The translations under genes were made by a program, and so were the position numbers. A DNA stretch of 64,000 bases from assembly GCA_024643255.1 (NCBI GenBank), contig JAHENF010000097.1, positions 30,798-94,797 on the forward strand. The letters are read 5' to 3'. The stretch is from Ilumatobacteraceae bacterium. Lineage in GTDB: Bacteria > Actinomycetota > Acidimicrobiia > Acidimicrobiales > Ilumatobacteraceae. Position 1 is the first letter of the stretch, and every line of letters starts with the position of its first letter. Positions 1 to 64,000 of this stretch are shown piece after piece. The notes under the pieces were generated by a model that saw only the letters and a list, made by a program, of their open reading frames with translations, did no database searches and was not told the DNA's origin.

Positions 1-8
1 GTGGGGGG

Positions 9-1739
9 TCACATCTGCTCCGGGGCGTCGATGCCCAGGAGGTCGAGACCGTGCGCCAGCGTTCGGGCGGTGAGGTCGGCGAGCGCCAGCCGGCTCGTCC
101 GAATCGGCTCGTCGGCCTTGAGGACCGGACAGTGTTCGTAGAACGCCGTGAAGTCGGTGGCAAGCTCGTACACGTACGTGCACAGCTTGTGGGGGCTGTA
201 GGTCTCGAGAGTGGTGTCGATCGCCGTCGGATAGGCGAGCAACCGCAGCGCCAACCCTCGTTCCTGCGGCGTGTCGATCAGGATCGGCAGACCCCGCACC
301 GACGAGCGCTCGATGTCCGCGCGCCGGAAGATCGAACAGATCCGCGCATGGGCGTACTGGAGGTACGGCCCGGTGTTGCCGTCGAACGACAACATCCGGT
401 CCCAGTCGAAGACGTAGTCCTTGACGCGGTCGGTCGACAGCTCCGCGTACTTGACCGCGCCGATGCCGATCATGTGGATGGTCTCGCCCCGTTGATCCGC
501 CGTCAGGTCCGGGTCCTTCTCGTCGATGGCGACTGCGGCACGCTCGAGCGCCTCATCGAGCAATTCCACGAACTTCATCGGCTCACCCGAACGGCTGCGC
601 AACCGCTTGCGGTCGGTCCCGAGAACGATGCCGAACGCAACGTGCACCGCCTCACGTGGCGGCGCCAGCCATCCCGCCATTTCAGCGACAGTGAACACCA
701 TCTGGAAGTGCTGCTGCTGGCCCGCATCCACCACATACAGGATCAGATCGGCACCGAGTCGCTCGACCCGGTCGATCACACAGGCGAGGTCGCTGGTCGC
801 GTAGTTGAACCCGCCGGCGCCCTTCTGGACGATCAGCGGCAGCGGATCGCCGTCTCGGTTCGTGAATCCGGGCGGGAAGACCACGTCGGCGCCGTCGGAT
901 TCCGTGAGGAGGTCGAGCCTGCGGAGTCGCTCGATCACTTCAGGCATCAGCGGCTGGTACGTGCTCTCACCAGCGAGATCGTCATCGGTCAGATGAACCC
1001 CGAGCATCTCGTAAACCGTGTTGAAGTGCTTGGTCGACAACTCGACGAGCAGCCCCCACAATCGTTGCGTCTCGGCGTCGCCTCCCTGGAGCAATACGAC
1101 TCGCTGTCGCGCCCGGGCCTGGAACTCCTCGGACGCATCGAACGCAGCCCTTGCCTCCTTGTAGAAGCCGTCGAGATCCCCGAGCGACAGGTGCGCTGCG
1201 GCACGTTCCTCACCGAGGTCGACGAGGTGCTCGATCAACATGCCGAACGGCGTCCCCCAGTCGCCGATGTGGTTTTCCCGGATCACGCGATGACCCCGGA
1301 ACTCCATCATCCGCACCAGCGCATCACCGATCAACGTGGTGCGCAGGTGGCCGACGTGCATCTCCTTGGCGACGTTCGGGGCTGAGTAGTCGATCACCAC
1401 CGTCTTGGGGACCGTGGTGGCGGGCACGCCGAGACGATCGTCGGCGGAGACCTCGGCGAGCTGGTTCGCCACGAACTCGGGCGAGAACGTGACGTTGACG
1501 AACCCTGGCCCGGCGATCTCGAGTTCGCTCGCCACAACGTCGAGCACGCCGGAATCGACAACCGCCTGTGCGATGTCCCTCGGATTGCCGCCGATCCTCT
1601 TCGCGAGCGGCAGCGCCCCGTTGACCTGGGCATCGGCCCGATCCGACGGGCGCACGGTCGGGTCGGCGGACTCGCCGCCGTTCAACGCGGCGAAGATCGG
1701 TGCGAGCAGGTCCGAGATCGTGGCGATGGGGTCCGACAT
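9..1739 (-). CDS. argS: Arginyl-tRNA synthetase
   Basis: Cytosolic class I synthetase that charges tRNA-Arg with arginine. The 576-residue product has the arginine-specific N-terminal domain (about residues 5-100), the class I HIGH signature as HVGH at residues 128-131, a Rossmann core, a KMSK region degenerate in the way usual for ArgRS (TDRKRLRSRSG), and a C-terminal anticodon-binding domain ending GIDAPEQM, the typical family ending. The track ORF extends to 2168, but that extension is Arg/Ser/Gly-rich and unlike any synthetase, so the ATG at 1739, which gives normal family length, was chosen. It is the first gene of the window and is divergent from the DUF1348/TetR/MOSC operon. Confidence 0.96.
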   Translation of the reverse strand: MSDPIATISDLLAPIFAALNGGESADPTVRPSDRADAQVNGALPLAKRIGGNPRDIAQAVVDSGVLDVVASELEIAGPGFVNVTFSPEFVANQLAEVSADDRLGVPATTVPKTVVIDYSAPNVAKEMHVGHLRTTLIGDALVRMMEFRGHRVIRENHIGDWGTPFGMLIEHLVDLGEERAAAHLSLGDLDGFYKEARAAFDASEEFQARARQRVVLLQGGDAETQRLWGLLVELSTKHFNTVYEMLGVHLTDDDLAGESTYQPLMPEVIERLRRLDLLTESDGADVVFPPGFTNRDGDPLPLIVQKGAGGFNYATSDLACVIDRVERLGADLILYVVDAGQQQHFQMVFTVAEMAGWLAPPREAVHVAFGIVLGTDRKRLRSRSGEPMKFVELLDEALERAAVAIDEKDPDLTADQRGETIHMIGIGAVKYAELSTDRVKDYVFDWDRMLSFDGNTGPYLQYAHARICSIFRRADIERSSVRGLPILIDTPQERGLALRLLAYPTAIDTTLETYSPHKLCTYVYELATDFTAFYEHCPVLKADEPIRTSRLALADLTARTLAHGLDLLGIDAPEQM

Positions 1740-2020
1740 GGTCGGCCCAGTCTGCCGGATGGCGCACCCGACCTCACAGGCCATTCGCGAACGGTCACCG
1801 ATCGTCGATCGATCGGGCACGGGCCAGATGCGCGGCGAGATCCCGGTACCCGACGAGCCTGCGGTCGAAGCCCCGGTGGGGCCGCTTGCGTCGACTGGGA
1901 TTCGTGAGGAGGTGGAGCTCGGCGCTCTCCGGCCACTCCCGGTCGAGGCCCGGCCCGCTCGACGACCTCCGAGGACGTGGAGCGGGTACAGGGTCAGGCC
2001 CCGAGGCCCGAGGTCTTGCG
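1740..2020. other. Intergenic region upstream of argS, no supported gene
   Basis: About 280 bases separate the argS start from the tandem palindromes of the next operon. All frames are open because of GC bias. One minus-strand frame reads like ordinary protein for a short stretch (WPESAELHLLTN, then a basic segment) before stopping near 1798, but it has no start codon and no frame continuity upstream. It may be a gene remnant or chance. The argS promoter must lie here, but no clear box was recognised. Confidence 0.4.
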
Positions 2021-2061
2021 TGAGAACACTTGTTCTCATAGAGTGAGGATACTCATTCTCA
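2021..2061. promoter_or_regulatory. Tandem TetR-type operators
   Basis: Two 18-bp palindromes lie 23 bp centre to centre, just upstream of the ribosome-binding site of the DUF1348 gene. The first, TGAGAACACTTGTTCTCA (2021-2038), is an 8-bp perfect inverted repeat around CT. The second, TGAGGATACTCATTCTCA (2044-2061), is a diverged copy with the same CT centre. Position and symmetry suggest that the TetR protein encoded two genes downstream binds here and autoregulates the operon. The assignment to that regulator is inferred. Confidence 0.75.
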
Positions 2062-2077
2062 CAGGAGGAACCGCAAC

Positions 2078-2539
2078 ATGGACACCGACACCCGACCACC
2101 GGTCCCGCCGTTCGACGAGGCCTCCGCCGAGCGCAAGGTCCGCGCGGCCGAAGACGCCTGGAACTCACGTGACCCCGAACGAGTCGCCGGCGCCTACACG
2201 CCGGACTCCGTCTGGCGGAATCGTTCGGAGTTCGTCGAGGGCCGTGACCAGATCGTCGAGTTCCTGCGCGCCAAGTGGGAGCGCGAACTCGACTATGCGC
2301 TCCGCAAGGAGCTGTGGGCGTTCCACGACAACCGGATCGCCGTCCGGTTCCACTACGAATGGCACGACGCCGACGGACAGTGGTTCCGGTCGTACGGCAA
2401 CGAGAACTGGGAATTCGACGACGCCGGATACATGCGCCGGCGCGAGGCCAGCATCAACGACGTCGCCATCGCCGCGTCCGAACGCCGCATCCACGGCCCC
2501 CGAGCCGAGGACGACACGAGCGGACTCCCGCTGCGATGA
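2078..2539 (+). CDS. DUF1348 family NTF2-like protein
   Basis: A 153-residue protein of the nuclear-transport-factor-2-like alpha/beta fold, DUF1348 group. The pattern is typical: an N-terminal helix with the [18 protein letters not shown] segment, SVWRNRSEF, and a C-terminal strand pair ([18 protein letters not shown]). Members are small cytosolic proteins of unknown biochemical role. A strong AGGAGG sits about 9 nt before the ATG. The stop overlaps the start of the TetR gene (ATGA), so the genes are probably translationally coupled. It lies directly behind the tandem palindromic operators, which makes it the first gene of a self-regulated operon. Confidence 0.88.
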
Positions 2540-3114
2540 GCCCCGCCGCAACCATGACCGTCGACGACTCGCGGCGCTCCGTACTGCGTGCGGCCGACGA
2601 GCTCTTCTACTCGCGCGGCATCACCGGCGTCACGATGGGCGACATCCGCGACGTCTCGGGCGTCTCGATGCGGCGCCTCTACTCGATGTATCCGTCGAAG
2701 GACGATCTCGTCGCAGGTTGGCTGACCGACCGCCACGAGTCGTGGATGAGCTGGTTCACGGCGACTGTGGATCGGCACCTCGCTGACGGCACCGATGCCG
2801 TCCTCGCCACGTTCGACGCGATCGGCGAATGGGTGACCACCCCCGGCTACCGCGGTTGCGCCTTCATCAACTCCCTCGCCGAGACGAGCGAGACCACCCA
2901 TCGGACGATCATCGCCCGCCACAAGCGTGAACTCAACGACCACCTCGCCGGCTTGGCCGCACGGGACCACCCGACCGCACCCGAGTGGCTCCCCGCAGCA
3001 CTCGGCGTGATCCTCGACGGCGCCATCGTCCAGTGCGCCGTCTTCGACGACACCGACCCCCTCGACGCGGCCCGAGCCGCGACCCGCCACCTCCTGGAAA
3101 CGATCCCGACATGA
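2536..3114 (+). CDS. TetR/AcrR family transcriptional regulator
   Basis: A 192-residue DNA-binding repressor. The N-terminal helix-turn-helix spans roughly residues 12-58 ([21 protein letters not shown], then [18 protein letters not shown]), and an all-helical ligand-binding domain follows. The start at 2536 overlaps the DUF1348 stop as ATGA, and its own stop overlaps the MOSC start in the same way. The track ORF begins further upstream, but that part is a shadow of DUF1348. The likely targets are the two palindromes at 2021-2061. The inducer is unknown. Confidence 0.92.
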
Positions 3115-3749
3115 CCCTCACCGTCGGCGCCCTGTGGCGCTACCCCGTCAAGACGCTCGCCGGCGAGCAGCTCGACGTCGCCGAGATCACACCGAACGGC
3201 ATCGTCGGTGACCGTGTCGTCCACGTGCGCGGTCCCGAGGGTGTGCGCACCTCGCGGCGTCATCACAACCTGCTCGGACTGCACGCGGTGCTCGGCCCCG
3301 ACGGCGAACCGCTGGTCGACGGCGAACCCTGGATGTCGGCGACCGTCCTCGACCGCGTCCGCGCTGCCGCGGGAGCCGACGCCACCCTGGCCCGTTACGA
3401 CGGCCCCGAACGCTTCGACGTGCTCCCGCTGCTCGTCGCGACCGACGGCGCCGTCGGCGAGTTCGGCCACGACGTCCGCCGGCTGCGGCCCAACATCGTC
3501 ATCGACGGTGTCGACGGCATGGACGAGATCGACTGGCCCGGCTCCGAGCTCCGCATCGGCGACGTCGTCATCGCGGTCGACTCGCGGCGCGGCCGGTGCC
3601 CGATGACGACCGTCGACCCCGACACCCTCGAGGTCGACCGCGACGTGCTCAAGGACATCATCCGACGATTCGACGGCAAGCTGGCGCTGAACGCCGACGT
3701 GATCCGACCGGGCACCATCCGCGTCGGCGATACCGTCGAACTCGTCTGA
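3111..3749 (+). CDS. MOSC domain protein
   Basis: A 212-residue protein with an N-terminal MOSC beta-barrel segment (VGALWRYPVKTLAGEQL) and a C-terminal MOSC domain holding the conserved cysteine in GRCPMTTVDPDT, the proposed ligand of the molybdenum cofactor. Related proteins (YcbX/mARC type) reduce N-hydroxylated compounds or carry sulfurated molybdenum cofactor. The substrate here is unknown. It is the last gene of the three-gene operon, with a 4-bp overlap with tetR, so its expression should follow the TetR signal. Confidence 0.9.
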   Translation: MTLTVGALWRYPVKTLAGEQLDVAEITPNGIVGDRVVHVRGPEGVRTSRRHHNLLGLHAVLGPDGEPLVDGEPWMSATVLDRVRAAAGADATLARYDGPERFDVLPLLVATDGAVGEFGHDVRRLRPNIVIDGVDGMDEIDWPGSELRIGDVVIAVDSRRGRCPMTTVDPDTLEVDRDVLKDIIRRFDGKLALNADVIRPGTIRVGDTVELV

Positions 3750-3849
3750 GGTCGCCGACCTGTCGACAACGAGGTGGCCACCGCCTGCATGGTCACAGCG
3801 GCCCACGACGGGAGCGCACGGCAGGCCGAGCGTACTCGGAGACCAGCAG

Positions 3850-3921
3850 CGCCCTCGGCAGGATTCGAACCTGCGCACACGGCTCCGGAGGCCGATGCTC
3901 TATCCCCTGAGCTACGAGGGC
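3850..3921 (-). tRNA. tRNA-Arg (anticodon CCG)
   Basis: On the minus strand the sequence folds into a normal cloverleaf: acceptor stem GCCCTCG/CGAGGGC, D-arm GCTC...GAGC, anticodon loop CTCCGGA with anticodon CCG, T-arm GCAGG-TTCGAAT-CCTGC and discriminator G. The CCA end is not encoded. The bottom anticodon-stem pair is a T-T mismatch, so the stem is effectively 4 bp. It reads the CGG codon, common in GC-rich genomes. Confidence 0.96.
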
Positions 3922-4002
3922 TGGAGCCCGGCAGGTTATCGCTCCGGCCACTGTTCCGGCGGCGGGCTCGTCGATGGTCGCGTCTGCAACACTGAGCCCG
4001 CG

Positions 4003-5397
4003 ATGAACGAGCAGCTCGAGTTCCCGACCGGCTTCCTCTGGGGTGCGGCCACGGCCAGCTACCAGATCGAGGGCGGAGCCCGCGACGGTGGCCGCGGCGA
4101 GAGCGTGTGGGACGTGTTCTCGCACACCGAGGGCAAGGTGGCACACGGCCACAACGGCGACGTGGCATGCGACCACTACCACCGCTTCGACGACGACATC
4201 GCAATGATGGCCGACCTCGGCCTCCAGACATACCGGTTCTCGATCTCGTGGTCGCGTGTGCTGCCCGAAGGTCGCGGCCGGGTCAACCGCGAGGGGGTCG
4301 ACTTCTACCAGCGGCTCGTCGATCAACTGCTCGCACACGGGATCGTGCCGTGCCCGACGTTGTTCCACTGGGATCTCCCCCAGGGTCTGGAGGAGATCGG
4401 CGGGTTCCGCAACCGCGACACGGTCAGCTGGTTCGGCGACTACGCCGCGCTGATGGCCCGCGAGCTCGGCGATCGGGTCCACATGTGGTCGACGTTCAAC
4501 GAACCGTGGTGCTACGCCTATCTCGGCCACGCGGCGGGCGTCCACGCACCGGGGCTGACCGACCCGCACGCCGCCGTCACCGTCGCTCACCACGAGCTGC
4601 TGGCCCACGGACTGGCGGTGCAGACCATGCGCGCCGAACGCGACGACCTGCGACTCGGCATCGTGATCAACCCGTCGAACATCGTCAGCGAGACGACCCG
4701 GCCCGCCGACGACGGGCAGATCCGTCTGATCGATGCAATCCACAACCGGTGGTGGTTCGACGCCATCTTCCGAGGCCACTACCCCGCCGATCTGCTCGAC
4801 TCATACGGCCCGCTCGCCGACGCGATCCAGCCAGGCGACCTCGACACCATCAGCCAACCGCTCGACTGGCTCGGCATCAACTACTACTTCGACATCATCG
4901 TGCGCGGCCTCGACCACGACGACGACGCCACGCGACGGATGCTGGCGTACCCGACCGTGCACGGCGTCACCGAAGCCGACGAGGCCGAGATCCACACCGA
5001 CATGGGGTGGCCGATCACACCTGACGGACTCACCGAACTGCTCGTGCGGCTCCGCGACGACTATCCGGATCTCCCACCGATCCACATCACCGAGAACGGC
5101 TGCGCGTACGACGACCCGGTGATCGGTGGCCGGTGCTCGGACCCGCGCCGCATCGACTATCTCGATCGCCACCTTCGAGCGATCAAGGACGCGATCGACG
5201 CCGGTGTCGACATCCGCGGCTACTACCAGTGGTCGCTGATGGACAACTTCGAATGGGCGCTCGGCTACGACAAACGTTTCGGGCTCGTGCACATCGACTT
5301 CGACACGCTCGTTCGCACCCCCCGCGACAGCGCCTACTGGTACCGCGATGTCATCCGCCACAACGGTCTCGTCGAGCGCCGAACCGGCGCTCAGTAG
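4003..5397 (+). CDS. GH1 beta-glucosidase
   Basis: A 464-residue glycoside hydrolase family 1 enzyme, cytosolic (no signal peptide), expected to release glucose or related sugars from beta-glycosides. The N-terminal GFLWGAATASYQIEG signature is present. The acid/base Glu lies in TFNEPW (about E167) and the nucleophile Glu in ITENG (about E364), and the C-terminal QWSLMDNFEWALGY motif is intact, so it should be active. The ATG at 4003 was chosen because the family signature begins about ten residues later; the longer track ORF runs over the tRNA. The gene is convergent with deoC and their stops overlap by a few bases. No LacI-type operator is seen in front of it. Confidence 0.95.
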   Translation: MNEQLEFPTGFLWGAATASYQIEGGARDGGRGESVWDVFSHTEGKVAHGHNGDVACDHYHRFDDDIAMMADLGLQTYRFSISWSRVLPEGRGRVNREGVDFYQRLVDQLLAHGIVPCPTLFHWDLPQGLEEIGGFRNRDTVSWFGDYAALMARELGDRVHMWSTFNEPWCYAYLGHAAGVHAPGLTDPHAAVTVAHHELLAHGLAVQTMRAERDDLRLGIVINPSNIVSETTRPADDGQIRLIDAIHNRWWFDAIFRGHYPADLLDSYGPLADAIQPGDLDTISQPLDWLGINYYFDIIVRGLDHDDDATRRMLAYPTVHGVTEADEAEIHTDMGWPITPDGLTELLVRLRDDYPDLPPIHITENGCAYDDPVIGGRCSDPRRIDYLDRHLRAIKDAIDAGVDIRGYYQWSLMDNFEWALGYDKRFGLVHIDFDTLVRTPRDSAYWYRDVIRHNGLVERRTGAQ

Positions 5398-6155
5398 CTC
5401 GACGTCCCCGCGACATCCGCCTCACCGGCGATCACGGCGAGCAGCGAGTCGAGCAGCCCGCTCGCTCCGAAACGGAACGTCGCGGGCGTCGCCCAGCCCT
5501 CCCCCATCACCGAGTCGGCGAGGCCGATGTAATCCAGCGCCTCGTCGAACGTACGGATCCCTCCCGATGGTTTGAGACCCACCCGGCGATCGGCGCCGGC
5601 GATGACGGCGAGCATCGCCGCCGCCGCTTCGAGACTGGCGCCTGCCGGGATCTTCCCGGTGGAGGTCTTCACGAAGTCGGCCCCGGCATCGATGGCGAGC
5701 TGCGCCGCCGACGTGACCACGGCGTCATCGCCGAGCGCACCGGTCTCCAGGATGACCTTGAGCAATCTTGGCGCTTCGACCATGTCCCGCACCGCCGCGA
5801 CCATGCCCGCAGCGCGATCGGTGTCTCCGGCGAGCAGGGCTCGGTAGGGAAGGACGACGTCGATGTCGTCGGCGCCGTCGGCCAGGGCGGCAGCGACCAT
5901 TGCCGTGACGGTGGCGATCGGTTCGTCGCCCGACGGGAAGTTGACGACGGTCGCCACCCGGACGTCGGTGCCCTGCAACCGGTCCGCGCACGTTGCGACG
6001 TACTCGGGCCAGACGCACACGGCGGCCGTCGCATGCTCACGGGCTCGACGGCACAACTCGTCGATGCCTCCGGGTGCATGGTCGTCGGCGAGGTCGGTCA
6101 GGTCGATCAACCCGATCGCCCGGCGCGCTGCGGCAATTCGTTCGAGGTCAGTCAT
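5391..6155 (-). CDS. deoC: Deoxyribose-phosphate aldolase
   Basis: A 254-residue class I aldolase that splits 2-deoxyribose 5-phosphate into glyceraldehyde 3-phosphate and acetaldehyde. The Schiff-base lysine is in FVKTSTGK (about K163), the second catalytic lysine in GLKPSGGIRT (about K195), and the acidic catalytic residue is in DDIDVVLP. The ATG at 6155 gives the usual family length. Its start overlaps the end of the DUF4032 gene by 8 bp, so it is the last gene of the GH13/DUF4032/deoC operon that leaves the LacI divergon. Confidence 0.95.
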   Translation of the reverse strand: MTDLERIAAARRAIGLIDLTDLADDHAPGGIDELCRRAREHATAAVCVWPEYVATCADRLQGTDVRVATVVNFPSGDEPIATVTAMVAAALADGADDIDVVLPYRALLAGDTDRAAGMVAAVRDMVEAPRLLKVILETGALGDDAVVTSAAQLAIDAGADFVKTSTGKIPAGASLEAAAAMLAVIAGADRRVGLKPSGGIRTFDEALDYIGLADSVMGEGWATPATFRFGASGLLDSLLAVIAGEADVAGTSSY

Positions 6156-7374
6156 CGAGACCGACGGTATCTGCTGGCGGCTCGCCGTCGAACCGGAGCT
6201 GACGCTCCTCCGGCGCAGTCGGCAACACGCCGGCGAGGTAGTCGGCGAGCGCATCTGTGGTCCTGACCTCGCCGCCGCGCCGCTCCGCCATCAGGTAACG
6301 GTGTTCGAGCAGCTGATGGAAGAGCTCCGGAGGCTCGAGGTGCGAACGCATGTCGGCGGGGATCGCGTCGACAACCGGCTGATAGACGTCGGCGAGCCAT
6401 CGAGCCGTCGCCACCGCGCGAGGTATCGACACCTGCTCACGCCGCTCGAGCCATGCCCTGTGCTGGTCGATGTCGGCGAGCAGCCGTCGAGCCTGATTCT
6501 CCTGCACCTCGAGTCCGGTCCGCCCGCGCAGTTCTCGGGAGTGATGGCCCTCCTCGATCAGCACCGGCTTGACGGACAGCGTGCGCCCGTCGCGGCTGAT
6601 CGACAGCTCCTCCACGTCGAAGCCGAGGTCGTTGATGCGCCTGACCCGCTGCTCGATCCGCCACGAATCGTCGAGATCGAACTCCTCGACACGCGTGAGT
6701 TCGCCCCACAGCGCCTCGTACCGGGTCCGCAGGGTTTCCGCGATCTCGACGTGGTCGACCTCGTAGCCGATGCGCCCGCTCGCTTCCAGCTCGAGCAGGC
6801 CGCCGACGATGTTCTCGACCGCGATGTCGATGTCGTACGCGCGCATCCGGTCCGAGATCGTGGGTCGCCGTTCGGTGGTCTCGGCGTCGACCAGATAGGC
6901 CATCATCGCTCCGGCATCTCGTCTCCACAGGATGTTCGAGAGCGAGCAGTCCCCCCAGAACACCCCTTCGAGATGAAGCCTGACGAGCAGCACGACGCCG
7001 GCGTCCATCAGCCGGTCGGCCAGCACCGGGTCGTTGCGGCCGAGGAGGTACCAGTACGGCAGCGAGAAGTCGAGATACCGGGTGATCAGCACGGCGTCGC
7101 CCGTCCCCGGAGCGTCGGACACGACACCCACCGGCTCGACGACCGGGAGGTGGTCGTCGCGCATGTCGCGCAGCACGCGGTACTCGCTCTGCGCCGCGGC
7201 GATCGATGTCGCCTTGAGCGCGTACACACGCTCGTCGAATCGCACGAACCGCACGATGTGACGACTGATGCCGTGGGCCATCTTCACGAGTCGGGGATGC
7301 TCCCACTCGACGAGCGGCACGTCCCATGGCAGATCGAGGAAGGCCGGATGTCCCTGCTTGGTCACGATCTCCAT
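6148..7374 (-). CDS. DUF4032 protein with kinase-like fold
   Basis: A 408-residue protein of the actinobacterial DUF4032 family, which resembles lipopolysaccharide and other small-molecule kinases. A nucleotide-binding lobe precedes a catalytic-loop-like motif GVFWGDCSLSNILW (about residues 160-175) and a metal-binding-like VDAETTE segment. The C-terminal 150 residues carry the DUF4032-specific part. The substrate is not known. The ATG at 7374 has a good GAGAGGG ribosome-binding site. It lies 36 bp behind the GH13 gene and overlaps deoC, so it could act on a sugar product of the same pathway, but this is only an inference. Confidence 0.83.
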   Translation of the reverse strand: MEIVTKQGHPAFLDLPWDVPLVEWEHPRLVKMAHGISRHIVRFVRFDERVYALKATSIAAAQSEYRVLRDMRDDHLPVVEPVGVVSDAPGTGDAVLITRYLDFSLPYWYLLGRNDPVLADRLMDAGVVLLVRLHLEGVFWGDCSLSNILWRRDAGAMMAYLVDAETTERRPTISDRMRAYDIDIAVENIVGGLLELEASGRIGYEVDHVEIAETLRTRYEALWGELTRVEEFDLDDSWRIEQRVRRINDLGFDVEELSISRDGRTLSVKPVLIEEGHHSRELRGRTGLEVQENQARRLLADIDQHRAWLERREQVSIPRAVATARWLADVYQPVVDAIPADMRSHLEPPELFHQLLEHRYLMAERRGGEVRTTDALADYLAGVLPTAPEERQLRFDGEPPADTVGLDD

Positions 7375-7410
7375 GAAGGTCCCTCTCCGGTACGGCGCCG
7401 ACTCAGGACG

Positions 7411-9078
7411 TCACCCCCGAGTCCAGACTGCCGTGTCGACGGGGAGTCGTCCGTCATCGAGCGGACCCGAGGCGAGCAGCACGTCACCGGCCGGCATGGG
7501 CGACGAGTCGCCGCTCATGTTCACCGTGCACACGAACGACGGACCGCGGCGGAACGCAAGTACCCCGTCGGGGCTGTCGATGAGTTCGAAACCGGTCTCG
7601 TGTTCGAGAAGCGCACGCCGCAGTTCGAGTGCACTGCGGTACAGCGCGAGCATCGAGGCCGGGTCACCGTCTTGGACCGACGCGGAGAGCGATGCGAACG
7701 CGGGCGGCTGGGGCAGCCAACCCGGACCGTCGCCGAAGCCCAACGACGCCCCGGTCGCGTCCCACGGGATCGGGACGCGGCAACCGTCGCGACCCTTCAC
7801 CGTGTGACCCGAATCGTGCCAGATCGGATCCTGGAGCACGTCGGGCGGCAACTCCCACGCTTCGGGCAGTCCGAGTTCGTCGCCCTGGTAGATGTACGCC
7901 GAGCCCGGAAGAGCGAGCGTGAGGAGTGCCGCGGCGCGGGCGCGACGGGTCCCCTTGGCCTCGTCGAGGAGTTCGTGCGGCCCGTCGAGCAGCCAGAGCC
8001 CGGGTTCGACACCATCGGGGAGTCCGTATCGCGTGGCGTGCCGGACGACATCGTGATTCGACAACACCCATGTCGGATTGGACCCGACCGCGTCGGCCGA
8101 GCGCACGCTGGCCTCGATGATCCGCTCGAACTCGTTCGCGCTCCACGGGGCCGTGAGCAGGTCGAAGTCGAACGCCTGGTGGTACTCGTCGGGGCGGAGA
8201 TAGAGGGGTCGACGCTCGGCGGCCACCCATGCCTCTGCCACCATCATGCGGTCGTCGTACTCGTCGAGCACCCTGCGCCACTGCTGCACGATCGGATGGA
8301 TGTCGTCACGGTCGAAGTACGGGAGCGGATCGAGGGTGCCGCGTCCGTCGTTGAACTCCCGACCAGCGTCGGGATAGCCGGGCGCCTTCGTCAGCGAATG
8401 AGCGACGTCGATGCGAAACCCTGCCGCTCCCCGGTCGAGCCAGAACCTCATCACGGCTTCGAACTCCGCGGGCACGTCCGGGTGCTCCCAGTTGAGATCC
8501 GGCTGGCTCTCGTCGAACAGGTGCAGATACCACTGTCCGTCGGGGACCCGGGTCCACGCCGACCCGCCGAACACCGAGTGCCAGTCGTTCGGTGGGAGTT
8601 CCCCGTCAGGGCCGCTGCCGTCGAGGAAGTGGTACCGACCGCGTGCGGACGATCCGGGCGCGGCGACCAGCGCCTCCCGGAACCAGACGTGCTCGGACGA
8701 ACTGTGGTTCGGCACGAGGTCGACGAGCACCCGGATGCCGTGTCGTCGGGCCTCGGCGATGAACACCTCTGCCTCGGCGGTCGTGCCGAACTGTTCGTTG
8801 ATCTCGCGATAGTCCGCGACGTCGTACCCGCCGTCGCGCAGGGGCGACCGGTACCAGGGATTGATCCAGAGCGCATCGACACCGAGGCGTTCGAGATATG
8901 CGAGGCGACGCTGCATGCCGGCGATGTCGCCGGTGCCGTCACCGTTGCCGTCGGCGAAGGATCGGACGTAGATCTGATAGACGACCGCGTGGCGCCACCA
9001 CTCACGAATCGACGGCGTCGGCTGGGGGGATACAGGCTCCGTTTCCAAGACGTCCGAACGTACCGCACCCGGTCGCAC
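7411..9078 (-). CDS. GH13 alpha-glucosidase
   Basis: A cytosolic glycoside hydrolase family 13 enzyme of the alpha-glucosidase/oligo-1,6-glucosidase type, about 555 residues. All four conserved regions are present: VDLVPNHSS, GFRIDVAHS (nucleophile Asp), MVAEAW (acid/base Glu) and LSNHDVVRH. The early WWRHAVVYQIYVRSF segment marks the start of the barrel. The track ORF runs on to 9891 across the LacI gene. I chose the GTG at 9078, which has AGGA 8 nt upstream; a TTG at 9048 is possible. It is divergent from lacI, with the palindromic operator about 50 bp upstream, and leads the operon GH13/DUF4032/deoC. The exact alpha-glycoside substrate cannot be read from the sequence. Confidence 0.9.
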   Translation of the reverse strand: MRPGAVRSDVLETEPVSPQPTPSIREWWRHAVVYQIYVRSFADGNGDGTGDIAGMQRRLAYLERLGVDALWINPWYRSPLRDGGYDVADYREINEQFGTTAEAEVFIAEARRHGIRVLVDLVPNHSSSEHVWFREALVAAPGSSARGRYHFLDGSGPDGELPPNDWHSVFGGSAWTRVPDGQWYLHLFDESQPDLNWEHPDVPAEFEAVMRFWLDRGAAGFRIDVAHSLTKAPGYPDAGREFNDGRGTLDPLPYFDRDDIHPIVQQWRRVLDEYDDRMMVAEAWVAAERRPLYLRPDEYHQAFDFDLLTAPWSANEFERIIEASVRSADAVGSNPTWVLSNHDVVRHATRYGLPDGVEPGLWLLDGPHELLDEAKGTRRARAAALLTLALPGSAYIYQGDELGLPEAWELPPDVLQDPIWHDSGHTVKGRDGCRVPIPWDATGASLGFGDGPGWLPQPPAFASLSASVQDGDPASMLALYRSALELRRALLEHETGFELIDSPDGVLAFRRGPSFVCTVNMSGDSSPMPAGDVLLASGPLDDGRLPVDTAVWTRG

Positions 9079-9128
9079 GTGCGCGGTCCTGGGCACTCGC
9101 GGAACCGCCCGGGCGCGGGCCGGCGTGT

Positions 9129-9142
9129 TGTAAGCGCTTACA
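9129..9142. promoter_or_regulatory. LacI-family operator 1 (divergent)
   Basis: TGTAAGCGCTTACA is a perfect 14-bp palindrome of the classic LacI/GalR-family type. It lies between the divergent GH13 and lacI genes. It overlaps a TACACT box (9139-9144) placed 9 nt before the lacI ATG, so binding should block a leaderless lacI promoter. On the other strand it covers a possible -10 for GH13. A near-identical site lies before the binding-protein gene at 10306. Confidence 0.88.
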
Positions 9143-9153
9143 CTCGTGCCGCT

Positions 9154-10197
9154 ATGGGACCGATCACCGAGCCGACCACCCCTCGGCCACGTCGGCCACG
9201 GATCGAGGACGTTGCCCTCGAGGCCAACGTGTCCGTCGCCACGGTGAGCCGTGCACTGCGCGGGCTGCCCAACGTCGCCGAGTCGACGCGCAGCCGGGTC
9301 CTCGAGGTCGCGACCCGCCTGCGCTACGAGCCGGATCCGGCGGCGGCACGCCTCGCTGCCGGGAGGACGCACACGGTGATCGTCGTGGTGCCGCACCTTG
9401 CCAGCTGGTACTTCTCGACCGTCATCGCCGGCGCGGAGGCGGTCTGCAACGAGTCGGGCTACGAGTTCCTCGTCGTGGGGGTCGGCAACATCGCCGAATG
9501 CGATCGCCTGCTCGACGAGCAGTACCGGATCGAGCGCCGGACCGATGGGGTCGTGCTGGTCAACATCGTGGCGACCGACGCCCAGGCACAGTCGCTCCGC
9601 GAGCGCGGCGTGGCGCTGTCGACGGTTGGGACGCGAGCCGCTGGTTGCCCGTCGGTCTTCATCGACGACGTCGAGGTGGGCCGTCTGGCCGCCGAGACGC
9701 TCGCGGGACTCGGTCACCGGCGCATCGGTCTGATCAGCGGCCTCGGAGAGGACCCTCTGAACTTCGACGTACCGAAGCGCCGACTGGCGGGGTTCACGAT
9801 CGGCCTTCGCGAGTTCGGATTGAGCCTCGATGCCACGCTCGTCGTGGGAGGGAACTTCGGGATCGACGGCGGCGCCGAGGCGATGGCGCACCTGCTCGAC
9901 CTCGGTGAGCCGCCGACCGCCGTCTTCGCGATGTCCGACGAGATGGCCTTCGGCGCGTTGATGGAGATGTCACGCCGTGGCCTTCGACCCGGAGTCGACG
10001 TGTCCGTGCTCGGCGTCGACGACCACGAGGTCGCCCGGGTCCTGTCGCTGACCACCATTCGTCAGCACGTTGCGTCACAGGGCGCCGCCGCAGCTCGCTC
10101 GCTGATCGCCGTCATGGCCTCGACGCCGGTCAGTCTCGAGCCGGTGATCTCACCGATCGAACTGGTGATCCGCGCCACCACCGGACCTCCCGCCTGA
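9154..10197 (+). CDS. LacI family transcriptional regulator
   Basis: A 347-residue sugar-responsive repressor. The N-terminal helix-turn-helix and hinge helix are typical (IEDVALEANVSVATVSRALR, then PDPAAARLAAGRT), followed by a periplasmic-binding-protein-like effector domain to the end. The ATG at 9154 lies 9 nt after TACACT with no Shine-Dalgarno sequence, which fits a leaderless message. Operators TGTAAGCGCTTACA and TGTAAGCGTTTACA flank the gene, so it probably represses itself, GH13 and the transporter operon. The inducing sugar is unknown. Confidence 0.95.
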   Translation: MGPITEPTTPRPRRPRIEDVALEANVSVATVSRALRGLPNVAESTRSRVLEVATRLRYEPDPAAARLAAGRTHTVIVVVPHLASWYFSTVIAGAEAVCNESGYEFLVVGVGNIAECDRLLDEQYRIERRTDGVVLVNIVATDAQAQSLRERGVALSTVGTRAAGCPSVFIDDVEVGRLAAETLAGLGHRRIGLISGLGEDPLNFDVPKRRLAGFTIGLREFGLSLDATLVVGGNFGIDGGAEAMAHLLDLGEPPTAVFAMSDEMAFGALMEMSRRGLRPGVDVSVLGVDDHEVARVLSLTTIRQHVASQGAAAARSLIAVMASTPVSLEPVISPIELVIRATTGPPA

Positions 10198-10284
10198 GCC
10201 GGGCGCGACGCGCCGACGTCTCGCGACGCAGGGTGGTCGCATCACCTCGGAGCCGACTCGTCGCCAACTTCGTTTGCTCTGGGC

Positions 10285-10319
10285 TTGACGGTGAGGGGTC
10301 GCGTCTGTAAGCGTTTACA
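10285..10319 (+). promoter_or_regulatory. Promoter with LacI operator 2
   Basis: TGTAAGCGTTTACA (10306-10319) differs from operator 1 by one base. A -35-like TTGACG stands at 10285-10290; at the normal spacing the -10 would fall inside the operator, although its sequence there (TAAGCG) is a poor match. The site is about 47 bp before the binding-protein ATG and likely lets the LacI protein control the transporter operon. Confidence 0.82.
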
Positions 10320-10366
10320 TCGCCGAAACACTTTTCGGTGACCAACCATCAGAGGGGGAGGACCCT

Positions 10367-11719
10367 ATGAACAAACGCTGGCTGAAGCTGGCTGCTGTAC
10401 CGGTTGCTCTGTCGTTCATCGCCGCGGCTTGCGGCAGCGACAGCAGCTCGAGTAGCGACAGCACATCACAGAACACGACCGCAGCAGGTGAGGGCGGCGA
10501 CTTCGGAGGCGTGACGGTCACCATCACCGGCCCCGAACGCGACGACCCGTCGATCGCCGCCATCAACGACACGCTCAACGCGTGGGGCGAGACGGTGAAC
10601 CTGAAGGTCGAGTACACCGGCGACGCCGACTGGGAAGCGAACATCAACACGCAGGTCGAAGGCGGCAACCCGCCCGACATCTCGTTCTTCCCCCAGCCCG
10701 GCAAGCTCGCCGACTTCGCACGCGCCGGCTACATCGTGCCCGTGACGGACGAAGTGAACACCACGCTCGATGAGTTCTGGGCCGACGGCTTCCAGAAGTA
10801 CGGCAACGTCGACGACGTCCAGTACGGCGTTCCCGCCAAGACCGACCTCAAGTCGCTCGTGTGGTACCAGCCGCAGGCATTCGCCGACGCCGGCTATGAA
10901 GTGCCCACCACGTACGACGACTTCGTCGCCCTGGTCGACCAGATGGCCGCCGACGGTGGCCCGAAGCCGCTGTGCGTCGGCATCGAATCCGGTCAGGCGA
11001 CCGGCTGGACCTTCACGGACTGGGTCGAGGACATGGTGCTGCGTCAGGCAGGCGCCGACGTGTACGACCAGTGGGTCAACCACGAGATCCCGTTCGACGA
11101 CCCGCAGATCGTCACGGCGATGCAGACCGTCGTCGACCTCTGGACCCCGGAGAACGTCTTCGCAGCCGGTGGCTCGATCGCCGCGACCAATTTCGCGGAC
11201 AACGGCCAGCCGCTCGTCGACGGGCAGTGCTACATGCACCGTCAGGCGAACTTCTTCGCCGGCCTGTTCCCCGAGGGCACCACGTTCGCCGATCCGTCCG
11301 ATCCGACGGCCGTCGACGTGTTCTACTTCCCTGACATCAACGGCGACAAGCCCGTCCTGACCGCCGGCATCTTCGCCTCAGCGTTCAACGACGATCCCGC
11401 AACGATGGCCGTGATGAACTACATCGCCACGGCTGACTACGCCCAGACGCGTCAGAAGAACCAGACCGAAGCCGTCGGCGGCGGTCTGTCCGGCTACCTC
11501 TCGGCAGCCATGAACCAGGATCCGGCGGTCTACCAGCCGCTGGAGCAGAGCTTCCTGACGATCCTCAACGCGTCGCAGATTGCACGCTTCGACGGTTCCG
11601 ACCTGATGCCCGCCGACGTCGGCGCCGGCACCTTCTGGTCGGAGGGCACGTCGCTGGTCAACGGCGACACCACCGCCGCGGATGCAGCTGCTGCCATCGA
11701 GGCCTCCTGGCCGAAGTGA
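10367..11719 (+). CDS. Sugar ABC transporter substrate-binding lipoprotein
   Basis: A 450-residue family 1 extracellular solute-binding protein. It has a basic start, a hydrophobic core and a lipobox ending in cysteine 22 (IAAAC), followed by a Ser/Thr-rich tether, so it should be a membrane-anchored lipoprotein outside the cell. The rest has the MalE-like two-lobe pattern (YGVPAKTDLKSLVWY, then YDDFVALVDQM). An AGGGGGAGG-like ribosome-binding site precedes the ATG. It heads the transporter operon; a strong terminator-like hairpin follows its stop, which would give excess binding protein over permease. The ligand cannot be deduced directly; the AKR and SsuD-type neighbours raise a sulfonated sugar as a possibility. 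Confidence 0.94.
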   Translation: MNKRWLKLAAVPVALSFIAAACGSDSSSSSDSTSQNTTAAGEGGDFGGVTVTITGPERDDPSIAAINDTLNAWGETVNLKVEYTGDADWEANINTQVEGGNPPDISFFPQPGKLADFARAGYIVPVTDEVNTTLDEFWADGFQKYGNVDDVQYGVPAKTDLKSLVWYQPQAFADAGYEVPTTYDDFVALVDQMAADGGPKPLCVGIESGQATGWTFTDWVEDMVLRQAGADVYDQWVNHEIPFDDPQIVTAMQTVVDLWTPENVFAAGGSIAATNFADNGQPLVDGQCYMHRQANFFAGLFPEGTTFADPSDPTAVDVFYFPDINGDKPVLTAGIFASAFNDDPATMAVMNYIATADYAQTRQKNQTEAVGGGLSGYLSAAMNQDPAVYQPLEQSFLTILNASQIARFDGSDLMPADVGAGTFWSEGTSLVNGDTTAADAAAAIEASWPK

Positions 11720-11762
11720 ACACGGCCACCTGACCCGAGATCTGGGCAGGTATCGCACGCGA

Positions 11763-11804
11763 CGGGGCACTGGCACTACGGTGTCGGTGCCCCGCTGCGT
11801 TTTT
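11763..11804 (+). terminator. Intrinsic terminator or attenuator after binding protein
   Basis: CGGGGCAC-T-GGCAC-TACG-GTGTC-G-GTGCCCCG forms a two-step stem of 13 pairs closed by a TACG tetraloop, followed by CTGCGTTTTT. It lies 43 bp after the binding-protein stop and about 60 bp before the permease start, so it probably ends most transcripts there and lets some read through. Confidence 0.87.
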
Positions 11805-11863
11805 CACGTCATCACGCCGGGGTGGACACACCGGGGAAGAACGATCAACGAGGGGGTCGCAGC

Positions 11864-13936
11864 GTGGAAACGCTCGAACGCACAGGAGCCGACGAAGGCG
11901 CGCCGGACCAACCCGCAGCGAGCGCCGGGGGTACGGCGCCAGGCGCAGGACGTCCCACCGAGCTGTACGTCAAGATCGCCGGGGGATTCGTCCTCGCGCT
12001 CGGGGTCCTCTACTGGGCCGTGGTCGAGGAGAAGATTCGCAGCACGCTGCTCACGGTCATCATCGCCGTCGCGGCGAGCGCCGGCATCTGGATCGGCGCC
12101 AACCTGCTGTTCAACCAGGTCCGTGGTCGATGGCAGATGTTCAACACGATCGCCTTCGCCGTCGTCGGAGCCGTCCTCGGCATCGTGCTGCACGGCAACC
12201 TCGTCACCATCGGGTCGGGCAACGGCTTTCTGACCTGGGTCATCGGACCCCTCGCCGGCGCCGCCGCCTTTGGCGGGCTGGGCTTCGCGCTCGCCCAGAC
12301 CGACGATCCGAGCAAGCGACGAGCGATCGCACTCGGCAGCAGCATCGCGATCGGACTCGTCATCGGCGCCGTCATCCGTGACGCCTACCAACCCGGCCTC
12401 GATCCAGTCGCGATCGTCGTCTACACGCTGGTCGGCATCGCCGTCGGCGCCGGTCTCAGCCTCCTGCTCAAGCACCCACCGCTCGGCGGCGCGCTCATCG
12501 GCGCGGCGCTCGGTTGGGTCCTCGGCGCCTGGGGCGCGGCCGATCTCGGAGACGGATCGATCGGCACGTCGATCATCGCCGCCCTCGTGCCGGCCGTGCT
12601 GATCGGGTTGCGGCTCGGCATGACGAAGAACCCGGACTACAAGGCCCGCGTCGCCATCGACAACCGATCACGAGCGGTGATCTTCATCGGTCCGGCCCTG
12701 GCGTTCATCTCCGTGATGCTCGTGATCCCTGCGATCCGCACGGCGTATCTGTCACTGCTCAACAAGGACTCGGTCGACTTCGTCGGCCTCGACAACTACA
12801 AAGCGGTCTTCGACGACAAGAACAGCCTCGATCTCACCAACTGGACGAACATGTTCACGAGCGTTCCCTTCATCCTCGGGGTGATCCTGCTCGCCGTCGC
12901 CGTCGTCGTGGGTGTCTCGATGCAGAAGCGAACCGGTCGTGCGGTCGAGATCGGGAACCCAACCGTCGCCCCGCTCGTCGTGGGCCTGCTGTTCGTGTGC
13001 TTCGGTGCCTTCACGGCGATGCGCGGCACGCTGATCAACAACCTCTGGTGGGTCGTCGTCGTCACGTTCGTCTCGACGGCCATGGGCCTGGCGATCGCCG
13101 TCCTCGCCGATCAGCGAGGCGGTGAGCGCGTCGCGAAGTCGATCATCTTCATGCCGATGGCGATCTCGCTCGTCGGCGCATCGGTCATCTGGCGCTTCGT
13201 CTACACCGCCCGCGACACCTCGACCGAACAGACCGGCGTGATGAATGCCTTGTGGATCGGTCTCGGACGTCTGTCGACCGGGTCGGGACTCCCGACCATC
13301 ATCGCGACGATCTTCCTGGTCCTCGTGCTCGTCGGGCTCTTCATGGTCCTGGCCCGCATGCTCGTGAGATACGGGCCCGGGCGAGCGGTGGTCCCGGGGA
13401 TCTTGATCGTGCTCGTGGGGTGGCTGTTCATCCGGTTCACCGGCATCGTCGGTGGCGGCGTCGGTGGGTTCCAGACCCTGCCTGACGGCTCCGTTGGCGG
13501 CCAGACGGTCTTCTTCGTCCAGGAGACGCCCTACAACAACTTCTGGCTGATGGTCATCATGATCTGGATCCAGACAGGGTTCTCGATGGTGATCCTGTCG
13601 GCCGCCATCAAAGCGGTACCCACCGAGCTCATCGAAGCCGCGAAGATCGACGGCGCCACGACCAGCCAGGTGTTCTGGCGGGTCACGCTGCCGCAGATCG
13701 CCACCACCATCGGCGTGGTGGTCACCACGTTGATCGTCGGAGTGATGAAGGTCTTCGACATCGTCAAGGTCACGACCAACGGGCAGTTCGGATCACAGGT
13801 GCTCGCCAACCAAATGTTCGCGGAGGCATTCAGCTTCCAGAACAAGGGCAAGGGTGCTGCACTCGCAATGTTGATCTTCGTCGCCGTCCTCCCCGTGATG
13901 ATCTACAACATCCGCCGCATGCAGAGGGAGAGCTGA
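11864..13936 (+). CDS. Oversized sugar ABC transporter permease (MalF type)
   Basis: Inner-membrane permease of about 690 residues, more than twice the usual length of about 300. A hydrophobic region of roughly 230 residues with about eight predicted membrane helices precedes the canonical part, which begins near AVIFIGPALAFISVMLVIP. Further hydrophobic stretches are inserted between the canonical helices. The EAA loop that contacts the ATPase is intact (EAAKIDGATTSQVFWRVTLP). I chose the GTG at 11864 because AGGGGG lies 7 nt before it; the track start at 11822 (also GTG) has no ribosome-binding site. It is followed 3 bp later by the second permease. Confidence 0.9.
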   Translation: METLERTGADEGAPDQPAASAGGTAPGAGRPTELYVKIAGGFVLALGVLYWAVVEEKIRSTLLTVIIAVAASAGIWIGANLLFNQVRGRWQMFNTIAFAVVGAVLGIVLHGNLVTIGSGNGFLTWVIGPLAGAAAFGGLGFALAQTDDPSKRRAIALGSSIAIGLVIGAVIRDAYQPGLDPVAIVVYTLVGIAVGAGLSLLLKHPPLGGALIGAALGWVLGAWGAADLGDGSIGTSIIAALVPAVLIGLRLGMTKNPDYKARVAIDNRSRAVIFIGPALAFISVMLVIPAIRTAYLSLLNKDSVDFVGLDNYKAVFDDKNSLDLTNWTNMFTSVPFILGVILLAVAVVVGVSMQKRTGRAVEIGNPTVAPLVVGLLFVCFGAFTAMRGTLINNLWWVVVVTFVSTAMGLAIAVLADQRGGERVAKSIIFMPMAISLVGASVIWRFVYTARDTSTEQTGVMNALWIGLGRLSTGSGLPTIIATIFLVLVLVGLFMVLARMLVRYGPGRAVVPGILIVLVGWLFIRFTGIVGGGVGGFQTLPDGSVGGQTVFFVQETPYNNFWLMVIMIWIQTGFSMVILSAAIKAVPTELIEAAKIDGATTSQVFWRVTLPQIATTIGVVVTTLIVGVMKVFDIVKVTTNGQFGSQVLANQMFAEAFSFQNKGKGAALAMLIFVAVLPVMIYNIRRMQRES

Positions 13937-13939
13937 CCG

Positions 13940-14911
13940 ATGAGCGCAACCACCACCACCCTCTCGGGTACCGGTCAGCCGGGACCGTCCAGTGCCGGGC
14001 AGTCCGGCGGCATCGTCGACCGCGCGTACCAGTTCCTCCGCCGTATCCCGACCGGGGTGCTGTGGCTCATCGTCGTCGTCTGGAGCATCCCGACGCTCGG
14101 GTTGTTCATCAACTCGTTCCGCGATCGCGATGCGCAGCGAGCCACCGGCTGGTGGAAGGTGAAGCCGAGCGAGTTGACGATCGACAACTACGACACGATC
14201 TTCAGCGCCCGGGCCGGTCTCGGCAGGTCGCTGCTGAACTCGGCGGCCATCGCCATCCCAGCGACGATCATCCCGATCGCGATCGCAGCCTTCGCGGCCT
14301 ACGGATTTGCGTGGATCCCGTTCCGGGGCCGGAAGGGCCTGTTCATCGCCACGGTGGCCCTGCTCGCGATCCCGTTGCAGGTCGCGCTCATCCCGTTGCT
14401 CCAGATGTTCGTCGGTGGAGCCAGCGTCACGCTGCCACTGCTCGACAAGACCATCGTCTTGATCCCCGACTTCGATCTGGCCGGCACGACCACGTCGGTC
14501 TGGCTGACGCACACCGGCTTCGCCATGCCCTTCGCGATCTTCCTGCTGCACAACTACATCAGTTCGCTCCCGAAAGATCTGTTCGAAGCGGCGCGCATCG
14601 ACGGCGCCGATCACTTCACGATCTTCTGGCGGCTCGTGCTGCCGCTGTCGATCCCCGTACTCGCAGCGTTCGCGATCTTCCAGTTCCTCTGGACCTGGAA
14701 CGACTACCTGATCGCGAACACGATGATCGGCGCCAACGCCAGCCAGCAGCCGACGACCATTCTGATCGCCAACCTGGCAGGCGACTTCGGACGCAACGAG
14801 TACATCCTGCCCGCAGGCGCGTTCGTGCAGGCGTTCGTCCCGCTCGTCGTGTTCTTCGCTCTCCAGCGCTACTTCGTGCGCGGCCTGCTCGCCGGCTCGG
14901 TCAAGGGATGA
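13940..14911 (+). CDS. Carbohydrate ABC transporter permease (MalG type)
   Basis: A 323-residue inner-membrane permease of the MalG family with about six membrane helices and an intact EAA loop (EAARIDGADHFTIFWRLVLP). It should pair with the larger permease upstream to form the translocation pore and couple to a UgpC/MsiK-type ATPase, possibly the one at 16949-18121. It starts 3 bp after the preceding stop, with GAGGGAG as ribosome-binding site inside the previous gene. A 9-bp inverted repeat begins within its stop codon. Confidence 0.94.
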   Translation: MSATTTTLSGTGQPGPSSAGQSGGIVDRAYQFLRRIPTGVLWLIVVVWSIPTLGLFINSFRDRDAQRATGWWKVKPSELTIDNYDTIFSARAGLGRSLLNSAAIAIPATIIPIAIAAFAAYGFAWIPFRGRKGLFIATVALLAIPLQVALIPLLQMFVGGASVTLPLLDKTIVLIPDFDLAGTTTSVWLTHTGFAMPFAIFLLHNYISSLPKDLFEAARIDGADHFTIFWRLVLPLSIPVLAAFAIFQFLWTWNDYLIANTMIGANASQQPTTILIANLAGDFGRNEYILPAGAFVQAFVPLVVFFALQRYFVRGLLAGSVKG

Positions 14912-14934
14912 TCGGACGCGACTAACGTCCGATC
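14910..14934 (+). promoter_or_regulatory. Intercistronic 9-bp hairpin
   Basis: GATCGGACG and CGTCCGATC form a perfect 9-bp stem with a 7-nt loop, filling the whole gap between the permease stop and the GTG of the aldo-keto reductase. There is no T tract, so it is more likely an mRNA processing, stability or translation-control element than a terminator. It would also sequester the space where a ribosome-binding site is expected. Confidence 0.6.
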
Positions 14935-15834
14935 GTGAGCCTCGTCCAGACCCATCGCCGTCAACTCGCCTCCCTCGGGGAGGTGGGTCCGCTCGCGTTC
15001 GGTCTGTGGCGCTTCACGAACGCTGACGTCGCCACGGCCCAGGGAATCCTCGAGTCAGCGCTGGACGCCGGCATGAACCTGGTCGACAACGCCGACGTCT
15101 ACGGCTTCGACTGGGGCGGCTCGGGGTTCGGCAGCGTCGAGGAGATCCTCGGCTCGGTGCTCGCCGTCGCGCCGAGCCTGCGCGACCGGATGGTGCTCGC
15201 CACGAAGGGGGGCATCCTCCCACCACTCCCCTACGACTCGTCGCCCGAGTACCTCCGCCGGGCGTGCGAGGCCTCGCTGCGCCGGATGCAGACCGACGTG
15301 ATCGACCTCTACCAGATCCACCGCCCCGACCTGTTCGCGCATCCCGCCGATGTCGCCGCGACGCTCGCGGCGTTGCGCGACGAGGGCAAGATCCGCGAAG
15401 TCGGCGTCTCCAACCACACGCCCGCACAGGTCGCCGCGCTTGCTGCGCACCTCCCCTTCCCCCTCGCAACGAACCAACCCGAATACTCCGCGCTCCACCT
15501 CGACCCCATGCGCGACGGCACGTTCGACGACTGCATGCGCACCGGAACGGTCGCGTTGGCATGGAGTCCGCTCGGCGGTGGGCGTCTCGCCACCGGCGAC
15601 GACCTGCGCCCCGAACTGCTCGACGTCCTCGACCGGCTCGCCGGACGCGAAGACGTCGATCGCGCCACGATCGCGATTGCGTTCGTGCTCGCCCATCCGG
15701 CGGCACCGATCGCGATCATCGGCTCGCAGAATCCTCAGCGCATCGCCGCCAGCTCGGCGGCACTCGACGTGACGCTCACGCGCGAGGACGTGTACTCGAT
15801 CATCCAGGCTTCCGAAGGAGTTCCCCTGCCATGA
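14935..15834 (+). CDS. Aldo-keto reductase (SmoB-like candidate)
   Basis: A 299-residue NAD(P)H-dependent oxidoreductase of the aldo-keto reductase superfamily, cytosolic. The catalytic tetrad is visible: Asp and Tyr in NADVYGF, Lys in ATKGG and His in QIHRPD. The C-terminal cofactor-binding segment (IAIIGSQNPQRI) is present. The GTG start sits immediately after an intercistronic hairpin. It overlaps the flavin monooxygenase gene by 4 bp, so the two are coupled. In the known sulfoquinovose monooxygenase pathway an AKR (SmoB) reduces the C6 aldehyde left after desulfonation; its place here fits that role, but a different sugar-aldehyde substrate is equally possible. Confidence 0.9.
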   Translation: MSLVQTHRRQLASLGEVGPLAFGLWRFTNADVATAQGILESALDAGMNLVDNADVYGFDWGGSGFGSVEEILGSVLAVAPSLRDRMVLATKGGILPPLPYDSSPEYLRRACEASLRRMQTDVIDLYQIHRPDLFAHPADVAATLAALRDEGKIREVGVSNHTPAQVAALAAHLPFPLATNQPEYSALHLDPMRDGTFDDCMRTGTVALAWSPLGGGRLATGDDLRPELLDVLDRLAGREDVDRATIAIAFVLAHPAAPIAIIGSQNPQRIAASSAALDVTLTREDVYSIIQASEGVPLP

Positions 15835-16925
15835 GCACGATCGCCCGACCCGACGTCCCCGAGATCTCGTGGTTCAGCGCACTGTGCGACGACGACTACG
15901 AGTTCCTCGGAGTGCCCGATCCAACGCTCGCGAGTTCGTGGGAGCACTGCTCGGACATCGTCGCGACCGCCGACCGCAACGGCTTCGACAACGTGCTGCT
16001 CCCGTCGGGCTACACGCTCGGCATCGACTCGACAGCGTTCGCCGCGGCCATCGCCACCCACACCGAAGACATCAACTTGCTGCTCGCCGTGCGGATGGGC
16101 GAGATGTGGCTGCCGCAGCTCGCCCGTCAGATCGCCTCGATCGATCAGTTCGCGAACGGACGGCTGTGCATCAACATCATCTCCTCCGACATCCCCGGTG
16201 AGGAACTCGAGTCCTCGCCCCGCTACCAACGCACCCGCGAGTGGATGCAGGTGCTCCGTCAGCTGCTGAACGGTCAACCGATCGACTTCCACGGCGAGTT
16301 CGTCGACCTCACGCTCGACCCTCCGCGCGCCACGACGGTCAATGGCGCGTGTCCACCGATGTACTTCGGTGGATTCTCCCCCGCGGCCAAGGACGTCGCG
16401 GCCGGCGAGGCCGACGTGTTCCTCACGTGGCCCGACACGGTCTCGTCCGTTGCCGCGACGGTCGAGGAGATGACCGCACTGGCGGCTGACCGGTACGACC
16501 GCTCACTCGTCTACGGCCTGCGGGCACATGTGATCGTGCGCGAAACCGAGGCCGAGGCGCGCGCCGCCGCCGATCGTCTCGTGTCCCGTCTCGACGCCGA
16601 CACCGGCGAGGCGATCCGCAACAAGTCGCTCGATGCCGCGTCGGTCGGCGTCCAGCGTCAGGCGTCGCTGCGCGAGAACGCGAGCGACGACGGGTTCGTC
16701 GAGGCGGCACTGTGGACCGGAGTGGGCCGCGCCCGCAGCGGTGCCGGCGCGGCGATCGTCGGCGACCCAGATCAAGTGGTCGCGAAGATCAGGGCCTACC
16801 AGGACGCAGGCATCGGGGCGTTCATCCTGTCGGGGTACACGCACATCGCCGAATGCGACCTGGTCGCGCAGCACGTGCTGCCCAACATCGAACACGCACC
16901 CCTCAAGCGTCGCTGGAGCGCCTGA
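15831..16925 (+). CDS. SsuD-type FMNH2-dependent sulfonate monooxygenase
   Basis: A 364-residue luciferase-like flavin monooxygenase closest in pattern to alkanesulfonate monooxygenase SsuD. Shared segments include RQIASIDQFANGRL, PPMYFGGFSPAA, LRAHVIVRET (Arg and His of the SsuD active site), VGRARSGAGAAIVGD (the Arg that binds sulfonate) and SGYTH (catalytic Tyr). The active-site Cys of E. coli SsuD has no counterpart. Such enzymes cleave the C-S bond of a sulfonate with reduced flavin and O2. The ATG at 15831 overlaps the AKR stop. No flavin reductase partner lies nearby. Its place in a sugar-transport operon suggests a sulfonated sugar as substrate, an inference that needs biochemical proof. 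Confidence 0.88.
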   Translation: MSTIARPDVPEISWFSALCDDDYEFLGVPDPTLASSWEHCSDIVATADRNGFDNVLLPSGYTLGIDSTAFAAAIATHTEDINLLLAVRMGEMWLPQLARQIASIDQFANGRLCINIISSDIPGEELESSPRYQRTREWMQVLRQLLNGQPIDFHGEFVDLTLDPPRATTVNGACPPMYFGGFSPAAKDVAAGEADVFLTWPDTVSSVAATVEEMTALAADRYDRSLVYGLRAHVIVRETEAEARAAADRLVSRLDADTGEAIRNKSLDAASVGVQRQASLRENASDDGFVEAALWTGVGRARSGAGAAIVGDPDQVVAKIRAYQDAGIGAFILSGYTHIAECDLVAQHVLPNIEHAPLKRRWSA

Positions 16926-16948
16926 GCACCCCCACCGGTTCGGGGCGG

Positions 16949-18121
<1,173 letters not shown>

Positions 18122-18279
18122 GCGTTGTCTCCCTTGTCGTCGTCGCGATCGATTCATCCCCACGAACGCGTGCACATCGAACTTAGCCGATCGGCGCCCG
18201 CCGACGCAGAGGTGTGCTCCCTGGCCTGTCCGAACCGTCAACCGCTGACTTCGACGGCGCACAGATAGCGTCGAGCGAC

Positions 18280-18873
18280 GTGAATCAGATGAAGAACCGG
18301 ATGCAGGCGCTCGGCCTGCTCGATCGCTCGTTCAAAGCCGCCACCGACGAGGAGCTCGCCACGGCGATCGAAGCGCTCGATGACGACCACCGCGAGGGGC
18401 TCGAGTCATTCGTCGACGCGCTCACCCCCGACGCACTACGCGCCGGCGTCAAGGCCGGTCGCATCGATGGCGGCATGGAGGCCATCGCCGCCGTGCTGAC
18501 CGATCTCTGCCTCGCCGACTGCATCACGGAGCTCGGCGATCATGCCGACAGCCCCTCGACCGCTCAGCTGCAAGACGTGCTGCCCGGCGTCGTCGAGCGC
18601 CACGGAGTCGCCGTCAGCCGCATCATGCTCGCCTCCACGGTCGCCGGCGAGGCTCCGGCGTCGGCGATCATCCGCGACCTGCTGAAGAGCGACGAACTCG
18701 TCGCCCTGCCGAAGGTCGACGAGATCACGATCGCTCCGCTGATCGACACCCAGAAGCGCTCCGCCGAGGAACAGGCGGCGATGAAGGCCAAGCGCGCCGA
18801 GGCGAAGGCCGCCAAGAAGGAAGCCGAGCGCGCCCGCAAGGCGCAATCGGCCGCGGCCCGCCACCGCGCCTGA
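18280..18873 (+). CDS. Hypothetical protein with basic coiled-coil tail
   Basis: I do not recognise this 197-residue protein. Most of it is predicted helical and acidic, and the last 45 residues are a Lys/Ala/Glu/Arg-rich helix ([17 protein letters not shown]) that could bind nucleic acid or a partner. The GTG at 18280 lies 8 nt after TAGCGT with no Shine-Dalgarno sequence, the leaderless pattern common here; an ATG at 18289 is the alternative. It is divergent from the ABC ATPase. Confidence 0.72.
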
Positions 18874-18911
18874 CCGGTGACGCCAGTGCCAGGCACCGGC
18901 GTAACCCATCG

Positions 18912-19421
18912 TCACAGCAATCCACGTTCGTGATCGAGAAGCCAGGCTTTCGTGCCGATGCCGCCCGCGAATCCGGTGAGGGCTCCGTTCGCGCCGACCA
19001 CTCGGTGACAGGGCACGACGATCGAGATCGGATTGCGACCGTTCGCCGCGCCGACCGCTCGCGCCTTGCGGCGATCACCCATCCGTGAGGCTTGTTCGCC
19101 GTAGCTGACGGTGGTGCCGTACGGGATCGTTCGCAGCGCCATCCACGCCGACAGTTGGAAGTCCGTGCCGATCGGATCGAGCGGCAGGTCGAATTCTTCG
19201 CGCTCGCCGTCGAAGTACTCGCCGAGCTGGGTGATCGTCGCCTCGATCACCGGGTGCTCAGGCTCAGGAGACGCCGCCGGCAGTCGGACCCGGGCCGCAT
19301 CATCGTCAGGCCACAGGATCGCGCGTACTCCGCGGTGCGACGCAACGATCGTGATCGCGCCGACCGGCGTGTCCATGACGGCGGAGAACAGTTCGGCATC
19401 GGTGTTCGGTTCGTTGTTCAC
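18912..19421 (-). CDS. ogt: Methylated-DNA-protein-cysteine methyltransferase
   Basis: A 169-residue suicide repair protein that transfers alkyl groups from O6-alkylguanine to its own cysteine. The active site IVVPCHRVVG is intact, and the DNA-binding helix (YGTTVSYGEQASRMG) and recognition segment (RAVGAANGRNPI) are present. The GTG start overlaps the stop of the Ada-AlkA gene (GTGA), so the two are one operon for alkylation repair. Its length matches Ogt without extra domains. Confidence 0.95.
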   Translation of the reverse strand: MNNEPNTDAELFSAVMDTPVGAITIVASHRGVRAILWPDDDAARVRLPAASPEPEHPVIEATITQLGEYFDGEREEFDLPLDPIGTDFQLSAWMALRTIPYGTTVSYGEQASRMGDRRKARAVGAANGRNPISIVVPCHRVVGANGALTGFAGGIGTKAWLLDHERGLL

Positions 19422-20989
19422 GGTGTGTCCTTCCCAGGTGGATCGGAGGGCGACAGACTCGCCCAGAGATGGTGGACGGCGTATGACCTCCAGGGCGCCC
19501 AGTGGTCCGCCCGGTCCGCGCTGACGCCGACCGCCTCGAGGGCATGGCGGACGCCGAGGTCGGCATCGAGGAACATGTCCGGGTGGCCGAGGCCGCGCAT
19601 CACGACGTAATCGGCCGTCCACGGTCCGATGCCGCGCAGGCGCAGGAGTTGTTCGCGGGCGACGGAAGGATCGGCACCGACATGCAGTTCGACGGTTCCC
19701 TCCAGGACGGCATCGGCGAGACGGCGAATCGTGTCGCGGCGCGCGTGGGGCATGGAGAATGCGTCGTCGGGCGCCGACAGGAGTTGCTCGGGCCGGGGGA
19801 ACAACCGGGTGACGCCGGTGCCAGGCATCGGCGTCACCAGATCGATCGGGGAGCCGACCGCCTCGACGATCCGCCCGGCGACGGTTCGTGCACCGGTGAC
19901 CGACACCTGCTGGCCGATCACCGCACGCACCGCCGTCTCGAACGCATCGACGCTCGCCGGCGAACGACGACCGGGCACGAGCGTGACGAAGCGATGCATC
20001 ACAGGGTCACGTCCGAGCGCCTCGTCGACCGCCGTCGGGTCGGCATCGAGGTCGAGCAGCCGCCTGACGCGCTGGACTGCCGCCGCGAGGTCTCCCCACG
20101 ACCTCAACGCGAAGCGCGCCGCGACGTGGTCGGCGGCGGCGACGAGGCCGACCACACCGGCACCGCCGGGAAGATCGAGACTGCGCCGATAGGTCGTGCC
20201 GTCCCATGACTCGGTCCCGGCGATCGCCCGCTCACCGATGAACGTCATCACCGCGTCGGCCGCAAACGGTTGACGAACCGGCAGCCTCACCGTGATCGCC
20301 CCCGCGCCACCCACCCCCCCTGTCGGAAATTCGGAGCGGATGTAGCGCTGAGCGGGACGTTCGCTCCGAATTTCGGGGTGGGATGGGTCGGGCGAGTGGC
20401 GTCGGGGTTGGCGGGGTTGGCCTGGGTGGCGGGCGGATCGCAGGGCCGTCGGCGAGGTGGCGAAGACGGCGCGGATCGTGTCGTTGAACTGGCGCACGCT
20501 GCCGAAGCCGGCGGCGAACGCCACGTCGGTGAGCGACATCGTCGTCGTCTCGATGAGCAGCCGGGCAGTGTGTGCTCGCTGAGCCCTTGCGATGGCGAGC
20601 GCGCCGACGCCGAGCTCATCGGTGAGCACGCGATTGAGATGCCGTTCGCTGTAACCGAGCCGACGAGCGAGCCCCGGCACCCCGTCGCGCTCCACGAGGC
20701 CATCTGCGATCAGGCGCATCGCCCGAGCGACGACGTCCTGTCGGACATTCCACTCCGGAGACCCCGGCGACGCATCGGGTCGGCACCGCTTGCAGGCCCG
20801 GAAGCCGTGTTGCTGGGCGGCGGCAGCGGTCGGGAAGAAATCGACGTTGACTCGTTTCGGAGTGATCGCCGGACAGCTCGGTCGACAGTAGATGCCGGTC
20901 GTTCGCACGGCGGTGACGAACCAGCCGTCGAACCGTTGGTCGCGGCTCTGGACTGCGACGTAACAGTGGTCGGGATCGAGCGGCGGCAC
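19418..20989 (-). CDS. Ada-AlkA fusion: methylphosphotriester sensor and 3-methyladenine glycosylase
   Basis: A protein of about 523 residues with four parts: an Ada zinc domain with four cysteines (TTGIYCRPSC and ACKRCRP) that takes methyl groups from phosphotriesters; an AraC-type helix-turn-helix pair; an AlkA N-terminal domain; and a HhH-GPD glycosylase domain (LRGIGPWTADYVVM, with catalytic Asp in FLDADLG). It should sense alkylation damage, activate its own operon and excise alkylated bases. Between the AraC and AlkA parts lies a linker of about 40 residues, partly encoded by a 55-bp palindromic repeat (EIRSERPAQRYIRSEF). The GTG at 20989 is a choice; GTG at 21022 is also possible. Confidence 0.9.
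   Translation of the reverse strand: MPPLDPDHCYVAVQSRDQRFDGWFVTAVRTTGIYCRPSCPAITPKRVNVDFFPTAAAAQQHGFRACKRCRPDASPGSPEWNVRQDVVARAMRLIADGLVERDGVPGLARRLGYSERHLNRVLTDELGVGALAIARAQRAHTARLLIETTTMSLTDVAFAAGFGSVRQFNDTIRAVFATSPTALRSARHPGQPRQPRRHSPDPSHPEIRSERPAQRYIRSEFPTGGVGGAGAITVRLPVRQPFAADAVMTFIGERAIAGTESWDGTTYRRSLDLPGGAGVVGLVAAADHVAARFALRSWGDLAAAVQRVRRLLDLDADPTAVDEALGRDPVMHRFVTLVPGRRSPASVDAFETAVRAVIGQQVSVTGARTVAGRIVEAVGSPIDLVTPMPGTGVTRLFPRPEQLLSAPDDAFSMPHARRDTIRRLADAVLEGTVELHVGADPSVAREQLLRLRGIGPWTADYVVMRGLGHPDMFLDADLGVRHALEAVGVSADRADHWAPWRSYAVHHLWASLSPSDPPGKDTP
20323..20377. repeat. 55-bp palindromic element, copy A (inside ada-alkA)
   Basis: Imperfect palindrome with arms GGAAATTCGGAGCG and CGCTCCGAATTTCGGG, the same length and layout as copies at 22331, 31581 and 38280. 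This copy lies within the coding frame of ada-alkA without breaking it and encodes about 18 residues of the inter-domain linker. Its centre has diverged from the perfect GTTGCGC/GCGCAAC of copy B. Confidence 0.87.
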
Positions 20990-21058
20990 GAGACCATCAT
21001 GCCCGACCGACAAGCCTCCCACTAGCGGAAATCGGACGCCTCGGTCCGAGGGTTCGCG

Positions 21059-22318
21059 TCAGTCGCCGGCGACGGGGATGTACACCGCGGCGTGCTCCAC
21101 CACGGTGGGGCCGGCATCGGGCGATCCGGCCGGAACAAGGCGGTAACGCAACAGGTAGAGCCCCAACACACAGAACATCACGCCACCGAGGAACCCGAGC
21201 TGCTTGCCGACGACCTGGGCGAACGCGCCGATCAGCAGTCCGCCGGCGACGGAGCCGACCTCGAAGAACATCGTGAACGAGCTGACGGCCCATGCCCGGT
21301 CGCTGTCGCTGGCGCGATTGACCGTGAGCGCGAGGAGCGACGGGTAGTTGAACGCCATCCCGAATCCGACGAACGCCGCCGCGACCCACAGCGCGGGGAT
21401 GGTCGGGAACGACGCGAGAATCGTCAGGCCGATCAGCACGTTGCCGAGCGCGATCGTCACCGCGCGACGAGGCCCCAGGCGTTCGGGAAGGGTGGCTCCG
21501 AAGATGCGCACGAGCACCGAGACGAGCGCATAGACCGCGAAGAGCCCGCCCGAACTCGCCATGCCGACCGAGCGGGAGTAGTCGGGAACGAACGCACCGA
21601 ACGCCGAGAACGCGGCGACACCACAGGCGAGCACCACACCCGGCATGATCGCCGCCGGGTGGATGAGCCGTCGACGTCCGTCGGCAGGTACCGCAGACGC
21701 AATGGTGTCGTCGACATCGACCGGGGTTTCGACCCGTGCCGGAGCGAACAGGGCGACGATCGCGGCCAGGAACGCGAACATGCCCGCCACGATGAACGCC
21801 CGCTGGAAATTCGTGTCGTCGAGCAGTGCCTCGCCGATGATCGGCCCCATGCCGATGCCGCCGAACACCGCGACCGAGAAATAGCTCGCACCTTCGGCGC
21901 GCCGGTCGCGAGGCGACATGTCGGCGATCAGGGTGGCCGCGCCGACGAAGAGCGCGGCCTCACCGACGCCGGTCAACCCACGAAGCAGCAACAACTGCCA
22001 GAACTCCGTGATCTGGCTCGAGCCGATCCCGCTGAATCCGGCAAGCGTGGCCCCGCCGACCATCAGCACTCGCCGGCCGTACCGGTCGGCGAGCCGCCCG
22101 AGCAAGGGTCTGGCGCAGATCGCGGCGAGCGCGAACACGGCGACGGTGAGGCCGATCCCGAACTCACCGGCATGCAGCGGACCCTCGATGAAGAGGGGCA
22201 CGATCGGGATGAGAATCCCGATGTACACGAAGAACACGAGCGCCGTCGCCGTCACGATCAGGAACGGGCGCGTCAACAACGACTCGCGCTCCGCTCCAGG
22301 GTTCGTGACCGTCGACAT
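21059..22318 (-). CDS. MFS transporter
   Basis: A 419-residue membrane protein of the major facilitator superfamily with about 12 predicted helices and the loop-2 motif GRLADRYGRRVLMVGG. Drug-exporter-like members have this layout, but the substrate is unknown. A second signature-like loop is present in the second half (RLGPRRAVTIAL). The ATG at 22318 was preferred to the TTG at 22330. A degenerate copy of the 55-bp palindromic element lies just upstream. Confidence 0.9.
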   Translation of the reverse strand: MSTVTNPGAERESLLTRPFLIVTATALVFFVYIGILIPIVPLFIEGPLHAGEFGIGLTVAVFALAAICARPLLGRLADRYGRRVLMVGGATLAGFSGIGSSQITEFWQLLLLRGLTGVGEAALFVGAATLIADMSPRDRRAEGASYFSVAVFGGIGMGPIIGEALLDDTNFQRAFIVAGMFAFLAAIVALFAPARVETPVDVDDTIASAVPADGRRRLIHPAAIMPGVVLACGVAAFSAFGAFVPDYSRSVGMASSGGLFAVYALVSVLVRIFGATLPERLGPRRAVTIALGNVLIGLTILASFPTIPALWVAAAFVGFGMAFNYPSLLALTVNRASDSDRAWAVSSFTMFFEVGSVAGGLLIGAFAQVVGKQLGFLGGVMFCVLGLYLLRYRLVPAGSPDAGPTVVEHAAVYIPVAGD

Positions 22319-22330
22319 CCCCTCATCCAA

Positions 22331-22385
22331 CCCGAAATGTGCACAGATATGCCCGCTCAGCGGTCACACCCCTCCAGATTTCGGG
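22331..22385. repeat. 55-bp palindromic element, copy D (degenerate)
   Basis: Exactly 55 bp bounded by CCCGAAAT and ATTTCGGG, with a central GCTCAGCG related to the GCTGAGCG centre of the other copies. The interior has diverged strongly, so membership of the family rests on length, ends and centre. It is immediately upstream of the MFS gene and runs into a 9-bp tandem repeat. Confidence 0.62.
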
Positions 22386-22463
22386 AGGTTCGGGACGTTC
22401 GGGACGTTCGGGAGGTTCGGGACGGGACGTTCGAGACGTTCGCGACGTTCGGGAGGTTCGCGG
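22383..22463. repeat. 9-bp tandem repeat (GGGACGTTC-like)
   Basis: About nine imperfect units of GGGACGTTC or GGGAGGTTC in a row, with one truncated unit and variants GAGACGTTC and GCGACGTTC. It fills the gap between the MFS start and the transglutaminase stop. The unit is too short and the array too irregular for a CRISPR. It could arise by slippage or serve as a multi-site protein-binding region. Confidence 0.85.
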
Positions 22464-22475
22464 CACGCGAGGTCC

Positions 22476-23363
22476 TCAGATGCGGGCGACGTCGACGGAG
22501 ACGGCGAGCGACTGGGCCGACGACGGCCCGACGACCACACCGCGCACCGGTGCAACGTCGGCATAGTCACGACCCCAGCCGATGGTGACATGCCTCGACG
22601 GCGCGACGATCCCGTTCGTCGGGTCGAAGTCGAGCCAACCGTGGTCGGGAATCCACACCGAACACCATGCGTGCGACGCGTCCGCACCGATCGTCTTCGG
22701 CTCACCCGGTGGCGGTTCGGTCTCGATGTAGCCACTCACGTATCGAGCCGCGAGGCCGAGCGTGCGCAAACCGCCAACTGCGAGATGCGCGAAATCCTGA
22801 CAGACACCGCGTCGGTCCGCGACGACGACGTCGAGCGGCGTGCTCACCTCGGTGTACGAAGGGTCGAACCAGAACGTCTCGAAGATCTCCGTGCAGAAGG
22901 CGGTCGTCGCCTCGACGATCGGACGTCCCGGACGGAACGACGCCGTCGCGAGGTCGTACAGCGCCAGGCGATTCCGATCGACGGTCACGAACCGCGACGG
23001 CGCAGCGAACGGAACCACGTCGAGCGCAACCGGTCCACGCAGTCCGGCCACGGTTGCCGCCACGCGTTCCCACGCCACGTCCGCCCGTGGAAGCTCCTGC
23101 TCCCAGACGATCGCCTCGGTCACCGCTTCGACGGTGAGCCCGTCGTGCGGGCGGTGCAGACCGAACTGCACGACCCGATTGCCGAAGATGTCGGTTCGCT
23201 CGTCGTACTCGTCGGGCTCGGGGCTCGTGGTCACCACCGACGACGTCACGCTCTGTGAAGGCGTCTGGCGGGCCAGCACGCAGGCGACGCTGTAGCCGTC
23301 GGTCATCGTGGCGCCGTAGCGGTACTCGGTGCGGTGGATCACCCGATAGTGCTGGCCGGGCAT
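22476..23363 (-). CDS. Transglutaminase-like cysteine peptidase family protein
   Basis: A 295-residue protein with an N-terminal bacterial transglutaminase-like beta domain (YRVIHRTEYRY) and a papain-like core with the catalytic triad visible: Cys in GVCQDFAH, His in SHAWC and Asp in FDPTNG. Members hydrolyse or transfer amide bonds. It is the last gene of a four-gene run with two ATP-grasp and two alpha-E domains, a context described for predicted peptide or amide-bond-forming systems. It starts one base after the stop of the fused ATP-grasp/alpha-E gene. Confidence 0.92.
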   Translation of the reverse strand: MPGQHYRVIHRTEYRYGATMTDGYSVACVLARQTPSQSVTSSVVTTSPEPDEYDERTDIFGNRVVQFGLHRPHDGLTVEAVTEAIVWEQELPRADVAWERVAATVAGLRGPVALDVVPFAAPSRFVTVDRNRLALYDLATASFRPGRPIVEATTAFCTEIFETFWFDPSYTEVSTPLDVVVADRRGVCQDFAHLAVGGLRTLGLAARYVSGYIETEPPPGEPKTIGADASHAWCSVWIPDHGWLDFDPTNGIVAPSRHVTIGWGRDYADVAPVRGVVVGPSSAQSLAVSVDVARI

Positions 23364-23364
23364 G

Positions 23365-25767
23365 TCAGCTGCGTCCCATCAAACGCGGGTCCACCGGCGC
23401 AGCCAGGTAGGAGCCGACCACGTCGCGGGCGAGAACGTCGCACCCGGCGAACACGTCGGCGAGCGCGGCCACCGTCGCCTCGATCGAACCGAACGACACG
23501 CCGTCGATCATCGTCAGCAAGTCGGTCGTCGTCTCGACGCCCTGCTGCCATCCGAGCAACTCGGCCTCATGACCCACCGCGCGAATCGCCGACGCTGCCG
23601 CTCGCGGGTTGTGCACATCGGCAACGAGGAGATGCAGGGCCGTCTCGAGTTCCACATCGCTGCGATGACGGCGACGATACGCAACCAGGCTCTCGTTGGA
23701 GGCGAGCACGATCTCGACGAGACGCTGTCGTTGGAAGTCGAGGCGATGGTGCGCGTACTCACCGATCGGATCGTCGACGGCCGGGACCTCAGGCGGGAAC
23801 ACCGCGGTGCCCGCTCCTGCATAGAGGCCGAATGCGCCGCGCACGCCATCGATCACGCCGAAGGCCCGCTCGAGACGCCGACCGACCTCGCCGAACCGCC
23901 ATGCGGGACCATGAACGACACTCTCGTTCCAGAGCCCGACGAGTGAGGCGAGGTCGACCAGAATCGATTCGAGGTGCCGACCGTCGATGCGGGCAATGTC
24001 GACCACCGACGGCGACGAACCTTCGTTGCCGAGCAGCCATCGCAACTGCGCTCGGGATTCGGCGAGCCTGGCGAGCATCCGGCCGGCCGTCACCGAGAAG
24101 AACTCGCGCACGCTGGATGCCTCGGCGAGGAACGATCCGAGTTGGTGTGCGAGGGACTCCACCGCCAACGCGAACGTCGCGCCGGCACGATCGGTCGTGT
24201 TCGGATCGATGCGTTCGGTCACGCCGGCGACCGCCGAGAGCATGTCGAGCCCGTGCACCACCCACGGTTCGGCGACCTCGGCATCGACGAGCCCGCTCGT
24301 TCGATCGAGCACGACCTCCATCGCGCGGGCGATGAGCTCGGCTCGTTCCATCGCCCGCCCTGCCCAGAACAACGCCTCGGCGGCTCGTGTGGGAACCGAT
24401 GCGATCAGGTCGACCTGCGGCAGAGGGTCGCGACGACGGACCTCCGGAGGCGCGACCGTTCCGCCGACGACCCAGACGTCCTTGGCCGTGGCGAGCGTCG
24501 GGCGCATGGGATCGTCACCGGCGGCGAGTACACGAGCGCTGCCACCTTGGAGCACGTCGATTCCCTTGTCGCTCGCCACGAGGTGCAGCCGCAGCGTCAC
24601 CGCCCGGTCCACGAGCTCGCGTCCGTCGAAGCTCGGGACCGTCGCCCACGCCGTGGTCGCCCGTTCCTCCGCGGACATGAACGGCAGCGGCCACGTTCCC
24701 TGATAGTCGGCGGTACGACCGGTCAGCCACGCACCCGCCGCGTCCCAGTACTCACCCAGTGCAGGATCCTCGAGCACTCCACAACCGTGGGCATTGGCGA
24801 GGCTGACGCCGTGCGAACGGGCGGCGAGCAGGAGTCCGGGGACGCCGACGCTGCCCTCGGCGTTGACCTCCATCGGGTCGACCCGATCGTCCTCGAGCCG
24901 GCGGAACAACACGTCGACGGGCTCGAGGCCACCCAACGAGCGCAACCAGACGCGTCGTTGTCGCACGACGAGATCGGCACCCTCGGCCAGGTTCAGCCCG
25001 AGGCGGGTCGCGAGATACGACTGCTCGACGTACGAGGCGTGATCGACGCCGCCCGACAGCACGACGATCCGCGGGTTGCGCGTGGCCGCGACGTCGGCGA
25101 GGCCGTCACGGAGGCGATCGGCGAAGGGGTCGAGCGACCGCAGTGCCCGACCGCCGGGCAGACGCGAGATGACATCGCGGTGGACACGGCCCGACACCGA
25201 ACGGCCGAGCAGGGCATAGCCGACCCCGGCCGGGGCGTCGGTCAGATCGCGCACGACACGCCATCGACCCGAGGCGTCTCTGATGACGTCGACGGCATAG
25301 TTCGTCATCCATCGTCGATGTGGACGGGTGCCGAATGCTGCGAGCCGATACTTCCCACTCCCCCACAGCACCGCCGGGTCGACGACCGCATCCTGGAGCA
25401 CCGTGCGCGCCCCGTAGAGGTCGACGAGCAGCGCTTCGAGCATCTGCATGCGAGCAATCGCACCGTCGGCGAGCGTGACGAACTCGTCGCCGTCGATGAC
25501 GAGCGGTATCGGATCGAGCCGCCACGGTCGCGACTCGAGCCCGACCATTCGCCCGTCGGTGCGCAGAGGAAGATCGTGAACGATGTGCCCGGAACCCTCG
25601 GCCGCGATGAGTCGGTCGTGGTCGACCTGTCGGGTGTAGAGATCGGCGAAACCGGCGATCGACGACATCAGGGCATTCGCGTCGACACCACCGGCACTGA
25701 ACCTTCCCGGAGGGAGGCCGGGATCCGGCGCACCGACGTTCGCCTGGAACTGTGTGTGCTCGGTCAT
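23365..25767 (-). CDS. Circularly permuted ATP-grasp and alpha-E fusion protein
   Basis: An 800-residue two-domain protein. The N-terminal 470 residues match the circularly permuted ATP-grasp family (SGKYRLAAFGTRPHRRWMTN, VVLSGGVDHASYVEQSYLA). The C-terminal 300 residues are an alpha-E helical domain (TRAAEALFWAGRAMERAEL). The separate genes upstream encode the same two domains, so this looks like a fused paralogue. The ATP-grasp core has fewer of the usual charged segments than the stand-alone copy and may be degenerate. Family members are proposed to ligate peptides or amino acids; the product is unknown. Its start lies 3 bp after the stop of the alpha-E gene. Confidence 0.87.
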   Translation of the reverse strand: MTEHTQFQANVGAPDPGLPPGRFSAGGVDANALMSSIAGFADLYTRQVDHDRLIAAEGSGHIVHDLPLRTDGRMVGLESRPWRLDPIPLVIDGDEFVTLADGAIARMQMLEALLVDLYGARTVLQDAVVDPAVLWGSGKYRLAAFGTRPHRRWMTNYAVDVIRDASGRWRVVRDLTDAPAGVGYALLGRSVSGRVHRDVISRLPGGRALRSLDPFADRLRDGLADVAATRNPRIVVLSGGVDHASYVEQSYLATRLGLNLAEGADLVVRQRRVWLRSLGGLEPVDVLFRRLEDDRVDPMEVNAEGSVGVPGLLLAARSHGVSLANAHGCGVLEDPALGEYWDAAGAWLTGRTADYQGTWPLPFMSAEERATTAWATVPSFDGRELVDRAVTLRLHLVASDKGIDVLQGGSARVLAAGDDPMRPTLATAKDVWVVGGTVAPPEVRRRDPLPQVDLIASVPTRAAEALFWAGRAMERAELIARAMEVVLDRTSGLVDAEVAEPWVVHGLDMLSAVAGVTERIDPNTTDRAGATFALAVESLAHQLGSFLAEASSVREFFSVTAGRMLARLAESRAQLRWLLGNEGSSPSVVDIARIDGRHLESILVDLASLVGLWNESVVHGPAWRFGEVGRRLERAFGVIDGVRGAFGLYAGAGTAVFPPEVPAVDDPIGEYAHHRLDFQRQRLVEIVLASNESLVAYRRRHRSDVELETALHLLVADVHNPRAAASAIRAVGHEAELLGWQQGVETTTDLLTMIDGVSFGSIEATVAALADVFAGCDVLARDVVGSYLAAPVDPRLMGRS

Positions 25768-25770
25768 CGC

Positions 25771-26697
25771 TCAGTGCACGACGTACTGCTCGTGCATGAC
25801 CCTGTCGAGTCGAGCCAATGCCACCTGCACGCCCTCCATCGCGGCGTCGAGTGCCGCGCCGTCGTCGGCCGCCGGGCGGCTGCGTCGCAATTGACGGTCG
25901 GCCGCTTCGACGGCGCCGAGCACCGTCGAGTACTCGGGAAGTCGAAGGATCGACGTGCGCATCTCCGCCAGACATCCGGCCACCGAACGCGGAAAGCGGT
26001 GATCGAACAGCAGGAACCTGACGACGGACGGACCGTCGATCGGGCCGCGTGTCGAGCGTTGGTACATCTGCAGCGCCGAGAGCGATCGCAGCACTCCCAT
26101 CCACTGCACCTCGTTGAACTCGTCGGTGGTTCCCGCCGGTACCGAGAGCAGCGTCGCGGCGCGCACGCCGAGCACACGGGTCGTCATGTCGGCGCGTTCG
26201 ATGTACCGGCCGAGTCGCCACATCTCGAACACTTCGTCGCGCGTCATCGTGGAGATCATCACACCGTCGAGACGACGGCTCTCGTCGACCACCCGTGCCA
26301 GGAACCGGTCGCGGCGGCGGCGCTCGACCGACGTCACCGCCGCACCACGCACGTAGATCGACAGGTCGTTGACGGTCTGCCACGCCTCACGTGGCAGCAC
26401 TTCGCGACACGTGCGCAGGTTCTCCCGGCTCGAGTCGACCGTGTTGACGATGCTGTTGGGGTGTTCGCGTTCGGCGATCAGGAACTGTGCGACCTGATTC
26501 TCGTCCGACCCGCTGACCGCCGGCAGCTGGACATCGCTGCCCGAGATGGTCACCAACGGATGCCAGCGCGACGTCGTGATCGGGAGGTCGGCGAGCACGT
26601 CGCCGTAGGCGCGAAGCACCCGTGCCGAGTCCTCGGCGCGTTCGATGTAACGCGCCGCCCAGTACATCCGGTCGGCGACCCGCGACAACAGTGCCAT
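25771..26697 (-). CDS. Alpha-E domain protein
   Basis: A 308-residue all-helical protein of the alpha-E family, beginning with the characteristic LLSRVADRMYWAARYIERAEDSARVLRAY segment and holding conserved Arg/Glu pairs (RYIERADMTTRVLGV). Its biochemical role is unproven; it always travels with circularly permuted ATP-grasp enzymes, as here. The start overlaps the upstream stop by one base, and 3 bp separate its stop from the fused paralogue, so all four genes are one operon. Confidence 0.9.
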   Translation of the reverse strand: MALLSRVADRMYWAARYIERAEDSARVLRAYGDVLADLPITTSRWHPLVTISGSDVQLPAVSGSDENQVAQFLIAEREHPNSIVNTVDSSRENLRTCREVLPREAWQTVNDLSIYVRGAAVTSVERRRRDRFLARVVDESRRLDGVMISTMTRDEVFEMWRLGRYIERADMTTRVLGVRAATLLSVPAGTTDEFNEVQWMGVLRSLSALQMYQRSTRGPIDGPSVVRFLLFDHRFPRSVAGCLAEMRTSILRLPEYSTVLGAVEAADRQLRRSRPAADDGAALDAAMEGVQVALARLDRVMHEQYVVH

Positions 26698-28169
26698 CAG
26701 CGATCGCCCTGGCTCTGTGACTGCACGGCCTGCTCGGTGTGCCCGTTCGCCGGACCGTCTGATTCGTCGCGATCGACGATCCAGGTGTCCTTGCTGCCGC
26801 CGCCCTGCGACGAGTTCACGACGAGCGACCCCTTGGTGAGCGCCACCCGGGTCAGGCCACCCGCCGTGACGTAGCTGTGCTCCCCCGTGAGGATGAACGG
26901 CCGGAGATCGAGGTGCCTCGGCTCGATCCCCTCGTCGACGAGCGTCGGAGCGGTCGACAGATCGAGGATCGGTTGAGCCACCCAGTTGCGCGGATCGGCG
27001 CGAACCGCGGCCGCCGCGGCCTCGAGCTCGTCCACCGTCGCGCGATTGCCGATCAAGATGCCGTAGCCACCGCTCTCGTTGGCCGGCTTGAGCACGAGAT
27101 CACCGATGTTCGCGAGCACGTGCTCGCGTTCGTCGTCGTACATGCAACGGAACGTCGGCACGTTGGGAATCAGCGGCTCTTCACCGAGGTAGTACCTGAT
27201 CATGTCGGGCACCCAGGCGTACACGCACTTGTCGTCGGCGACACCGGCACCGGGGGCATTCGCGATGGCGACGTTGCCGGCCTTCCACGCCCGCATCAAC
27301 CCGGCGACGCCGAGCATCGAATCGGGCAGGAAGGCCTCGGGGTCGATGAAGAGGTCGTCGATCCGGCGGTAGATCACGTCGACACGTTCGAGGCCCTGGA
27401 TCGTCTTCATGTAGACGCATTCATCGTCGCCGACGACGAGGTCCTGGCCCTCGACGAGCTCCGCGCCCATCCGCTGTGCGAGGAACGAGTGCTCGAAATA
27501 CGCCGAGTTGAAGATGCCGGGCGTGAGCACGACGATCGTCGGGGTCGAGCGGTCGGCCGGCGCGAGCGACACGAGTAGCTTGTTGAGCTCATCGGTGTAC
27601 GCGTCGACCGGACGGATCCGGTGGCGCTGGAACAACTCGGGGAATGCTCGCTTGGCGACGCCTCGGTTCTCGAGCACGTAGCTCACGCCGGACGGGACTC
27701 GCAGGTTGTCCTCCAGGACGTAGAGCTGGCCGTCGCCTGCACGCACGAGGTCGGAACCCGAGATGTGGGCCCACACTCCGAACTTCGGGTGCACGCCGCG
27801 GCATTCGGGACGGAAGTTCGCGGAGTCCTCGAGCAACGCCGCGGGGAATACGCCGTCGGCGATGATCTGCTGGTCGTTGTAGACGTCGTCGATGAATCGG
27901 TTGAGCGCTCGCAACCGCTGAGCGAGGCCACGCTCGACAACGCTCCACTCGTCGCCGCCGATCAGCCGGGGGATGATGTCGAACGGCCACGCCCGGTCGA
28001 TGTTCTCGCCGTCGGAGTAGACGGTGAACGAGATGCCCATCGTGAGGATCTCGAGATCCGATACGCGCTGGCGTTCCCGAACGTCGTCGAGTCCGATGCG
28101 GTGCAGCAGTTCGATCAGATCACGCGCGATCGGCCGGGGGCTTCCATCGGCATCGAGCAGTTCGTCCAC
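26697..28169 (-). CDS. Circularly permuted type 2 ATP-grasp protein
   Basis: A 490-residue stand-alone ATP-grasp enzyme (former DUF404/407). Diagnostic segments are RPECRGVHPKFGVWAHISG, LYVLEDNLRVPSGVSYVLENR, VVLTPGIFNSAYFEHSFLA and LKPANESGGYGILIGN, which provides the ATP-binding Lys and Gly-rich loop. It likely forms an amide or peptide bond with ATP. The GTG at 28169 sits 8 nt after TACGGT with no Shine-Dalgarno sequence, so the message is probably leaderless. It is the first gene of the ATP-grasp/alpha-E/transglutaminase operon. Confidence 0.92.
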   Translation of the reverse strand: MDELLDADGSPRPIARDLIELLHRIGLDDVRERQRVSDLEILTMGISFTVYSDGENIDRAWPFDIIPRLIGGDEWSVVERGLAQRLRALNRFIDDVYNDQQIIADGVFPAALLEDSANFRPECRGVHPKFGVWAHISGSDLVRAGDGQLYVLEDNLRVPSGVSYVLENRGVAKRAFPELFQRHRIRPVDAYTDELNKLLVSLAPADRSTPTIVVLTPGIFNSAYFEHSFLAQRMGAELVEGQDLVVGDDECVYMKTIQGLERVDVIYRRIDDLFIDPEAFLPDSMLGVAGLMRAWKAGNVAIANAPGAGVADDKCVYAWVPDMIRYYLGEEPLIPNVPTFRCMYDDEREHVLANIGDLVLKPANESGGYGILIGNRATVDELEAAAAAVRADPRNWVAQPILDLSTAPTLVDEGIEPRHLDLRPFILTGEHSYVTAGGLTRVALTKGSLVVNSSQGGGSKDTWIVDRDESDGPANGHTEQAVQSQSQGDR

Positions 28170-28243
28170 GCCCGCCGACCGTACTCTGCAAATCCCCTGT
28201 TCCGGGTGTGCACCGTTGCGACTTCGTGAACAAGGTGGACGGG

Positions 28244-29488
28244 TCAGGACTCGTCAGGGGCCTTTGGTTCCTTCGGGAGGCCGAGCACCCGCTCGCCGAC
28301 GATGTTGCGCTGGATCTGGCTCGTGCCGCCCCAGATGGTCTCCGAGCGCGAGAAGAAGAACGACGACATCATCGGGCTCACCGGATACCCCTCGCGTCGC
28401 TGATCCCGTGCCGCTCCCGGCCAACCACCGGACTCGGGGCCGGCATCGATGAGCATGCCGTCGGCGCCGTAGATGTCGACGGCCAACTCCATCGCCCGCT
28501 GGTGCATCTCCGACCAGAACATCTTGTTGGTGGCACCGAGCACGATCGTGCCCATGTCGCTGCCGCCGCTGAGCGTCGCCGACAGGTTGCGCAGCCCGTT
28601 GATGCGCAGGATCTGGATCTTCGTCCAGTACTGCATCAGGCGTTGGCGGATGTGCGGCTCGTCGATCACGCCCTTGTCGGTGGCCGCTTCCACGAGCAGG
28701 CGGTACTCCTCGGCGAAGCGGCGATAGCCGGTGGTGGCCGACTGGCCACGCTCGAACGCCAGGGTCGAGTTGGCGACCTTCCAACCGTTGTTGACCCCAC
28801 CGACGACCGCGTCCTTCGCGCACCGCGCGTTGTCGAAGAACACCTCACAGAACTCGGCCGTTCCGTCGGGCTGGGTGATGCCGCGTACCTCGACGCCCGG
28901 CTGGCGCATCGGGACGAGCATGTAGGAGATGCCGGCGTGCTTCTTGACGTCGGGATCGGTGCGGGTGAGCAGGAAGCAGTAGTCGGCGTGATGGCCCTGC
29001 GTGGTCCACACCTTCTGGCCGTTGATGACCCACTCGTCACCGTCGAGCACTGCCGTGGTCTTCAGACTGGCGAGATCCGAGCCCGAGTTCGGCTCGGAGA
29101 AGCCCTGGCACCAGCGTGTCGTGCCGCTCAGGATGCCCGGGAGGAACTCCTTCTTCTGCTCCTCGGTGCCCCACTGCAGAATCGTCGGACCGACGAGGGT
29201 GTCACCGAAGAAGTCGCCGCGCATCGGCGCCTTGGCGCTCGCGAACTCCTCCGAGAGCACGACGCCCTGCATCGTCGTGAGGCCCTTGCCGCCGTATTCG
29301 GCGGGCCACGTGGCACAGATCCATCCGCCCTCGAAGAGCTTCTTCGGCCACTCCTCGTTGAACTGCTTGCGCTCGGCGTCGGTCATCTCGAAGCCGTCGT
29401 CGAACCATCCGTCGGGCAGGTTCTCCTGCAACCACGCCTTGATCTCGACGCGGAATTCCTCGGCTTCGGGGGGATACGAGAGGTCCAT
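28244..29488 (-). CDS. Acyl-CoA dehydrogenase
   Basis: A 414-residue FAD enzyme that introduces a double bond into an acyl-CoA. The family signatures are present: CQGFSEPNSGSDLAS (flavin and substrate binding), WVINGQKVWTT and the C-terminal SSFFFSRSETIWGGTSQIQRN segment. There is no Glu in the usual medium-chain position that I can assign with certainty. Electrons would go to ETF, encoded at 38.4-40.1 kb in this window. A perfect 20-bp palindrome stands 20 bp before the start and is probably the operator of its repressor. Confidence 0.94.
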   Translation of the reverse strand: MDLSYPPEAEEFRVEIKAWLQENLPDGWFDDGFEMTDAERKQFNEEWPKKLFEGGWICATWPAEYGGKGLTTMQGVVLSEEFASAKAPMRGDFFGDTLVGPTILQWGTEEQKKEFLPGILSGTTRWCQGFSEPNSGSDLASLKTTAVLDGDEWVINGQKVWTTQGHHADYCFLLTRTDPDVKKHAGISYMLVPMRQPGVEVRGITQPDGTAEFCEVFFDNARCAKDAVVGGVNNGWKVANSTLAFERGQSATTGYRRFAEEYRLLVEAATDKGVIDEPHIRQRLMQYWTKIQILRINGLRNLSATLSGGSDMGTIVLGATNKMFWSEMHQRAMELAVDIYGADGMLIDAGPESGGWPGAARDQRREGYPVSPMMSSFFFSRSETIWGGTSQIQRNIVGERVLGLPKEPKAPDES

Positions 29489-29507
29489 TCCCCCATTCTG
29501 GCTCGCG

Positions 29508-29527
29508 ACTTGACCCGCGGGTCAAGT
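29508..29527. promoter_or_regulatory. Perfect 20-bp palindrome upstream of acyl-CoA dehydrogenase
   Basis: ACTTGACCCGCGGGTCAAGT reads the same on both strands. It lies 20 bp upstream of the acyl-CoA dehydrogenase ATG and contains TTGACC on both strands. The symmetry fits a dimeric regulator of TetR type controlling fatty-acid or branched-chain catabolism. No regulator gene is next to it, so the protein must be encoded elsewhere. Confidence 0.78.
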
Positions 29528-29558
29528 CCTTCGCAGCGCGAATCGTCGACGCGGACGA

Positions 29559-29596
29559 TTCACACGCAGGAAACAGTTCGGCGACAAGCGGGAAAT
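29559..29596 (+). promoter_or_regulatory. GlnR-like box upstream of amt
   Basis: TTCAC-N6-GAAAC-N6-GCGAC-N6-GAAAT follows the spacing of the actinobacterial GlnR consensus (GTNAC-N6-GAAAC repeated), with one or two mismatches in some boxes. It ends about 88 bp before the amt GTG, and a -10-like TATGTT lies at 29607-29612. GlnR activates ammonium transport under nitrogen limitation in known actinomycetes; use of the same regulator here is inferred. Confidence 0.7.
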
Positions 29597-29684
29597 CCGG
29601 CGCCTTTATGTTGCGCTCGCAATCCGGGCGGCAACGACGCCACTGGACTCCGCATCCCTGTTCCCGACCCCTCTTGGAGGACCC

Positions 29685-31431
<1,747 letters not shown>

Positions 31432-31500
31432 TCGGCGACCCCTTCGTCGGCGCCGTCGCCGACATCCCCGATCGGGGCGCATCGTTGCGTCCTGCAGGTC

Positions 31501-31546
31501 GATCCCCGAGCCTCCTTTGCGTCCTCAGAGGGCTGGCTCGGGGATC
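31501..31546 (+). terminator. Strong stem-loop after glnB
   Basis: GATCCCCGAGCC and GGCTCGGGGATC form a perfect 12-bp stem with a 22-nt loop, 70 bp after the glnB stop. A weaker 8-bp stem (GTCGGCGA/TCGCCGAC) begins at the stop codon, and CCCCGATCGGGG lies at 31466-31477. There is no clear T tract, so this may be a factor-assisted terminator or a structured RNA element between glnB and the second amt. Confidence 0.65.
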
Positions 31547-31580
31547 GGCGCGTCCCCCGGTCCGATCGGCCCAACACGAA

Positions 31581-31635
31581 CCCGAAATTCGGAGCGGATG
31601 TTGCGCTGAGCGCAACACCGCCTCCGAATTTGGGG
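31581..31635. repeat. 55-bp palindromic element, copy B
   Basis: The best-conserved copy: CCCGAAATTCGGAGCGGAT arm, GTTGCGC-TGA-GCGCAAC perfect inner stem, and CTCCGAATTTGGGG arm. It lies between the glnB stem-loop and the promoter of the second amt gene. As RNA it would form a long hairpin on either strand. Confidence 0.88.
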
Positions 31636-31681
31636 TCAGGCATTTCCGATCCGGGTCGTCGGCATCTATGGTCTCCCGACC

Positions 31682-32884
31682 ATGAACTCCGGCGACACTG
31701 CATGGGTCCTGATCTCTGCCGCCCTGGTGCTCTTCATGACACCGGGCCTGGCCTTCTTCTACGGCGGCATGGTCCGCTCGAAGAACGTGCTGGGGATGCT
31801 CATGCAGAACTTCTTCGCGATCGGCATCGTGTCGATCCTGTGGGCGATGATCGGTTTCTCGATCGCGTTCGGCGGCACCGGGCCGCTGATCGGCAACACG
31901 GAGTTCGCATGGCTCGCCAACGTGGCGACGCTCGACGGAAACATTCCGGGTCTGGCGTTCGTCGCGTTCCAGATGATGTTCGCGGTGATCACCCCGGCAC
32001 TGATCACCGGAGCGACGGCCGACCGCCTCAAGTTCGGCGCCTACGCCCTCCTCATCGCGATCTGGTCGATCCTCGTCTATGCACCCGTTGCGCGGTGGGT
32101 GTTCAACCCCAACGGCTGGATCTACGAAATGGGTGCCCTCGACTTCGCCGGGGGCGCCGCGATCCACATCAACGCGGGGGTGGCGGCACTCGCCGTCGTC
32201 CTGGTGATCGGCAACCGGCGGGGCCACGGATCGGAACCGATGCCACCGCACAATCTGCCGTTCACCATGCTCGGCACGGGCATCTTGTGGTTCGGGTGGA
32301 TGGGCTTCAACGCCGGTTCGGCGCTCGCGGCCGACGGCGTCGCCGCGCAGGCGGTCGTCAACACCCAGCTCGCGGCGGCAGCAGGGATGCTCGGATGGCT
32401 CCTCGTCGAGCGGATCAAACGAGGCCACGCGACCACCCTGGGCGCGGCGTCCGGTGCGGTCGCCGGGCTGGTCGCGGTCACGCCGTGTGCCGGGTTCGTC
32501 GGAGGGGCATCACCGATGATCATCGGAGCAGTCGCCGGCGCGGGTTGCTTCGCCGCTCTCGGGATCAAGGAACGGATGGACTGGGACGACAGCCTCGACG
32601 TGATCGCCGTCCACCTCGTCGGAGGGATCATCGGCACACTGCTGCTGGGTCTCTTCGCCGACTCTGCGGTGAACGGCGACACCGATGGGCTGTTCTTCGG
32701 CGGTGGCGCGGAGTTGTTGAAGGATCAGTTCGTCGCTGCCGCCGCGGTCGGGGCGTTCTCGTTCACCGTGACCCTCGGGATTGCCGTCGTGATCAGCAAG
32801 ACGATGGGGCTGCGTGTCAGCGAGGACGAGGAACTGCGCGGCCTCGACCAGTCGCAGCATGCCGAGGCGGCCTACTCGGCCTGA
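31682..32884 (+). CDS. Second ammonium transporter, no signal peptide
   Basis: A 400-residue Amt-family channel that starts directly with its first membrane helix (WVLISAALVLFMTPGLAFFYGG), unlike the first copy. The conserved segments SKNVLGMLMQNFF, GGAAIHINAGVAALA and the VHLVGGIIGTLLLG region are present. The ATG lies 9 nt after TATGGT with no Shine-Dalgarno sequence. It has its own intergenic region with a palindromic repeat, so it is probably transcribed separately from amt-glnB. It could be a channel of different affinity or an ammonium sensor. Confidence 0.94.
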   Translation: MNSGDTAWVLISAALVLFMTPGLAFFYGGMVRSKNVLGMLMQNFFAIGIVSILWAMIGFSIAFGGTGPLIGNTEFAWLANVATLDGNIPGLAFVAFQMMFAVITPALITGATADRLKFGAYALLIAIWSILVYAPVARWVFNPNGWIYEMGALDFAGGAAIHINAGVAALAVVLVIGNRRGHGSEPMPPHNLPFTMLGTGILWFGWMGFNAGSALAADGVAAQAVVNTQLAAAAGMLGWLLVERIKRGHATTLGAASGAVAGLVAVTPCAGFVGGASPMIIGAVAGAGCFAALGIKERMDWDDSLDVIAVHLVGGIIGTLLLGLFADSAVNGDTDGLFFGGGAELLKDQFVAAAAVGAFSFTVTLGIAVVISKTMGLRVSEDEELRGLDQSQHAEAAYSA

Positions 32885-32961
32885 CCGAGCGATCGGCAGC
32901 GCGACGGCGGCCGTGTGGCTGGCTGTGAAGTGACGGGCGACAGTCGCGTACAGTCGGGCCG

Positions 32962-34167
32962 ATGACCACCGTCGAGTCCCCACCCGAAACGCCCGCCAAG
33001 GCCGGACGATGGACAGCACAGTGGAAGGAGCTGTACGCCGAGGTCATCACGACCGGGCTCTGCACCGGATGCGCCGGATGTGTGGTGACGTGTCCGCACG
33101 ACGTGATCGGCTACGAGCACGAAGAGGGCAAGTACATCCCGTTCCACCTCGAAGAGGAGCTCGGGCTCGACAACTGCGTCCACGGATTCGGCGAAGGCGG
33201 CGGCTGCACTACCTGCACCCGGGCATGTCCCCGTTTCCAGGCGTGGGAGCCATCGGCCGACATGCACCTGTTCGGTCGGGTCCGTGAACCCGACGAGATG
33301 GCCGGCATCTGGCGCCAGCTCTACTTGACCCGGGCGAGCGAGGACATGGTCCACAAGATGGGCCAGGACGGCGGCCTCGTCTCGGCGATGCTGATCTGGC
33401 TGCGCGAGCACGACTACATCGACGCGGCGCTCGTCAGCGGGGTCGAGGACGATGACGCCTGGAAGGCGAAGCCTGCGGTCGTGGCCACCAAGGAGGAGAT
33501 CCTGGCCACCGCCGGCAGCCGCTACACGTATTGCGCAAACCCCCTGGCGCTCCCGGAAGCGAAGGAGAAGGGCTACGAACGCCTCGCGCTCGTCGGCATG
33601 GGATGCCAGACGTCGTCGCCGCCCACCATGTGGGACCGCAAGGCGGGCAAGGTGTCGAAGCCGTTCCTGTTCAACATCGGCCTGCTCTGTTCGAAGACAT
33701 TCGACGACGCGATCTTCACCGAACTGTTCGAGGCCAAGTACGGCCTCAAGAAGCAGGACATGGTGAAGATGAACATCAAGGGCGTCTTCCAGATCTGGAT
33801 GAAGGACGGCTCGTATCACGAGATCGACCTGAAGGAATGCCACGGCTGGACCCGCAAGGGCTGCACACACTGTCCCGACTTCGCCGCCGAGCACGCCGAC
33901 GTGTCGACCGGTGGCATCGGCGAGGACAACGACTGGACGCTCACGATCGTGCGCACCGAACTCGGCGAGGAGGTCATCGAGCGGATGATCGCCGACGGTT
34001 CGATCATCGCCAGGCCCGCCCAGACCGACGAGACAGCGATGCGCCTGCTGCGCCTGCTGTCGATCGTCAGCCGCCGACGCTGGCCGAACGACGCCGACCC
34101 TGCGCCGGCCGTCGGCGTGCCACCACCAAAGAAGAAGGCCGCTGCGCCGGCACCGACACCCGCCTGA
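32962..34167 (+). CDS. Coenzyme F420 hydrogenase/dehydrogenase beta subunit family protein
   Basis: A 401-residue flavo-iron-sulfur protein of the FrhB/FdhB family. Two 4Fe-4S cysteine clusters are visible near the N-terminus (CTGCAGCVVTCP and CTTCTRACP), followed by the FrhB N domain (GQDGGLVSAMLIWL) and the C-terminal domain (LVGMGCQTSSP, RKGCTHCPDF). Family members pass electrons between F420 and a partner, or reduce chlorophyll-like rings. No hydrogenase partner is adjacent, so this could be an F420:ferredoxin-type oxidoreductase. The tail is Lys/Pro/Ala-rich. The ATG lies 7 nt after TACAGT (leaderless pattern). Confidence 0.88.
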   Translation: MTTVESPPETPAKAGRWTAQWKELYAEVITTGLCTGCAGCVVTCPHDVIGYEHEEGKYIPFHLEEELGLDNCVHGFGEGGGCTTCTRACPRFQAWEPSADMHLFGRVREPDEMAGIWRQLYLTRASEDMVHKMGQDGGLVSAMLIWLREHDYIDAALVSGVEDDDAWKAKPAVVATKEEILATAGSRYTYCANPLALPEAKEKGYERLALVGMGCQTSSPPTMWDRKAGKVSKPFLFNIGLLCSKTFDDAIFTELFEAKYGLKKQDMVKMNIKGVFQIWMKDGSYHEIDLKECHGWTRKGCTHCPDFAAEHADVSTGGIGEDNDWTLTIVRTELGEEVIERMIADGSIIARPAQTDETAMRLLRLLSIVSRRRWPNDADPAPAVGVPPPKKKAAAPAPTPA

Positions 34168-34222
34168 GGCCCACCGTCATCCCGCAGCCGTCACACGGTG
34201 CCGGGTCAAACGTGACGTTGCT

Positions 34223-34242
34223 CGACGGCGCAGGCGCCGTCG
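34223..34242. terminator. GC-rich hairpin between convergent genes
   Basis: CGACGGCGCAGGCGCCGTCG is a perfect 8-bp stem with a 4-nt loop between the FrhB stop and the stop of the convergent small lipoprotein gene. It has no T tract. A bidirectional transcription end is likely. Confidence 0.6.
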
Positions 34243-34245
34243 GGC

Positions 34246-34524
34246 TCAGCGGCAGGCGGCGAGATCGGCTTCGAACTTGGCGAGCTGTTCGTCGGCGGCC
34301 TTCGCCTTTTCGGCATTGCCCCCGACCGAATCGGCACCAAGCGTGTCGAGGTCGTAGTTGTCGATCACGTCGAGCATGCACTTCTGCATCTCGGGCTTGC
34401 CGGCGGTCTCGGTCTCCACGAGGTCCTTCGCGACTCGGGTGGGGCTCGGATCAGACGTGCATGCCGACAGTGCGAGCATGCCGACGAGAGCAACCGTGGC
34501 GAGCGAACGGAGAGAGGTCTTCAC
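34246..34524 (-). CDS. Small lipoprotein of unknown function
   Basis: A 92-residue protein with a lipoprotein signal peptide: basic start, hydrophobic stretch ALVGMLALSAC with the lipid-attached Cys, then Thr/Ser/Asp. The mature part of about 70 residues is helical and acidic, with two more Cys residues that could form a disulfide. I do not recognise a family. The GTG start overlaps the UDG stop (GTGA), so it is translated with that gene. Confidence 0.75.
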   Translation of the reverse strand: MKTSLRSLATVALVGMLALSACTSDPSPTRVAKDLVETETAGKPEMQKCMLDVIDNYDLDTLGADSVGGNAEKAKAADEQLAKFEADLAACR

Positions 34525-35195
34525 AGCGACTCAAGGCTACTGAGCACGACGGCGCGATGGAACACGGCGTCGAGCATCGATTCGGTGAGTCGTTTGGTGA
34601 ACGTGTTCTGCTGGCTCGGGTGGAACGAGCAGATCAGCACCGGGCCACCGCTGACCTGCACCTCCACACCATGACCGAACTTGGGCCGTGGTCTGACACC
34701 GAAGTGCGCGCAGGCCGCGGCGAAACCGAACTGACCGAGACACACGACCACGCGGGCATTGGTCAAGGCGGCGAACTCGCGTTGCAGGAAGGGGGCGCAC
34801 GCGTCGCGCTCGTCGGGGAGCGGCTTGTTCGCCGGCGGCGCGCACTTCACCGCCGCGGTCACCCACGCGTCGGTCAGTCGGAGTCCGTCGTCGACCGACA
34901 CCGACTCCGGCTGATTCGCCAGGCCGGCTCGATGCATCGCCCGGAACAGCCAGTCGCCGCTGCGATCGCCGGTGAACACGCGTCCGGTCCGGTTGGCGCC
35001 GTGCGCCGCCGGGGCCAGCCCGAGCACCACGATGCTCGCGTCCGGGTCGCCGAACCCGGGGATCGGCCTCCCCCAGTACGTGTCGTCGCGATAGGCCGCC
35101 CGCTTGTCGAGCGCAACCTGCTCCCGCCATTCGACGAGGCGCGGGCAGGCCCGACACTCGACCACGTCGCATTCGAGCCTGGCAAGCGGAGTCAC
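34521..35195 (-). CDS. Family 5 uracil-DNA glycosylase (UDGb)
   Basis: A 224-residue glycosylase that removes uracil and other deaminated bases from DNA. The family 5 motifs are visible: GLAPAAHGANRTGR with Ala rather than Asp in motif 1, and the HPSQQNT loop. Conserved cysteines for a 4Fe-4S cluster occur at ECRACPRL, in VKCAPP and near VVCLGQ. The GTG at 35195 lies 8 nt after TACTGT on the minus strand, whereas the upstream ATG of the track ORF would overlap the divergent gene. The promoters of both divergent genes sit in only 29 bp. Confidence 0.9.
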   Translation of the reverse strand: MTPLARLECDVVECRACPRLVEWREQVALDKRAAYRDDTYWGRPIPGFGDPDASIVVLGLAPAAHGANRTGRVFTGDRSGDWLFRAMHRAGLANQPESVSVDDGLRLTDAWVTAAVKCAPPANKPLPDERDACAPFLQREFAALTNARVVVCLGQFGFAAACAHFGVRPRPKFGHGVEVQVSGGPVLICSFHPSQQNTFTKRLTESMLDAVFHRAVVLSSLESL

Positions 35196-35224
35196 GGCCC
35201 TCGACAGTAGGTTGGACACACTCC

Positions 35225-35914
35225 ATGGCCACCACGAAGCGACCCTCTCCCCCACGCCCGGCGCCCAAGAAGTCGGCGAGTGCCCACCCGCCGTTCACGA
35301 CGGTTCTGCTCGTGCGACACGGGCAGACACCGACCACCGGCAAGGTGCTCCCCGGCCGGGCCAAGGGGCTGCATCTCGCCGACGAGGGCAGACGACAAGC
35401 CGACATCGCGGCCGCTCGCATCGCCGAGTTGAAACGCGTCGACGCCGTCTACAGTTCGCCGCTCGAGCGAGCGAAGGAGACCGCCGCACCGATCTCGGCC
35501 GCCCGCGGTCTGCGAACCCAGGTCGATCGCGGGTTGCTCGAATGCGACTTCGGCGACTGGACCGGCGCCGAACTGAAGAAGCTCATGAAGCTGCCCGAGT
35601 GGCAGACCGTGCAACGGGCACCGTCGATGTTCCGGTTCCCGAACGGCGAGAGCTTCACCGAGATGCAGACCCGGATGGTGTCCGCACTCGACCGCCTGCG
35701 CGCCGCTCACCCCGGTGGCACCATCGTGTGCGTCTCGCACGCCGACACGATCAAAGCCGCCGTCGCCCACGCCCTGGGCACCCACATCGACCTCTTCCAG
35801 CGCATCGTGATCAGCCCCGCCTCGGTCACGGCAATCACCTGGGGGCCGGGCGGTCCCGCGGTGCTCGCCGTCAACTCCACCGGCCGACCGCTGACCGATC
35901 TGCAACCGTCCTGA
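35225..35914 (+). CDS. Histidine phosphatase, MSMEG_4193 family
   Basis: A 229-residue member of the phosphoglycerate-mutase-like histidine phosphatase fold. The phosphohistidine motif is LLVRHGQTPTT, the second Arg/Glu patch is SSPLERAKETA and the C-terminal His is in VSHADTIK. Its N-terminus is Pro/Lys-rich. The known actinobacterial neighbourhood histidine phosphatase/DUF3090/SCO1664 is preserved, with the next gene 2 bp away. The substrate is unknown. Confidence 0.9.
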   Translation: MATTKRPSPPRPAPKKSASAHPPFTTVLLVRHGQTPTTGKVLPGRAKGLHLADEGRRQADIAAARIAELKRVDAVYSSPLERAKETAAPISAARGLRTQVDRGLLECDFGDWTGAELKKLMKLPEWQTVQRAPSMFRFPNGESFTEMQTRMVSALDRLRAAHPGGTIVCVSHADTIKAAVAHALGTHIDLFQRIVISPASVTAITWGPGGPAVLAVNSTGRPLTDLQPS

Positions 35915-35916
35915 CC

Positions 35917-36420
35917 ATGAGCATTTTCTTCGAGTTCGACGAGGTGGCCGCATTCACGGTCGGCACGATCGGCCGACCGGGTGAGCGCACGTTCCTCCTG
36001 CAGGCGCGGGCGGACGAGCAGCGGGTCACGGTCAAGTGCGAGAAGCAGCAGACCGTGGCCATCGTGCAGTACCTGCGCAAGGTGCTCGCCGACCTCCCTC
36101 CGGCGGAGGATCGTCCGATGCCCGGAGCGCTCGAGCTACGCGATCCACTCGATGCAGCATTCGTCCTCGGACCGATCGGACTCGGCTACGACCGGGCGAG
36201 CGATCGGGTCCTGATCCAGCTCGAAGAGATCGGCGAGGTCGACGACGAGGGCGAGCCACTCGACGACGATCGTGGACACGTGCGCCTCTATCTGAGCAGA
36301 GGCCAGGCCGCCGCCTTCTGTGATCATGCCGACGGCATCGTCGAGGCGGGGAGACCTCCGTGCCAGTGGTGCAACCTTCCGATCGACCCCGACGGCCACG
36401 TCTGTCCCCGGATGAACTGA
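35917..36420 (+). CDS. DUF3090 family protein
   Basis: A 167-residue protein of the actinobacterial DUF3090 family, beginning FFEFDEVAAFTVGTIGRPGERTFLLQA and ending with a CxxC pair (CQWCNLPIDPDGHVCPRMN), which looks like a zinc site. The biochemical role is unknown. It lies between the histidine phosphatase and the SCO1664-family gene, 2 bp after the former, in the arrangement conserved from mycobacteria to streptomycetes. Confidence 0.93.
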   Translation: MSIFFEFDEVAAFTVGTIGRPGERTFLLQARADEQRVTVKCEKQQTVAIVQYLRKVLADLPPAEDRPMPGALELRDPLDAAFVLGPIGLGYDRASDRVLIQLEEIGEVDDEGEPLDDDRGHVRLYLSRGQAAAFCDHADGIVEAGRPPCQWCNLPIDPDGHVCPRMN

Positions 36421-36426
36421 CCGATC

Positions 36427-37257
36427 GTGGCCACGACCGAGCCTGACGACATCGACTCGTTCGACGACGACTTCGACGACGAAGATTTCGAGGACGAGGA
36501 TCTCGACGACGAGAACACACGCGGTGTCGAGCTGCGCGTGGACCACATCGACGACCCGATCGCCCATCTGCTGCGCGGCGACATCGAGGTCGAAGGCCGG
36601 ATGCCGTACAGCAGCAATGCGACCTTCCTCGTCCACGTCACGCACGACGGCAAGAGCCACCCGGCCATCTACAAGCCGACGCGTGGTGAGCGTCCCCTGT
36701 GGGACTTCGAACCCGGGCTGCATCGGCGCGAGGTGGCGACGTATCTCCTGAGCGAACACCTCCGCCTGCACGTCGTTCCGCCGACGGTGTTGCGCGACGG
36801 CCCGCTCGGTGAGGGCTCGGTCCAGTGGTTCGTCACGGCCGACCACAGCCAGCACTACTTCACCATCCACGAGGCTCACCCGGAGTTGCACGACGAACTC
36901 CGGTCGATGGCGCTGCTCGACATCCTCGCCAACAACACCGATCGCAAGAGTGGCCATGTGCTCCTGATCCCCGCCCGCGAGGGGCGCCCCGCGTCGGTGT
37001 GGGGCATCGACAATGGCCTGTGCTTCGCCGCCGACTACAAGCTGCGAACCGTGATCTGGGAGTTCGGTGACGAACCGATCGACGACGTTCTGCTCGAGCG
37101 GGTCGGTCGGCTGTGCGAGGGTGTGCCCTTGGAGATCGCCGCACTGTTGGCCGACGACGAGGTCGAGGCGCTGCAGGGACGCGCCGCGTGGTGCGTCACA
37201 CACCGTCGGTTCCCGACGGACCCGAGCGGTCGTCGCTATCCGTGGCCGTTGGTCTGA
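36427..37257 (+). CDS. SCO1664 family protein, PI-kinase-like
   Basis: A 276-residue protein with a strongly acidic N-terminus of about 35 residues (runs of Asp/Glu), then a domain like bacterial phosphatidylinositol 3/4-kinase-type proteins: AIYKPTRGERPLWDF for the nucleotide-binding Lys, LDILANNTDRKSGHVL for the catalytic loop and WGIDNGLCF for the metal-binding Asp. It may phosphorylate a small molecule or protein. It is the third gene of the conserved trio. The GTG start is 6 bp after the DUF3090 stop. Confidence 0.88.
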   Translation: MATTEPDDIDSFDDDFDDEDFEDEDLDDENTRGVELRVDHIDDPIAHLLRGDIEVEGRMPYSSNATFLVHVTHDGKSHPAIYKPTRGERPLWDFEPGLHRREVATYLLSEHLRLHVVPPTVLRDGPLGEGSVQWFVTADHSQHYFTIHEAHPELHDELRSMALLDILANNTDRKSGHVLLIPAREGRPASVWGIDNGLCFAADYKLRTVIWEFGDEPIDDVLLERVGRLCEGVPLEIAALLADDEVEALQGRAAWCVTHRRFPTDPSGRRYPWPLV

Positions 37258-37259
37258 GG

Positions 37260-38255
37260 ATGGACGACCACGCCGAGGATTCGAGGCTCGACGAGCTGAT
37301 TCATCGGGCTGACCTCGACGAGCTCGTCCGTCTGATCGACGACCGATGCGCCGCGCGCGACTGGGACGGCGTGCTGCGAATTCGCGATCGTTGCCGGCAC
37401 GCGGTGGCGACCGGGCGTCAGCTGTGGCCGGCGGCGACGCTCTCCGAGTTCAGGCTGGCACTGCTCGCCGGCGCGACCTTCGTCGCCGCGGTCCTCGACG
37501 AGTCCGACGGGTTGTCGGGACGATTCACCATCGGCCCGCTCACCGAAGTCGCCGCGCAGCACCACACGTGGGACGATCTCGCCCCGGTGCTCGATCGAGG
37601 ACCACGGGCAGCGTTCGTCGCGCACGAGCGTGTGCTGCGCGGTGATGTGATCGACGACGACGATCTCCCGGCCGTGCTCGATTTGCCACTCGCGCTCCAG
37701 TCCTGGGAGCCGGACTACGCGCTGGCGACCTACACCGATGAGGGGGCCGAGTTCCCGATGCCATCGCTTCCGGAGCGGTGGTACGACGTCGAGCCGGTTC
37801 CGGACGAGATACTCGACGACGACGTCGAGTACGCCGTGCAACAGCTCGTGGAGCCGTGGACGACCAGCTCGAACGGTCAGGTCGACGTCGTGTGCGTCGA
37901 CGGTGATGTCGCCGGGGCGCTCGGCGCCCTGGGCCTCCGCCGCGCTCGCGTGGTCGATCTCGAGCCCGCCACCGCCATCGCGTGGCTCGCGTGGGCGGGG
38001 GCAAGCGGTGGGGCTCACGGTCGACGGCGTGGTGCTGCGGCGGGGAGATTCGGCGCCTGGTGGACACTGGCAGCGCTGGGCGATCTGACCGACGAGTGGC
38101 CGATCGATCCCGATGAACTCGGTGCGCTGGCGAACGAGCTTCGCTGGTACCGCTGGGATGCGCACGAGCCCGCGATGGGCTGGAATCTTCAGATCGCCGT
38201 CGAGGACCCGGGCGAGTCCGTCTCCTGGGCGATCCTCGCCCGCGACGCCACCTGA
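37260..38255 (+). CDS. Hypothetical protein
   Basis: An acidic 331-residue protein that I cannot assign to a family. The first 170 residues are helical with a repeat-like Leu/Arg pattern (LDELVRLIDDRCAARDWDGVLRIRDRC); the rest contains Trp-rich segments near the end (GAWWTLAALGDL, WYRWDAHEPAMGWN). The start codon is 2 bp after the SCO1664-family stop, so it probably belongs to the same operon. It ends before copy C of the palindromic repeat. Confidence 0.75.
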   Translation: MDDHAEDSRLDELIHRADLDELVRLIDDRCAARDWDGVLRIRDRCRHAVATGRQLWPAATLSEFRLALLAGATFVAAVLDESDGLSGRFTIGPLTEVAAQHHTWDDLAPVLDRGPRAAFVAHERVLRGDVIDDDDLPAVLDLPLALQSWEPDYALATYTDEGAEFPMPSLPERWYDVEPVPDEILDDDVEYAVQQLVEPWTTSSNGQVDVVCVDGDVAGALGALGLRRARVVDLEPATAIAWLAWAGASGGAHGRRRGAAAGRFGAWWTLAALGDLTDEWPIDPDELGALANELRWYRWDAHEPAMGWNLQIAVEDPGESVSWAILARDAT

Positions 38256-38279
38256 AAACCCCAAGCACGCCCTGAAAAC

Positions 38280-38334
38280 CCCGAAATTCGGAGCCGATGT
38301 TGCGCCCAGCGCAACATTCGCTCCGAATTTCGGA
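38280..38334. repeat. 55-bp palindromic element, copy C
   Basis: CCCGAAATTCGGAGCCGAT arm, GTTGCGC-CCA-GCGCAAC inner stem and TCGCTCCGAATTTCGGA arm. It sits between two convergent genes and could act as a bidirectional terminator. A short direct repeat CCTGAAAACCCC precedes it twice. Confidence 0.87.
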
Positions 38335-38371
38335 TTGAGAACGATCTCGGGTTCGGGGTGGAGGGGTGCGG

Positions 38372-39340
38372 TCAGCCGCGGGCGGCGAGTGCTTCGAGCA
38401 ACTGCGGCAGGACCTTGTGCACGTCACCGACGATGCCGAGGTCGGCGACACCGAAGATCGGCGCCTCCTTGTCCTTGTTGATCGCGATGATGTTCTTCGA
38501 GCCCTTCATGCCCACCATGTGCTGGGTCGCACCGGAGATGCCGGCAGCGATGTAGACCGTCGGCTTGACGACCTTGCCGGTCTGGCCGACCTGGTAGCTG
38601 TAGGGAACCCAGCCGGCGTCGACGATCGCGCGGGACGCACCCGGCGCACCGTGCAGTGCCTTGGCCAGCGATTCGATCATCGCGTACTTGTCGGCCTCGC
38701 CGAGACCACGGCCACCGGCGACCACGACCGCTGCTTCATCGAGCTTGGGACCCGAGGTCTCCTCGACGTGCACGGCCGTCACGGTCGCACCTGCGGCCGA
38801 ACCCAGATCGGGAACGGGAGCGGCCACGACCTCACCGGCAGCACCGGCGCCGGGTTCGGCGACGAAGCTCTTCGGACGGAAGGCAGCGAGGAATGGACGC
38901 TCGCCCGTGAACGTCGAGTTGACGAGCTTGGATCCGCCGAACACCGGCGTCTGCACCGTGACGGCATCGCCTTCGACGGTGATGCTCGTCGAGTTGGTCA
39001 GCACGGTGCGATCGAGCTTGACCGACAGCCGCGCCATCACGTCGCGCCCTTCGTAGCTCTGCGGGAACATGATCAAGTCGGGCGAGTCGCCGCCGTTGAT
39101 CACGGCCTGCATCGCGGCCGAGACGGCCACGCCGGGCAGGGCCCCGCCGAGATCGCCCGTTGCGTAGACCTTGGCTGCGCCGTGGTCGCCGAGCGCTGCG
39201 GCCACCGCAGCGCCATCACCGGCGATGAAGGCCGAGACGTTGCCGCCGAGGCTGCGGGCCTTGGTGAGCAGTTCGAGCGTGCCCGTCGTCGGCGCGCCGT
39301 CGGCGGCCTGTGCGAACACCCAGATGTTGTCGATTCCCAT
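38372..39340 (-). CDS. etfA: Electron transfer flavoprotein alpha subunit
   Basis: A 322-residue FAD-binding subunit of ETF, which takes electrons from acyl-CoA dehydrogenases and passes them to the quinone pool. The C-terminal FAD signature is intact: [19 protein letters not shown] and [26 protein letters not shown]. The ATG at 39340 gives normal length; the longer track ORF overlaps etfB. It follows etfB by 11 bp in one operon. Confidence 0.96.
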
Positions 39341-39351
39341 GATCGGTCTCC

Positions 39352-40119
39352 TCAGATGACTTTCAGGTTGTCGAGGAACTCGACGATCTTGTTGAACGAT
39401 TCGCCATCGTCTTCGATGACCTCGCCGGCCTCGCGAGCCGGAGCATCCTCGACGGACGTGATCTGCTGCGCCCACGAGACGGACTCGACGCCGAGGTCGG
39501 CAGCCGTGACGGTGTCGACCGGCTTCGACTTCGCGGCCATGATGCCCTTGAAGCTCGGGTAGCGGGGCTCGACGACGCCGGCGGTCACCGACACGACGGC
39601 GGGAAGCGGGCACGTGACCTCGTCGTAGCCGGCCTCGGTCTGGCGATCGACCTTCAGCGTGCCGTCGGCGATCTCGACCGTCTTGGCGAACGTGATCGAC
39701 GGGAGCCCGAGGACCTCGGCGAGCTGCTCGGGCACCGTGCCGGTGTAGCCGTCGGACGACTCGGTGCCCGCGATGATCAGATCGACATCGCCGAGCCGCT
39801 TCGTGGCGGCCGCGAGCACCTTGGCGGTGGTCAGCGCATCGGCGCCGGCGAGCGACGGATCGCTCACGAGCACCGCTTTGGCTGCACCCATCGCGAGGGC
39901 GGTGCGCAGGCCCGATACTTCGTCGTTCGGGGCCATCGACACGAGGCTGACCTCGCCGCCGCCGGCCGCCGTGACGAGCTGCAACGCCATCTCGACGCCG
40001 TAACTGTCGGACTCGTCGAGGATGAGTTTGCCGTCACGCTTGAGCGTGTTGGTGGAGGGATCCAGCTCGCCCGGCAGGGCCGGGTCCGGGATCTGCTTGA
40101 CGCAGACGATCACGTTCAT
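39352..40119 (-). CDS. etfB: Electron transfer flavoprotein beta subunit
   Basis: A 255-residue AMP-binding subunit of ETF. The start [13 protein letters not shown] and the [19 protein letters not shown] signature segment are typical, as is the C-terminal [22 protein letters not shown]. The ATG at 40119 has GGAGAG 4 nt upstream, so the track start at 40131 is unlikely. It is divergent from the lipid kinase gene. Confidence 0.96.
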
Positions 40120-40215
40120 AAGGCTCTCCAAGTTACCGGTGAGTCAAGTTCGACCCAAACTCGTGCGAGCGGTCTCACAGCGAGCATCCCGCTGTCTGCG
40201 TTACCGTCACAGTCC

Positions 40216-41154
40216 TTGAAGGTCCTGCTCGTCGTCAACTCGTTCGCATCGTCGGTCACGGCTCGCAACACCGTGATCGTGCATCGGCGGCTCAGCCGCG
40301 ATCACGACGTCGAGATGGTCGAGACCAACCGGCGCGGGCACGCCACCAGGTTCGCTCACGATGCCGTGCGGCGCGGGGTCGATGTCGTGATCGGTTTCGG
40401 CGGCGATGGGACGCTCAACGAGGTCGCGACCGGCATCGCCGGCTCGGACACCGCGCTCGGTGTGCTCCCGGGGGGATCGACGAACGTCTTCGCACGCACC
40501 CTCGGGATGCCGAACGACCCGGTCGAGGCCGTCGAGTTCCTCGCCAACGGCATCGATGCGGCCGACTTCCGTTCGATCGGACTGGGCCAGGTCAATGGCC
40601 GCTACTTCTGCTTCCACACCGGGATCGGTTTCGATGCCGCGGTCGTCGAGCGGGTCGAGAAGCGGGGATCGCTGAAACGGTGGCTCGGGCATCCCCTGTT
40701 CATCTGGGCGGGGCTCACCACATGGCTGACGGGCTACGACCGCCGGCGGCCGCACTTCAGGGTGATCGAGGACGACGACATCGTCGACGGCTACTTCACG
40801 ATCGTGCTGAACACCAGCCCGTACACGTACCTCGGCAATCGGCCGCTCGACCTCTCACCCGCCGCCACGCTCGACCGCGGCCTCGTCGCGATCACGTTCA
40901 CGAAGATGACGTCCGTGGCGATCCTGTCGTCGTTGACCGGGGCGCTGCGAGGGGGCGGCGTGAAGCCGTCGGCACATCTCGACGTCCGCGAGGACGTCGC
41001 ACAACTGATCATCGAGAACGAGGTGCCGTTTCCGTACCAGGTCGACGGCGACGCGCTCGGGTCGACCACCCGCCTCGAGTTCGTTCATGTCCCCGACGCC
41101 GTGAAGCTGGTCGTGCCGCTCAGCGAGCCGGCCACGACGCCCACGCCGGGCTGA
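40216..41154 (+). CDS. Diacylglycerol kinase-like lipid kinase
   Basis: A 312-residue member of the diacylglycerol/sphingosine kinase family (DagK/YegS type) that phosphorylates a lipid alcohol at the membrane. The nucleotide loop is GFGGDGTLNEVATGI, with LPGGSTNVFARTLG and the C-terminal YQVDGDALG segment. The TTG start lies 8 nt after TACCGT with no Shine-Dalgarno sequence, a leaderless candidate. Its 3' end overlaps the convergent glycerophosphodiesterase gene by 35 bp. Confidence 0.92.
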   Translation: MKVLLVVNSFASSVTARNTVIVHRRLSRDHDVEMVETNRRGHATRFAHDAVRRGVDVVIGFGGDGTLNEVATGIAGSDTALGVLPGGSTNVFARTLGMPNDPVEAVEFLANGIDAADFRSIGLGQVNGRYFCFHTGIGFDAAVVERVEKRGSLKRWLGHPLFIWAGLTTWLTGYDRRRPHFRVIEDDDIVDGYFTIVLNTSPYTYLGNRPLDLSPAATLDRGLVAITFTKMTSVAILSSLTGALRGGGVKPSAHLDVREDVAQLIIENEVPFPYQVDGDALGSTTRLEFVHVPDAVKLVVPLSEPATTPTPG

Positions 41155-41833
41155 CGACCGCCGCGTCGTCTCCACGGCCGAGCGCCCGCAATGCGACATC
41201 GGGCACGTCGGTGCAGACCCCGTCGACGCCCATCGCGGCGAGATCGACGAGGCGCTCGGGATCGTTGCAGGTCCACGTGTTCACGGCGAGCCCGGCAGCG
41301 TGGCAGCGATCGACGAACTCCTCGGTGACGTTCGGCTCCCAGGGATGCACGGCGCAGTGGCCCGCGTCGGCGATGCCCTCGATGCGATCGAGCGAGACCG
41401 TCGACACCAGCCACGCGGTCGGGATCTCCGGCGCTACGCGCCGACAGGCCTCCAGCGTGTCCCACGAGAAGGACGAGATGAGCCATCGGGACGACGCGGC
41501 CCGACCGCGGCGCCGCAGCACCGACACGATTGGCTCGACCATCGCCATCGTCGGATCGAAGCCGGCGTCGGCCGGCCAGTTCTTGATCTCGACGTTGACG
41601 AGCATCCGTTCACCGCACGCGTCGAGCACGTCGTCGAGCGTCGCGAGACCGAGACGATCGACGTCGTCGACCGAGTCCGGCAACGGGTCGTGGGCGATCA
41701 GCAGGCGGCCATCGGGGACCCGACGAACGTCCAGTTCGATCCCGTCGGCCGACATCTCGTCGGCGAGACGGAACGCGGCCGGTGTGTTCTCGGCCGCGGC
41801 CAGGGATGCACCTCGATGACCCAGCACGAGCAT
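41120..41833 (-). CDS. Glycerophosphodiester phosphodiesterase
   Basis: A 237-residue TIM-barrel phosphodiesterase that splits glycerophosphodiesters into glycerol 3-phosphate and an alcohol. Catalytic motifs are HRGASLAAAENT near the start, the metal-binding pair in GIELDVRR and HDP. No signal peptide is visible, so it acts in the cytosol. The ATG at 41833 was chosen because the domain begins three residues later. Overlap with the convergent lipid kinase gene ties two lipid-turnover genes together. Confidence 0.92.
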   Translation of the reverse strand: MLVLGHRGASLAAAENTPAAFRLADEMSADGIELDVRRVPDGRLLIAHDPLPDSVDDVDRLGLATLDDVLDACGERMLVNVEIKNWPADAGFDPTMAMVEPIVSVLRRRGRAASSRWLISSFSWDTLEACRRVAPEIPTAWLVSTVSLDRIEGIADAGHCAVHPWEPNVTEEFVDRCHAAGLAVNTWTCNDPERLVDLAAMGVDGVCTDVPDVALRALGRGDDAAVVSPAWASWPAR

Positions 41834-42050
41834 GGTCCCATCATGGCGGTGTCGGAGGTCGCCGTTCGAACGCAAGATGAACGCACGTCGAGCAGATCAT
41901 GAACATTCGGGCCAATCGTCCCTTGCGAGGTGGTGATATCGCGCTTACAGTCAACCCCGGCCTGAGGCCCTGTGTCGTCGCTCCGAGCGGCGAAACCGCC
42001 CACAACCCCCGGCGATCCGCTCGCCCCAAACACCTTCGAGGAGCACCAAC

Positions 42051-42350
42051 GTGTCGATCCTTGCGTCCAGCCTGACCCTGGGAGCCGCGGACTACGAATG
42101 GCGAGACGATGCCATCTGCCGTGACACCGATCCAGAGTTGTTCTTCCCGGTGGGGACCACCGGGCATGCGCTGTACCAGATCGATCGAGCCAAGCAGGTG
42201 TGCACGGAGTGCCACGTTGCCAAGCAGTGCCTCGATTTCGCGCTCGACACAAACCAGGATTCCGGCATCTGGGGTGGGCTGACCGAGGAGGAGCGGCGCG
42301 TGATCCGCCGCCGCCGGGTCGCCGCAGCGCGCGCAGCGCGCGCGAGCTGA
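42051..42350 (+). CDS. WhiB-family iron-sulfur regulator (WhiB1-like)
   Basis: A 99-residue WhiB protein holding a 4Fe-4S cluster with four Cys residues (AICRDTD, VCTECHVAKQC) and the GIWGGLTEEERR turn that contacts the main sigma factor. The basic C-terminus (RRRRVAAARAARA) binds DNA. The GTG start follows a GAGGAG ribosome-binding site and the 217-bp upstream region is long enough for complex control. Convergent with a PdtaS-type kinase gene, as for whiB1 and pdtaS in mycobacteria, which supports WhiB1 orthology. Confidence 0.93.
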   Translation: MSILASSLTLGAADYEWRDDAICRDTDPELFFPVGTTGHALYQIDRAKQVCTECHVAKQCLDFALDTNQDSGIWGGLTEEERRVIRRRRVAAARAARAS

Positions 42351-42353
42351 CGC

Positions 42354-43865
42354 TCAGTCGTCGGTCGGCACGGTCAGCTCGATGATCGTGCCGTGCTGTC
42401 GGCTCGAACCGTCACCGATGCCGGACAACTCGAGTTCGATGGTGGTCGCGGGTCGGATCTCGATGGTGCCGTTGAGTTCCGTCGTCACGAGCGTCCTCAC
42501 GATCGAGAGCCCGAGGCCCTTGGCCTGATCGAGTTCGAACGACGGCTCGACACCGCGACCGTTGTCGACCACGCGCACCGTGAGGCGGCCGTCGAGATGG
42601 CTCAGCGCCACGTTGACCTCGCCCCCACCACTGCCTTCCGGGAACCCGTGATCGACGGCGTTCTGCAGCAGTTCGGTGAGCACCACCGAGAGCGGCGTGG
42701 CCGTGTTGGCGGGAATCCGGCCTCCGTCGCCGCCGACGGTGAAGCGCACCGGTCGATCGGGTGACTGCAGGCTCTCCTCGGCGAGACGCAACAGCGGCCG
42801 GACGATCTCGATGAAGGCGATGTCTTCACCGGGCTCACGCGACAGTGACTCGTGGACCAGCGCAATCGTACGGATTCGACGCACCGACTCCTGGACGGCC
42901 GCCTTCGCCTCCGGATTGGTGAGCCGGCGCGCCTGGAGGCGCAACAGCGACGAGATCGTCTGCAGGTTGTTCTTGACGCGGTGATGGATCTCGCGGATCG
43001 TTGCGTCCTTGCTCAGCAGCAGGCGGTCACGCTTGCGGAGTTCGGTCACGTCACGGACCAGGAGCAGGCCGCCGGCGATCTCCGATCCGGACTCGGTCGT
43101 GGTCACGAGCGGGACGCAGCGACACAGCAGCGTCACGTCGGCGCCCTGCTCGAATTCCTCGACGATCGGTTCGCGTCGCTCGAATGCCTGACGAACCGGC
43201 CCGTCGTGGAAGCCGAGTTCGGCGAGGCGCATGCCCACCGGGTTCGCCTGGATGCCGACGCGGTGCAGCGCTGAATTCGCGTTGGGTGAGACGTAGGTGA
43301 CCGTGCCGGTCGCATCGAGCGTCAGCACGCCGTCGCCGACGCGTGGAGCGGCGCTCGAGTCCGCGACGCGACCTGCGAACGGGAACGTGCCGACCTCGAT
43401 CATCTGCGCGAACTCCTCGAAGATGAACGAGTAGTTGCGTTCGAGTTCGCCGAGTGGACGCCCTGCTCTGACCTTCCACTCCTTGGACAACACTGCGATG
43501 ATCTCGCCGTCTCGTCGCACCGGCATCGCCAACATGCGGGCGTGGTTGACGTCGGCGCCACCGCTGTCGTTCTCGATGGCGCCTTCGACACGCTGGCCGG
43601 TCTCGGCCGCCCGTTCGATCAGCTCGGCCTCATCGCCGTTGGCCCACGATCCGATGTAGTCGGTGGCATAGATCGTCTGGTTGGTGGCCGGGCGGACCTG
43701 ATCGACGGTCAGCCACTTCCGGTCGTCGGATCGGACGTAGAGCAGCAGGTCGGCGAAGCACAGATCGGCGAGGAACGCCCACTCCGCCGTGAGGCGGTGG
43801 AGGTGATCGATGTCGTCACGGTCGAGCGTCGTGTGCTCGCGGGCCAGTTCGGCAAGAGAGGTCAT
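42354..43865 (-). CDS. Sensor histidine kinase, PdtaS type
   Basis: A 503-residue soluble kinase with an N-terminal GAF-like domain (about residues 10-160), a PAS domain (about 180-275), a HisKA_2 dimerisation domain with the phospho-acceptor region IREIHHRVKNNLQTISSLLRL (His 294/295) and a HATPase (ELLQNAVDHGF). No membrane segment is seen. Homologues such as PdtaS phosphorylate an ANTAR-domain regulator that binds RNA; no such partner lies nearby. The 3-bp gap to whiB matches the mycobacterial order. The ATG at 43865 is 8 nt after CAGAAT. Confidence 0.9.
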   Translation of the reverse strand: MTSLAELAREHTTLDRDDIDHLHRLTAEWAFLADLCFADLLLYVRSDDRKWLTVDQVRPATNQTIYATDYIGSWANGDEAELIERAAETGQRVEGAIENDSGGADVNHARMLAMPVRRDGEIIAVLSKEWKVRAGRPLGELERNYSFIFEEFAQMIEVGTFPFAGRVADSSAAPRVGDGVLTLDATGTVTYVSPNANSALHRVGIQANPVGMRLAELGFHDGPVRQAFERREPIVEEFEQGADVTLLCRCVPLVTTTESGSEIAGGLLLVRDVTELRKRDRLLLSKDATIREIHHRVKNNLQTISSLLRLQARRLTNPEAKAAVQESVRRIRTIALVHESLSREPGEDIAFIEIVRPLLRLAEESLQSPDRPVRFTVGGDGGRIPANTATPLSVVLTELLQNAVDHGFPEGSGGGEVNVALSHLDGRLTVRVVDNGRGVEPSFELDQAKGLGLSIVRTLVTTELNGTIEIRPATTIELELSGIGDGSSRQHGTIIELTVPTDD

Positions 43866-43884
43866 CACCGTTGATTCTGCCTGA

Positions 43885-45048
43885 TCATCCGCCGTCGCGG
43901 AGGTGACCGGCGAGCGCACCGAGCCCGGCGAGGTCGTGGATGTCGCCCTCCAGCCACGGCACGACCAGCAGCGCAGGTGCGAGATCGGCGAGTTCCGAAC
44001 GGCGATCCGACTCCCTGGCAGCGACGAGTGCGACATCGTCGAACCTGGTGGCGATCTGCTCCAGGACCGCGCTGACCTGCTTGCGCGGAGCATCGAGGCG
44101 AGCGGCGACGCTGTCGGCCAGTTCGCCGTCGGCATGCTCGAGCAGCCCCGCGGCACTCTCGGCGGCCGCCGAGGTCGCGAGGGCGACGGGGAGCACCCGG
44201 TTCGCGACGATCGCGCCGAGCGACATCCCCCGCTCGATCAGGGAGCGAGCAAGGAATCGGGCCTCGTAGCTCGGTGCGGTCTCGAGCGTCGTCACGACGA
44301 CGAACGCCGTGCGGGGATCCCGCAGCAGTGCCTCGACCTCTTTCGCCCGGCGCACGAACCCTCCCTCCATCGCCTGGAACAACACGAAGAAGTCGGCGAT
44401 GTCCTGGAGGAATCGCGACCCGAGGACCCGATCGGCCACTTGGTAGAACGGCTTCGAGGCGACGGTGAAGAGTCGCGAGCGGTACGGAACGGTGAGCCAG
44501 CGCAGCAGGCGACTGCCGAAGAACTCGATCATGCGATTCGGCGCGTCGAGGATCGACAGCGCATTGCGTGACGGTGGCGTGTCGACGATGACGAGATCGA
44601 AATCACCGGTGGCGTGGAGATCGTGCAACTGTTCCATCGCCAGGTACTCGTGGCTGTGCACGAAGCGGCTCGTGATGTTCTCGTACAGCGGGTTGGCGAG
44701 CACGGCATCGCGCGTCGCGTCGTCGGGCGCGTGTCGTGTGATCAGCTCGTCCCAGCCCGCCTTGGTGTCGAGCATCGCGACCCACACCTCACCGCGGACC
44801 TTGACGCCGGCTGCGACGAACGCCTTCGGATCGATCCGGACCGGCGTGTTGCCGAACTCGTCGAGGCCGAGCGCCGTCGCGAGACGGCGTGCAGGATCGA
44901 CGGTGATCACCAGGATGCGGCCCTTGTGCCGTTGGGCGGCCGCGACGCCGAGTGCCGCGGCAATCGTGGTCTTGCCCACGCCGCCCGATCCGGCGACGAG
45001 GATCATCTCGCGACTCGCGAGCAGGTTGTCGAGCTCAGCCACGACCAT
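43885..45048 (-). CDS. ArsA/Get3-like ATPase, second subunit
   Basis: A 387-residue P-loop ATPase of the anion-transporter/Get3 family. Walker A is VAGSGGVGKTT, with Ser where the deviant Walker lysine usually stands. LVITVDPARRLATALG and VIVDTPPSRNAL are also typical. It overlaps the start of the first ArsA gene's stop by 14 bp, so the two are translated together and probably form a heteromer, as in mycobacterial Rv3679/Rv3680. Their role is linked to membrane protein or lipid homeostasis in mycobacteria; the role here is inferred. Confidence 0.9.
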   Translation of the reverse strand: MVVAELDNLLASREMILVAGSGGVGKTTIAAALGVAAAQRHKGRILVITVDPARRLATALGLDEFGNTPVRIDPKAFVAAGVKVRGEVWVAMLDTKAGWDELITRHAPDDATRDAVLANPLYENITSRFVHSHEYLAMEQLHDLHATGDFDLVIVDTPPSRNALSILDAPNRMIEFFGSRLLRWLTVPYRSRLFTVASKPFYQVADRVLGSRFLQDIADFFVLFQAMEGGFVRRAKEVEALLRDPRTAFVVVTTLETAPSYEARFLARSLIERGMSLGAIVANRVLPVALATSAAAESAAGLLEHADGELADSVAARLDAPRKQVSAVLEQIATRFDDVALVAARESDRRSELADLAPALLVVPWLEGDIHDLAGLGALAGHLRDGG

Positions 45049-45997
45049 CAACGCCTGACGGTGGTTCGGGGTCGAGTTCGTCGGTGAGTGCCTGCGCGAC
45101 GAGCGAGACGACGCGTGGACCGGACCCTCGAGAGAACAACTCGGGCACGGTGATGATCGGCAGCCCGTCGGCGACGTCACCGCTCGATTCGAGCCAATGG
45201 CGGAGTCGATCGAGATGCTCGGCGCCGGTGCTGCGGCGTGTCTCGGTCAGGCGGGCTGCGTCGACGACGGTTGCCACGGCAGGCCCCGCGACGTCGACCA
45301 GCAGTTCCATCGCGTCGTCGAGTCGGTCGACGACGGCCTGTTCGCGTCGGCTGAACATCGCCGGCAGGACACGATTGGCGATGACCGCGGACGCATGGGC
45401 ACCGGTCTCGTCACGAAGTCGACCGAGGAGATCGATGGTCTCGGTGACCGGCATCTCCTCGGGGGTCGTCACGACGGCCACCCCGGTGCGCATCGGATCG
45501 TCGAGGATGTCGAGCATCCACTGTGTCTGGTCGCGGACCAGGCCGACCTGGACGAGGTCGGCGATCACCTTCGGCGCGCCGATCTGGCTGACGATGTGCC
45601 CGCTGGCCTCCGCGTCGACGACGATGAGGTCGTAGTGGCGTTCGCGTACCTCGTAGCAGAGCTTGCCCACCCCGAGGATCTCCTTCACGCCGGGAGCGGC
45701 GTCGGCGACGAAGTCGAACGTGGACGCGAGCGGCCCGATTCGTCCCAACAAGGGGATGCGTACGAACAATCGGAGGTACTCGCGCAGCGAGTCCTCGGTG
45801 TTCATGGCCATCGCATGCAGTTGAGGCGCGACCTCGGTCGGTTCGAAGCCCAACTCGCCGACGTCGAAGGCGGTGGCGAGCGCTCCCTTCGCGTCCATCT
45901 CGCACACGAGAGTGCGGCGACCATGGCGCGCCGCAACCTCCGCGATCGCGGCCGCGACGGTGGTCTTGCCGACGCCTCCTTTGCCCGTGACCCACAA
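45035..45997 (-). CDS. ArsA/Get3-like ATPase, first subunit
   Basis: A 320-residue or longer P-loop ATPase with the canonical deviant Walker A (TGKGGVGKTT), LVCEMDAKGALATAF and the switch LIVVDAEASGH. The first track codon, TTG at 45997, leaves only three residues before the Walker motif. In frame upstream there are 14 more codons that look like part of the family (GRPGLLDLDLLW), and GGAGG lies 6 nt before a CTG at 46039. That CTG, three bases before the DUF3107 stop, may be the true start. It belongs to the DUF3107/ArsA/ArsA operon. Confidence 0.88.
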   Translation of the reverse strand: MWVTGKGGVGKTTVAAAIAEVAARHGRRTLVCEMDAKGALATAFDVGELGFEPTEVAPQLHAMAMNTEDSLREYLRLFVRIPLLGRIGPLASTFDFVADAAPGVKEILGVGKLCYEVRERHYDLIVVDAEASGHIVSQIGAPKVIADLVQVGLVRDQTQWMLDILDDPMRTGVAVVTTPEEMPVTETIDLLGRLRDETGAHASAVIANRVLPAMFSRREQAVVDRLDDAMELLVDVAGPAVATVVDAARLTETRRSTGAEHLDRLRHWLESSGDVADGLPIITVPELFSRGSGPRVVSLVAQALTDELDPEPPSGVDGRG

Positions 45998-46041
45998 CAG
46001 GTCGAGGTCGAGGAGCCCCGGCCGACCCGTCGGGCCCAGGT

Positions 46042-46275
46042 TCAGCCTCCGAAGCCGATCTTGCGATCTCCGTCGGCGGAGCCGAGTTCGATGTAGGCGA
46101 TCTTGGCCGATGGGATGGCGACGTCCTTGCCGCGCTTGTCGGTGATCCAGAGCACGTCGGTGGCTCCAGCGAGGGCGGCTTCGACGCGCGACTTCAGATC
46201 GTCACGGTCAGCGTCTTCGGCGAGTTCGATGTTGATCTCGCGGGGGGCCTGGGTCACTCCGATGCGTACGTCCAC
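46042..46275 (-). CDS. DUF3107 family protein
   Basis: A 77-residue actinobacterial protein (DUF3107), starting VDVRIGVTQAPREINIELAED and ending with KIAYIELGSADGDRKIGFGG. Its function is unknown. GTG starts at 46275 and 46284 are both possible; the first fits the family N-terminus (VRIGV). It is the first gene of the operon with the two ArsA-like ATPases. Confidence 0.9.
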   Translation of the reverse strand: MDVRIGVTQAPREINIELAEDADRDDLKSRVEAALAGATDVLWITDKRGKDVAIPSAKIAYIELGSADGDRKIGFGG

Positions 46276-46364
46276 GAACGTCACGCTACCTGTCCGCGCC
46301 CCTCCATGACCCGGCCCGATCGAACTCGCCGACCATGGGCAACTCGGGACCCCGCACTGCTGCC

Positions 46365-46411
46365 TTGACACCTTCTCGCATCGCCCGTAATGTACAACCA
46401 TATGGTTGTAC
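46365..46411 (+). promoter_or_regulatory. Sigma-70 promoter with overlapping ArsR operator
   Basis: TTGACA (46365-46370), 17-bp spacer and TAATGT (46388-46393) make a near-perfect housekeeping promoter. A perfect 20-bp palindrome GTACAACCATATGGTTGTAC (46392-46411) begins in the -10 box and contains the ATG at 46402. Binding by the encoded ArsR protein would block its own promoter. Confidence 0.93.
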
Positions 46412-46749
46412 GTGACGCTCGAGAGCTCAGCGACGCCGACGTCGACCGGATCTTCCGGGCACTGGCCGACGCAACGCGACGCGACATCGTCCGGCGCACG
46501 CTCCTCGGCGAAGCCTCGGTCTCCGAGCTCGCGGGCGCCTACGACATGTCGTTCGCCGCCGTGCAGAAGCACGTCGGCGTCCTGGAGGGAGCCGGACTCG
46601 TGACAAAACACCCGAACGGCCGCGAGCGGATCGTCCGCGGCAACCCCGACACCATCCTGCGCGCCCAGGCGTTGCTCGACAGGTACGAGCAGATCTGGCG
46701 CTCACGTATCGACCGACTCGACGACCTCCTCGCCGGCACCGACGAGTAG
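46402..46749 (+). CDS. ArsR-family regulator of an SRPBCC partner
   Basis: A 115-residue winged-helix repressor (DRIFRALADATRRDIVRRTL, AGAYDMSFAAVQKHVGVLEGAGLV) of the group that accompanies AHSA1/SRPBCC proteins. No metal-binding Cys pair is seen. The track start at 46390 lies inside the -10 box, so the first base of transcription should fall near 46400-46402; the ATG at 46402 then gives a leaderless message. The SRPBCC gene starts 31 bp after its stop and is in the same operon. Confidence 0.92.
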   Translation: MVVRDARELSDADVDRIFRALADATRRDIVRRTLLGEASVSELAGAYDMSFAAVQKHVGVLEGAGLVTKHPNGRERIVRGNPDTILRAQALLDRYEQIWRSRIDRLDDLLAGTDE

Positions 46750-46780
46750 ACCCCGACGTACCAAGAAGAAGGACACCACC

Positions 46781-47764
46781 ATGCCCATCACCTCGGTCGA
46801 GAAGGATCTCGACGCCCTCACCATGACCGTCATCGCCGACTTCGACGCCACCCGCGAGCGATTGTGGGAGGCCTATAGCGACCCCCGCCAGATCGAGAGG
46901 TTCTGGGGACCCGTCGAGTGGCCCGCAACGTTCACGCGCCACGACGTGTTCGTCGGCGGACGGTCCGCCTACTTCATGACCGGACCAGAGGGCGAACACT
47001 CAGCGGGCTTCTGGGAGTTCCTCGCCGTCGACGAGGGCAAGTTCTTCGAGGTCCGCGACGGGTTCGCGGGCGCCGACGGTGAGGAGAACACCGCCATGCC
47101 GTCGATGCGGATGACCTTCTCCTTCGAGGACACGAGCAGCGGATCACGCCTGGTCACCATCACCCACTTCGGATCGCTCGAACAGCTCGAACAGCTGCTC
47201 GACATGGGCATGGAAGAGGGCATGACGTCTGCCATGGGCCAAATCGATCGGGTGCTCGCCGACCTCGAATCCTTCGCCGCCGGCCGTGGCACCGAACCAC
47301 AGATCCTCTCCGACACCCAGGTGCGCATCTCGCGCATCATCCGCGGCACCGTCGAGCAGGTGTGGCAGGCCCACCACGACCCCGCGCTGTTGCAGCAGTG
47401 GATGCTCGGCCCCGACGGATGGACCATGCCTGTCTGCGAGGTGGCGACCGAGGTGGGCGGGGTCTACCGCTACGAGTGGGAGCTCGAGAACGAATCAGTG
47501 GACGGCTCACCCCGACAGTTCGGATTCGAGGGCGAGTTGCTCGAGTCCGACCGACCGCACCGTGCGGTCACGACCGAACGCCCGATCGGATCAGCGGGTC
47601 TTGACACCACCAACGAGCTGACCCTCACGCCACACGATGGCAGCACCCTCCTGAACCTCGTCATCACCTTCCCCAACTCCGAGCTTCTCGACACCGTGCT
47701 CGACACCGGCATGGTCGGTGGGATGGAGAGCGGCTACGCCCGCCTCGACCGCATGCTCGCGTGA
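46781..47764 (+). CDS. Tandem SRPBCC (AHSA1-type) protein
   Basis: A 327-residue protein made of two START-like SRPBCC domains (about residues 10-165 and 175-325), each with the WEAYSDPRQIERFWGP or WQAHHDPALLQQWMLGP motif, so it arose by internal duplication. Such proteins bind hydrophobic ligands, and many are controlled by an ArsR partner, as here. The ATG follows AAGAAGGA. The ligand is unknown. Confidence 0.92.
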   Translation: MPITSVEKDLDALTMTVIADFDATRERLWEAYSDPRQIERFWGPVEWPATFTRHDVFVGGRSAYFMTGPEGEHSAGFWEFLAVDEGKFFEVRDGFAGADGEENTAMPSMRMTFSFEDTSSGSRLVTITHFGSLEQLEQLLDMGMEEGMTSAMGQIDRVLADLESFAAGRGTEPQILSDTQVRISRIIRGTVEQVWQAHHDPALLQQWMLGPDGWTMPVCEVATEVGGVYRYEWELENESVDGSPRQFGFEGELLESDRPHRAVTTERPIGSAGLDTTNELTLTPHDGSTLLNLVITFPNSELLDTVLDTGMVGGMESGYARLDRMLA

Positions 47765-47791
47765 GCCCGACGGCACGACCGTGCGCTCGAT

Positions 47792-47811
47792 TTGCTGACT
47801 AGGGTCAGCAA
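47792..47811. promoter_or_regulatory. MarR operator over leaderless promoter
   Basis: TTGCTGAC-TAGG-GTCAGCAA is a perfect 8-bp inverted repeat with a 4-bp spacer. A -10-like TAGGGT (47800-47805) lies in its centre and the ATG of the MarR-GNAT gene follows 1 bp after the palindrome. It should be an autoregulatory site. Confidence 0.82.
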
Positions 47812-47812
47812 C

Positions 47813-48706
47813 ATGTCCTCGAGCGTCGTGGCCACCCTCCGGCAGTTCAACCGGTCGTTCACTCCACGCATCGGGGCGCTCGACGAGACCTTCCTCGGTA
47901 CCGGCCGTCCGCTGGCCGCAGCGCGCCTGCTCTTCGAGATCGGAACCCAGCGCGAGGGGTGCGCGGCGACGGTGCAGGAACTGCGCCACCGACTCGGCGT
48001 CGACTCCGGTTACCTCAGCAGGCTCCTGCGCAATCTCGAGGTCGACGGGCTCGTCGAACTCCACCACGACCCCGTCGACGGGCGCCGGCGCATCGTCGAC
48101 CTGACACCCGCCGGGCGCATCGGATGGGACGAGCTCGATCGTCGATCGGACGACATCGCCACCAAACTCGTCGACGCGCTCACCGCAGAACAACGCGCCG
48201 ACCTGGAGGCCGCGCTCGGTGTCGCCGAGCGACTGCTGCAGCTCTCCACGATCGCGATCGAGCCCACCGACTCGGCGGGGGCCGCGGCCGACTCCGCACT
48301 TCGTCAATACATGGCCGAGCTCGACCGACGGTTCCCGGGAGGATTCGACGTCCGTCAAGACACCGACGCAGAACGTCAGGCGATGACGGCCCCATCCGGC
48401 GGATTCCTGATCGTCCACGACGGCGGGGAACCGCTCGGGTGCGGCGGGCTCCGTCGAGTCGATCGCAAGACTGCCGAGATCAAACGGATGTGGCTCCATC
48501 CGTCAGTGCGCGGGCTCGGCTTGGGCAAGCGGCTCCTCGCTGCGCTCGAGGCACTCGCACGCGACTTCGGCTACGACGCCGTCGTGCTCGACACGAACAA
48601 TTCGCTGACCGAGGCGATCGCCATGTACGAGCGCTGCGGCTACACGTCGACCGATCGCTACAACGACAATCCGTACGCCCACCGCTGGTTCCGCAAGGAC
48701 CTGTGA
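47813..48706 (+). CDS. MarR-GNAT fusion protein
   Basis: A 297-residue protein with an N-terminal winged-helix MarR domain (about 1-150; LGVDSGYLSRLLRNLEVDGLVEL) and a C-terminal GNAT acetyltransferase domain (about 160-295; MWLHPSVRGLGLGKRLLAALE is the acetyl-CoA motif). It may couple transcription control to acetylation of a small molecule or itself. The ATG at 47813 is 7 nt after TAGGGT, with no Shine-Dalgarno sequence. It lies alone behind its own palindrome. Confidence 0.92.
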   Translation: MSSSVVATLRQFNRSFTPRIGALDETFLGTGRPLAAARLLFEIGTQREGCAATVQELRHRLGVDSGYLSRLLRNLEVDGLVELHHDPVDGRRRIVDLTPAGRIGWDELDRRSDDIATKLVDALTAEQRADLEAALGVAERLLQLSTIAIEPTDSAGAAADSALRQYMAELDRRFPGGFDVRQDTDAERQAMTAPSGGFLIVHDGGEPLGCGGLRRVDRKTAEIKRMWLHPSVRGLGLGKRLLAALEALARDFGYDAVVLDTNNSLTEAIAMYERCGYTSTDRYNDNPYAHRWFRKDL

Positions 48707-48771
48707 CGCGTCGGCGATGCGCGGCGGTCATCGCGCGAATCGGGCCAGAACGAATTCAGTACGGTGACGAC

Positions 48772-49413
48772 GTGACCAGCATCGCGATCCCTCTGTTTGC
48801 ACAGTTCACTGCGCTCGACGGCATCGGGCCCTACGAGGTGCTGCAACGCATACCGAGCTTCGACATCACGTTCGTCGGGCACGAGCGCGGCGTCGTCCGA
48901 TCCGACAACGGCATGCTCGGCATCGAGGTCGACGCGACGTTCGAGGAACTGACGAACCCCGACATCCTGGTGTTCCCCGGCGGTTTCGGGACGAGGGCGC
49001 TCATGACCGACGAGCGGGTGCTCGACTGGGTCCGCAGCGCGCACACGACGACCGCATACACGACGTCGGTGTGCACCGGCTCGCTCGTGCTGGCCGCCGC
49101 CGGTCTGCTCGACGGCCTCACGGCGACCACCCACTGGGGAGCGCTCGACGTGCTCGCCGCGCACGGCGCGATCCCGACGGGCCAGCGCGTCGTCGAGCAC
49201 CTCGATCACCGCATCATCACCGCGGCGGGAGTGTCGAGCGGGATCGACATGGCGCTGCGCCTCGTCGAGATCCTCGTCGATCGCACTGCGGCCGAAGCCA
49301 GCCAGTTGATGATCGAGTACGACCCGCAGCCACCGTTCGACAGCGGCTCGACTGCGAAGGCCAGTACCGAAGTGGTCGAACGCGTCGTCGAGTACGCCGC
49401 CCGACGCCAGTGA
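48772..49413 (+). CDS. DJ-1/PfpI family protein (isonitrile hydratase-like)
   Basis: A 213-residue class I glutamine-amidotransferase-like protein with the catalytic nucleophile elbow SVCTGSLVLAAAG (Cys about 103) and a His in TTHWGAL. This pattern is shared with isonitrile hydratases and with the sensor domains of AraC regulators, but no AraC domain follows. The GTG at 48772 is 6 nt after TACGGT. The substrate is unknown. Confidence 0.9.
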   Translation: MTSIAIPLFAQFTALDGIGPYEVLQRIPSFDITFVGHERGVVRSDNGMLGIEVDATFEELTNPDILVFPGGFGTRALMTDERVLDWVRSAHTTTAYTTSVCTGSLVLAAAGLLDGLTATTHWGALDVLAAHGAIPTGQRVVEHLDHRIITAAGVSSGIDMALRLVEILVDRTAAEASQLMIEYDPQPPFDSGSTAKASTEVVERVVEYAARRQ

Positions 49414-49432
49414 CTCGATCATGACCCAGTCG

Positions 49433-49461
49433 TCGCGATCGGGGTCTGACCCCAATCGCGA
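49433..49461. terminator. Bidirectional hairpin between convergent genes
   Basis: TCGCGATCGGGG and CCCCAATCGCGA form a 12-bp stem with one mismatch and a TCTGA loop, ending one base before the stop of the SufR-like gene. It lies in the only gap between the convergent DJ-1 and SufR-like genes, so it likely ends both transcripts. Confidence 0.75.
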
Positions 49462-50202
49462 TCAGACGGAGGTGGAGCAGAAGGTGTCGCCCTGGGCGAA
49501 GCTCGACTCGGTGACGATGTCGCCGACGTTGTCGTCGGCGTCGACGAGCGCACCGAGCATGCCCTTGACCATGCCGCGATCGACCGCACAGATCACCGGG
49601 TGATCGGTGGCGACGTCGCCGAACGGGCAGTGGTTGTTGATGATCCGCAGCTGATCGTTGCGGCCCTCGGCGTGCGCCGCGAAGCCGTGCGCCGTGAGGG
49701 CATCCGCCACGGCCTGCATCGCCGAGCGCAGCGACCGGCGACCGTTGACCAACGCGTCGCCGGTCAGACCCTCGGCCATCGCCCGGCCGTACTCCTGGCC
49801 GACCTCCTCGGCGATCATCTCGGCCTCGTCGTGCGGCAGCCGATCGAGCGCCCTGCCGAGCAATGACAGCAGCAGGTCGTCGCTGCGGACCGGGAAGTCG
49901 ACGTCGCTCATCCTCAGTGCGTCGCCGACCACGACGTAGCGCTTCGAGGGTCGACCCGCCCCGGCCCCCGCAACCTTGCCGGAGGTCACCTCGAGGTAGC
50001 CGCCGGCGGCCAGCTTGTCGAGATGGTGCCGGGCGACGTTCGCGTGCACGCCCACCTGGGCGGCCACCATCGTGGCGGTGACACCGGTCTCGTCGGCGCC
50101 GGAATGCTCCTTGGCGTACAGGTAGATCGAGCGCCTGGTCGGGTCGCCGAAGGCGTCCGTGATCGCCGACACGGTGGCGGTGAACGACGGGCTCGTGCTC
50201 AT
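49462..50202 (-). CDS. SufR-like iron-sulfur-sensing regulator
   Basis: A 246-residue winged-helix regulator (DPTRRSIYLYAKEH, VHANVARHHLDKLAAGGYLE) with a C-terminal sensor half holding three cysteines: CPFG...VIC spaced C-X12-C, and a third in DTFCSTS. This resembles SufR repressors that bind an iron-sulfur cluster and control its assembly. The suf operon is not in the window, but the divergent gene encodes the Fe-S carrier Mrp, which fits. The ATG is 6 nt after TACAAT on the minus strand. Confidence 0.82.
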   Translation of the reverse strand: MSTSPSFTATVSAITDAFGDPTRRSIYLYAKEHSGADETGVTATMVAAQVGVHANVARHHLDKLAAGGYLEVTSGKVAGAGAGRPSKRYVVVGDALRMSDVDFPVRSDDLLLSLLGRALDRLPHDEAEMIAEEVGQEYGRAMAEGLTGDALVNGRRSLRSAMQAVADALTAHGFAAHAEGRNDQLRIINNHCPFGDVATDHPVICAVDRGMVKGMLGALVDADDNVGDIVTESSFAQGDTFCSTSV

Positions 50203-50261
50203 GTCCGAATTGTACCTATCCACGTAGTGCAAATTCGACCGGCCGTCGCCACAATGGATCC
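50203..50261. promoter_or_regulatory. Divergent promoters of SufR-like gene and mrp
   Basis: In 59 bp this gap holds TACAAT reading left, 6 nt from the SufR-like ATG, and CACAAT reading right, 6 nt from the mrp ATG. ATTGTAC and GTGCAAAT form an imperfect inverted repeat overlapping the left -10 box. Both genes are likely leaderless and controlled together. Confidence 0.7.
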
Positions 50262-51413
50262 ATGGCCGCCCCCGTGACCGAAGAACAGATCATCGACGCG
50301 CTCCGCCCCGTCGAGGATCCCGAACTGCACCGGTCGATCGTCGACCTCGGCATGCTGCGTGGCGTCACGATCCGCGACAACGGCGTCGTCGGCGTCCTGA
50401 TCGCGCTCACCGTGCCCGGCTGTCCGCTCAAGAGCGAGATCCAGCGTCGGGTGTCGGAGGCCGCCACGCAACTCGACGGCGTCGAGTCGATCGACCTCGA
50501 ATTCACCGTGATGAGCGACGACGACCGCGAGAACCTTCGCCGCACCCTCCACGGCGATGCCGGCGCGACCGCTGGAGCGAACCAGGCCCACGGTCATGCC
50601 GAAGGCCGTGAGATCCCGTTCTCGAAAAACAGCTCGAAGACGCGTCCGCTGCTGATCTCGTCCGGCAAGGGCGGCGTCGGCAAGTCCAGCGTCACCACCA
50701 ACCTCGCCGTCGCGCTCGCCTCGCAGGGCTACAAGGTAGGTGTCGTCGATGCCGACATCTACGGCTACTCCATTCCGCGCATGCTCGGTACCGACCGAGA
50801 TCCCGTGGTCATCGACGAGATGCTCGTACCGCCCGAGATGTGGGGCGTTCGCTGCATCTCGATCGGCTACTTCGTTCCCCAGGGCCAGGCTGTGATCTGG
50901 CGCGGCCCGATGCTCCACAAGGCGCTCGAACAGTTCCTGACCGACGTGTTCTGGGACGAGCCCGACTTCCTGCTGATCGACATGCCGCCCGGCACCGGCG
51001 ACATCGCGCTCTCGCTGGCGCAGTACCTGCCCCGCGGCGAAGTGTTCGTCGTGACCACCCCGCAGCCCGCGGCACAGAAGGTCGCGTCCCTCTCCGCGGC
51101 GATGGCGGCGAAGGTCAACCTGCCGGTGCGCGGTGTCATCGAGAACATGTCGTGGTTCACCGGCGACGACGGCAAGCGCTACGAAATCTTCGGATCCGGC
51201 GGCGGCCAGGTCCTCGCCGACGAACTCGACGTCCCACTGCTCGGCCGGCTTCCGCTCGTTCCCGCGCTGCGCGAGGGAGGCGACGACGGCAGGCCGATCA
51301 CCGCGGTCGACCCCGAGTCGGAGGCCGCCCAGATCTTCCAGCGCATCGCCGCTTCGATCGCCGTCGACATGAAGCCCAAGAAGGTCTTCTCCGACAAACT
51401 CAAGGTCCTCTGA
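50262..51413 (+). CDS. Mrp/ApbC-type Fe-S cluster carrier ATPase
   Basis: A 383-residue protein with an N-terminal MIP18/DUF59 domain (about 8-85; PVEDPELHRSIVDLGM) and a P-loop domain (GKGGVGKSSVTTN, about 134) that handles iron-sulfur clusters. The CxxC pair that usually follows NMSWF in Mrp/ApbC carriers is missing: here NMSWFTGDDGKRY. Cluster binding by that site is therefore doubtful. It is divergent from the SufR-like gene. Confidence 0.92.
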   Translation: MAAPVTEEQIIDALRPVEDPELHRSIVDLGMLRGVTIRDNGVVGVLIALTVPGCPLKSEIQRRVSEAATQLDGVESIDLEFTVMSDDDRENLRRTLHGDAGATAGANQAHGHAEGREIPFSKNSSKTRPLLISSGKGGVGKSSVTTNLAVALASQGYKVGVVDADIYGYSIPRMLGTDRDPVVIDEMLVPPEMWGVRCISIGYFVPQGQAVIWRGPMLHKALEQFLTDVFWDEPDFLLIDMPPGTGDIALSLAQYLPRGEVFVVTTPQPAAQKVASLSAAMAAKVNLPVRGVIENMSWFTGDDGKRYEIFGSGGGQVLADELDVPLLGRLPLVPALREGGDDGRPITAVDPESEAAQIFQRIAASIAVDMKPKKVFSDKLKVL

Positions 51414-51453
51414 GCCAACTGTTGTTCGTGGTGTCTGACACCATGAGTCACCG

Positions 51454-51792
51454 ATGGAGGTCGTCGCCCGGTACAAGTTCGAGGCACTGGTGGCCGACGC
51501 GCTCGACGATCTTCCCGACGAGTTGCTGCACGTGCTCGACAACGTCGTGGTCCAAGTGGTCGACCGGAACCCCCAGGAGCCGACGTTGCTCGGTCTGTAC
51601 GAAGGTGTTCCGCATACCGAACGAAACGGCAGCGACGGTCCCGACGTCGTCACGATCTACCGGTTCGCACTGTGCGAAGCGTGCGCAGATCTCGAAGAAC
51701 TCGCCGAGGAGGTGTACGTGACCGTCATCCACGAGATCGCTCACGCCGCCGGCATCGACGACGAGCGGCTGCACGAACTCGGTTGGGGATGA
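51454..51792 (+). CDS. Zincin-like metallopeptidase family protein
   Basis: A 112-residue small zinc protease family member with the full HEIAHAAGIDDERLHELGW signature near its C-terminus (HExxHxxGxxDxxxH). It has no signal peptide. Its substrate is unknown. Its stop overlaps the start of the polymerase gene (ATGA), so the two are coupled. Confidence 0.92.
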   Translation: MEVVARYKFEALVADALDDLPDELLHVLDNVVVQVVDRNPQEPTLLGLYEGVPHTERNGSDGPDVVTIYRFALCEACADLEELAEEVYVTVIHEIAHAAGIDDERLHELGWG

Positions 51793-53510
51793 CGGCTCCC
51801 TTCGCCCCCGGCGCAGCGATCGCGATCGCCGTCGCGGACGGCGTCGGCGCCGCATTGCTGGCCGACGACGTCTCGATGGTCGTCGACGCCGCCGACGTGT
51901 CGACGGTCCTCGCCGACATCGAACGCGCCGTGGCTCCCCGCTGGATCTGGTGGTCGACCGACACGGCCCGCACGCTCGTGAGCACAGGATTCCGACCGGC
52001 GCGGTGCTGGGATCTCGACGCCGTGCACCGACTCCTCGTCGGCGGGTGGCGCGGAGGTCCGGGACGGATCTGGGCCCAGCGGCAGGGCGTCGACACGATC
52101 GATCTCCCGCGCACCGCAGAACCCGATCTGTTCTCGCTTCCCGGCCACGACGACCACACCGCTCCGGTACGCCCGGACGGTCACCTCGACCCGGCCTGGG
52201 TCGAGGGGTTGTGGCGCTTCGACACCGAACACCTCCGCACGTGGGCGTCGCTCGCGCTCGACGTCCACCACTGGCAAGCGGCCGAGCTGGAGCGTCTCTC
52301 GCAGCGTCCTGCCGCGATCAGCACGGCCCGGTCGGAGTCGGCGGCGGCGCTGCTGTGCGCCGAGCTCGAGACCGACGGACTCCCGATCGACATCGCCGGG
52401 GCCGAGCGGATCATCGCGTCGTTCATCGGGCCCCGGCCCCGCGACGCGGCCGAGGAGCAGCAGTTCGCAGGCGAGCGTGATCAGCTCGTGCTCGAGCACC
52501 TTCCCGGGCCACCGGGCGATCTCGACCTGCGCAACCCGGCGACCGTGAAGTCGTTGCTGCGCCGTGTCGGCATCGAGGTACCGGACACCAGGGCCTGGCG
52601 CCTGGAGCGCCTTCGCGACCAGGATCCGATCGTCGACGCCTTGCTCACCTGGCGTAGGGCCGAACGGATCGCCACCACGTTCGGCTACCGATGGCTCGAC
52701 CAGCATGTCGGTCCCGATGGCCGCCTGCGCGGCCAGTGGTCGGCGTCCGACGGCGCCGCCGGTCGCATGACCGCCACCGCAGGGCTGCACAACATGCCCG
52801 TCGAACTGCGACCCGCGGTCGCGGCCGGGGCCGACCACGTCTTCGTCCGAGCCGACCTCGGCCAGATCGAACCACGAATCCTCGCTGCGGTGTCGAGCGA
52901 CGACGCGCTGGCCGCCGCGACGTGGGAGGACGACATGTACGCGCCCGTGGCCGAACGCCTCGGCGTCACCCGGGACATCGCCAAGGTCGCCGTACTGGGC
53001 GCGATGTACGGCCAGACCACCGGACACGGGGCCGTGGCGCTGCGCGGGCTCGAATCGGCCTATCCGGTCGCCATGGCGTACCTCGACAATGCGGCTCGCC
53101 TCGCCGAGGGAGGCAACGACCTGCGCACTCGCGGTGGCCGTCTCGTTCGCATGTCATCGAACGAACAACTCGACGAGTCAGGCGACGCCCCGGGTCGAGC
53201 AGCGCGGTCGCGCGCCGCCGCCCGCGGACGGTACGGTCGAAACGCCATGGTGCAAGGTGCTGCCGCCGAGTTCTTCAAGACGTGGGCGGCCACCGTCAGA
53301 GCCCGGGTCACACCGATCGGCGCGACGATCGTGCTGTGCCTGCACGACGAACTGCTCGTGCACTGCCACAGCGACGATGCGGCGGCTGTCAGCAGCGTCG
53401 TGACCGATGGCCTGCAGGAGGCGGGCCACCGATGGTCGGTCGGAGTGGCAGCGTCGGTGCGCTTCGTCGCCGACACGAGCGTGATCGAGCGTTGGTCCGA
53501 AGCCAAGTGA
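51789..53510 (+). CDS. Family A DNA polymerase without 5' nuclease domain
   Basis: A 573-residue protein annotated in relatives as bifunctional 3'-5' exonuclease/DNA polymerase. The polymerase motifs are seen: motif A RADLGQIEPRILAAV, motif B RDIAKVAVLGAMYGQT and motif C CLHDELLVHC. Motif A has Gly-Gln-Ile-Glu-Pro in place of the usual Ser-Gln-Ile-Glu-Leu. The N-terminal part is short and I cannot find a complete set of exonuclease acidic motifs, so proofreading may be absent. It may act in repair or lesion bypass rather than replication. Confidence 0.9.
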   Translation: MTAPFAPGAAIAIAVADGVGAALLADDVSMVVDAADVSTVLADIERAVAPRWIWWSTDTARTLVSTGFRPARCWDLDAVHRLLVGGWRGGPGRIWAQRQGVDTIDLPRTAEPDLFSLPGHDDHTAPVRPDGHLDPAWVEGLWRFDTEHLRTWASLALDVHHWQAAELERLSQRPAAISTARSESAAALLCAELETDGLPIDIAGAERIIASFIGPRPRDAAEEQQFAGERDQLVLEHLPGPPGDLDLRNPATVKSLLRRVGIEVPDTRAWRLERLRDQDPIVDALLTWRRAERIATTFGYRWLDQHVGPDGRLRGQWSASDGAAGRMTATAGLHNMPVELRPAVAAGADHVFVRADLGQIEPRILAAVSSDDALAAATWEDDMYAPVAERLGVTRDIAKVAVLGAMYGQTTGHGAVALRGLESAYPVAMAYLDNAARLAEGGNDLRTRGGRLVRMSSNEQLDESGDAPGRAARSRAAARGRYGRNAMVQGAAAEFFKTWAATVRARVTPIGATIVLCLHDELLVHCHSDDAAAVSSVVTDGLQEAGHRWSVGVAASVRFVADTSVIERWSEAK

Positions 53511-53583
53511 CGTTTGTCCGATGGCCGTCAGCGGGGGCCGAATGGTGCTGGGCCCACCCATCGGCACAGCTAGGTTGGTGACG

Positions 53584-54402
53584 GTGAGTGACATCCCTCC
53601 GCCACCGGGTGCCGGGGAGCGACCATCGACGCCCCCTCCCCCACCACGGGCTGCGATGCCCCCGCCTCCGCCGAACCTCAGCGCCCCGGCCGGGTACATC
53701 GGGTACGACTCGAACCCGACCCCGAACCGTGCGCTCTCGCGCGTTCGCGGGCTCTCCAAGGCGATCGTCGTGCTCACCTCCGTCGTCGCCGCGGCGACGG
53801 TGATCACGACGCTGCTGAGCATCGGCGTCGCCGGCGACGCGTCCGACTTCCTCGCCGGCGACATCACCGACGACCAGTTCCGAACGTCGCTCGCCCCGCT
53901 CAGCGCGGTGCAGAGCATCGCCGGTGTCGCCACCCTGGCCACCGGGATCGTCACCATGATCTGGATGTTCCGGATCGCCAGCAACGTGCGCGCCTTCGGT
54001 CGCCGCACGACCTGGCATCCCTTGTTCTCGATCTTCGGATGGTTCCTCCCACCGTTCTTCCTCTACGTGATCCCCTTCCTCGTCCTGCGCGAGCAATGGA
54101 AGGCGTCGGACCCATCGGTCGACGGAACCGACGGATGGAAGGCAGAGGCCGACAACCGCACGCTGTGGGGCTGGTTCGCGTTCTACGGCCTGCTGCCCCT
54201 CGTGCTCTTCGCCACCCAGATCGGCTCGATCACGAGTGCCGGGCTCGGCACCGGCAACGTGGAGACCGTCGCCGAGTCGCTCGACCAGGTGAGCGCGCTG
54301 ACCTTCATCTCCGCCGTGTCGGTCATCGGCGCCGCCTTGTTCTGGATCACGTTCGTGCGCCGACTGACGCAACGACACATCGCCTTGACCAACGAGTCGT
54401 AG
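53584..54402 (+). CDS. DUF4328 membrane protein with proline-rich N-terminus
   Basis: A 272-residue protein. The first 50 residues are Pro-rich (PPPPGAGERP, PPPPP), then come four to five membrane helices of the DUF4328 family (FRIASNVRAFGRRTTWHPLFSIFGWFLPPFFLY). Such proteins are common in actinomycetes and of unknown role. The GTG at 53584 lies 7 nt after TAGGTT (leaderless pattern); the earlier GTG at 53578 is only one base after that box. Confidence 0.87.
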   Translation: MSDIPPPPGAGERPSTPPPPPRAAMPPPPPNLSAPAGYIGYDSNPTPNRALSRVRGLSKAIVVLTSVVAAATVITTLLSIGVAGDASDFLAGDITDDQFRTSLAPLSAVQSIAGVATLATGIVTMIWMFRIASNVRAFGRRTTWHPLFSIFGWFLPPFFLYVIPFLVLREQWKASDPSVDGTDGWKAEADNRTLWGWFAFYGLLPLVLFATQIGSITSAGLGTGNVETVAESLDQVSALTFISAVSVIGAALFWITFVRRLTQRHIALTNES

Positions 54403-54406
54403 CGCC

Positions 54407-54877
54407 GTGAGCACGTCCGACGTCATCTACTTGGTCCGACACGCCAAAGCGGGCGAGCGGCGCACGTGGACCGACGACGACGATGTCAGACCGTTGAGCA
54501 AACACGGTTGGCGACAGGCCCGGGCGGTGTCGATTCGCCTCGCACAGAAGGGGGCCTCGACGATCTATTCGAGTCCGTATGTCCGCTGCGTCCAGACCGT
54601 CGAGCCGCTCGCCGAACTCATCGGCACCAAGGTCACCGTCGACGACCGGCTCGCCGAGGATCGACCCTTCGAACCCGTTCTCGAACTGTTGACCGAGGTC
54701 GATCCCGGCGCCGTCCTGTGCAGCCACGGCGACGTCATCCCGGCCACGGTCGAGGCGTTGGTCCGTCGTGGCATGGAGGTGCAGTCGACCGTCGATTGGC
54801 GCAAGGCCACCGTCTGGGTCCTGAGACGCAAGAACGGCCGCGTCACCAAGGGCAAGGTCTGGCCGCCACCGACCTGA
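54407..54877 (+). CDS. SixA-like histidine phosphatase
   Basis: A 156-residue short histidine phosphatase: LVRHAKAG phosphohistidine motif, SSPYVRCVQT and SHGD with the second His. SixA-type enzymes remove phosphate from histidine-phosphorylated proteins; others in actinomycetes are fused or coupled to Nudix enzymes. Here it is alone, 4 bp after the DUF4328 gene, GTG start. Confidence 0.9.
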   Translation: MSTSDVIYLVRHAKAGERRTWTDDDDVRPLSKHGWRQARAVSIRLAQKGASTIYSSPYVRCVQTVEPLAELIGTKVTVDDRLAEDRPFEPVLELLTEVDPGAVLCSHGDVIPATVEALVRRGMEVQSTVDWRKATVWVLRRKNGRVTKGKVWPPPT

Positions 54878-54914
54878 GACGGCGGCGACATCAGCCGGCC
54901 GGTACTGTCCGTGG

Positions 54915-56072
54915 ATGCGCATCGGGATCCTGACCCGCGAGTATCCGCCGGACGTCTACGGTGGCGCCGGCGTGCACGTCGACTTCCTCGTACGTGAGCT
55001 GGTGCAGCTCGCCGACGTCGAGGTGCACTGCATGGGCGACCCCCGCCCGGGCGCCACCGCCCACTCCGAACGCAACCCGCTGCTCGTCGACGCCAACGCT
55101 GCGCTGCGGACGCTGGCGGCAGACCTGGCGATGGCCGACCAGACCGCGGGATGCGACATCGTCCACTCCCACACGTGGTACGCCAACATGGGAGGCCACT
55201 GGTCGAAGCTGCTCCACGACATTCCCCACGTCGTGACCTCGCACTCGCTCGAGCCCCACCGGCCCTGGAAGGCCGAGCAACTCGGCGGTGGTTACCGGGT
55301 GTCGTCGTGGGCCGAACGCACCGCCTACGAGGGTGCCGACGCGGTGATCGCCGTGAGCCACGGATCCAAGCGCGACGTCCTCTCGGCCTATCCGACACTC
55401 GACGAGGCCAAGGTGCACGTCGTCCACAACGGGATCGACACCGACTTCTACCGGCCCGATCCCGAGACGGACGTCCTCGAGCGGTTGGGCGTCGACCCCG
55501 AGCGTCCGTCGGCCGTCTTCGTCGGCCGCATCACGCGCCAGAAGGGCGTTCCCCACCTGCTGCGCGCGGCGCTCGGCTTCGACGAGTCGGTACAGCTCGT
55601 GCTGCTGGCCGGCGCAGCCGACACACCTGAGCTCGCCGCCGAGACGGACGACCTCGTGGCCACGCTGCGCGCCGAGCGCGACGGCGTCCACCTCGTGTCG
55701 GAGATGTTGCCGCGCGAGCAGGTGCGCCAGGTGCTCACACACGGAACCGTGTTCGTCTGCCCGTCGATCTACGAGCCACTCGGCATCGTGAACCTCGAGG
55801 CGATGGCGTGCGAGACGGCGGTCGTCGCGAGCGATGTCGGTGGGATTCCGGATGTCGTCGTCGACGGGGAGACGGGCCGGCTCGTGCACTACGACGCCGG
55901 CGACCCGGAGGCCTTCGAGGCGGGGCTCGCTGATGCGGTCAACGACGTTGTCCGCGCCCCCGACCGGGCGAGGGCGATGGGCGTCGCGGGGCGTCGACGG
56001 GCGGTCGCCGACTTCGGCTGGGACGTTGCGGCACGGCGGACGATGGCGATCTACGAGTCCCTCGTCGGCTGA
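54915..56072 (+). CDS. GT4 glycosyltransferase, GlgM/GlgA-like
   Basis: A 385-residue GT4 enzyme of the actinobacterial glycogen-synthase group, starting ILTREYPPDVYGGAGVHVDFL. In mycobacteria the homologue GlgM makes maltose 1-phosphate from ADP-glucose for alpha-glucan synthesis. The donor-binding segment is EPLGIVNLEAMACETAVVAS, and GRITRQKG is present. The ATG lies 6 nt after TACTGT with no Shine-Dalgarno sequence. It is convergent with the ccm operon. Confidence 0.93.
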   Translation: MRIGILTREYPPDVYGGAGVHVDFLVRELVQLADVEVHCMGDPRPGATAHSERNPLLVDANAALRTLAADLAMADQTAGCDIVHSHTWYANMGGHWSKLLHDIPHVVTSHSLEPHRPWKAEQLGGGYRVSSWAERTAYEGADAVIAVSHGSKRDVLSAYPTLDEAKVHVVHNGIDTDFYRPDPETDVLERLGVDPERPSAVFVGRITRQKGVPHLLRAALGFDESVQLVLLAGAADTPELAAETDDLVATLRAERDGVHLVSEMLPREQVRQVLTHGTVFVCPSIYEPLGIVNLEAMACETAVVASDVGGIPDVVVDGETGRLVHYDAGDPEAFEAGLADAVNDVVRAPDRARAMGVAGRRRAVADFGWDVAARRTMAIYESLVG

Positions 56073-56093
56073 GTGGCCTGAACCGCCCGGGGA

Positions 56094-56855
56094 TCAGCCG
56101 AGTGCGGCGCGGATCTGGTCGGCGAAGCTCGACACGAGCGAGGCGACCTCGGCGGGCGGATTGCTCGCCTCACACTTCTCGATGTGCGGAAGTGCGGCCG
56201 CGGCGTCACCGCGGAACTGGAACTCGACGATCGCCAGGAAGCACTGCGGGTCGGCGTAGTCGGGCTCGAGCTCCGCAGCCTGACCCAGTGCGAGCCGGGC
56301 GGCATCGAGACGATCGGCATTGTTGGGCTGGTCGGGGTTCTGGCGGGTCAGCAACGCGAGCGTCCAACCGAAGTAGGCGAGCGCCTCGGCGTTGTCGCGA
56401 CCCCGATCGCGCTCCATCTCGATCGCGCGTCCGAACAGGGAGTTCGCGAGCTGGAAGTCGCCCTGCCCCATGGCGTCACGGGCGTTGGTGAGCACGATCC
56501 GTGATTCGTCACCGGGCGTCAGGCCCGTCATCTGCTGGCCCGACGACCGCTCACCCCATGCGCCGGCGAGGACGAATCCGACCGCCACCGAACCGACCAA
56601 CACGGCGGCGGTCACCGCGATGATCCGGCTCCACCGGCGCGGCGGCCGTTGCGGCAGTTCGCCGCGGCCCTCCTCGATCTCGCGCAGCACCGTCGCAGCT
56701 CGAACGGTGTAGCCGTCCTTCAGGGTCTGGTAGTCGAGATCGTCGACGTCACCTGCCGCATGTTCCTTCTCGAGATCGGTCAACGAGCGCAGCAGGTACC
56801 GACGTTCCTCCTCGAGCTCGGCGAGCCGATCGAGTTGCGCCCCGCTGGTGCTCAT
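56094..56855 (-). CDS. CcmI-like cytochrome c biogenesis protein
   Basis: A 253-residue membrane-anchored protein: N-terminal coiled coil (LAELEEERRYLLRSLTDLEKEH), one membrane helix (AVTAAVLVGSVAVGFVLAG) and a C-terminal TPR-like region (AEALAYFGWTLALL, LGQAAELEPDYADPQCFLAI). This is the layout of CcmI, which presents apocytochrome c. It is the last gene of the ccm operon; its start overlaps the ccmH stop by 4 bp. Confidence 0.82.
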   Translation of the reverse strand: MSTSGAQLDRLAELEEERRYLLRSLTDLEKEHAAGDVDDLDYQTLKDGYTVRAATVLREIEEGRGELPQRPPRRWSRIIAVTAAVLVGSVAVGFVLAGAWGERSSGQQMTGLTPGDESRIVLTNARDAMGQGDFQLANSLFGRAIEMERDRGRDNAEALAYFGWTLALLTRQNPDQPNNADRLDAARLALGQAAELEPDYADPQCFLAIVEFQFRGDAAAALPHIEKCEASNPPAEVASLVSSFADQIRAALG

Positions 56856-57361
56856 CGTCCCGTGTCCGGTTCGTCGAGTTGGGCGAGCAGCGCCGCCTCG
56901 ACGAGCGCCCGATCGTCGTCGGTCGGTTCGCGCATCCCGCCAGCTTCGCGTTTCCAGCGACGGAAGACGACGACGAGCGCGGCCACGCCGCACGCGAACG
57001 CGACCGCGGGCAGCACCCACACCAGCGCATCGAACCCGCTCGCCTTGGGCACGAGGAGCACCTGGGCGCCATAGCGCGTCTCGATGAACGCGACGATCTC
57101 GGCATCGCTCAGATCGTTGTCGGCAACGAGCTGTTGCACCTGGTTGCGGATCGCCTGCGACGCGTTGTTCTGCGACTCGAAGACGCTCTCGCCGTCGCAG
57201 ATCGGGCACGCGACACGCCGGGCGATCGCATCGACGCGGTCGTCCTGGCTCGCGGGTCCGGTCGACCGGGTTGCACCGACGGCGAGGAACCCGGCGATCA
57301 CGAAGACCAGGAGCACCCAGCCCGGCCAGCGCTTGACCTTGGCGTTCAGTTCGCTGGCCAT
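56852..57361 (-). CDS. ccmH: CcmH/CycL cytochrome c maturation protein
   Basis: A 169-residue protein with two membrane helices flanking an external domain with the redox pair ACPICDGESV, the CcmH motif (usually RCPVCQ) that reduces the cysteines of apocytochrome c. The segments QNNASQAIRNQVQQLV and IVAFIETRYGAQVLL are typical. It starts at 57361, overlapping ccmG by one base. Confidence 0.93.
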   Translation of the reverse strand: MASELNAKVKRWPGWVLLVFVIAGFLAVGATRSTGPASQDDRVDAIARRVACPICDGESVFESQNNASQAIRNQVQQLVADNDLSDAEIVAFIETRYGAQVLLVPKASGFDALVWVLPAVAFACGVAALVVVFRRWKREAGGMREPTDDDRALVEAALLAQLDEPDTGR

Positions 57362-57969
57362 CAGCCGTACTGCTCGCGGAACTGCTGGAGGATCGCGTTC
57401 AGTTGGGCCGCGGTCACCTTGGAGATCAGGCGGAGCTGCACCACACCACTCGGGTCGACGATCCACGTCTCGGGCACCTGCGACACACCGAATGCCACCG
57501 GGAACTCGTCGGCCTTGGAGTAGATCGCCGGCCAGTCACCACCGTTGTCGGCGAAGAACCGCTCGATCTCGGACTGTTTGCCCTTGGTGACCACCGAGTA
57601 GAGCTCGGCCCCGTCGGCGCCGAGCGTCGCCTGGTCCTCGGAGAACGCGACAAGTTCGGGATGTTCCTGGATGCACGGGATGCATGTCGGGTCGAAGAAG
57701 TTGAGCACGACCCAGCTCCCCTTGCGACGCGACAGGTCGAACGACGTGCCGTCGCCGAGCGTGCCGGTCGCCTCGGGGGCGGGTCGCCCGATCAGCGGTG
57801 ATGCGGCGGACTCCTTGCGGCTGGCGTCGGCCCCGGCGAGCACGATGAACAGCCCCACCATCACGACGGCGATCGCGCCGACGATCACCGGAGCGATACG
57901 ACGTCGGCCACCGGCACTGGCACCGTCGTCGGCCGGGCCGGCCTGGACTTCGTCGACCACGTCACTCAT
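57361..57969 (-). CDS. ccmG: CcmG/TlpA-type thioredoxin-like protein
   Basis: A 202-residue membrane-anchored thiol reductase: one membrane helix (VIVGAIAVVMVGLFIVLAG), then a thioredoxin fold with CIPC in NFFDPTCIPCIQEHP and cis-Pro in VSQVPETWIVD. It keeps apocytochrome c or CcmH reduced outside the membrane. It overlaps ccmF and ccmH by a few bases. Confidence 0.93.
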   Translation of the reverse strand: MSDVVDEVQAGPADDGASAGGRRRIAPVIVGAIAVVMVGLFIVLAGADASRKESAASPLIGRPAPEATGTLGDGTSFDLSRRKGSWVVLNFFDPTCIPCIQEHPELVAFSEDQATLGADGAELYSVVTKGKQSEIERFFADNGGDWPAIYSKADEFPVAFGVSQVPETWIVDPSGVVQLRLISKVTAAQLNAILQQFREQYG

Positions 57970-60026
57970 ACGGGCGCCTCGTTCCGGGTGCCGACGTCAT
58001 CGACGTCGACGTCGACCTGATCGGCATCGGCATCGGCGTCCGCGCCGCTGCCCGACGGCGGTCCGTCGACGGCGATCGGCGCGGAGACCGGGTCGATCGC
58101 CACGCGGCGTCGCGACCCCGGGAAGGCCGCGAGCAGGGTGCCCACGGCCATGATCGCCCCACCGAGCCACAGCCACAGGATCATCGGCTTGATGAAGACC
58201 CGGAGCGTCACCGTCGTGTCGCCGGGCGCGGCCCCCTGGTTGAGCGTCAGGTACACGTCCTCGGTGAGACCGGTGCGCACCGACGGCGTGCCGATGTCGG
58301 CGCCCATGTTGAGGTAGGTGGTGATCGCCGGCCGATAGGTCGAGCCGCCGTCGAGGATCACGTTGGCGGCGACTCGACTCTGGCGGTCGTTGGTTCGTTC
58401 GTCGACCGACACGAGTTCGAAGCTGTGACCACCCCATTCGACGACCTCGCCCTGGTTCAACTCGAGCGTCGCCGAGTGCGTGAAGCTGTTGGACGACGCG
58501 AGCGCGACGGCGATGATGATCACGCCGATGTGGACGATCATGCCGCCGTTGGCCCGACCGACCAGCCCGCGCCATCCCTGACGGCGAGTCGCGAGCGCGA
58601 GCTGTCGACCCGCGGATCCCGCAGCGAAACCCGCGAGCCCGAACGCGACGAGCGGTGCCCATCCGTCGGCGCCGACCAGCACCGCGACGACGAGCGCGCC
58701 CGCACCGCACCACGCCGGCCAGAACAGCCGGTTGCGGAGCAGCTCGGTCGACGCCTTGCGCCACGGCAGCACGGGGGCCACGCCCATCAGGAAGAGCAGC
58801 ACCAGGCCGATCGGCTGCGAGAGCCGATCGAAGTACGGGGCGCCGACGAGGGTCTGCCGATTCTGCAGGGCCTCGACCAGCAGCGGGAACAGCGTGCCGA
58901 GCAGGATGATGAACGCCCAGACGGTGAACAGCACGTTGTTGGCGAGAAACGCTCCTTCACGCGACAGCGGCGAGTCGATGCTCCCGGGCGATCGAAGCCG
59001 GTCGCCGCGCCACGCGATCAGGCCGAGCGAGACGACGACGATCAGCCCGAAGAACACCAGGAGCCAGGTGCCCACCGGCCCGTCACCGAACGCGTGCACC
59101 GAGTTGAGCACGCCCGAACGGGTCAGGAACGTTCCCAGAATCGTGAGCGCGAACGTCGCGACGAGCAGGCTCAGGTTCCAGACCCGGAGCATTCCTCGAC
59201 GCTCCTGGACCAAGACCGAGTGGATGTAGGCGGTGCCGGTGAGCCATGGCAGGAACGACGCGTTCTCGACGGGGTCCCAGGCCCACACGCCCGACCAGCC
59301 GAGCACCTCGTAACTCCACCAGCCGCCGAGCAGGATGCCGATCGTCAGGAATGCCCAGGCGAACAGCGCCCACCGTCGGGTCTCCATCAACCAGCCCTCA
59401 CCCAGACGGCCGGTGATCAGCGCCGCCATCGCGAAGGCGAACGGCACGCTGAATCCGACGTAGCCGAGATAGAGGATCGGCGGGTGGAACAACACCAGGA
59501 TGTGGTTCTGCAGCAGCGGGTTGGGCCCCGGTCCGCTGGTGACCCCCGCCGCACCGGCTCCGAAGGGGTCTGCGGGACCGAAGCTCAGCATGGCGAAGAA
59601 CGCCGAGATCACGAACATCACGATCAGGGCCCAGCCGACGAGTACATCGTCCGTGCGGTCGCGGAAGCGCCAGGCGACCGCCGCGGTGAACACGCCGAGC
59701 ATGAGCGCCCACAACAGGATCGAGCCCTCCAGCGCCGACCACATCGCGGCGATGTTGTACAGCAGCGGCGTATCGGCCGAGCCGACCTGCTGGATGTAGG
59801 CCATCGAGAAGTCGCGAGTCACCAGCGCCCGCTGCATCATCACCACGGCCAGCACGATCCCGCCGAGCGCGAGGAACGCGTACACCGGCCCCTGCTTGAG
59901 GAGGCGCGCGTCCTTGCGGCGGATGCCGTAGAGGACGGCGATCGCGCCGAACACGGACGCGGCCAGCATCAACAGCAGCCCGGCTCGGCCCAGCGCCGAG
60001 TTTGCACTCGCGGCGGCGAGCATCAC
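57966..60026 (-). CDS. ccmF: Cytochrome c heme lyase CcmF
   Basis: A 686-residue membrane protein with about 14-15 helices and the tryptophan-rich heme-binding WWD motif (GWSGVWAWDPVENASFLPW). It transfers heme from CcmE to apocytochrome c. The C-terminus is extended and acidic. GTG at 60026 and ATG at 60023 are both possible; both overlap the ccmE stop. Confidence 0.96.
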   Translation of the reverse strand: MMLAAASANSALGRAGLLLMLAASVFGAIAVLYGIRRKDARLLKQGPVYAFLALGGIVLAVVMMQRALVTRDFSMAYIQQVGSADTPLLYNIAAMWSALEGSILLWALMLGVFTAAVAWRFRDRTDDVLVGWALIVMFVISAFFAMLSFGPADPFGAGAAGVTSGPGPNPLLQNHILVLFHPPILYLGYVGFSVPFAFAMAALITGRLGEGWLMETRRWALFAWAFLTIGILLGGWWSYEVLGWSGVWAWDPVENASFLPWLTGTAYIHSVLVQERRGMLRVWNLSLLVATFALTILGTFLTRSGVLNSVHAFGDGPVGTWLLVFFGLIVVVSLGLIAWRGDRLRSPGSIDSPLSREGAFLANNVLFTVWAFIILLGTLFPLLVEALQNRQTLVGAPYFDRLSQPIGLVLLFLMGVAPVLPWRKASTELLRNRLFWPAWCGAGALVVAVLVGADGWAPLVAFGLAGFAAGSAGRQLALATRRQGWRGLVGRANGGMIVHIGVIIIAVALASSNSFTHSATLELNQGEVVEWGGHSFELVSVDERTNDRQSRVAANVILDGGSTYRPAITTYLNMGADIGTPSVRTGLTEDVYLTLNQGAAPGDTTVTLRVFIKPMILWLWLGGAIMAVGTLLAAFPGSRRRVAIDPVSAPIAVDGPPSGSGADADADADQVDVDVDDVGTRNEAPV

Positions 60027-60532
60027 GGCGTTTTGGATGTACCGGCGCAGCCGGCCTGCTCGGCTTCGGTGACGCGCTTGTCGTTGATCGCAACGTATTC
60101 GTCGGAGTGCTTGACCTCGACGCGGTCGCCCAGGAGTTCACCGTTCTCGATCACGCCGTGCACGACGACCGGGATGCACTCCTTGAAGATGCCACCGGGC
60201 TCACCGTCGTAGGTGACCGGAATCGTCTCGCCGTTGAACGAGATCGTGAACACCGTGGTGTTCGCGACCTTCTCGACGGAGCCCTCGTCGACCGTGCCCT
60301 GCAGCCGGATCCGCCGGCCCGCGTCGCACCCGCCGCGCACTCCGACCTCGTCGACGTTGCAGTAGTAGTCGACCGCCGACGTGAGGAACTGCGTGACGAT
60401 CACGCCACCGGCGACGATCACGAGCCCGAGGACGATCATCGGGAACCACTTGCGTTTGGCCTTCGGCTTCGATCCGGCGGGATCGACGGGGGCTCGGGGG
60501 GAGAGATCCATGTCGGTCATGTCAGGTTGCAT
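60023..60532 (-). CDS. ccmE: Heme chaperone CcmE
   Basis: A 169-residue protein with one N-terminal membrane helix (MIVLGLVIVAGGVIVTQFL) and an OB-fold that holds heme covalently on His 142 in KHSDEY. Its Tyr 146 is the second conserved residue of HxxxY. Cys 58 and Cys 69 could form a disulfide. The ATG at 60532 follows the ccmD-like gene by 9 bp. Confidence 0.94.
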   Translation of the reverse strand: MQPDMTDMDLSPRAPVDPAGSKPKAKRKWFPMIVLGLVIVAGGVIVTQFLTSAVDYYCNVDEVGVRGGCDAGRRIRLQGTVDEGSVEKVANTTVFTISFNGETIPVTYDGEPGGIFKECIPVVVHGVIENGELLGDRVEVKHSDEYVAINDKRVTEAEQAGCAGTSKTP

Positions 60533-60541
60533 TCTGCTCGC

Positions 60542-60676
60542 TCAGAGCCAGTATTTCTCCTCGTCCGGCACACGCCGGGCGAGCCGTCGACCTGATCGCA
60601 CATATCGCCATGCGACCAGACCCACTGCTGCGAAGGTCAGCAGATAGCTACCGAAGATGAACCCTGCGTCTTCCAT
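60542..60676 (-). CDS. CcmD-like small membrane protein
   Basis: A 44-residue protein too short for its own track entry: MEDAGFIFGSYLLTFAAVG, then WRYVRSGRRLAR and DEEKYWL. One membrane helix followed by basic residues is the CcmD layout, which stabilises the CcmABC-CcmE complex. Its start overlaps the ccmC stop by one base, exactly where ccmD is expected. Confidence 0.85.
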   Translation of the reverse strand: MEDAGFIFGSYLLTFAAVGLVAWRYVRSGRRLARRVPDEEKYWL

Positions 60677-61470
60677 CAGTTCGCGCCATCCCCTCGTGCG
60701 ACCGGTTCTCCCTCGGCCCGACGCGCCTCGAGCGCCTCGTCGAGTCCCCGGTCGTCGAGGTAGTCCTCCATGGCCATGCCCCTCGTGCGGTGCATCAGCA
60801 GCCACACGTAGAGCAGCGTGAAGGCCACGACACCGACGAAGAGACTGAACAGCATGAGGCCATCCATGTTCACGTCGGCATCGGTTCCCAGCACGGTGGC
60901 TTCCTGGTGGAGGCTGCGCCAGAGTCGCACGCTCCAGTGAACGAGCGGAATCTCGAGCACGGCGAGCAGTCCGATGACTGCGCTGCGACGAGCGCGCTGC
61001 TCGTGCGTGCCGCCGAGTTGACGTACGGCGAGGTAGCCGATGTAGGTGACGAACAACAATGCCGTCGTGGTGAGGCGGGCGTCCCACTGCCAGAACACAC
61101 CCCAGGTGAGGCGGCCCCAGAGTGCGCCGACCACGAGCGTCACCGCCACGAAGATCGTGCCGATCTCGGCACTCGCGCCCGCCAGCCGATCCCATCCGAG
61201 CGACTTCTTCTTCGTGAACAGGTACATCGCCGAGCCGATCGCGGTCACGACGAAGGCGAGGTATGCGATCCAGATCGTGGGCACGTGGACGTAGAGCAGC
61301 CGCACGGCTTCACGCTGGTCTCGGTCCTCCGGGGAGAATCCCAGCCCGAATGCCACCAGCCATCCCATGGCGATGATCGTGGTGATCCCGAGGATTCGGC
61401 TGCCACGGCTCCCGGTACCGGCCGACGTCGAGACGCCGGTCGTCTCCAGCTTGGAGTCGGTCGTCGTCAT
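60676..61470 (-). CDS. ccmC: Heme exporter subunit CcmC
   Basis: A 264-residue membrane protein with six helices and the tryptophan-rich motif WGVFWQWDARLTTT, which holds heme, plus the conserved histidines in YVHVP and VHWSVRLW. It loads heme onto CcmE. It lies between ccmB and the ccmD-like gene. Confidence 0.96.
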   Translation of the reverse strand: MTTTDSKLETTGVSTSAGTGSRGSRILGITTIIAMGWLVAFGLGFSPEDRDQREAVRLLYVHVPTIWIAYLAFVVTAIGSAMYLFTKKKSLGWDRLAGASAEIGTIFVAVTLVVGALWGRLTWGVFWQWDARLTTTALLFVTYIGYLAVRQLGGTHEQRARRSAVIGLLAVLEIPLVHWSVRLWRSLHQEATVLGTDADVNMDGLMLFSLFVGVVAFTLLYVWLLMHRTRGMAMEDYLDDRGLDEALEARRAEGEPVARGDGAN

Positions 61471-61520
61471 GTCCGTTCCGTCATTCGTCGGTCCCTGTCA
61501 TCTCGATCCGGGTCACTGGC

Positions 61521-62204
61521 TCATTCGTCGATCAACGGACCGAACGCCAACGATCCGCCGACGCCGAAGGCGACGGCGAAGACGAGCAGCAAGCCCACCC
61601 AGGGCCAGCCGTCCGACACCACTGCGCCTGCGGTGCCGAGCGCTGCTTCGACCGCTCGCGTTGCTCCGATCAGGACTGGCGCCACCGCCGGGAGCGTGAG
61701 CAGCGGGAGCAATGTCTCGCGGCCCCTGAACCCTGCGGCAAGGCCTCCGTACAGGGTACCGACCGCGGCGAGGCCGCACGTCGCGGAGATCAAAGTGGTG
61801 ACGAGAAGCACAAGCCCGTCGACCGGGACCGTCTGCCGGAAGAGCACGACCGCCGCGAACAACAGCACCACTTCGAGCACCAGCAACTGCACGGCCAACC
61901 CACCGGCCTTGCCGAGAAAGATCGCTCGGGGGTCGACGCCGGCGACGCGCAGCGCATCGAGGGCACCATCGTCGGTCTCGACGGCGAACGTGCGTTGGAC
62001 CAGCACCAGCATGCTGAACATGGTCGCCAGCCACACGAGACCCGGTGCCACCCGTTCGAGTACGGCGTCGGAGTCGAGGGCGAACGCGAAGATCACCATC
62101 GTCACCCCGGCGAACGGCAGCACCTGGTTGGTGAGCACGCGACTGTGCCATTCGATGCGCAGGTCCTTGGCGGCGACGAGTCGAGCGATGCGCCACACGC
62201 TCAT
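61521..62204 (-). CDS. ccmB: Heme exporter subunit CcmB
   Basis: A 227-residue membrane protein with six helices, starting WRIARLVAAKDLRIEWHSR and containing VLPFAGVTMVIFAFAL, typical of CcmB. It forms the ABC complex with CcmA that releases heme-CcmE. The start at 62204 overlaps the ccmA stop by 4 bp. Confidence 0.95.
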   Translation of the reverse strand: MSVWRIARLVAAKDLRIEWHSRVLTNQVLPFAGVTMVIFAFALDSDAVLERVAPGLVWLATMFSMLVLVQRTFAVETDDGALDALRVAGVDPRAIFLGKAGGLAVQLLVLEVVLLFAAVVLFRQTVPVDGLVLLVTTLISATCGLAAVGTLYGGLAAGFRGRETLLPLLTLPAVAPVLIGATRAVEAALGTAGAVVSDGWPWVGLLLVFAVAFGVGGSLAFGPLIDE

Positions 62205-62869
62205 GACGGGTGCTCCTGGTCCGGAGCGACCTCGTGAAGACGTCCCGCCACGACGTCGACGGTACGTGTGGCCAGCGATCCGGCGCGTTCGAGCTCGTGG
62301 CTCGCCACCACGATCGTTGCGCCGGCGGCCGCCGCTTGACGCAGCGTGGCGTCGAGCTCGTCGCGTGCGCTCGCGTCGAGGCCGGCGTGCGGCTCGTCGA
62401 GCAGCCACAACTGGGCCCGACGGGCAACGAGACAGGCGAGCGCCGTCCGGCGCTTCTGCCCCGCCGACAGCTTGCGCACGGGCACGTCGACCAGTCGATC
62501 CGCCACACCGAGCCGCTCCATCGCGGCATGCGTCTCACTGTCACTCGCGCCGACCGTGGCACCCCAGAAGCGGATGTTCTCGCCGACGGTCAGGTCGAGA
62601 TACAGCCCGTTCTGATGGCCGAGCACACCGACGTGCCGGCGAATCGACTCGCGTTGGGTTCCGAGGTCGAACCCCAAGATGCGGCCGCTGCCGCGCACCA
62701 TCGGCACCAGGCCGGCGCACAGCCGCAGCAAGGTCGTCTTGCCGGCGCCGTTGGGTCCGCGCAGCAGCACGATGTCACCCTCGTCGATCCGAATCGATGC
62801 ACCGGCCAACGCCGGGAACGATCCGAGCACCGCGACGGCATCGGTGAGGTCGACCACGGGCGCGGACAT
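62201..62869 (-). CDS. ccmA: Heme exporter ATPase CcmA
   Basis: A 222-residue ABC ATPase: Walker A GPNGAGKTT, signature LSAGQKRR, Walker B LWLLDEPHAGLD, and H-loop VASHE. It powers the CcmABC complex. It is the first gene of the nine-gene ccm operon, divergent from the sortase gene across 73 bp. Confidence 0.95.
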   Translation of the reverse strand: MSAPVVDLTDAVAVLGSFPALAGASIRIDEGDIVLLRGPNGAGKTTLLRLCAGLVPMVRGSGRILGFDLGTQRESIRRHVGVLGHQNGLYLDLTVGENIRFWGATVGASDSETHAAMERLGVADRLVDVPVRKLSAGQKRRTALACLVARRAQLWLLDEPHAGLDASARDELDATLRQAAAAGATIVVASHELERAGSLATRTVDVVAGRLHEVAPDQEHPS

Positions 62870-62942
62870 TCCGCCACGCTAGGGAGAAACAGTTCGACAA
62901 CCGCGATCGGGTCGGGTCGGGACGCAGCTAGCTTCGAGGATC

Positions 62943-64000
62943 GTGTCGGACGTCGCGGAGCCAGCTGCCAAGTCGGCGCGCGTCCGCAAGTTCGACCGGC
63001 CCCCGCCACCGCATGACTGGCGCTGGTGGGTGGGCGGTCTCGGCAAGACCCTGATCGCCGCGGGCCTGTTGATGTTCGGGTTCGTCGCCTACCAGTTGTG
63101 GGGCACCGGCATCGAGACCGCCCGGGCCCAGAATGCGCTCGAGAGCGAATTCGCCGACCTGCTCGCCGGTACGACCACGACCGACGCGCCTGTCCCGGAC
63201 ACCGTCGCCGACACCGTGCCGACCACGGCTCCCGTGGAGCCACCGACCACCGAACCCGTCGTCGTGGCGATGTTCCAGGAGGGCGACCCCATCGCACGGA
63301 TCGAGATGCCCACGATCGGCGTCGACAACATCGTCGTGGCCGGCGTGGAGAAGTCCGACCTGAAGAAGGGGCCGGGCCACTATCCGGAAACGCCGATGCC
63401 AGGGCAGCTCGGCAATGCCGCCATCGCCGGTCACCGAACGACGTACGGCCAGCCGTTCTTCGACATCGACAAGCTGAACACCGGCGACGAGATCGTCGTC
63501 ACGACCCTGACCGGGCGCTACGTGTACCGGGTGACGGGCCAGCAGATCGTCTCGCCGGCCGACTATCAGGTGATCGCGACCACCGACACCACCCGAGCGA
63601 CGCTGACGCTCACCTCGTGCCACCCGAAATGGACCGCTCGCGAGCGGATCGTGATCACGAGCGAACTCGACACCGCAGCATCGTCGGGGCCGGTCGGTGA
63701 CCCGGTGCTCAACTACGGCCGTCCGATCGAAGGCGTCCCGGCGAATGATCCCGAGGTCGTCGACACGGTCGTGCAGGCGCCGACTGGGTCGACGCCGGTG
63801 GCCGTCGACGCCACCGAGGAACCACCTGCGGACGTTGCACTCGGAGCAATCGACACCGGGATCGCCGACTCGTTCTCCGACGGGTGGTTCAGCGACCCGG
63901 GAGCGAACGGCCAGGTCGCACTCTGGGGCCTGCTGCTGTCGGCCGTGGCCATCGCGTCCTACCTGCTCAGCAAGCGCTCCAAGCGCGACTGGGTCGGCCT
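62943..64000 (+). CDS. Sortase, class E-like (partial, runs off the window)
   Basis: The reading frame is open from the GTG at 62943 to the window end (at least 352 residues), so it is absent from the track. An N-terminal membrane helix (about 36-53) is followed by a Thr/Pro-rich stalk and a sortase domain with catalytic His 164 (AGHRTTYG), Cys 226 (LTSCHPKW) and Arg in TARERIV. After the domain come an acidic region and a second membrane helix near the end. It joins surface proteins to the envelope, or processes them. The GTG lies 8 nt after TAGCTT. Confidence 0.9.
   Translation, partial: MSDVAEPAAKSARVRKFDRPPPPHDWRWWVGGLGKTLIAAGLLMFGFVAYQLWGTGIETARAQNALESEFADLLAGTTTTDAPVPDTVADTVPTTAPVEPPTTEPVVVAMFQEGDPIARIEMPTIGVDNIVVAGVEKSDLKKGPGHYPETPMPGQLGNAAIAGHRTTYGQPFFDIDKLNTGDEIVVTTLTGRYVYRVTGQQIVSPADYQVIATTDTTRATLTLTSCHPKWTARERIVITSELDTAASSGPVGDPVLNYGRPIEGVPANDPEVVDTVVQAPTGSTPVAVDATEEPPADVALGAIDTGIADSFSDGWFSDPGANGQVALWGLLLSAVAIASYLLSKRSKRDWVG

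What the first reader, a model, noticed from the sequence alone, without database searches (positions are those of the whole stretch)
43885..46039. Asymmetric ArsA/Get3 pair, with a probable CTG start
The two coupled ATPases differ in Walker A: TGKGGVGKTT in one, AGSGGVGKTT in the other, which loses the signature lysine. The first one has 14 family-like codons upstream of the TTG, with GGAGG 6 nt before an in-frame CTG at 46039, three bases after the DUF3107 stop. A non-standard start would explain the truncated ORF call.
Basis: partly seen in the sequence, partly recalled or inferred. Interest (0 to 1): 0.5.

Follow-up and report, generated by a model that had tools for sequence, protein, structure and literature searches.

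The report
Asymmetric BagAB ATPase pair, CUG start
This is a bacterial cousin of the Get3 protein-targeting ATPases, made of two unequal subunits that probably share one working ATP site (one subunit lends a lysine to the other), and its first gene very probably starts at the rare codon CUG right after its upstream neighbour ends.

Summary
The genes are a BagA/BagB pair (homologues of Mycobacterium tuberculosis Rv3679/Rv3680, PDB 6BS3-6BS5) in an Ilumatobacteraceae MAG. The Walker asymmetry is not peculiar to this window: BagA keeps the signature Lys in 170/170 loci of the order and BagB never has it (0/164). The same split holds in two further pairs of this genome, across Actinomycetota and in other phyla. 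BagB always keeps Walker Lys and the catalytic Asp; BagA loses the Asp repeatedly and the Walker Lys at least twice (20/20 orthologues of a third pair read GKGGVGSST/STT). Best reading: one composite ATPase site, where BagB catalyses and BagA donates the signature lysine in trans (inferred, not assayed). The start: conserved residues lie upstream of the TTG, a sister species lacks the TTG, and 27/169 bagA genes have no ATG/GTG/TTG in range; 24 of these have an in-frame CTG at the DUF3107 stop (32/131 in other loci). DUF3107 starts are never CTG (0/158). CTG 46039, 6 nt after GGAGG, is the best start, though unproven. New: recurrent CTG initiation in one coupled gene, and a natural Walker-dead, signature-Lys-positive BagA class.

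The parts
46042..46275 (-). DUF3107 gene (GTG start), upstream coupled gene; its last Gly codons carry the GGAGG
   Evidence: PF11305, 1.6e-20; start codon ATG/GTG/TTG in 158/158 orthologues, CTG in none
46046..46050 (-). GGAGG, Shine-Dalgarno-like, 6 nt before CTG 46039
   Evidence: sequence; GGAG/GAGG/AGGA in the DUF3107 tail in 14/22 bagA loci without a standard start versus 6/46 with one, same family (loci are related, so the p-value overstates)
46037..46039 (-). CTG, proposed start codon of bagA
45995..45997 (-). TTG, mechanical ORF start, rejected as the real start
   Evidence: conserved L9, L10, L14 lie upstream; beta-1 is residues 14-19 and the TTG is residue 15; sister species G001 has CTG CTG there and no ATG/GTG/TTG until 29 codons past the P-loop
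45035..46039 (-). bagA (class A1), Get3/ArsA-fold ATPase subunit A, 334 aa from the CTG
   Evidence: PF02374; best PDB hit by sequence 6bs3_A; AlphaFold pLDDT 91, 6bs3_A rank 2 in Foldseek with the highest TM-score, 0.78
45959..45985 (-). BagA P-loop GKGGVGKTT, signature Lys at 45982-45980, Walker Lys at 45967-45965
   Evidence: signature Lys in 170/170 orthologues
43885..45048 (-). bagB (class B1), Get3/ArsA-fold ATPase subunit B, 387 aa, ATG start overlapping the bagA end by 14 nt
   Evidence: PF02374; best PDB hit 6bs3_B by sequence and by fold
44965..44991 (-). BagB P-loop GSGGVGKTT, signature Lys replaced by Ser (44988-44986)
   Evidence: S 122, P 33, A 7, T 1, G 1, K 0 in 164 orthologues
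44881..44904 (-). BagB switch I TVDPARRL with catalytic-type Asp51
   Evidence: Asp in 161/161 aligned orthologues, also in classes B2, B3 and in other phyla
42354..43865 (-). PdtaS-type histidine kinase, downstream neighbour
   Evidence: GAF_PdtaS PF12282 1.1e-34, HisKA_2
42051..42350 (+). WhiB transcription factor gene, convergent neighbour
   Evidence: PF02467 6.9e-25

Best explanation
The locus encodes a BagA/BagB heteromeric Get3-like ATPase made from a DUF3107-bagA-bagB operon. (1) Shown by sequence: BagA always keeps the signature lysine; BagB never has it but always keeps the Walker lysine and the switch I Asp. (2) Inferred from the known geometry of Get3/ArsA-type dimers, where the signature lysine reaches the nucleotide across the dimer interface: BagA completes the BagB site, so there is one composite hydrolytic site per A-B pair, and the BagA site is at most a structural or regulatory nucleotide site. 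ATP turnover would open and close the pair on a hydrophobic client; client and pathway are unknown. (3) Translation of bagA is coupled to DUF3107 and starts at CUG 46039, with the Shine-Dalgarno sequence inside the last DUF3107 codons; bagB is coupled to bagA by a 14-nt overlap. Initiation at a weak codon probably makes bagA translation depend on ribosomes that have just finished DUF3107 (inference).
For: Identity. Asymmetry rule: A signature K 170/170 (one, L151, with Walker GRST), B 0/164; own-genome pairs at C55 and C91 and the phylum sample show the same; in 37 further pairs, mostly from other phyla, B has K in 0/37 and Asp in 37/37, while A has a non-acidic residue at the approximate Asp position in most. 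Natural separation of function: class A3 has Walker Lys to Ser with signature Lys kept in 20/20; L151 has Walker Lys to Arg with signature Lys kept. Tree: A and B split at 100, mirrored sub-clades, so the division is ancestral. Start; controls: DUF3107 0/158 CTG, and bagB, where 12/164 lacked a start within 30 codons but 10 of them had one further upstream.
Against: No biochemistry, ribosome profiling or N-terminal peptide was available. The A-B dimer was not modelled and the 6BS3 coordinates could not be opened, so the trans placement of the lysine is taken from established knowledge of the family. The window's BagA still has Walker Lys, switch I Asp and switch II Asp, so its own site may be active. 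From memory, Whitaker et al. 2020 report that ATP-binding motifs of both subunits are needed in M. tuberculosis (paper not held). CUG is a very poor start: 0.024% of bacterial initiation codons and 0.86% of AUG output (PMC11497404), and not enriched in a mycobacterial reporter (PMC4633059). G002 of the same genus has an ATG 14 codons before the P-loop, so the start moves within the genus; ACG 46030 or CTG 46045 are not excluded here.
Confidence: 0.72

Rival explanations
1. Both sites hydrolyse ATP: BagB replaces the signature lysine with another basic residue of its own (for example the near-invariant Arg of the TVDPARRL motif), so the asymmetry has little functional meaning.
For: BagB Arg55 is invariant in the alignment; the window's BagA keeps Walker Lys and both Asp.
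Against: BagA loses the switch I Asp in most A2, phylum and other-phylum members and the Walker Lys in A3 and L151, while it keeps the signature Lys everywhere; two independently active sites do not predict that pattern.
Confidence: 0.2
2. bagA starts at the TTG 45997, giving a short N-terminus, as a default ORF caller would report.
For: It is the first ATG/GTG/TTG in frame.
Against: Conserved LLDLDLL lies upstream; beta-1 starts at residue 14 and the TTG is residue 15; no Shine-Dalgarno at a proper distance; in 20 of the 27 loci without a standard start the next ATG/GTG/TTG is inside or after the P-loop, including sister species G001.
Confidence: 0.06
3. bagA starts at another near-cognate codon at the same junction: CTG 46045 overlapping the DUF3107 stop (CTGA), or ACG 46030, by termination-reinitiation and not by the Shine-Dalgarno sequence.
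For: In g10 (L085, L091, L092) and L114 only the CTGA codon is available near the stop; L172 and L174 have ATC instead.
Against: In the window the GGAGG abuts CTG 46045 (0-nt spacer) but stands 6 nt before CTG 46039.
Confidence: 0.12
4. DUF3107 and bagA are made as one fusion by a ribosomal frameshift at the junction.
For: The bagA frame is open upstream of the CTG through much of DUF3107 in this genome.
Against: The reading-frame offset between the DUF3107 stop and bagA takes all three values among loci without a standard start.
Confidence: 0.02

Closest known systems
BagA/BagB of Mycobacterium tuberculosis (Rv3679/Rv3680; PDB 6BS3, 6BS4, 6BS5; Hu et al. 2019, Whitaker et al. 2020)
   Same: Tandem A-B genes, same fold, best PDB match for each subunit, signature Lys in A and not in B.
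   Different: The window pair is a separate paralogue clade (A1/B1); BagA about 27% and BagB about 35% identical in the structural alignments and far below the NCBIfam BagA/BagB cut-offs (145/400 and 270/521 bits); it sits behind DUF3107 and beside pdtaS and whiB. The same genome's C55 pair is nearer to M. tuberculosis BagB (365 bits).
Eukaryotic and archaeal Get3/TRC40
   Same: Fold, P-loop, switch motifs.
   Different: Get3 is a homodimer with the signature Lys and catalytic Asp in each subunit; here the two are shared out between two genes; no CxxC zinc motif in either subunit.
ArsA arsenite-pump ATPase
   Same: Pfam ArsA_ATPase family, paired P-loop domains.
   Different: Two separate genes; no arsB among the neighbours examined; BagB has no cysteine at all and BagA only two isolated ones, so the ArsA metalloid site is absent; far below the ArsA equivalog cut-off.
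Non-AUG bacterial starts (infC AUU, rare CUG starts)
   Same: Start at a near-cognate codon.
   Different: Here CUG recurs in one coupled gene in several genera; I know of no described case for bagA.

Membership tests
BagAB (Rv3679/Rv3680-type bacterial Get3-like heteromer) | Each subunit matches its own partner chain of 6BS3 best | tested here: met
   Sequence. Fold: BagB rank 1 = 6bs3_B; BagA 6bs3_A rank 2 by E-value, highest TM-score
BagAB (Rv3679/Rv3680-type bacterial Get3-like heteromer) | Tandem genes, A before B, each in its own clade | tested here: met
   Gene order; A/B split supported at 100 with mirrored sub-clades
BagAB (Rv3679/Rv3680-type bacterial Get3-like heteromer) | Passes the NCBIfam equivalog cut-off of M. 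tuberculosis BagA/BagB (only this defines an equivalog, not the wider homologous kind) | tested here: not met
   145 of 400 and 270 of 521 bits: a homologous paralogue clade, not an equivalog
BagAB (Rv3679/Rv3680-type bacterial Get3-like heteromer) | A and B form a physical complex with ATPase activity | not testable with these tools
   needs purified proteins
ArsA arsenite pump ATPase | Cysteine metalloid site and arsB partner | tested here: not met
   no suitable cysteines; no arsB among the neighbours examined
Get3/TRC40 tail-anchored protein targeting factor | Homodimer with CxxC; signature Lys and catalytic Asp in the same chain | tested here: not met
   no CxxC in either protein; BagB lacks the signature Lys
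Get3/TRC40 tail-anchored protein targeting factor | Binds tail-anchored clients | not testable with these tools
   needs pull-down or crosslinking

The most novel reading that the evidence does not exclude
BagAB-type pairs across several bacterial phyla are obligate single-site Get3-like ATPases in which subunit A has been reduced to a lysine donor; in Ilumatobacteraceae a third pair has gone all the way (A with no Walker lysine). In the same family bagA is translated from CUG (in two other loci perhaps AUC) only because it is coupled to DUF3107, which makes non-AUG initiation a recurrent, selected property of one gene.
Probability: 0.5. Interest if true: 0.65.

Novelty: new variant of a known kind. 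Interest (0 to 1): 0.52.

Why it matters
Where the ATP is hydrolysed in BagAB, and what each subunit is for, is not settled by anything I could read. The Walker-dead, signature-Lys-positive A subunits are nature's own separation-of-function mutants and turn that question into a simple assay. The recurrent CUG start gives a defined set of genes and sister species (with ATG, GTG, TTG or CTG at the same junction) on which translational coupling and non-AUG initiation can be tested, and it warns that standard gene callers cut this gene short.

Tried and rejected
(a) Programmed frameshift fusion DUF3107-BagA: rejected, the frame offset is not constant. (b) Six apparent BagB proteins with a signature Lys: artefacts, the locus ended before bagB and tblastn hit bagA. 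(c) Sequencing error as cause of the missing start: unlikely, 27 loci in 12 genera or families, including clusters of seven and five genomes. (d) A relaxed initiator tRNA as general cause of CTG starts: an A29-U41 variant anticodon stem was seen in three g10 genomes that lack a standard start, but users in g5, g6, g17 and g26 have the normal GGG/CCC stem, and no initiator tRNA was found in the window's own draft genome. (f) Hu 2019 and Whitaker 2020: not held; titles confirmed from a citing paper. (g) WhiB adjacency as a general rule: found in only part of the 1.5-kb flanks. (h) A-subunit counts are biased for the signature Lys, because the search seed included TGKGGVGK; only the B counts and the A Asp counts of that set are used.

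Full report
Observation. All stated features are present at the stated coordinates on the minus strand: DUF3107 stop at 46044-46042, GGAGG at 46050-46046, CTG at 46039, TTG at 45997 fourteen codons later, TGKGGVGKTT in the first ATPase and AGSGGVGKTT in the second. The second gene starts at ATG 45048 and overlaps the first by 14 nt.

Identity. Both proteins are ArsA_ATPase (PF02374). The best solved relatives by sequence are the two chains of M. tuberculosis Get3-like A and B, 6BS3: chain A for gene 1 and chain B for gene 2. AlphaFold models (pLDDT 91 and 92) match the same chains by fold. They fall far below the NCBIfam equivalog cut-offs for BagA and BagB, so they are a paralogue clade and not the equivalogs. 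The genome (a draft of 100 contigs, 92% complete, family Ilumatobacteraceae by its named relatives) has two further pairs, on contigs C55 and C91; the C55 BagB is nearer to M. tuberculosis BagB. In a tree of 156 proteins A and B separate at 100 support and their sub-clades mirror one another, so the pairs were duplicated as pairs and the A/B division is ancestral.

Asymmetry. In 170 loci of the order BagA always has the signature lysine, and BagB never has it in the 164 loci that include the gene. Classes A2/B2 and A3/B3 and 27 loci sampled across the phylum follow the same rule. Among 37 pairs from a named-genome scan, mostly from other phyla or classes (Myxococcota, Bdellovibrionota, Acidobacteriota, Solirubrobacterales and others), BagB has no signature lysine in 37/37 and the switch I Asp in 37/37. 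The A lysine counts of that scan are biased by the search seed and are not used. BagA behaves in the opposite way: the residue at the switch I Asp position is Asp in 164/169 of class A1, Glu in 26/30 of A2, mostly Glu in the phylum sample with some Ala and Ser, and mostly non-acidic in the 37 further pairs (the position is approximate where the loop length varies). The Walker lysine of BagA is Ser in 20/20 members of class A3 and Arg in L151, both with the signature lysine kept.

Mechanism. In Get3, ArsA and other deviant Walker A dimers the signature lysine acts across the interface on the partner's nucleotide (established knowledge, not tested here). Conservation of exactly that residue in a subunit whose own site is decaying, with conservation of everything else in the other subunit, is what one composite site predicts: BagB holds and hydrolyses ATP, BagA supplies the lysine. 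The window's own BagA still has a complete-looking site, so for this pair the claim is weaker than for A3. The client is unknown; in mycobacteria bagAB mutants have phenotypes in citrate tolerance and, by citation, in glycerol and nitric oxide tolerance (PMC10597346) and in survival under streptomycin (PMC12216072).

Start codon. The segment LLD(R/L)xLL(F/W)VTGKGG is conserved through the order; L9, L10 and L14, counted from the CTG, are invariant or nearly so and lie upstream of the TTG. Beta strand 1 is residues 14-19 and the TTG is residue 15. Sister species G001 has no TTG there. Orthologues start at GTG, ATG or TTG, most often 12 to 14 codons before the P-loop. In 27 of 169 loci none of these codons is present from 9 to 30 codons before the P-loop; in 20 of the 27 the next one is inside or after the P-loop. 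Of the 27, 24 have an in-frame CTG within -4 to +20 nt of the DUF3107 stop, against 32 of 131 loci with a standard start; a Shine-Dalgarno core in the last codons of DUF3107 is present in 14/22 against 6/46 within the family. These loci are related, so the p-values overstate, but the state changes at least ten times on well-supported branches of the gene tree. Two further loci (L172, L174) have ATC right after the DUF3107 stop. Controls in the same genomes: DUF3107 starts are never CTG (0/158); of 164 bagB genes 12 lacked a start within 30 codons, 10 of which have one further upstream, leaving two unclear. Against this stands the general weakness of CUG: 0.024% of bacterial starts and under 1% of AUG output (PMC11497404), and no enrichment in a mycobacterial reporter (PMC4633059). 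Coupling to the DUF3107 stop with an embedded Shine-Dalgarno sequence is the likely compensation (inference). In the window CTG 46039 has the right 6-nt spacing; CTG 46045 abuts the GGAGG and is less likely.

Verdict. A correct and useful observation on a known kind of system. The asymmetry by itself is already present in the M. tuberculosis pair. New here, as far as I could check, are the rule across phyla, the natural Walker-dead donor class, and recurrent CUG initiation in one coupled gene. No experiment was available, and the two primary BagAB papers could not be read, so part of the asymmetry may already have been remarked on there.

Noticed in passing
L179-L198 (own genome C91:31943-34032): Third BagAB pair with P-loop GKGGVGSST/STT in subunit A (Walker Lys lost, signature Lys kept) in 20/20 orthologues, a few kb from a ribonucleotide reductase gene in the own genome.
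   Followed up: yes
L151 (G076): A class A1 BagA with GKGGVGRST: Walker Lys replaced by Arg, signature Lys kept, independent of class A3.
   Followed up: partly
L172 and L174 (family f27): bagA without ATG/GTG/TTG or a CTG at the junction; an in-frame ATC stands 1-2 nt after the DUF3107 stop.
   Followed up: partly
L279, L280, L281 (genus g10): Initiator tRNA (C1 x C72) with A29-U41 in place of the usual G29-C41 in the anticodon stem, in three genomes that also lack a standard bagA start.
   Followed up: partly
own genome G000: No initiator tRNA was found with the family sequence in the 92%-complete draft; probably an assembly gap.
   Followed up: no
genera g2, g3, g4, g6, g10, g14, g22, g25: Many small-genome (1.5-2.8 Mb) members of the family have no bagA1 or a diverged one, so the pair is dispensable in streamlined lineages.
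   Followed up: no
window 50262-51413 +: Mrp/NBP35-type Fe-S carrier ATPase (PF10609, PF01883), a deviant Walker ATPase not part of the operon.
   Followed up: no
L294 6907-8454: NfeD-like membrane protein gene upstream of, and divergent from, the C55 bagAB pair in the own genome.
   Followed up: no
window 46390-47764 +: Helix-turn-helix regulator (by eye) followed by an AHSA1/SRPBCC-domain protein, divergent from DUF3107-bagAB.
   Followed up: no
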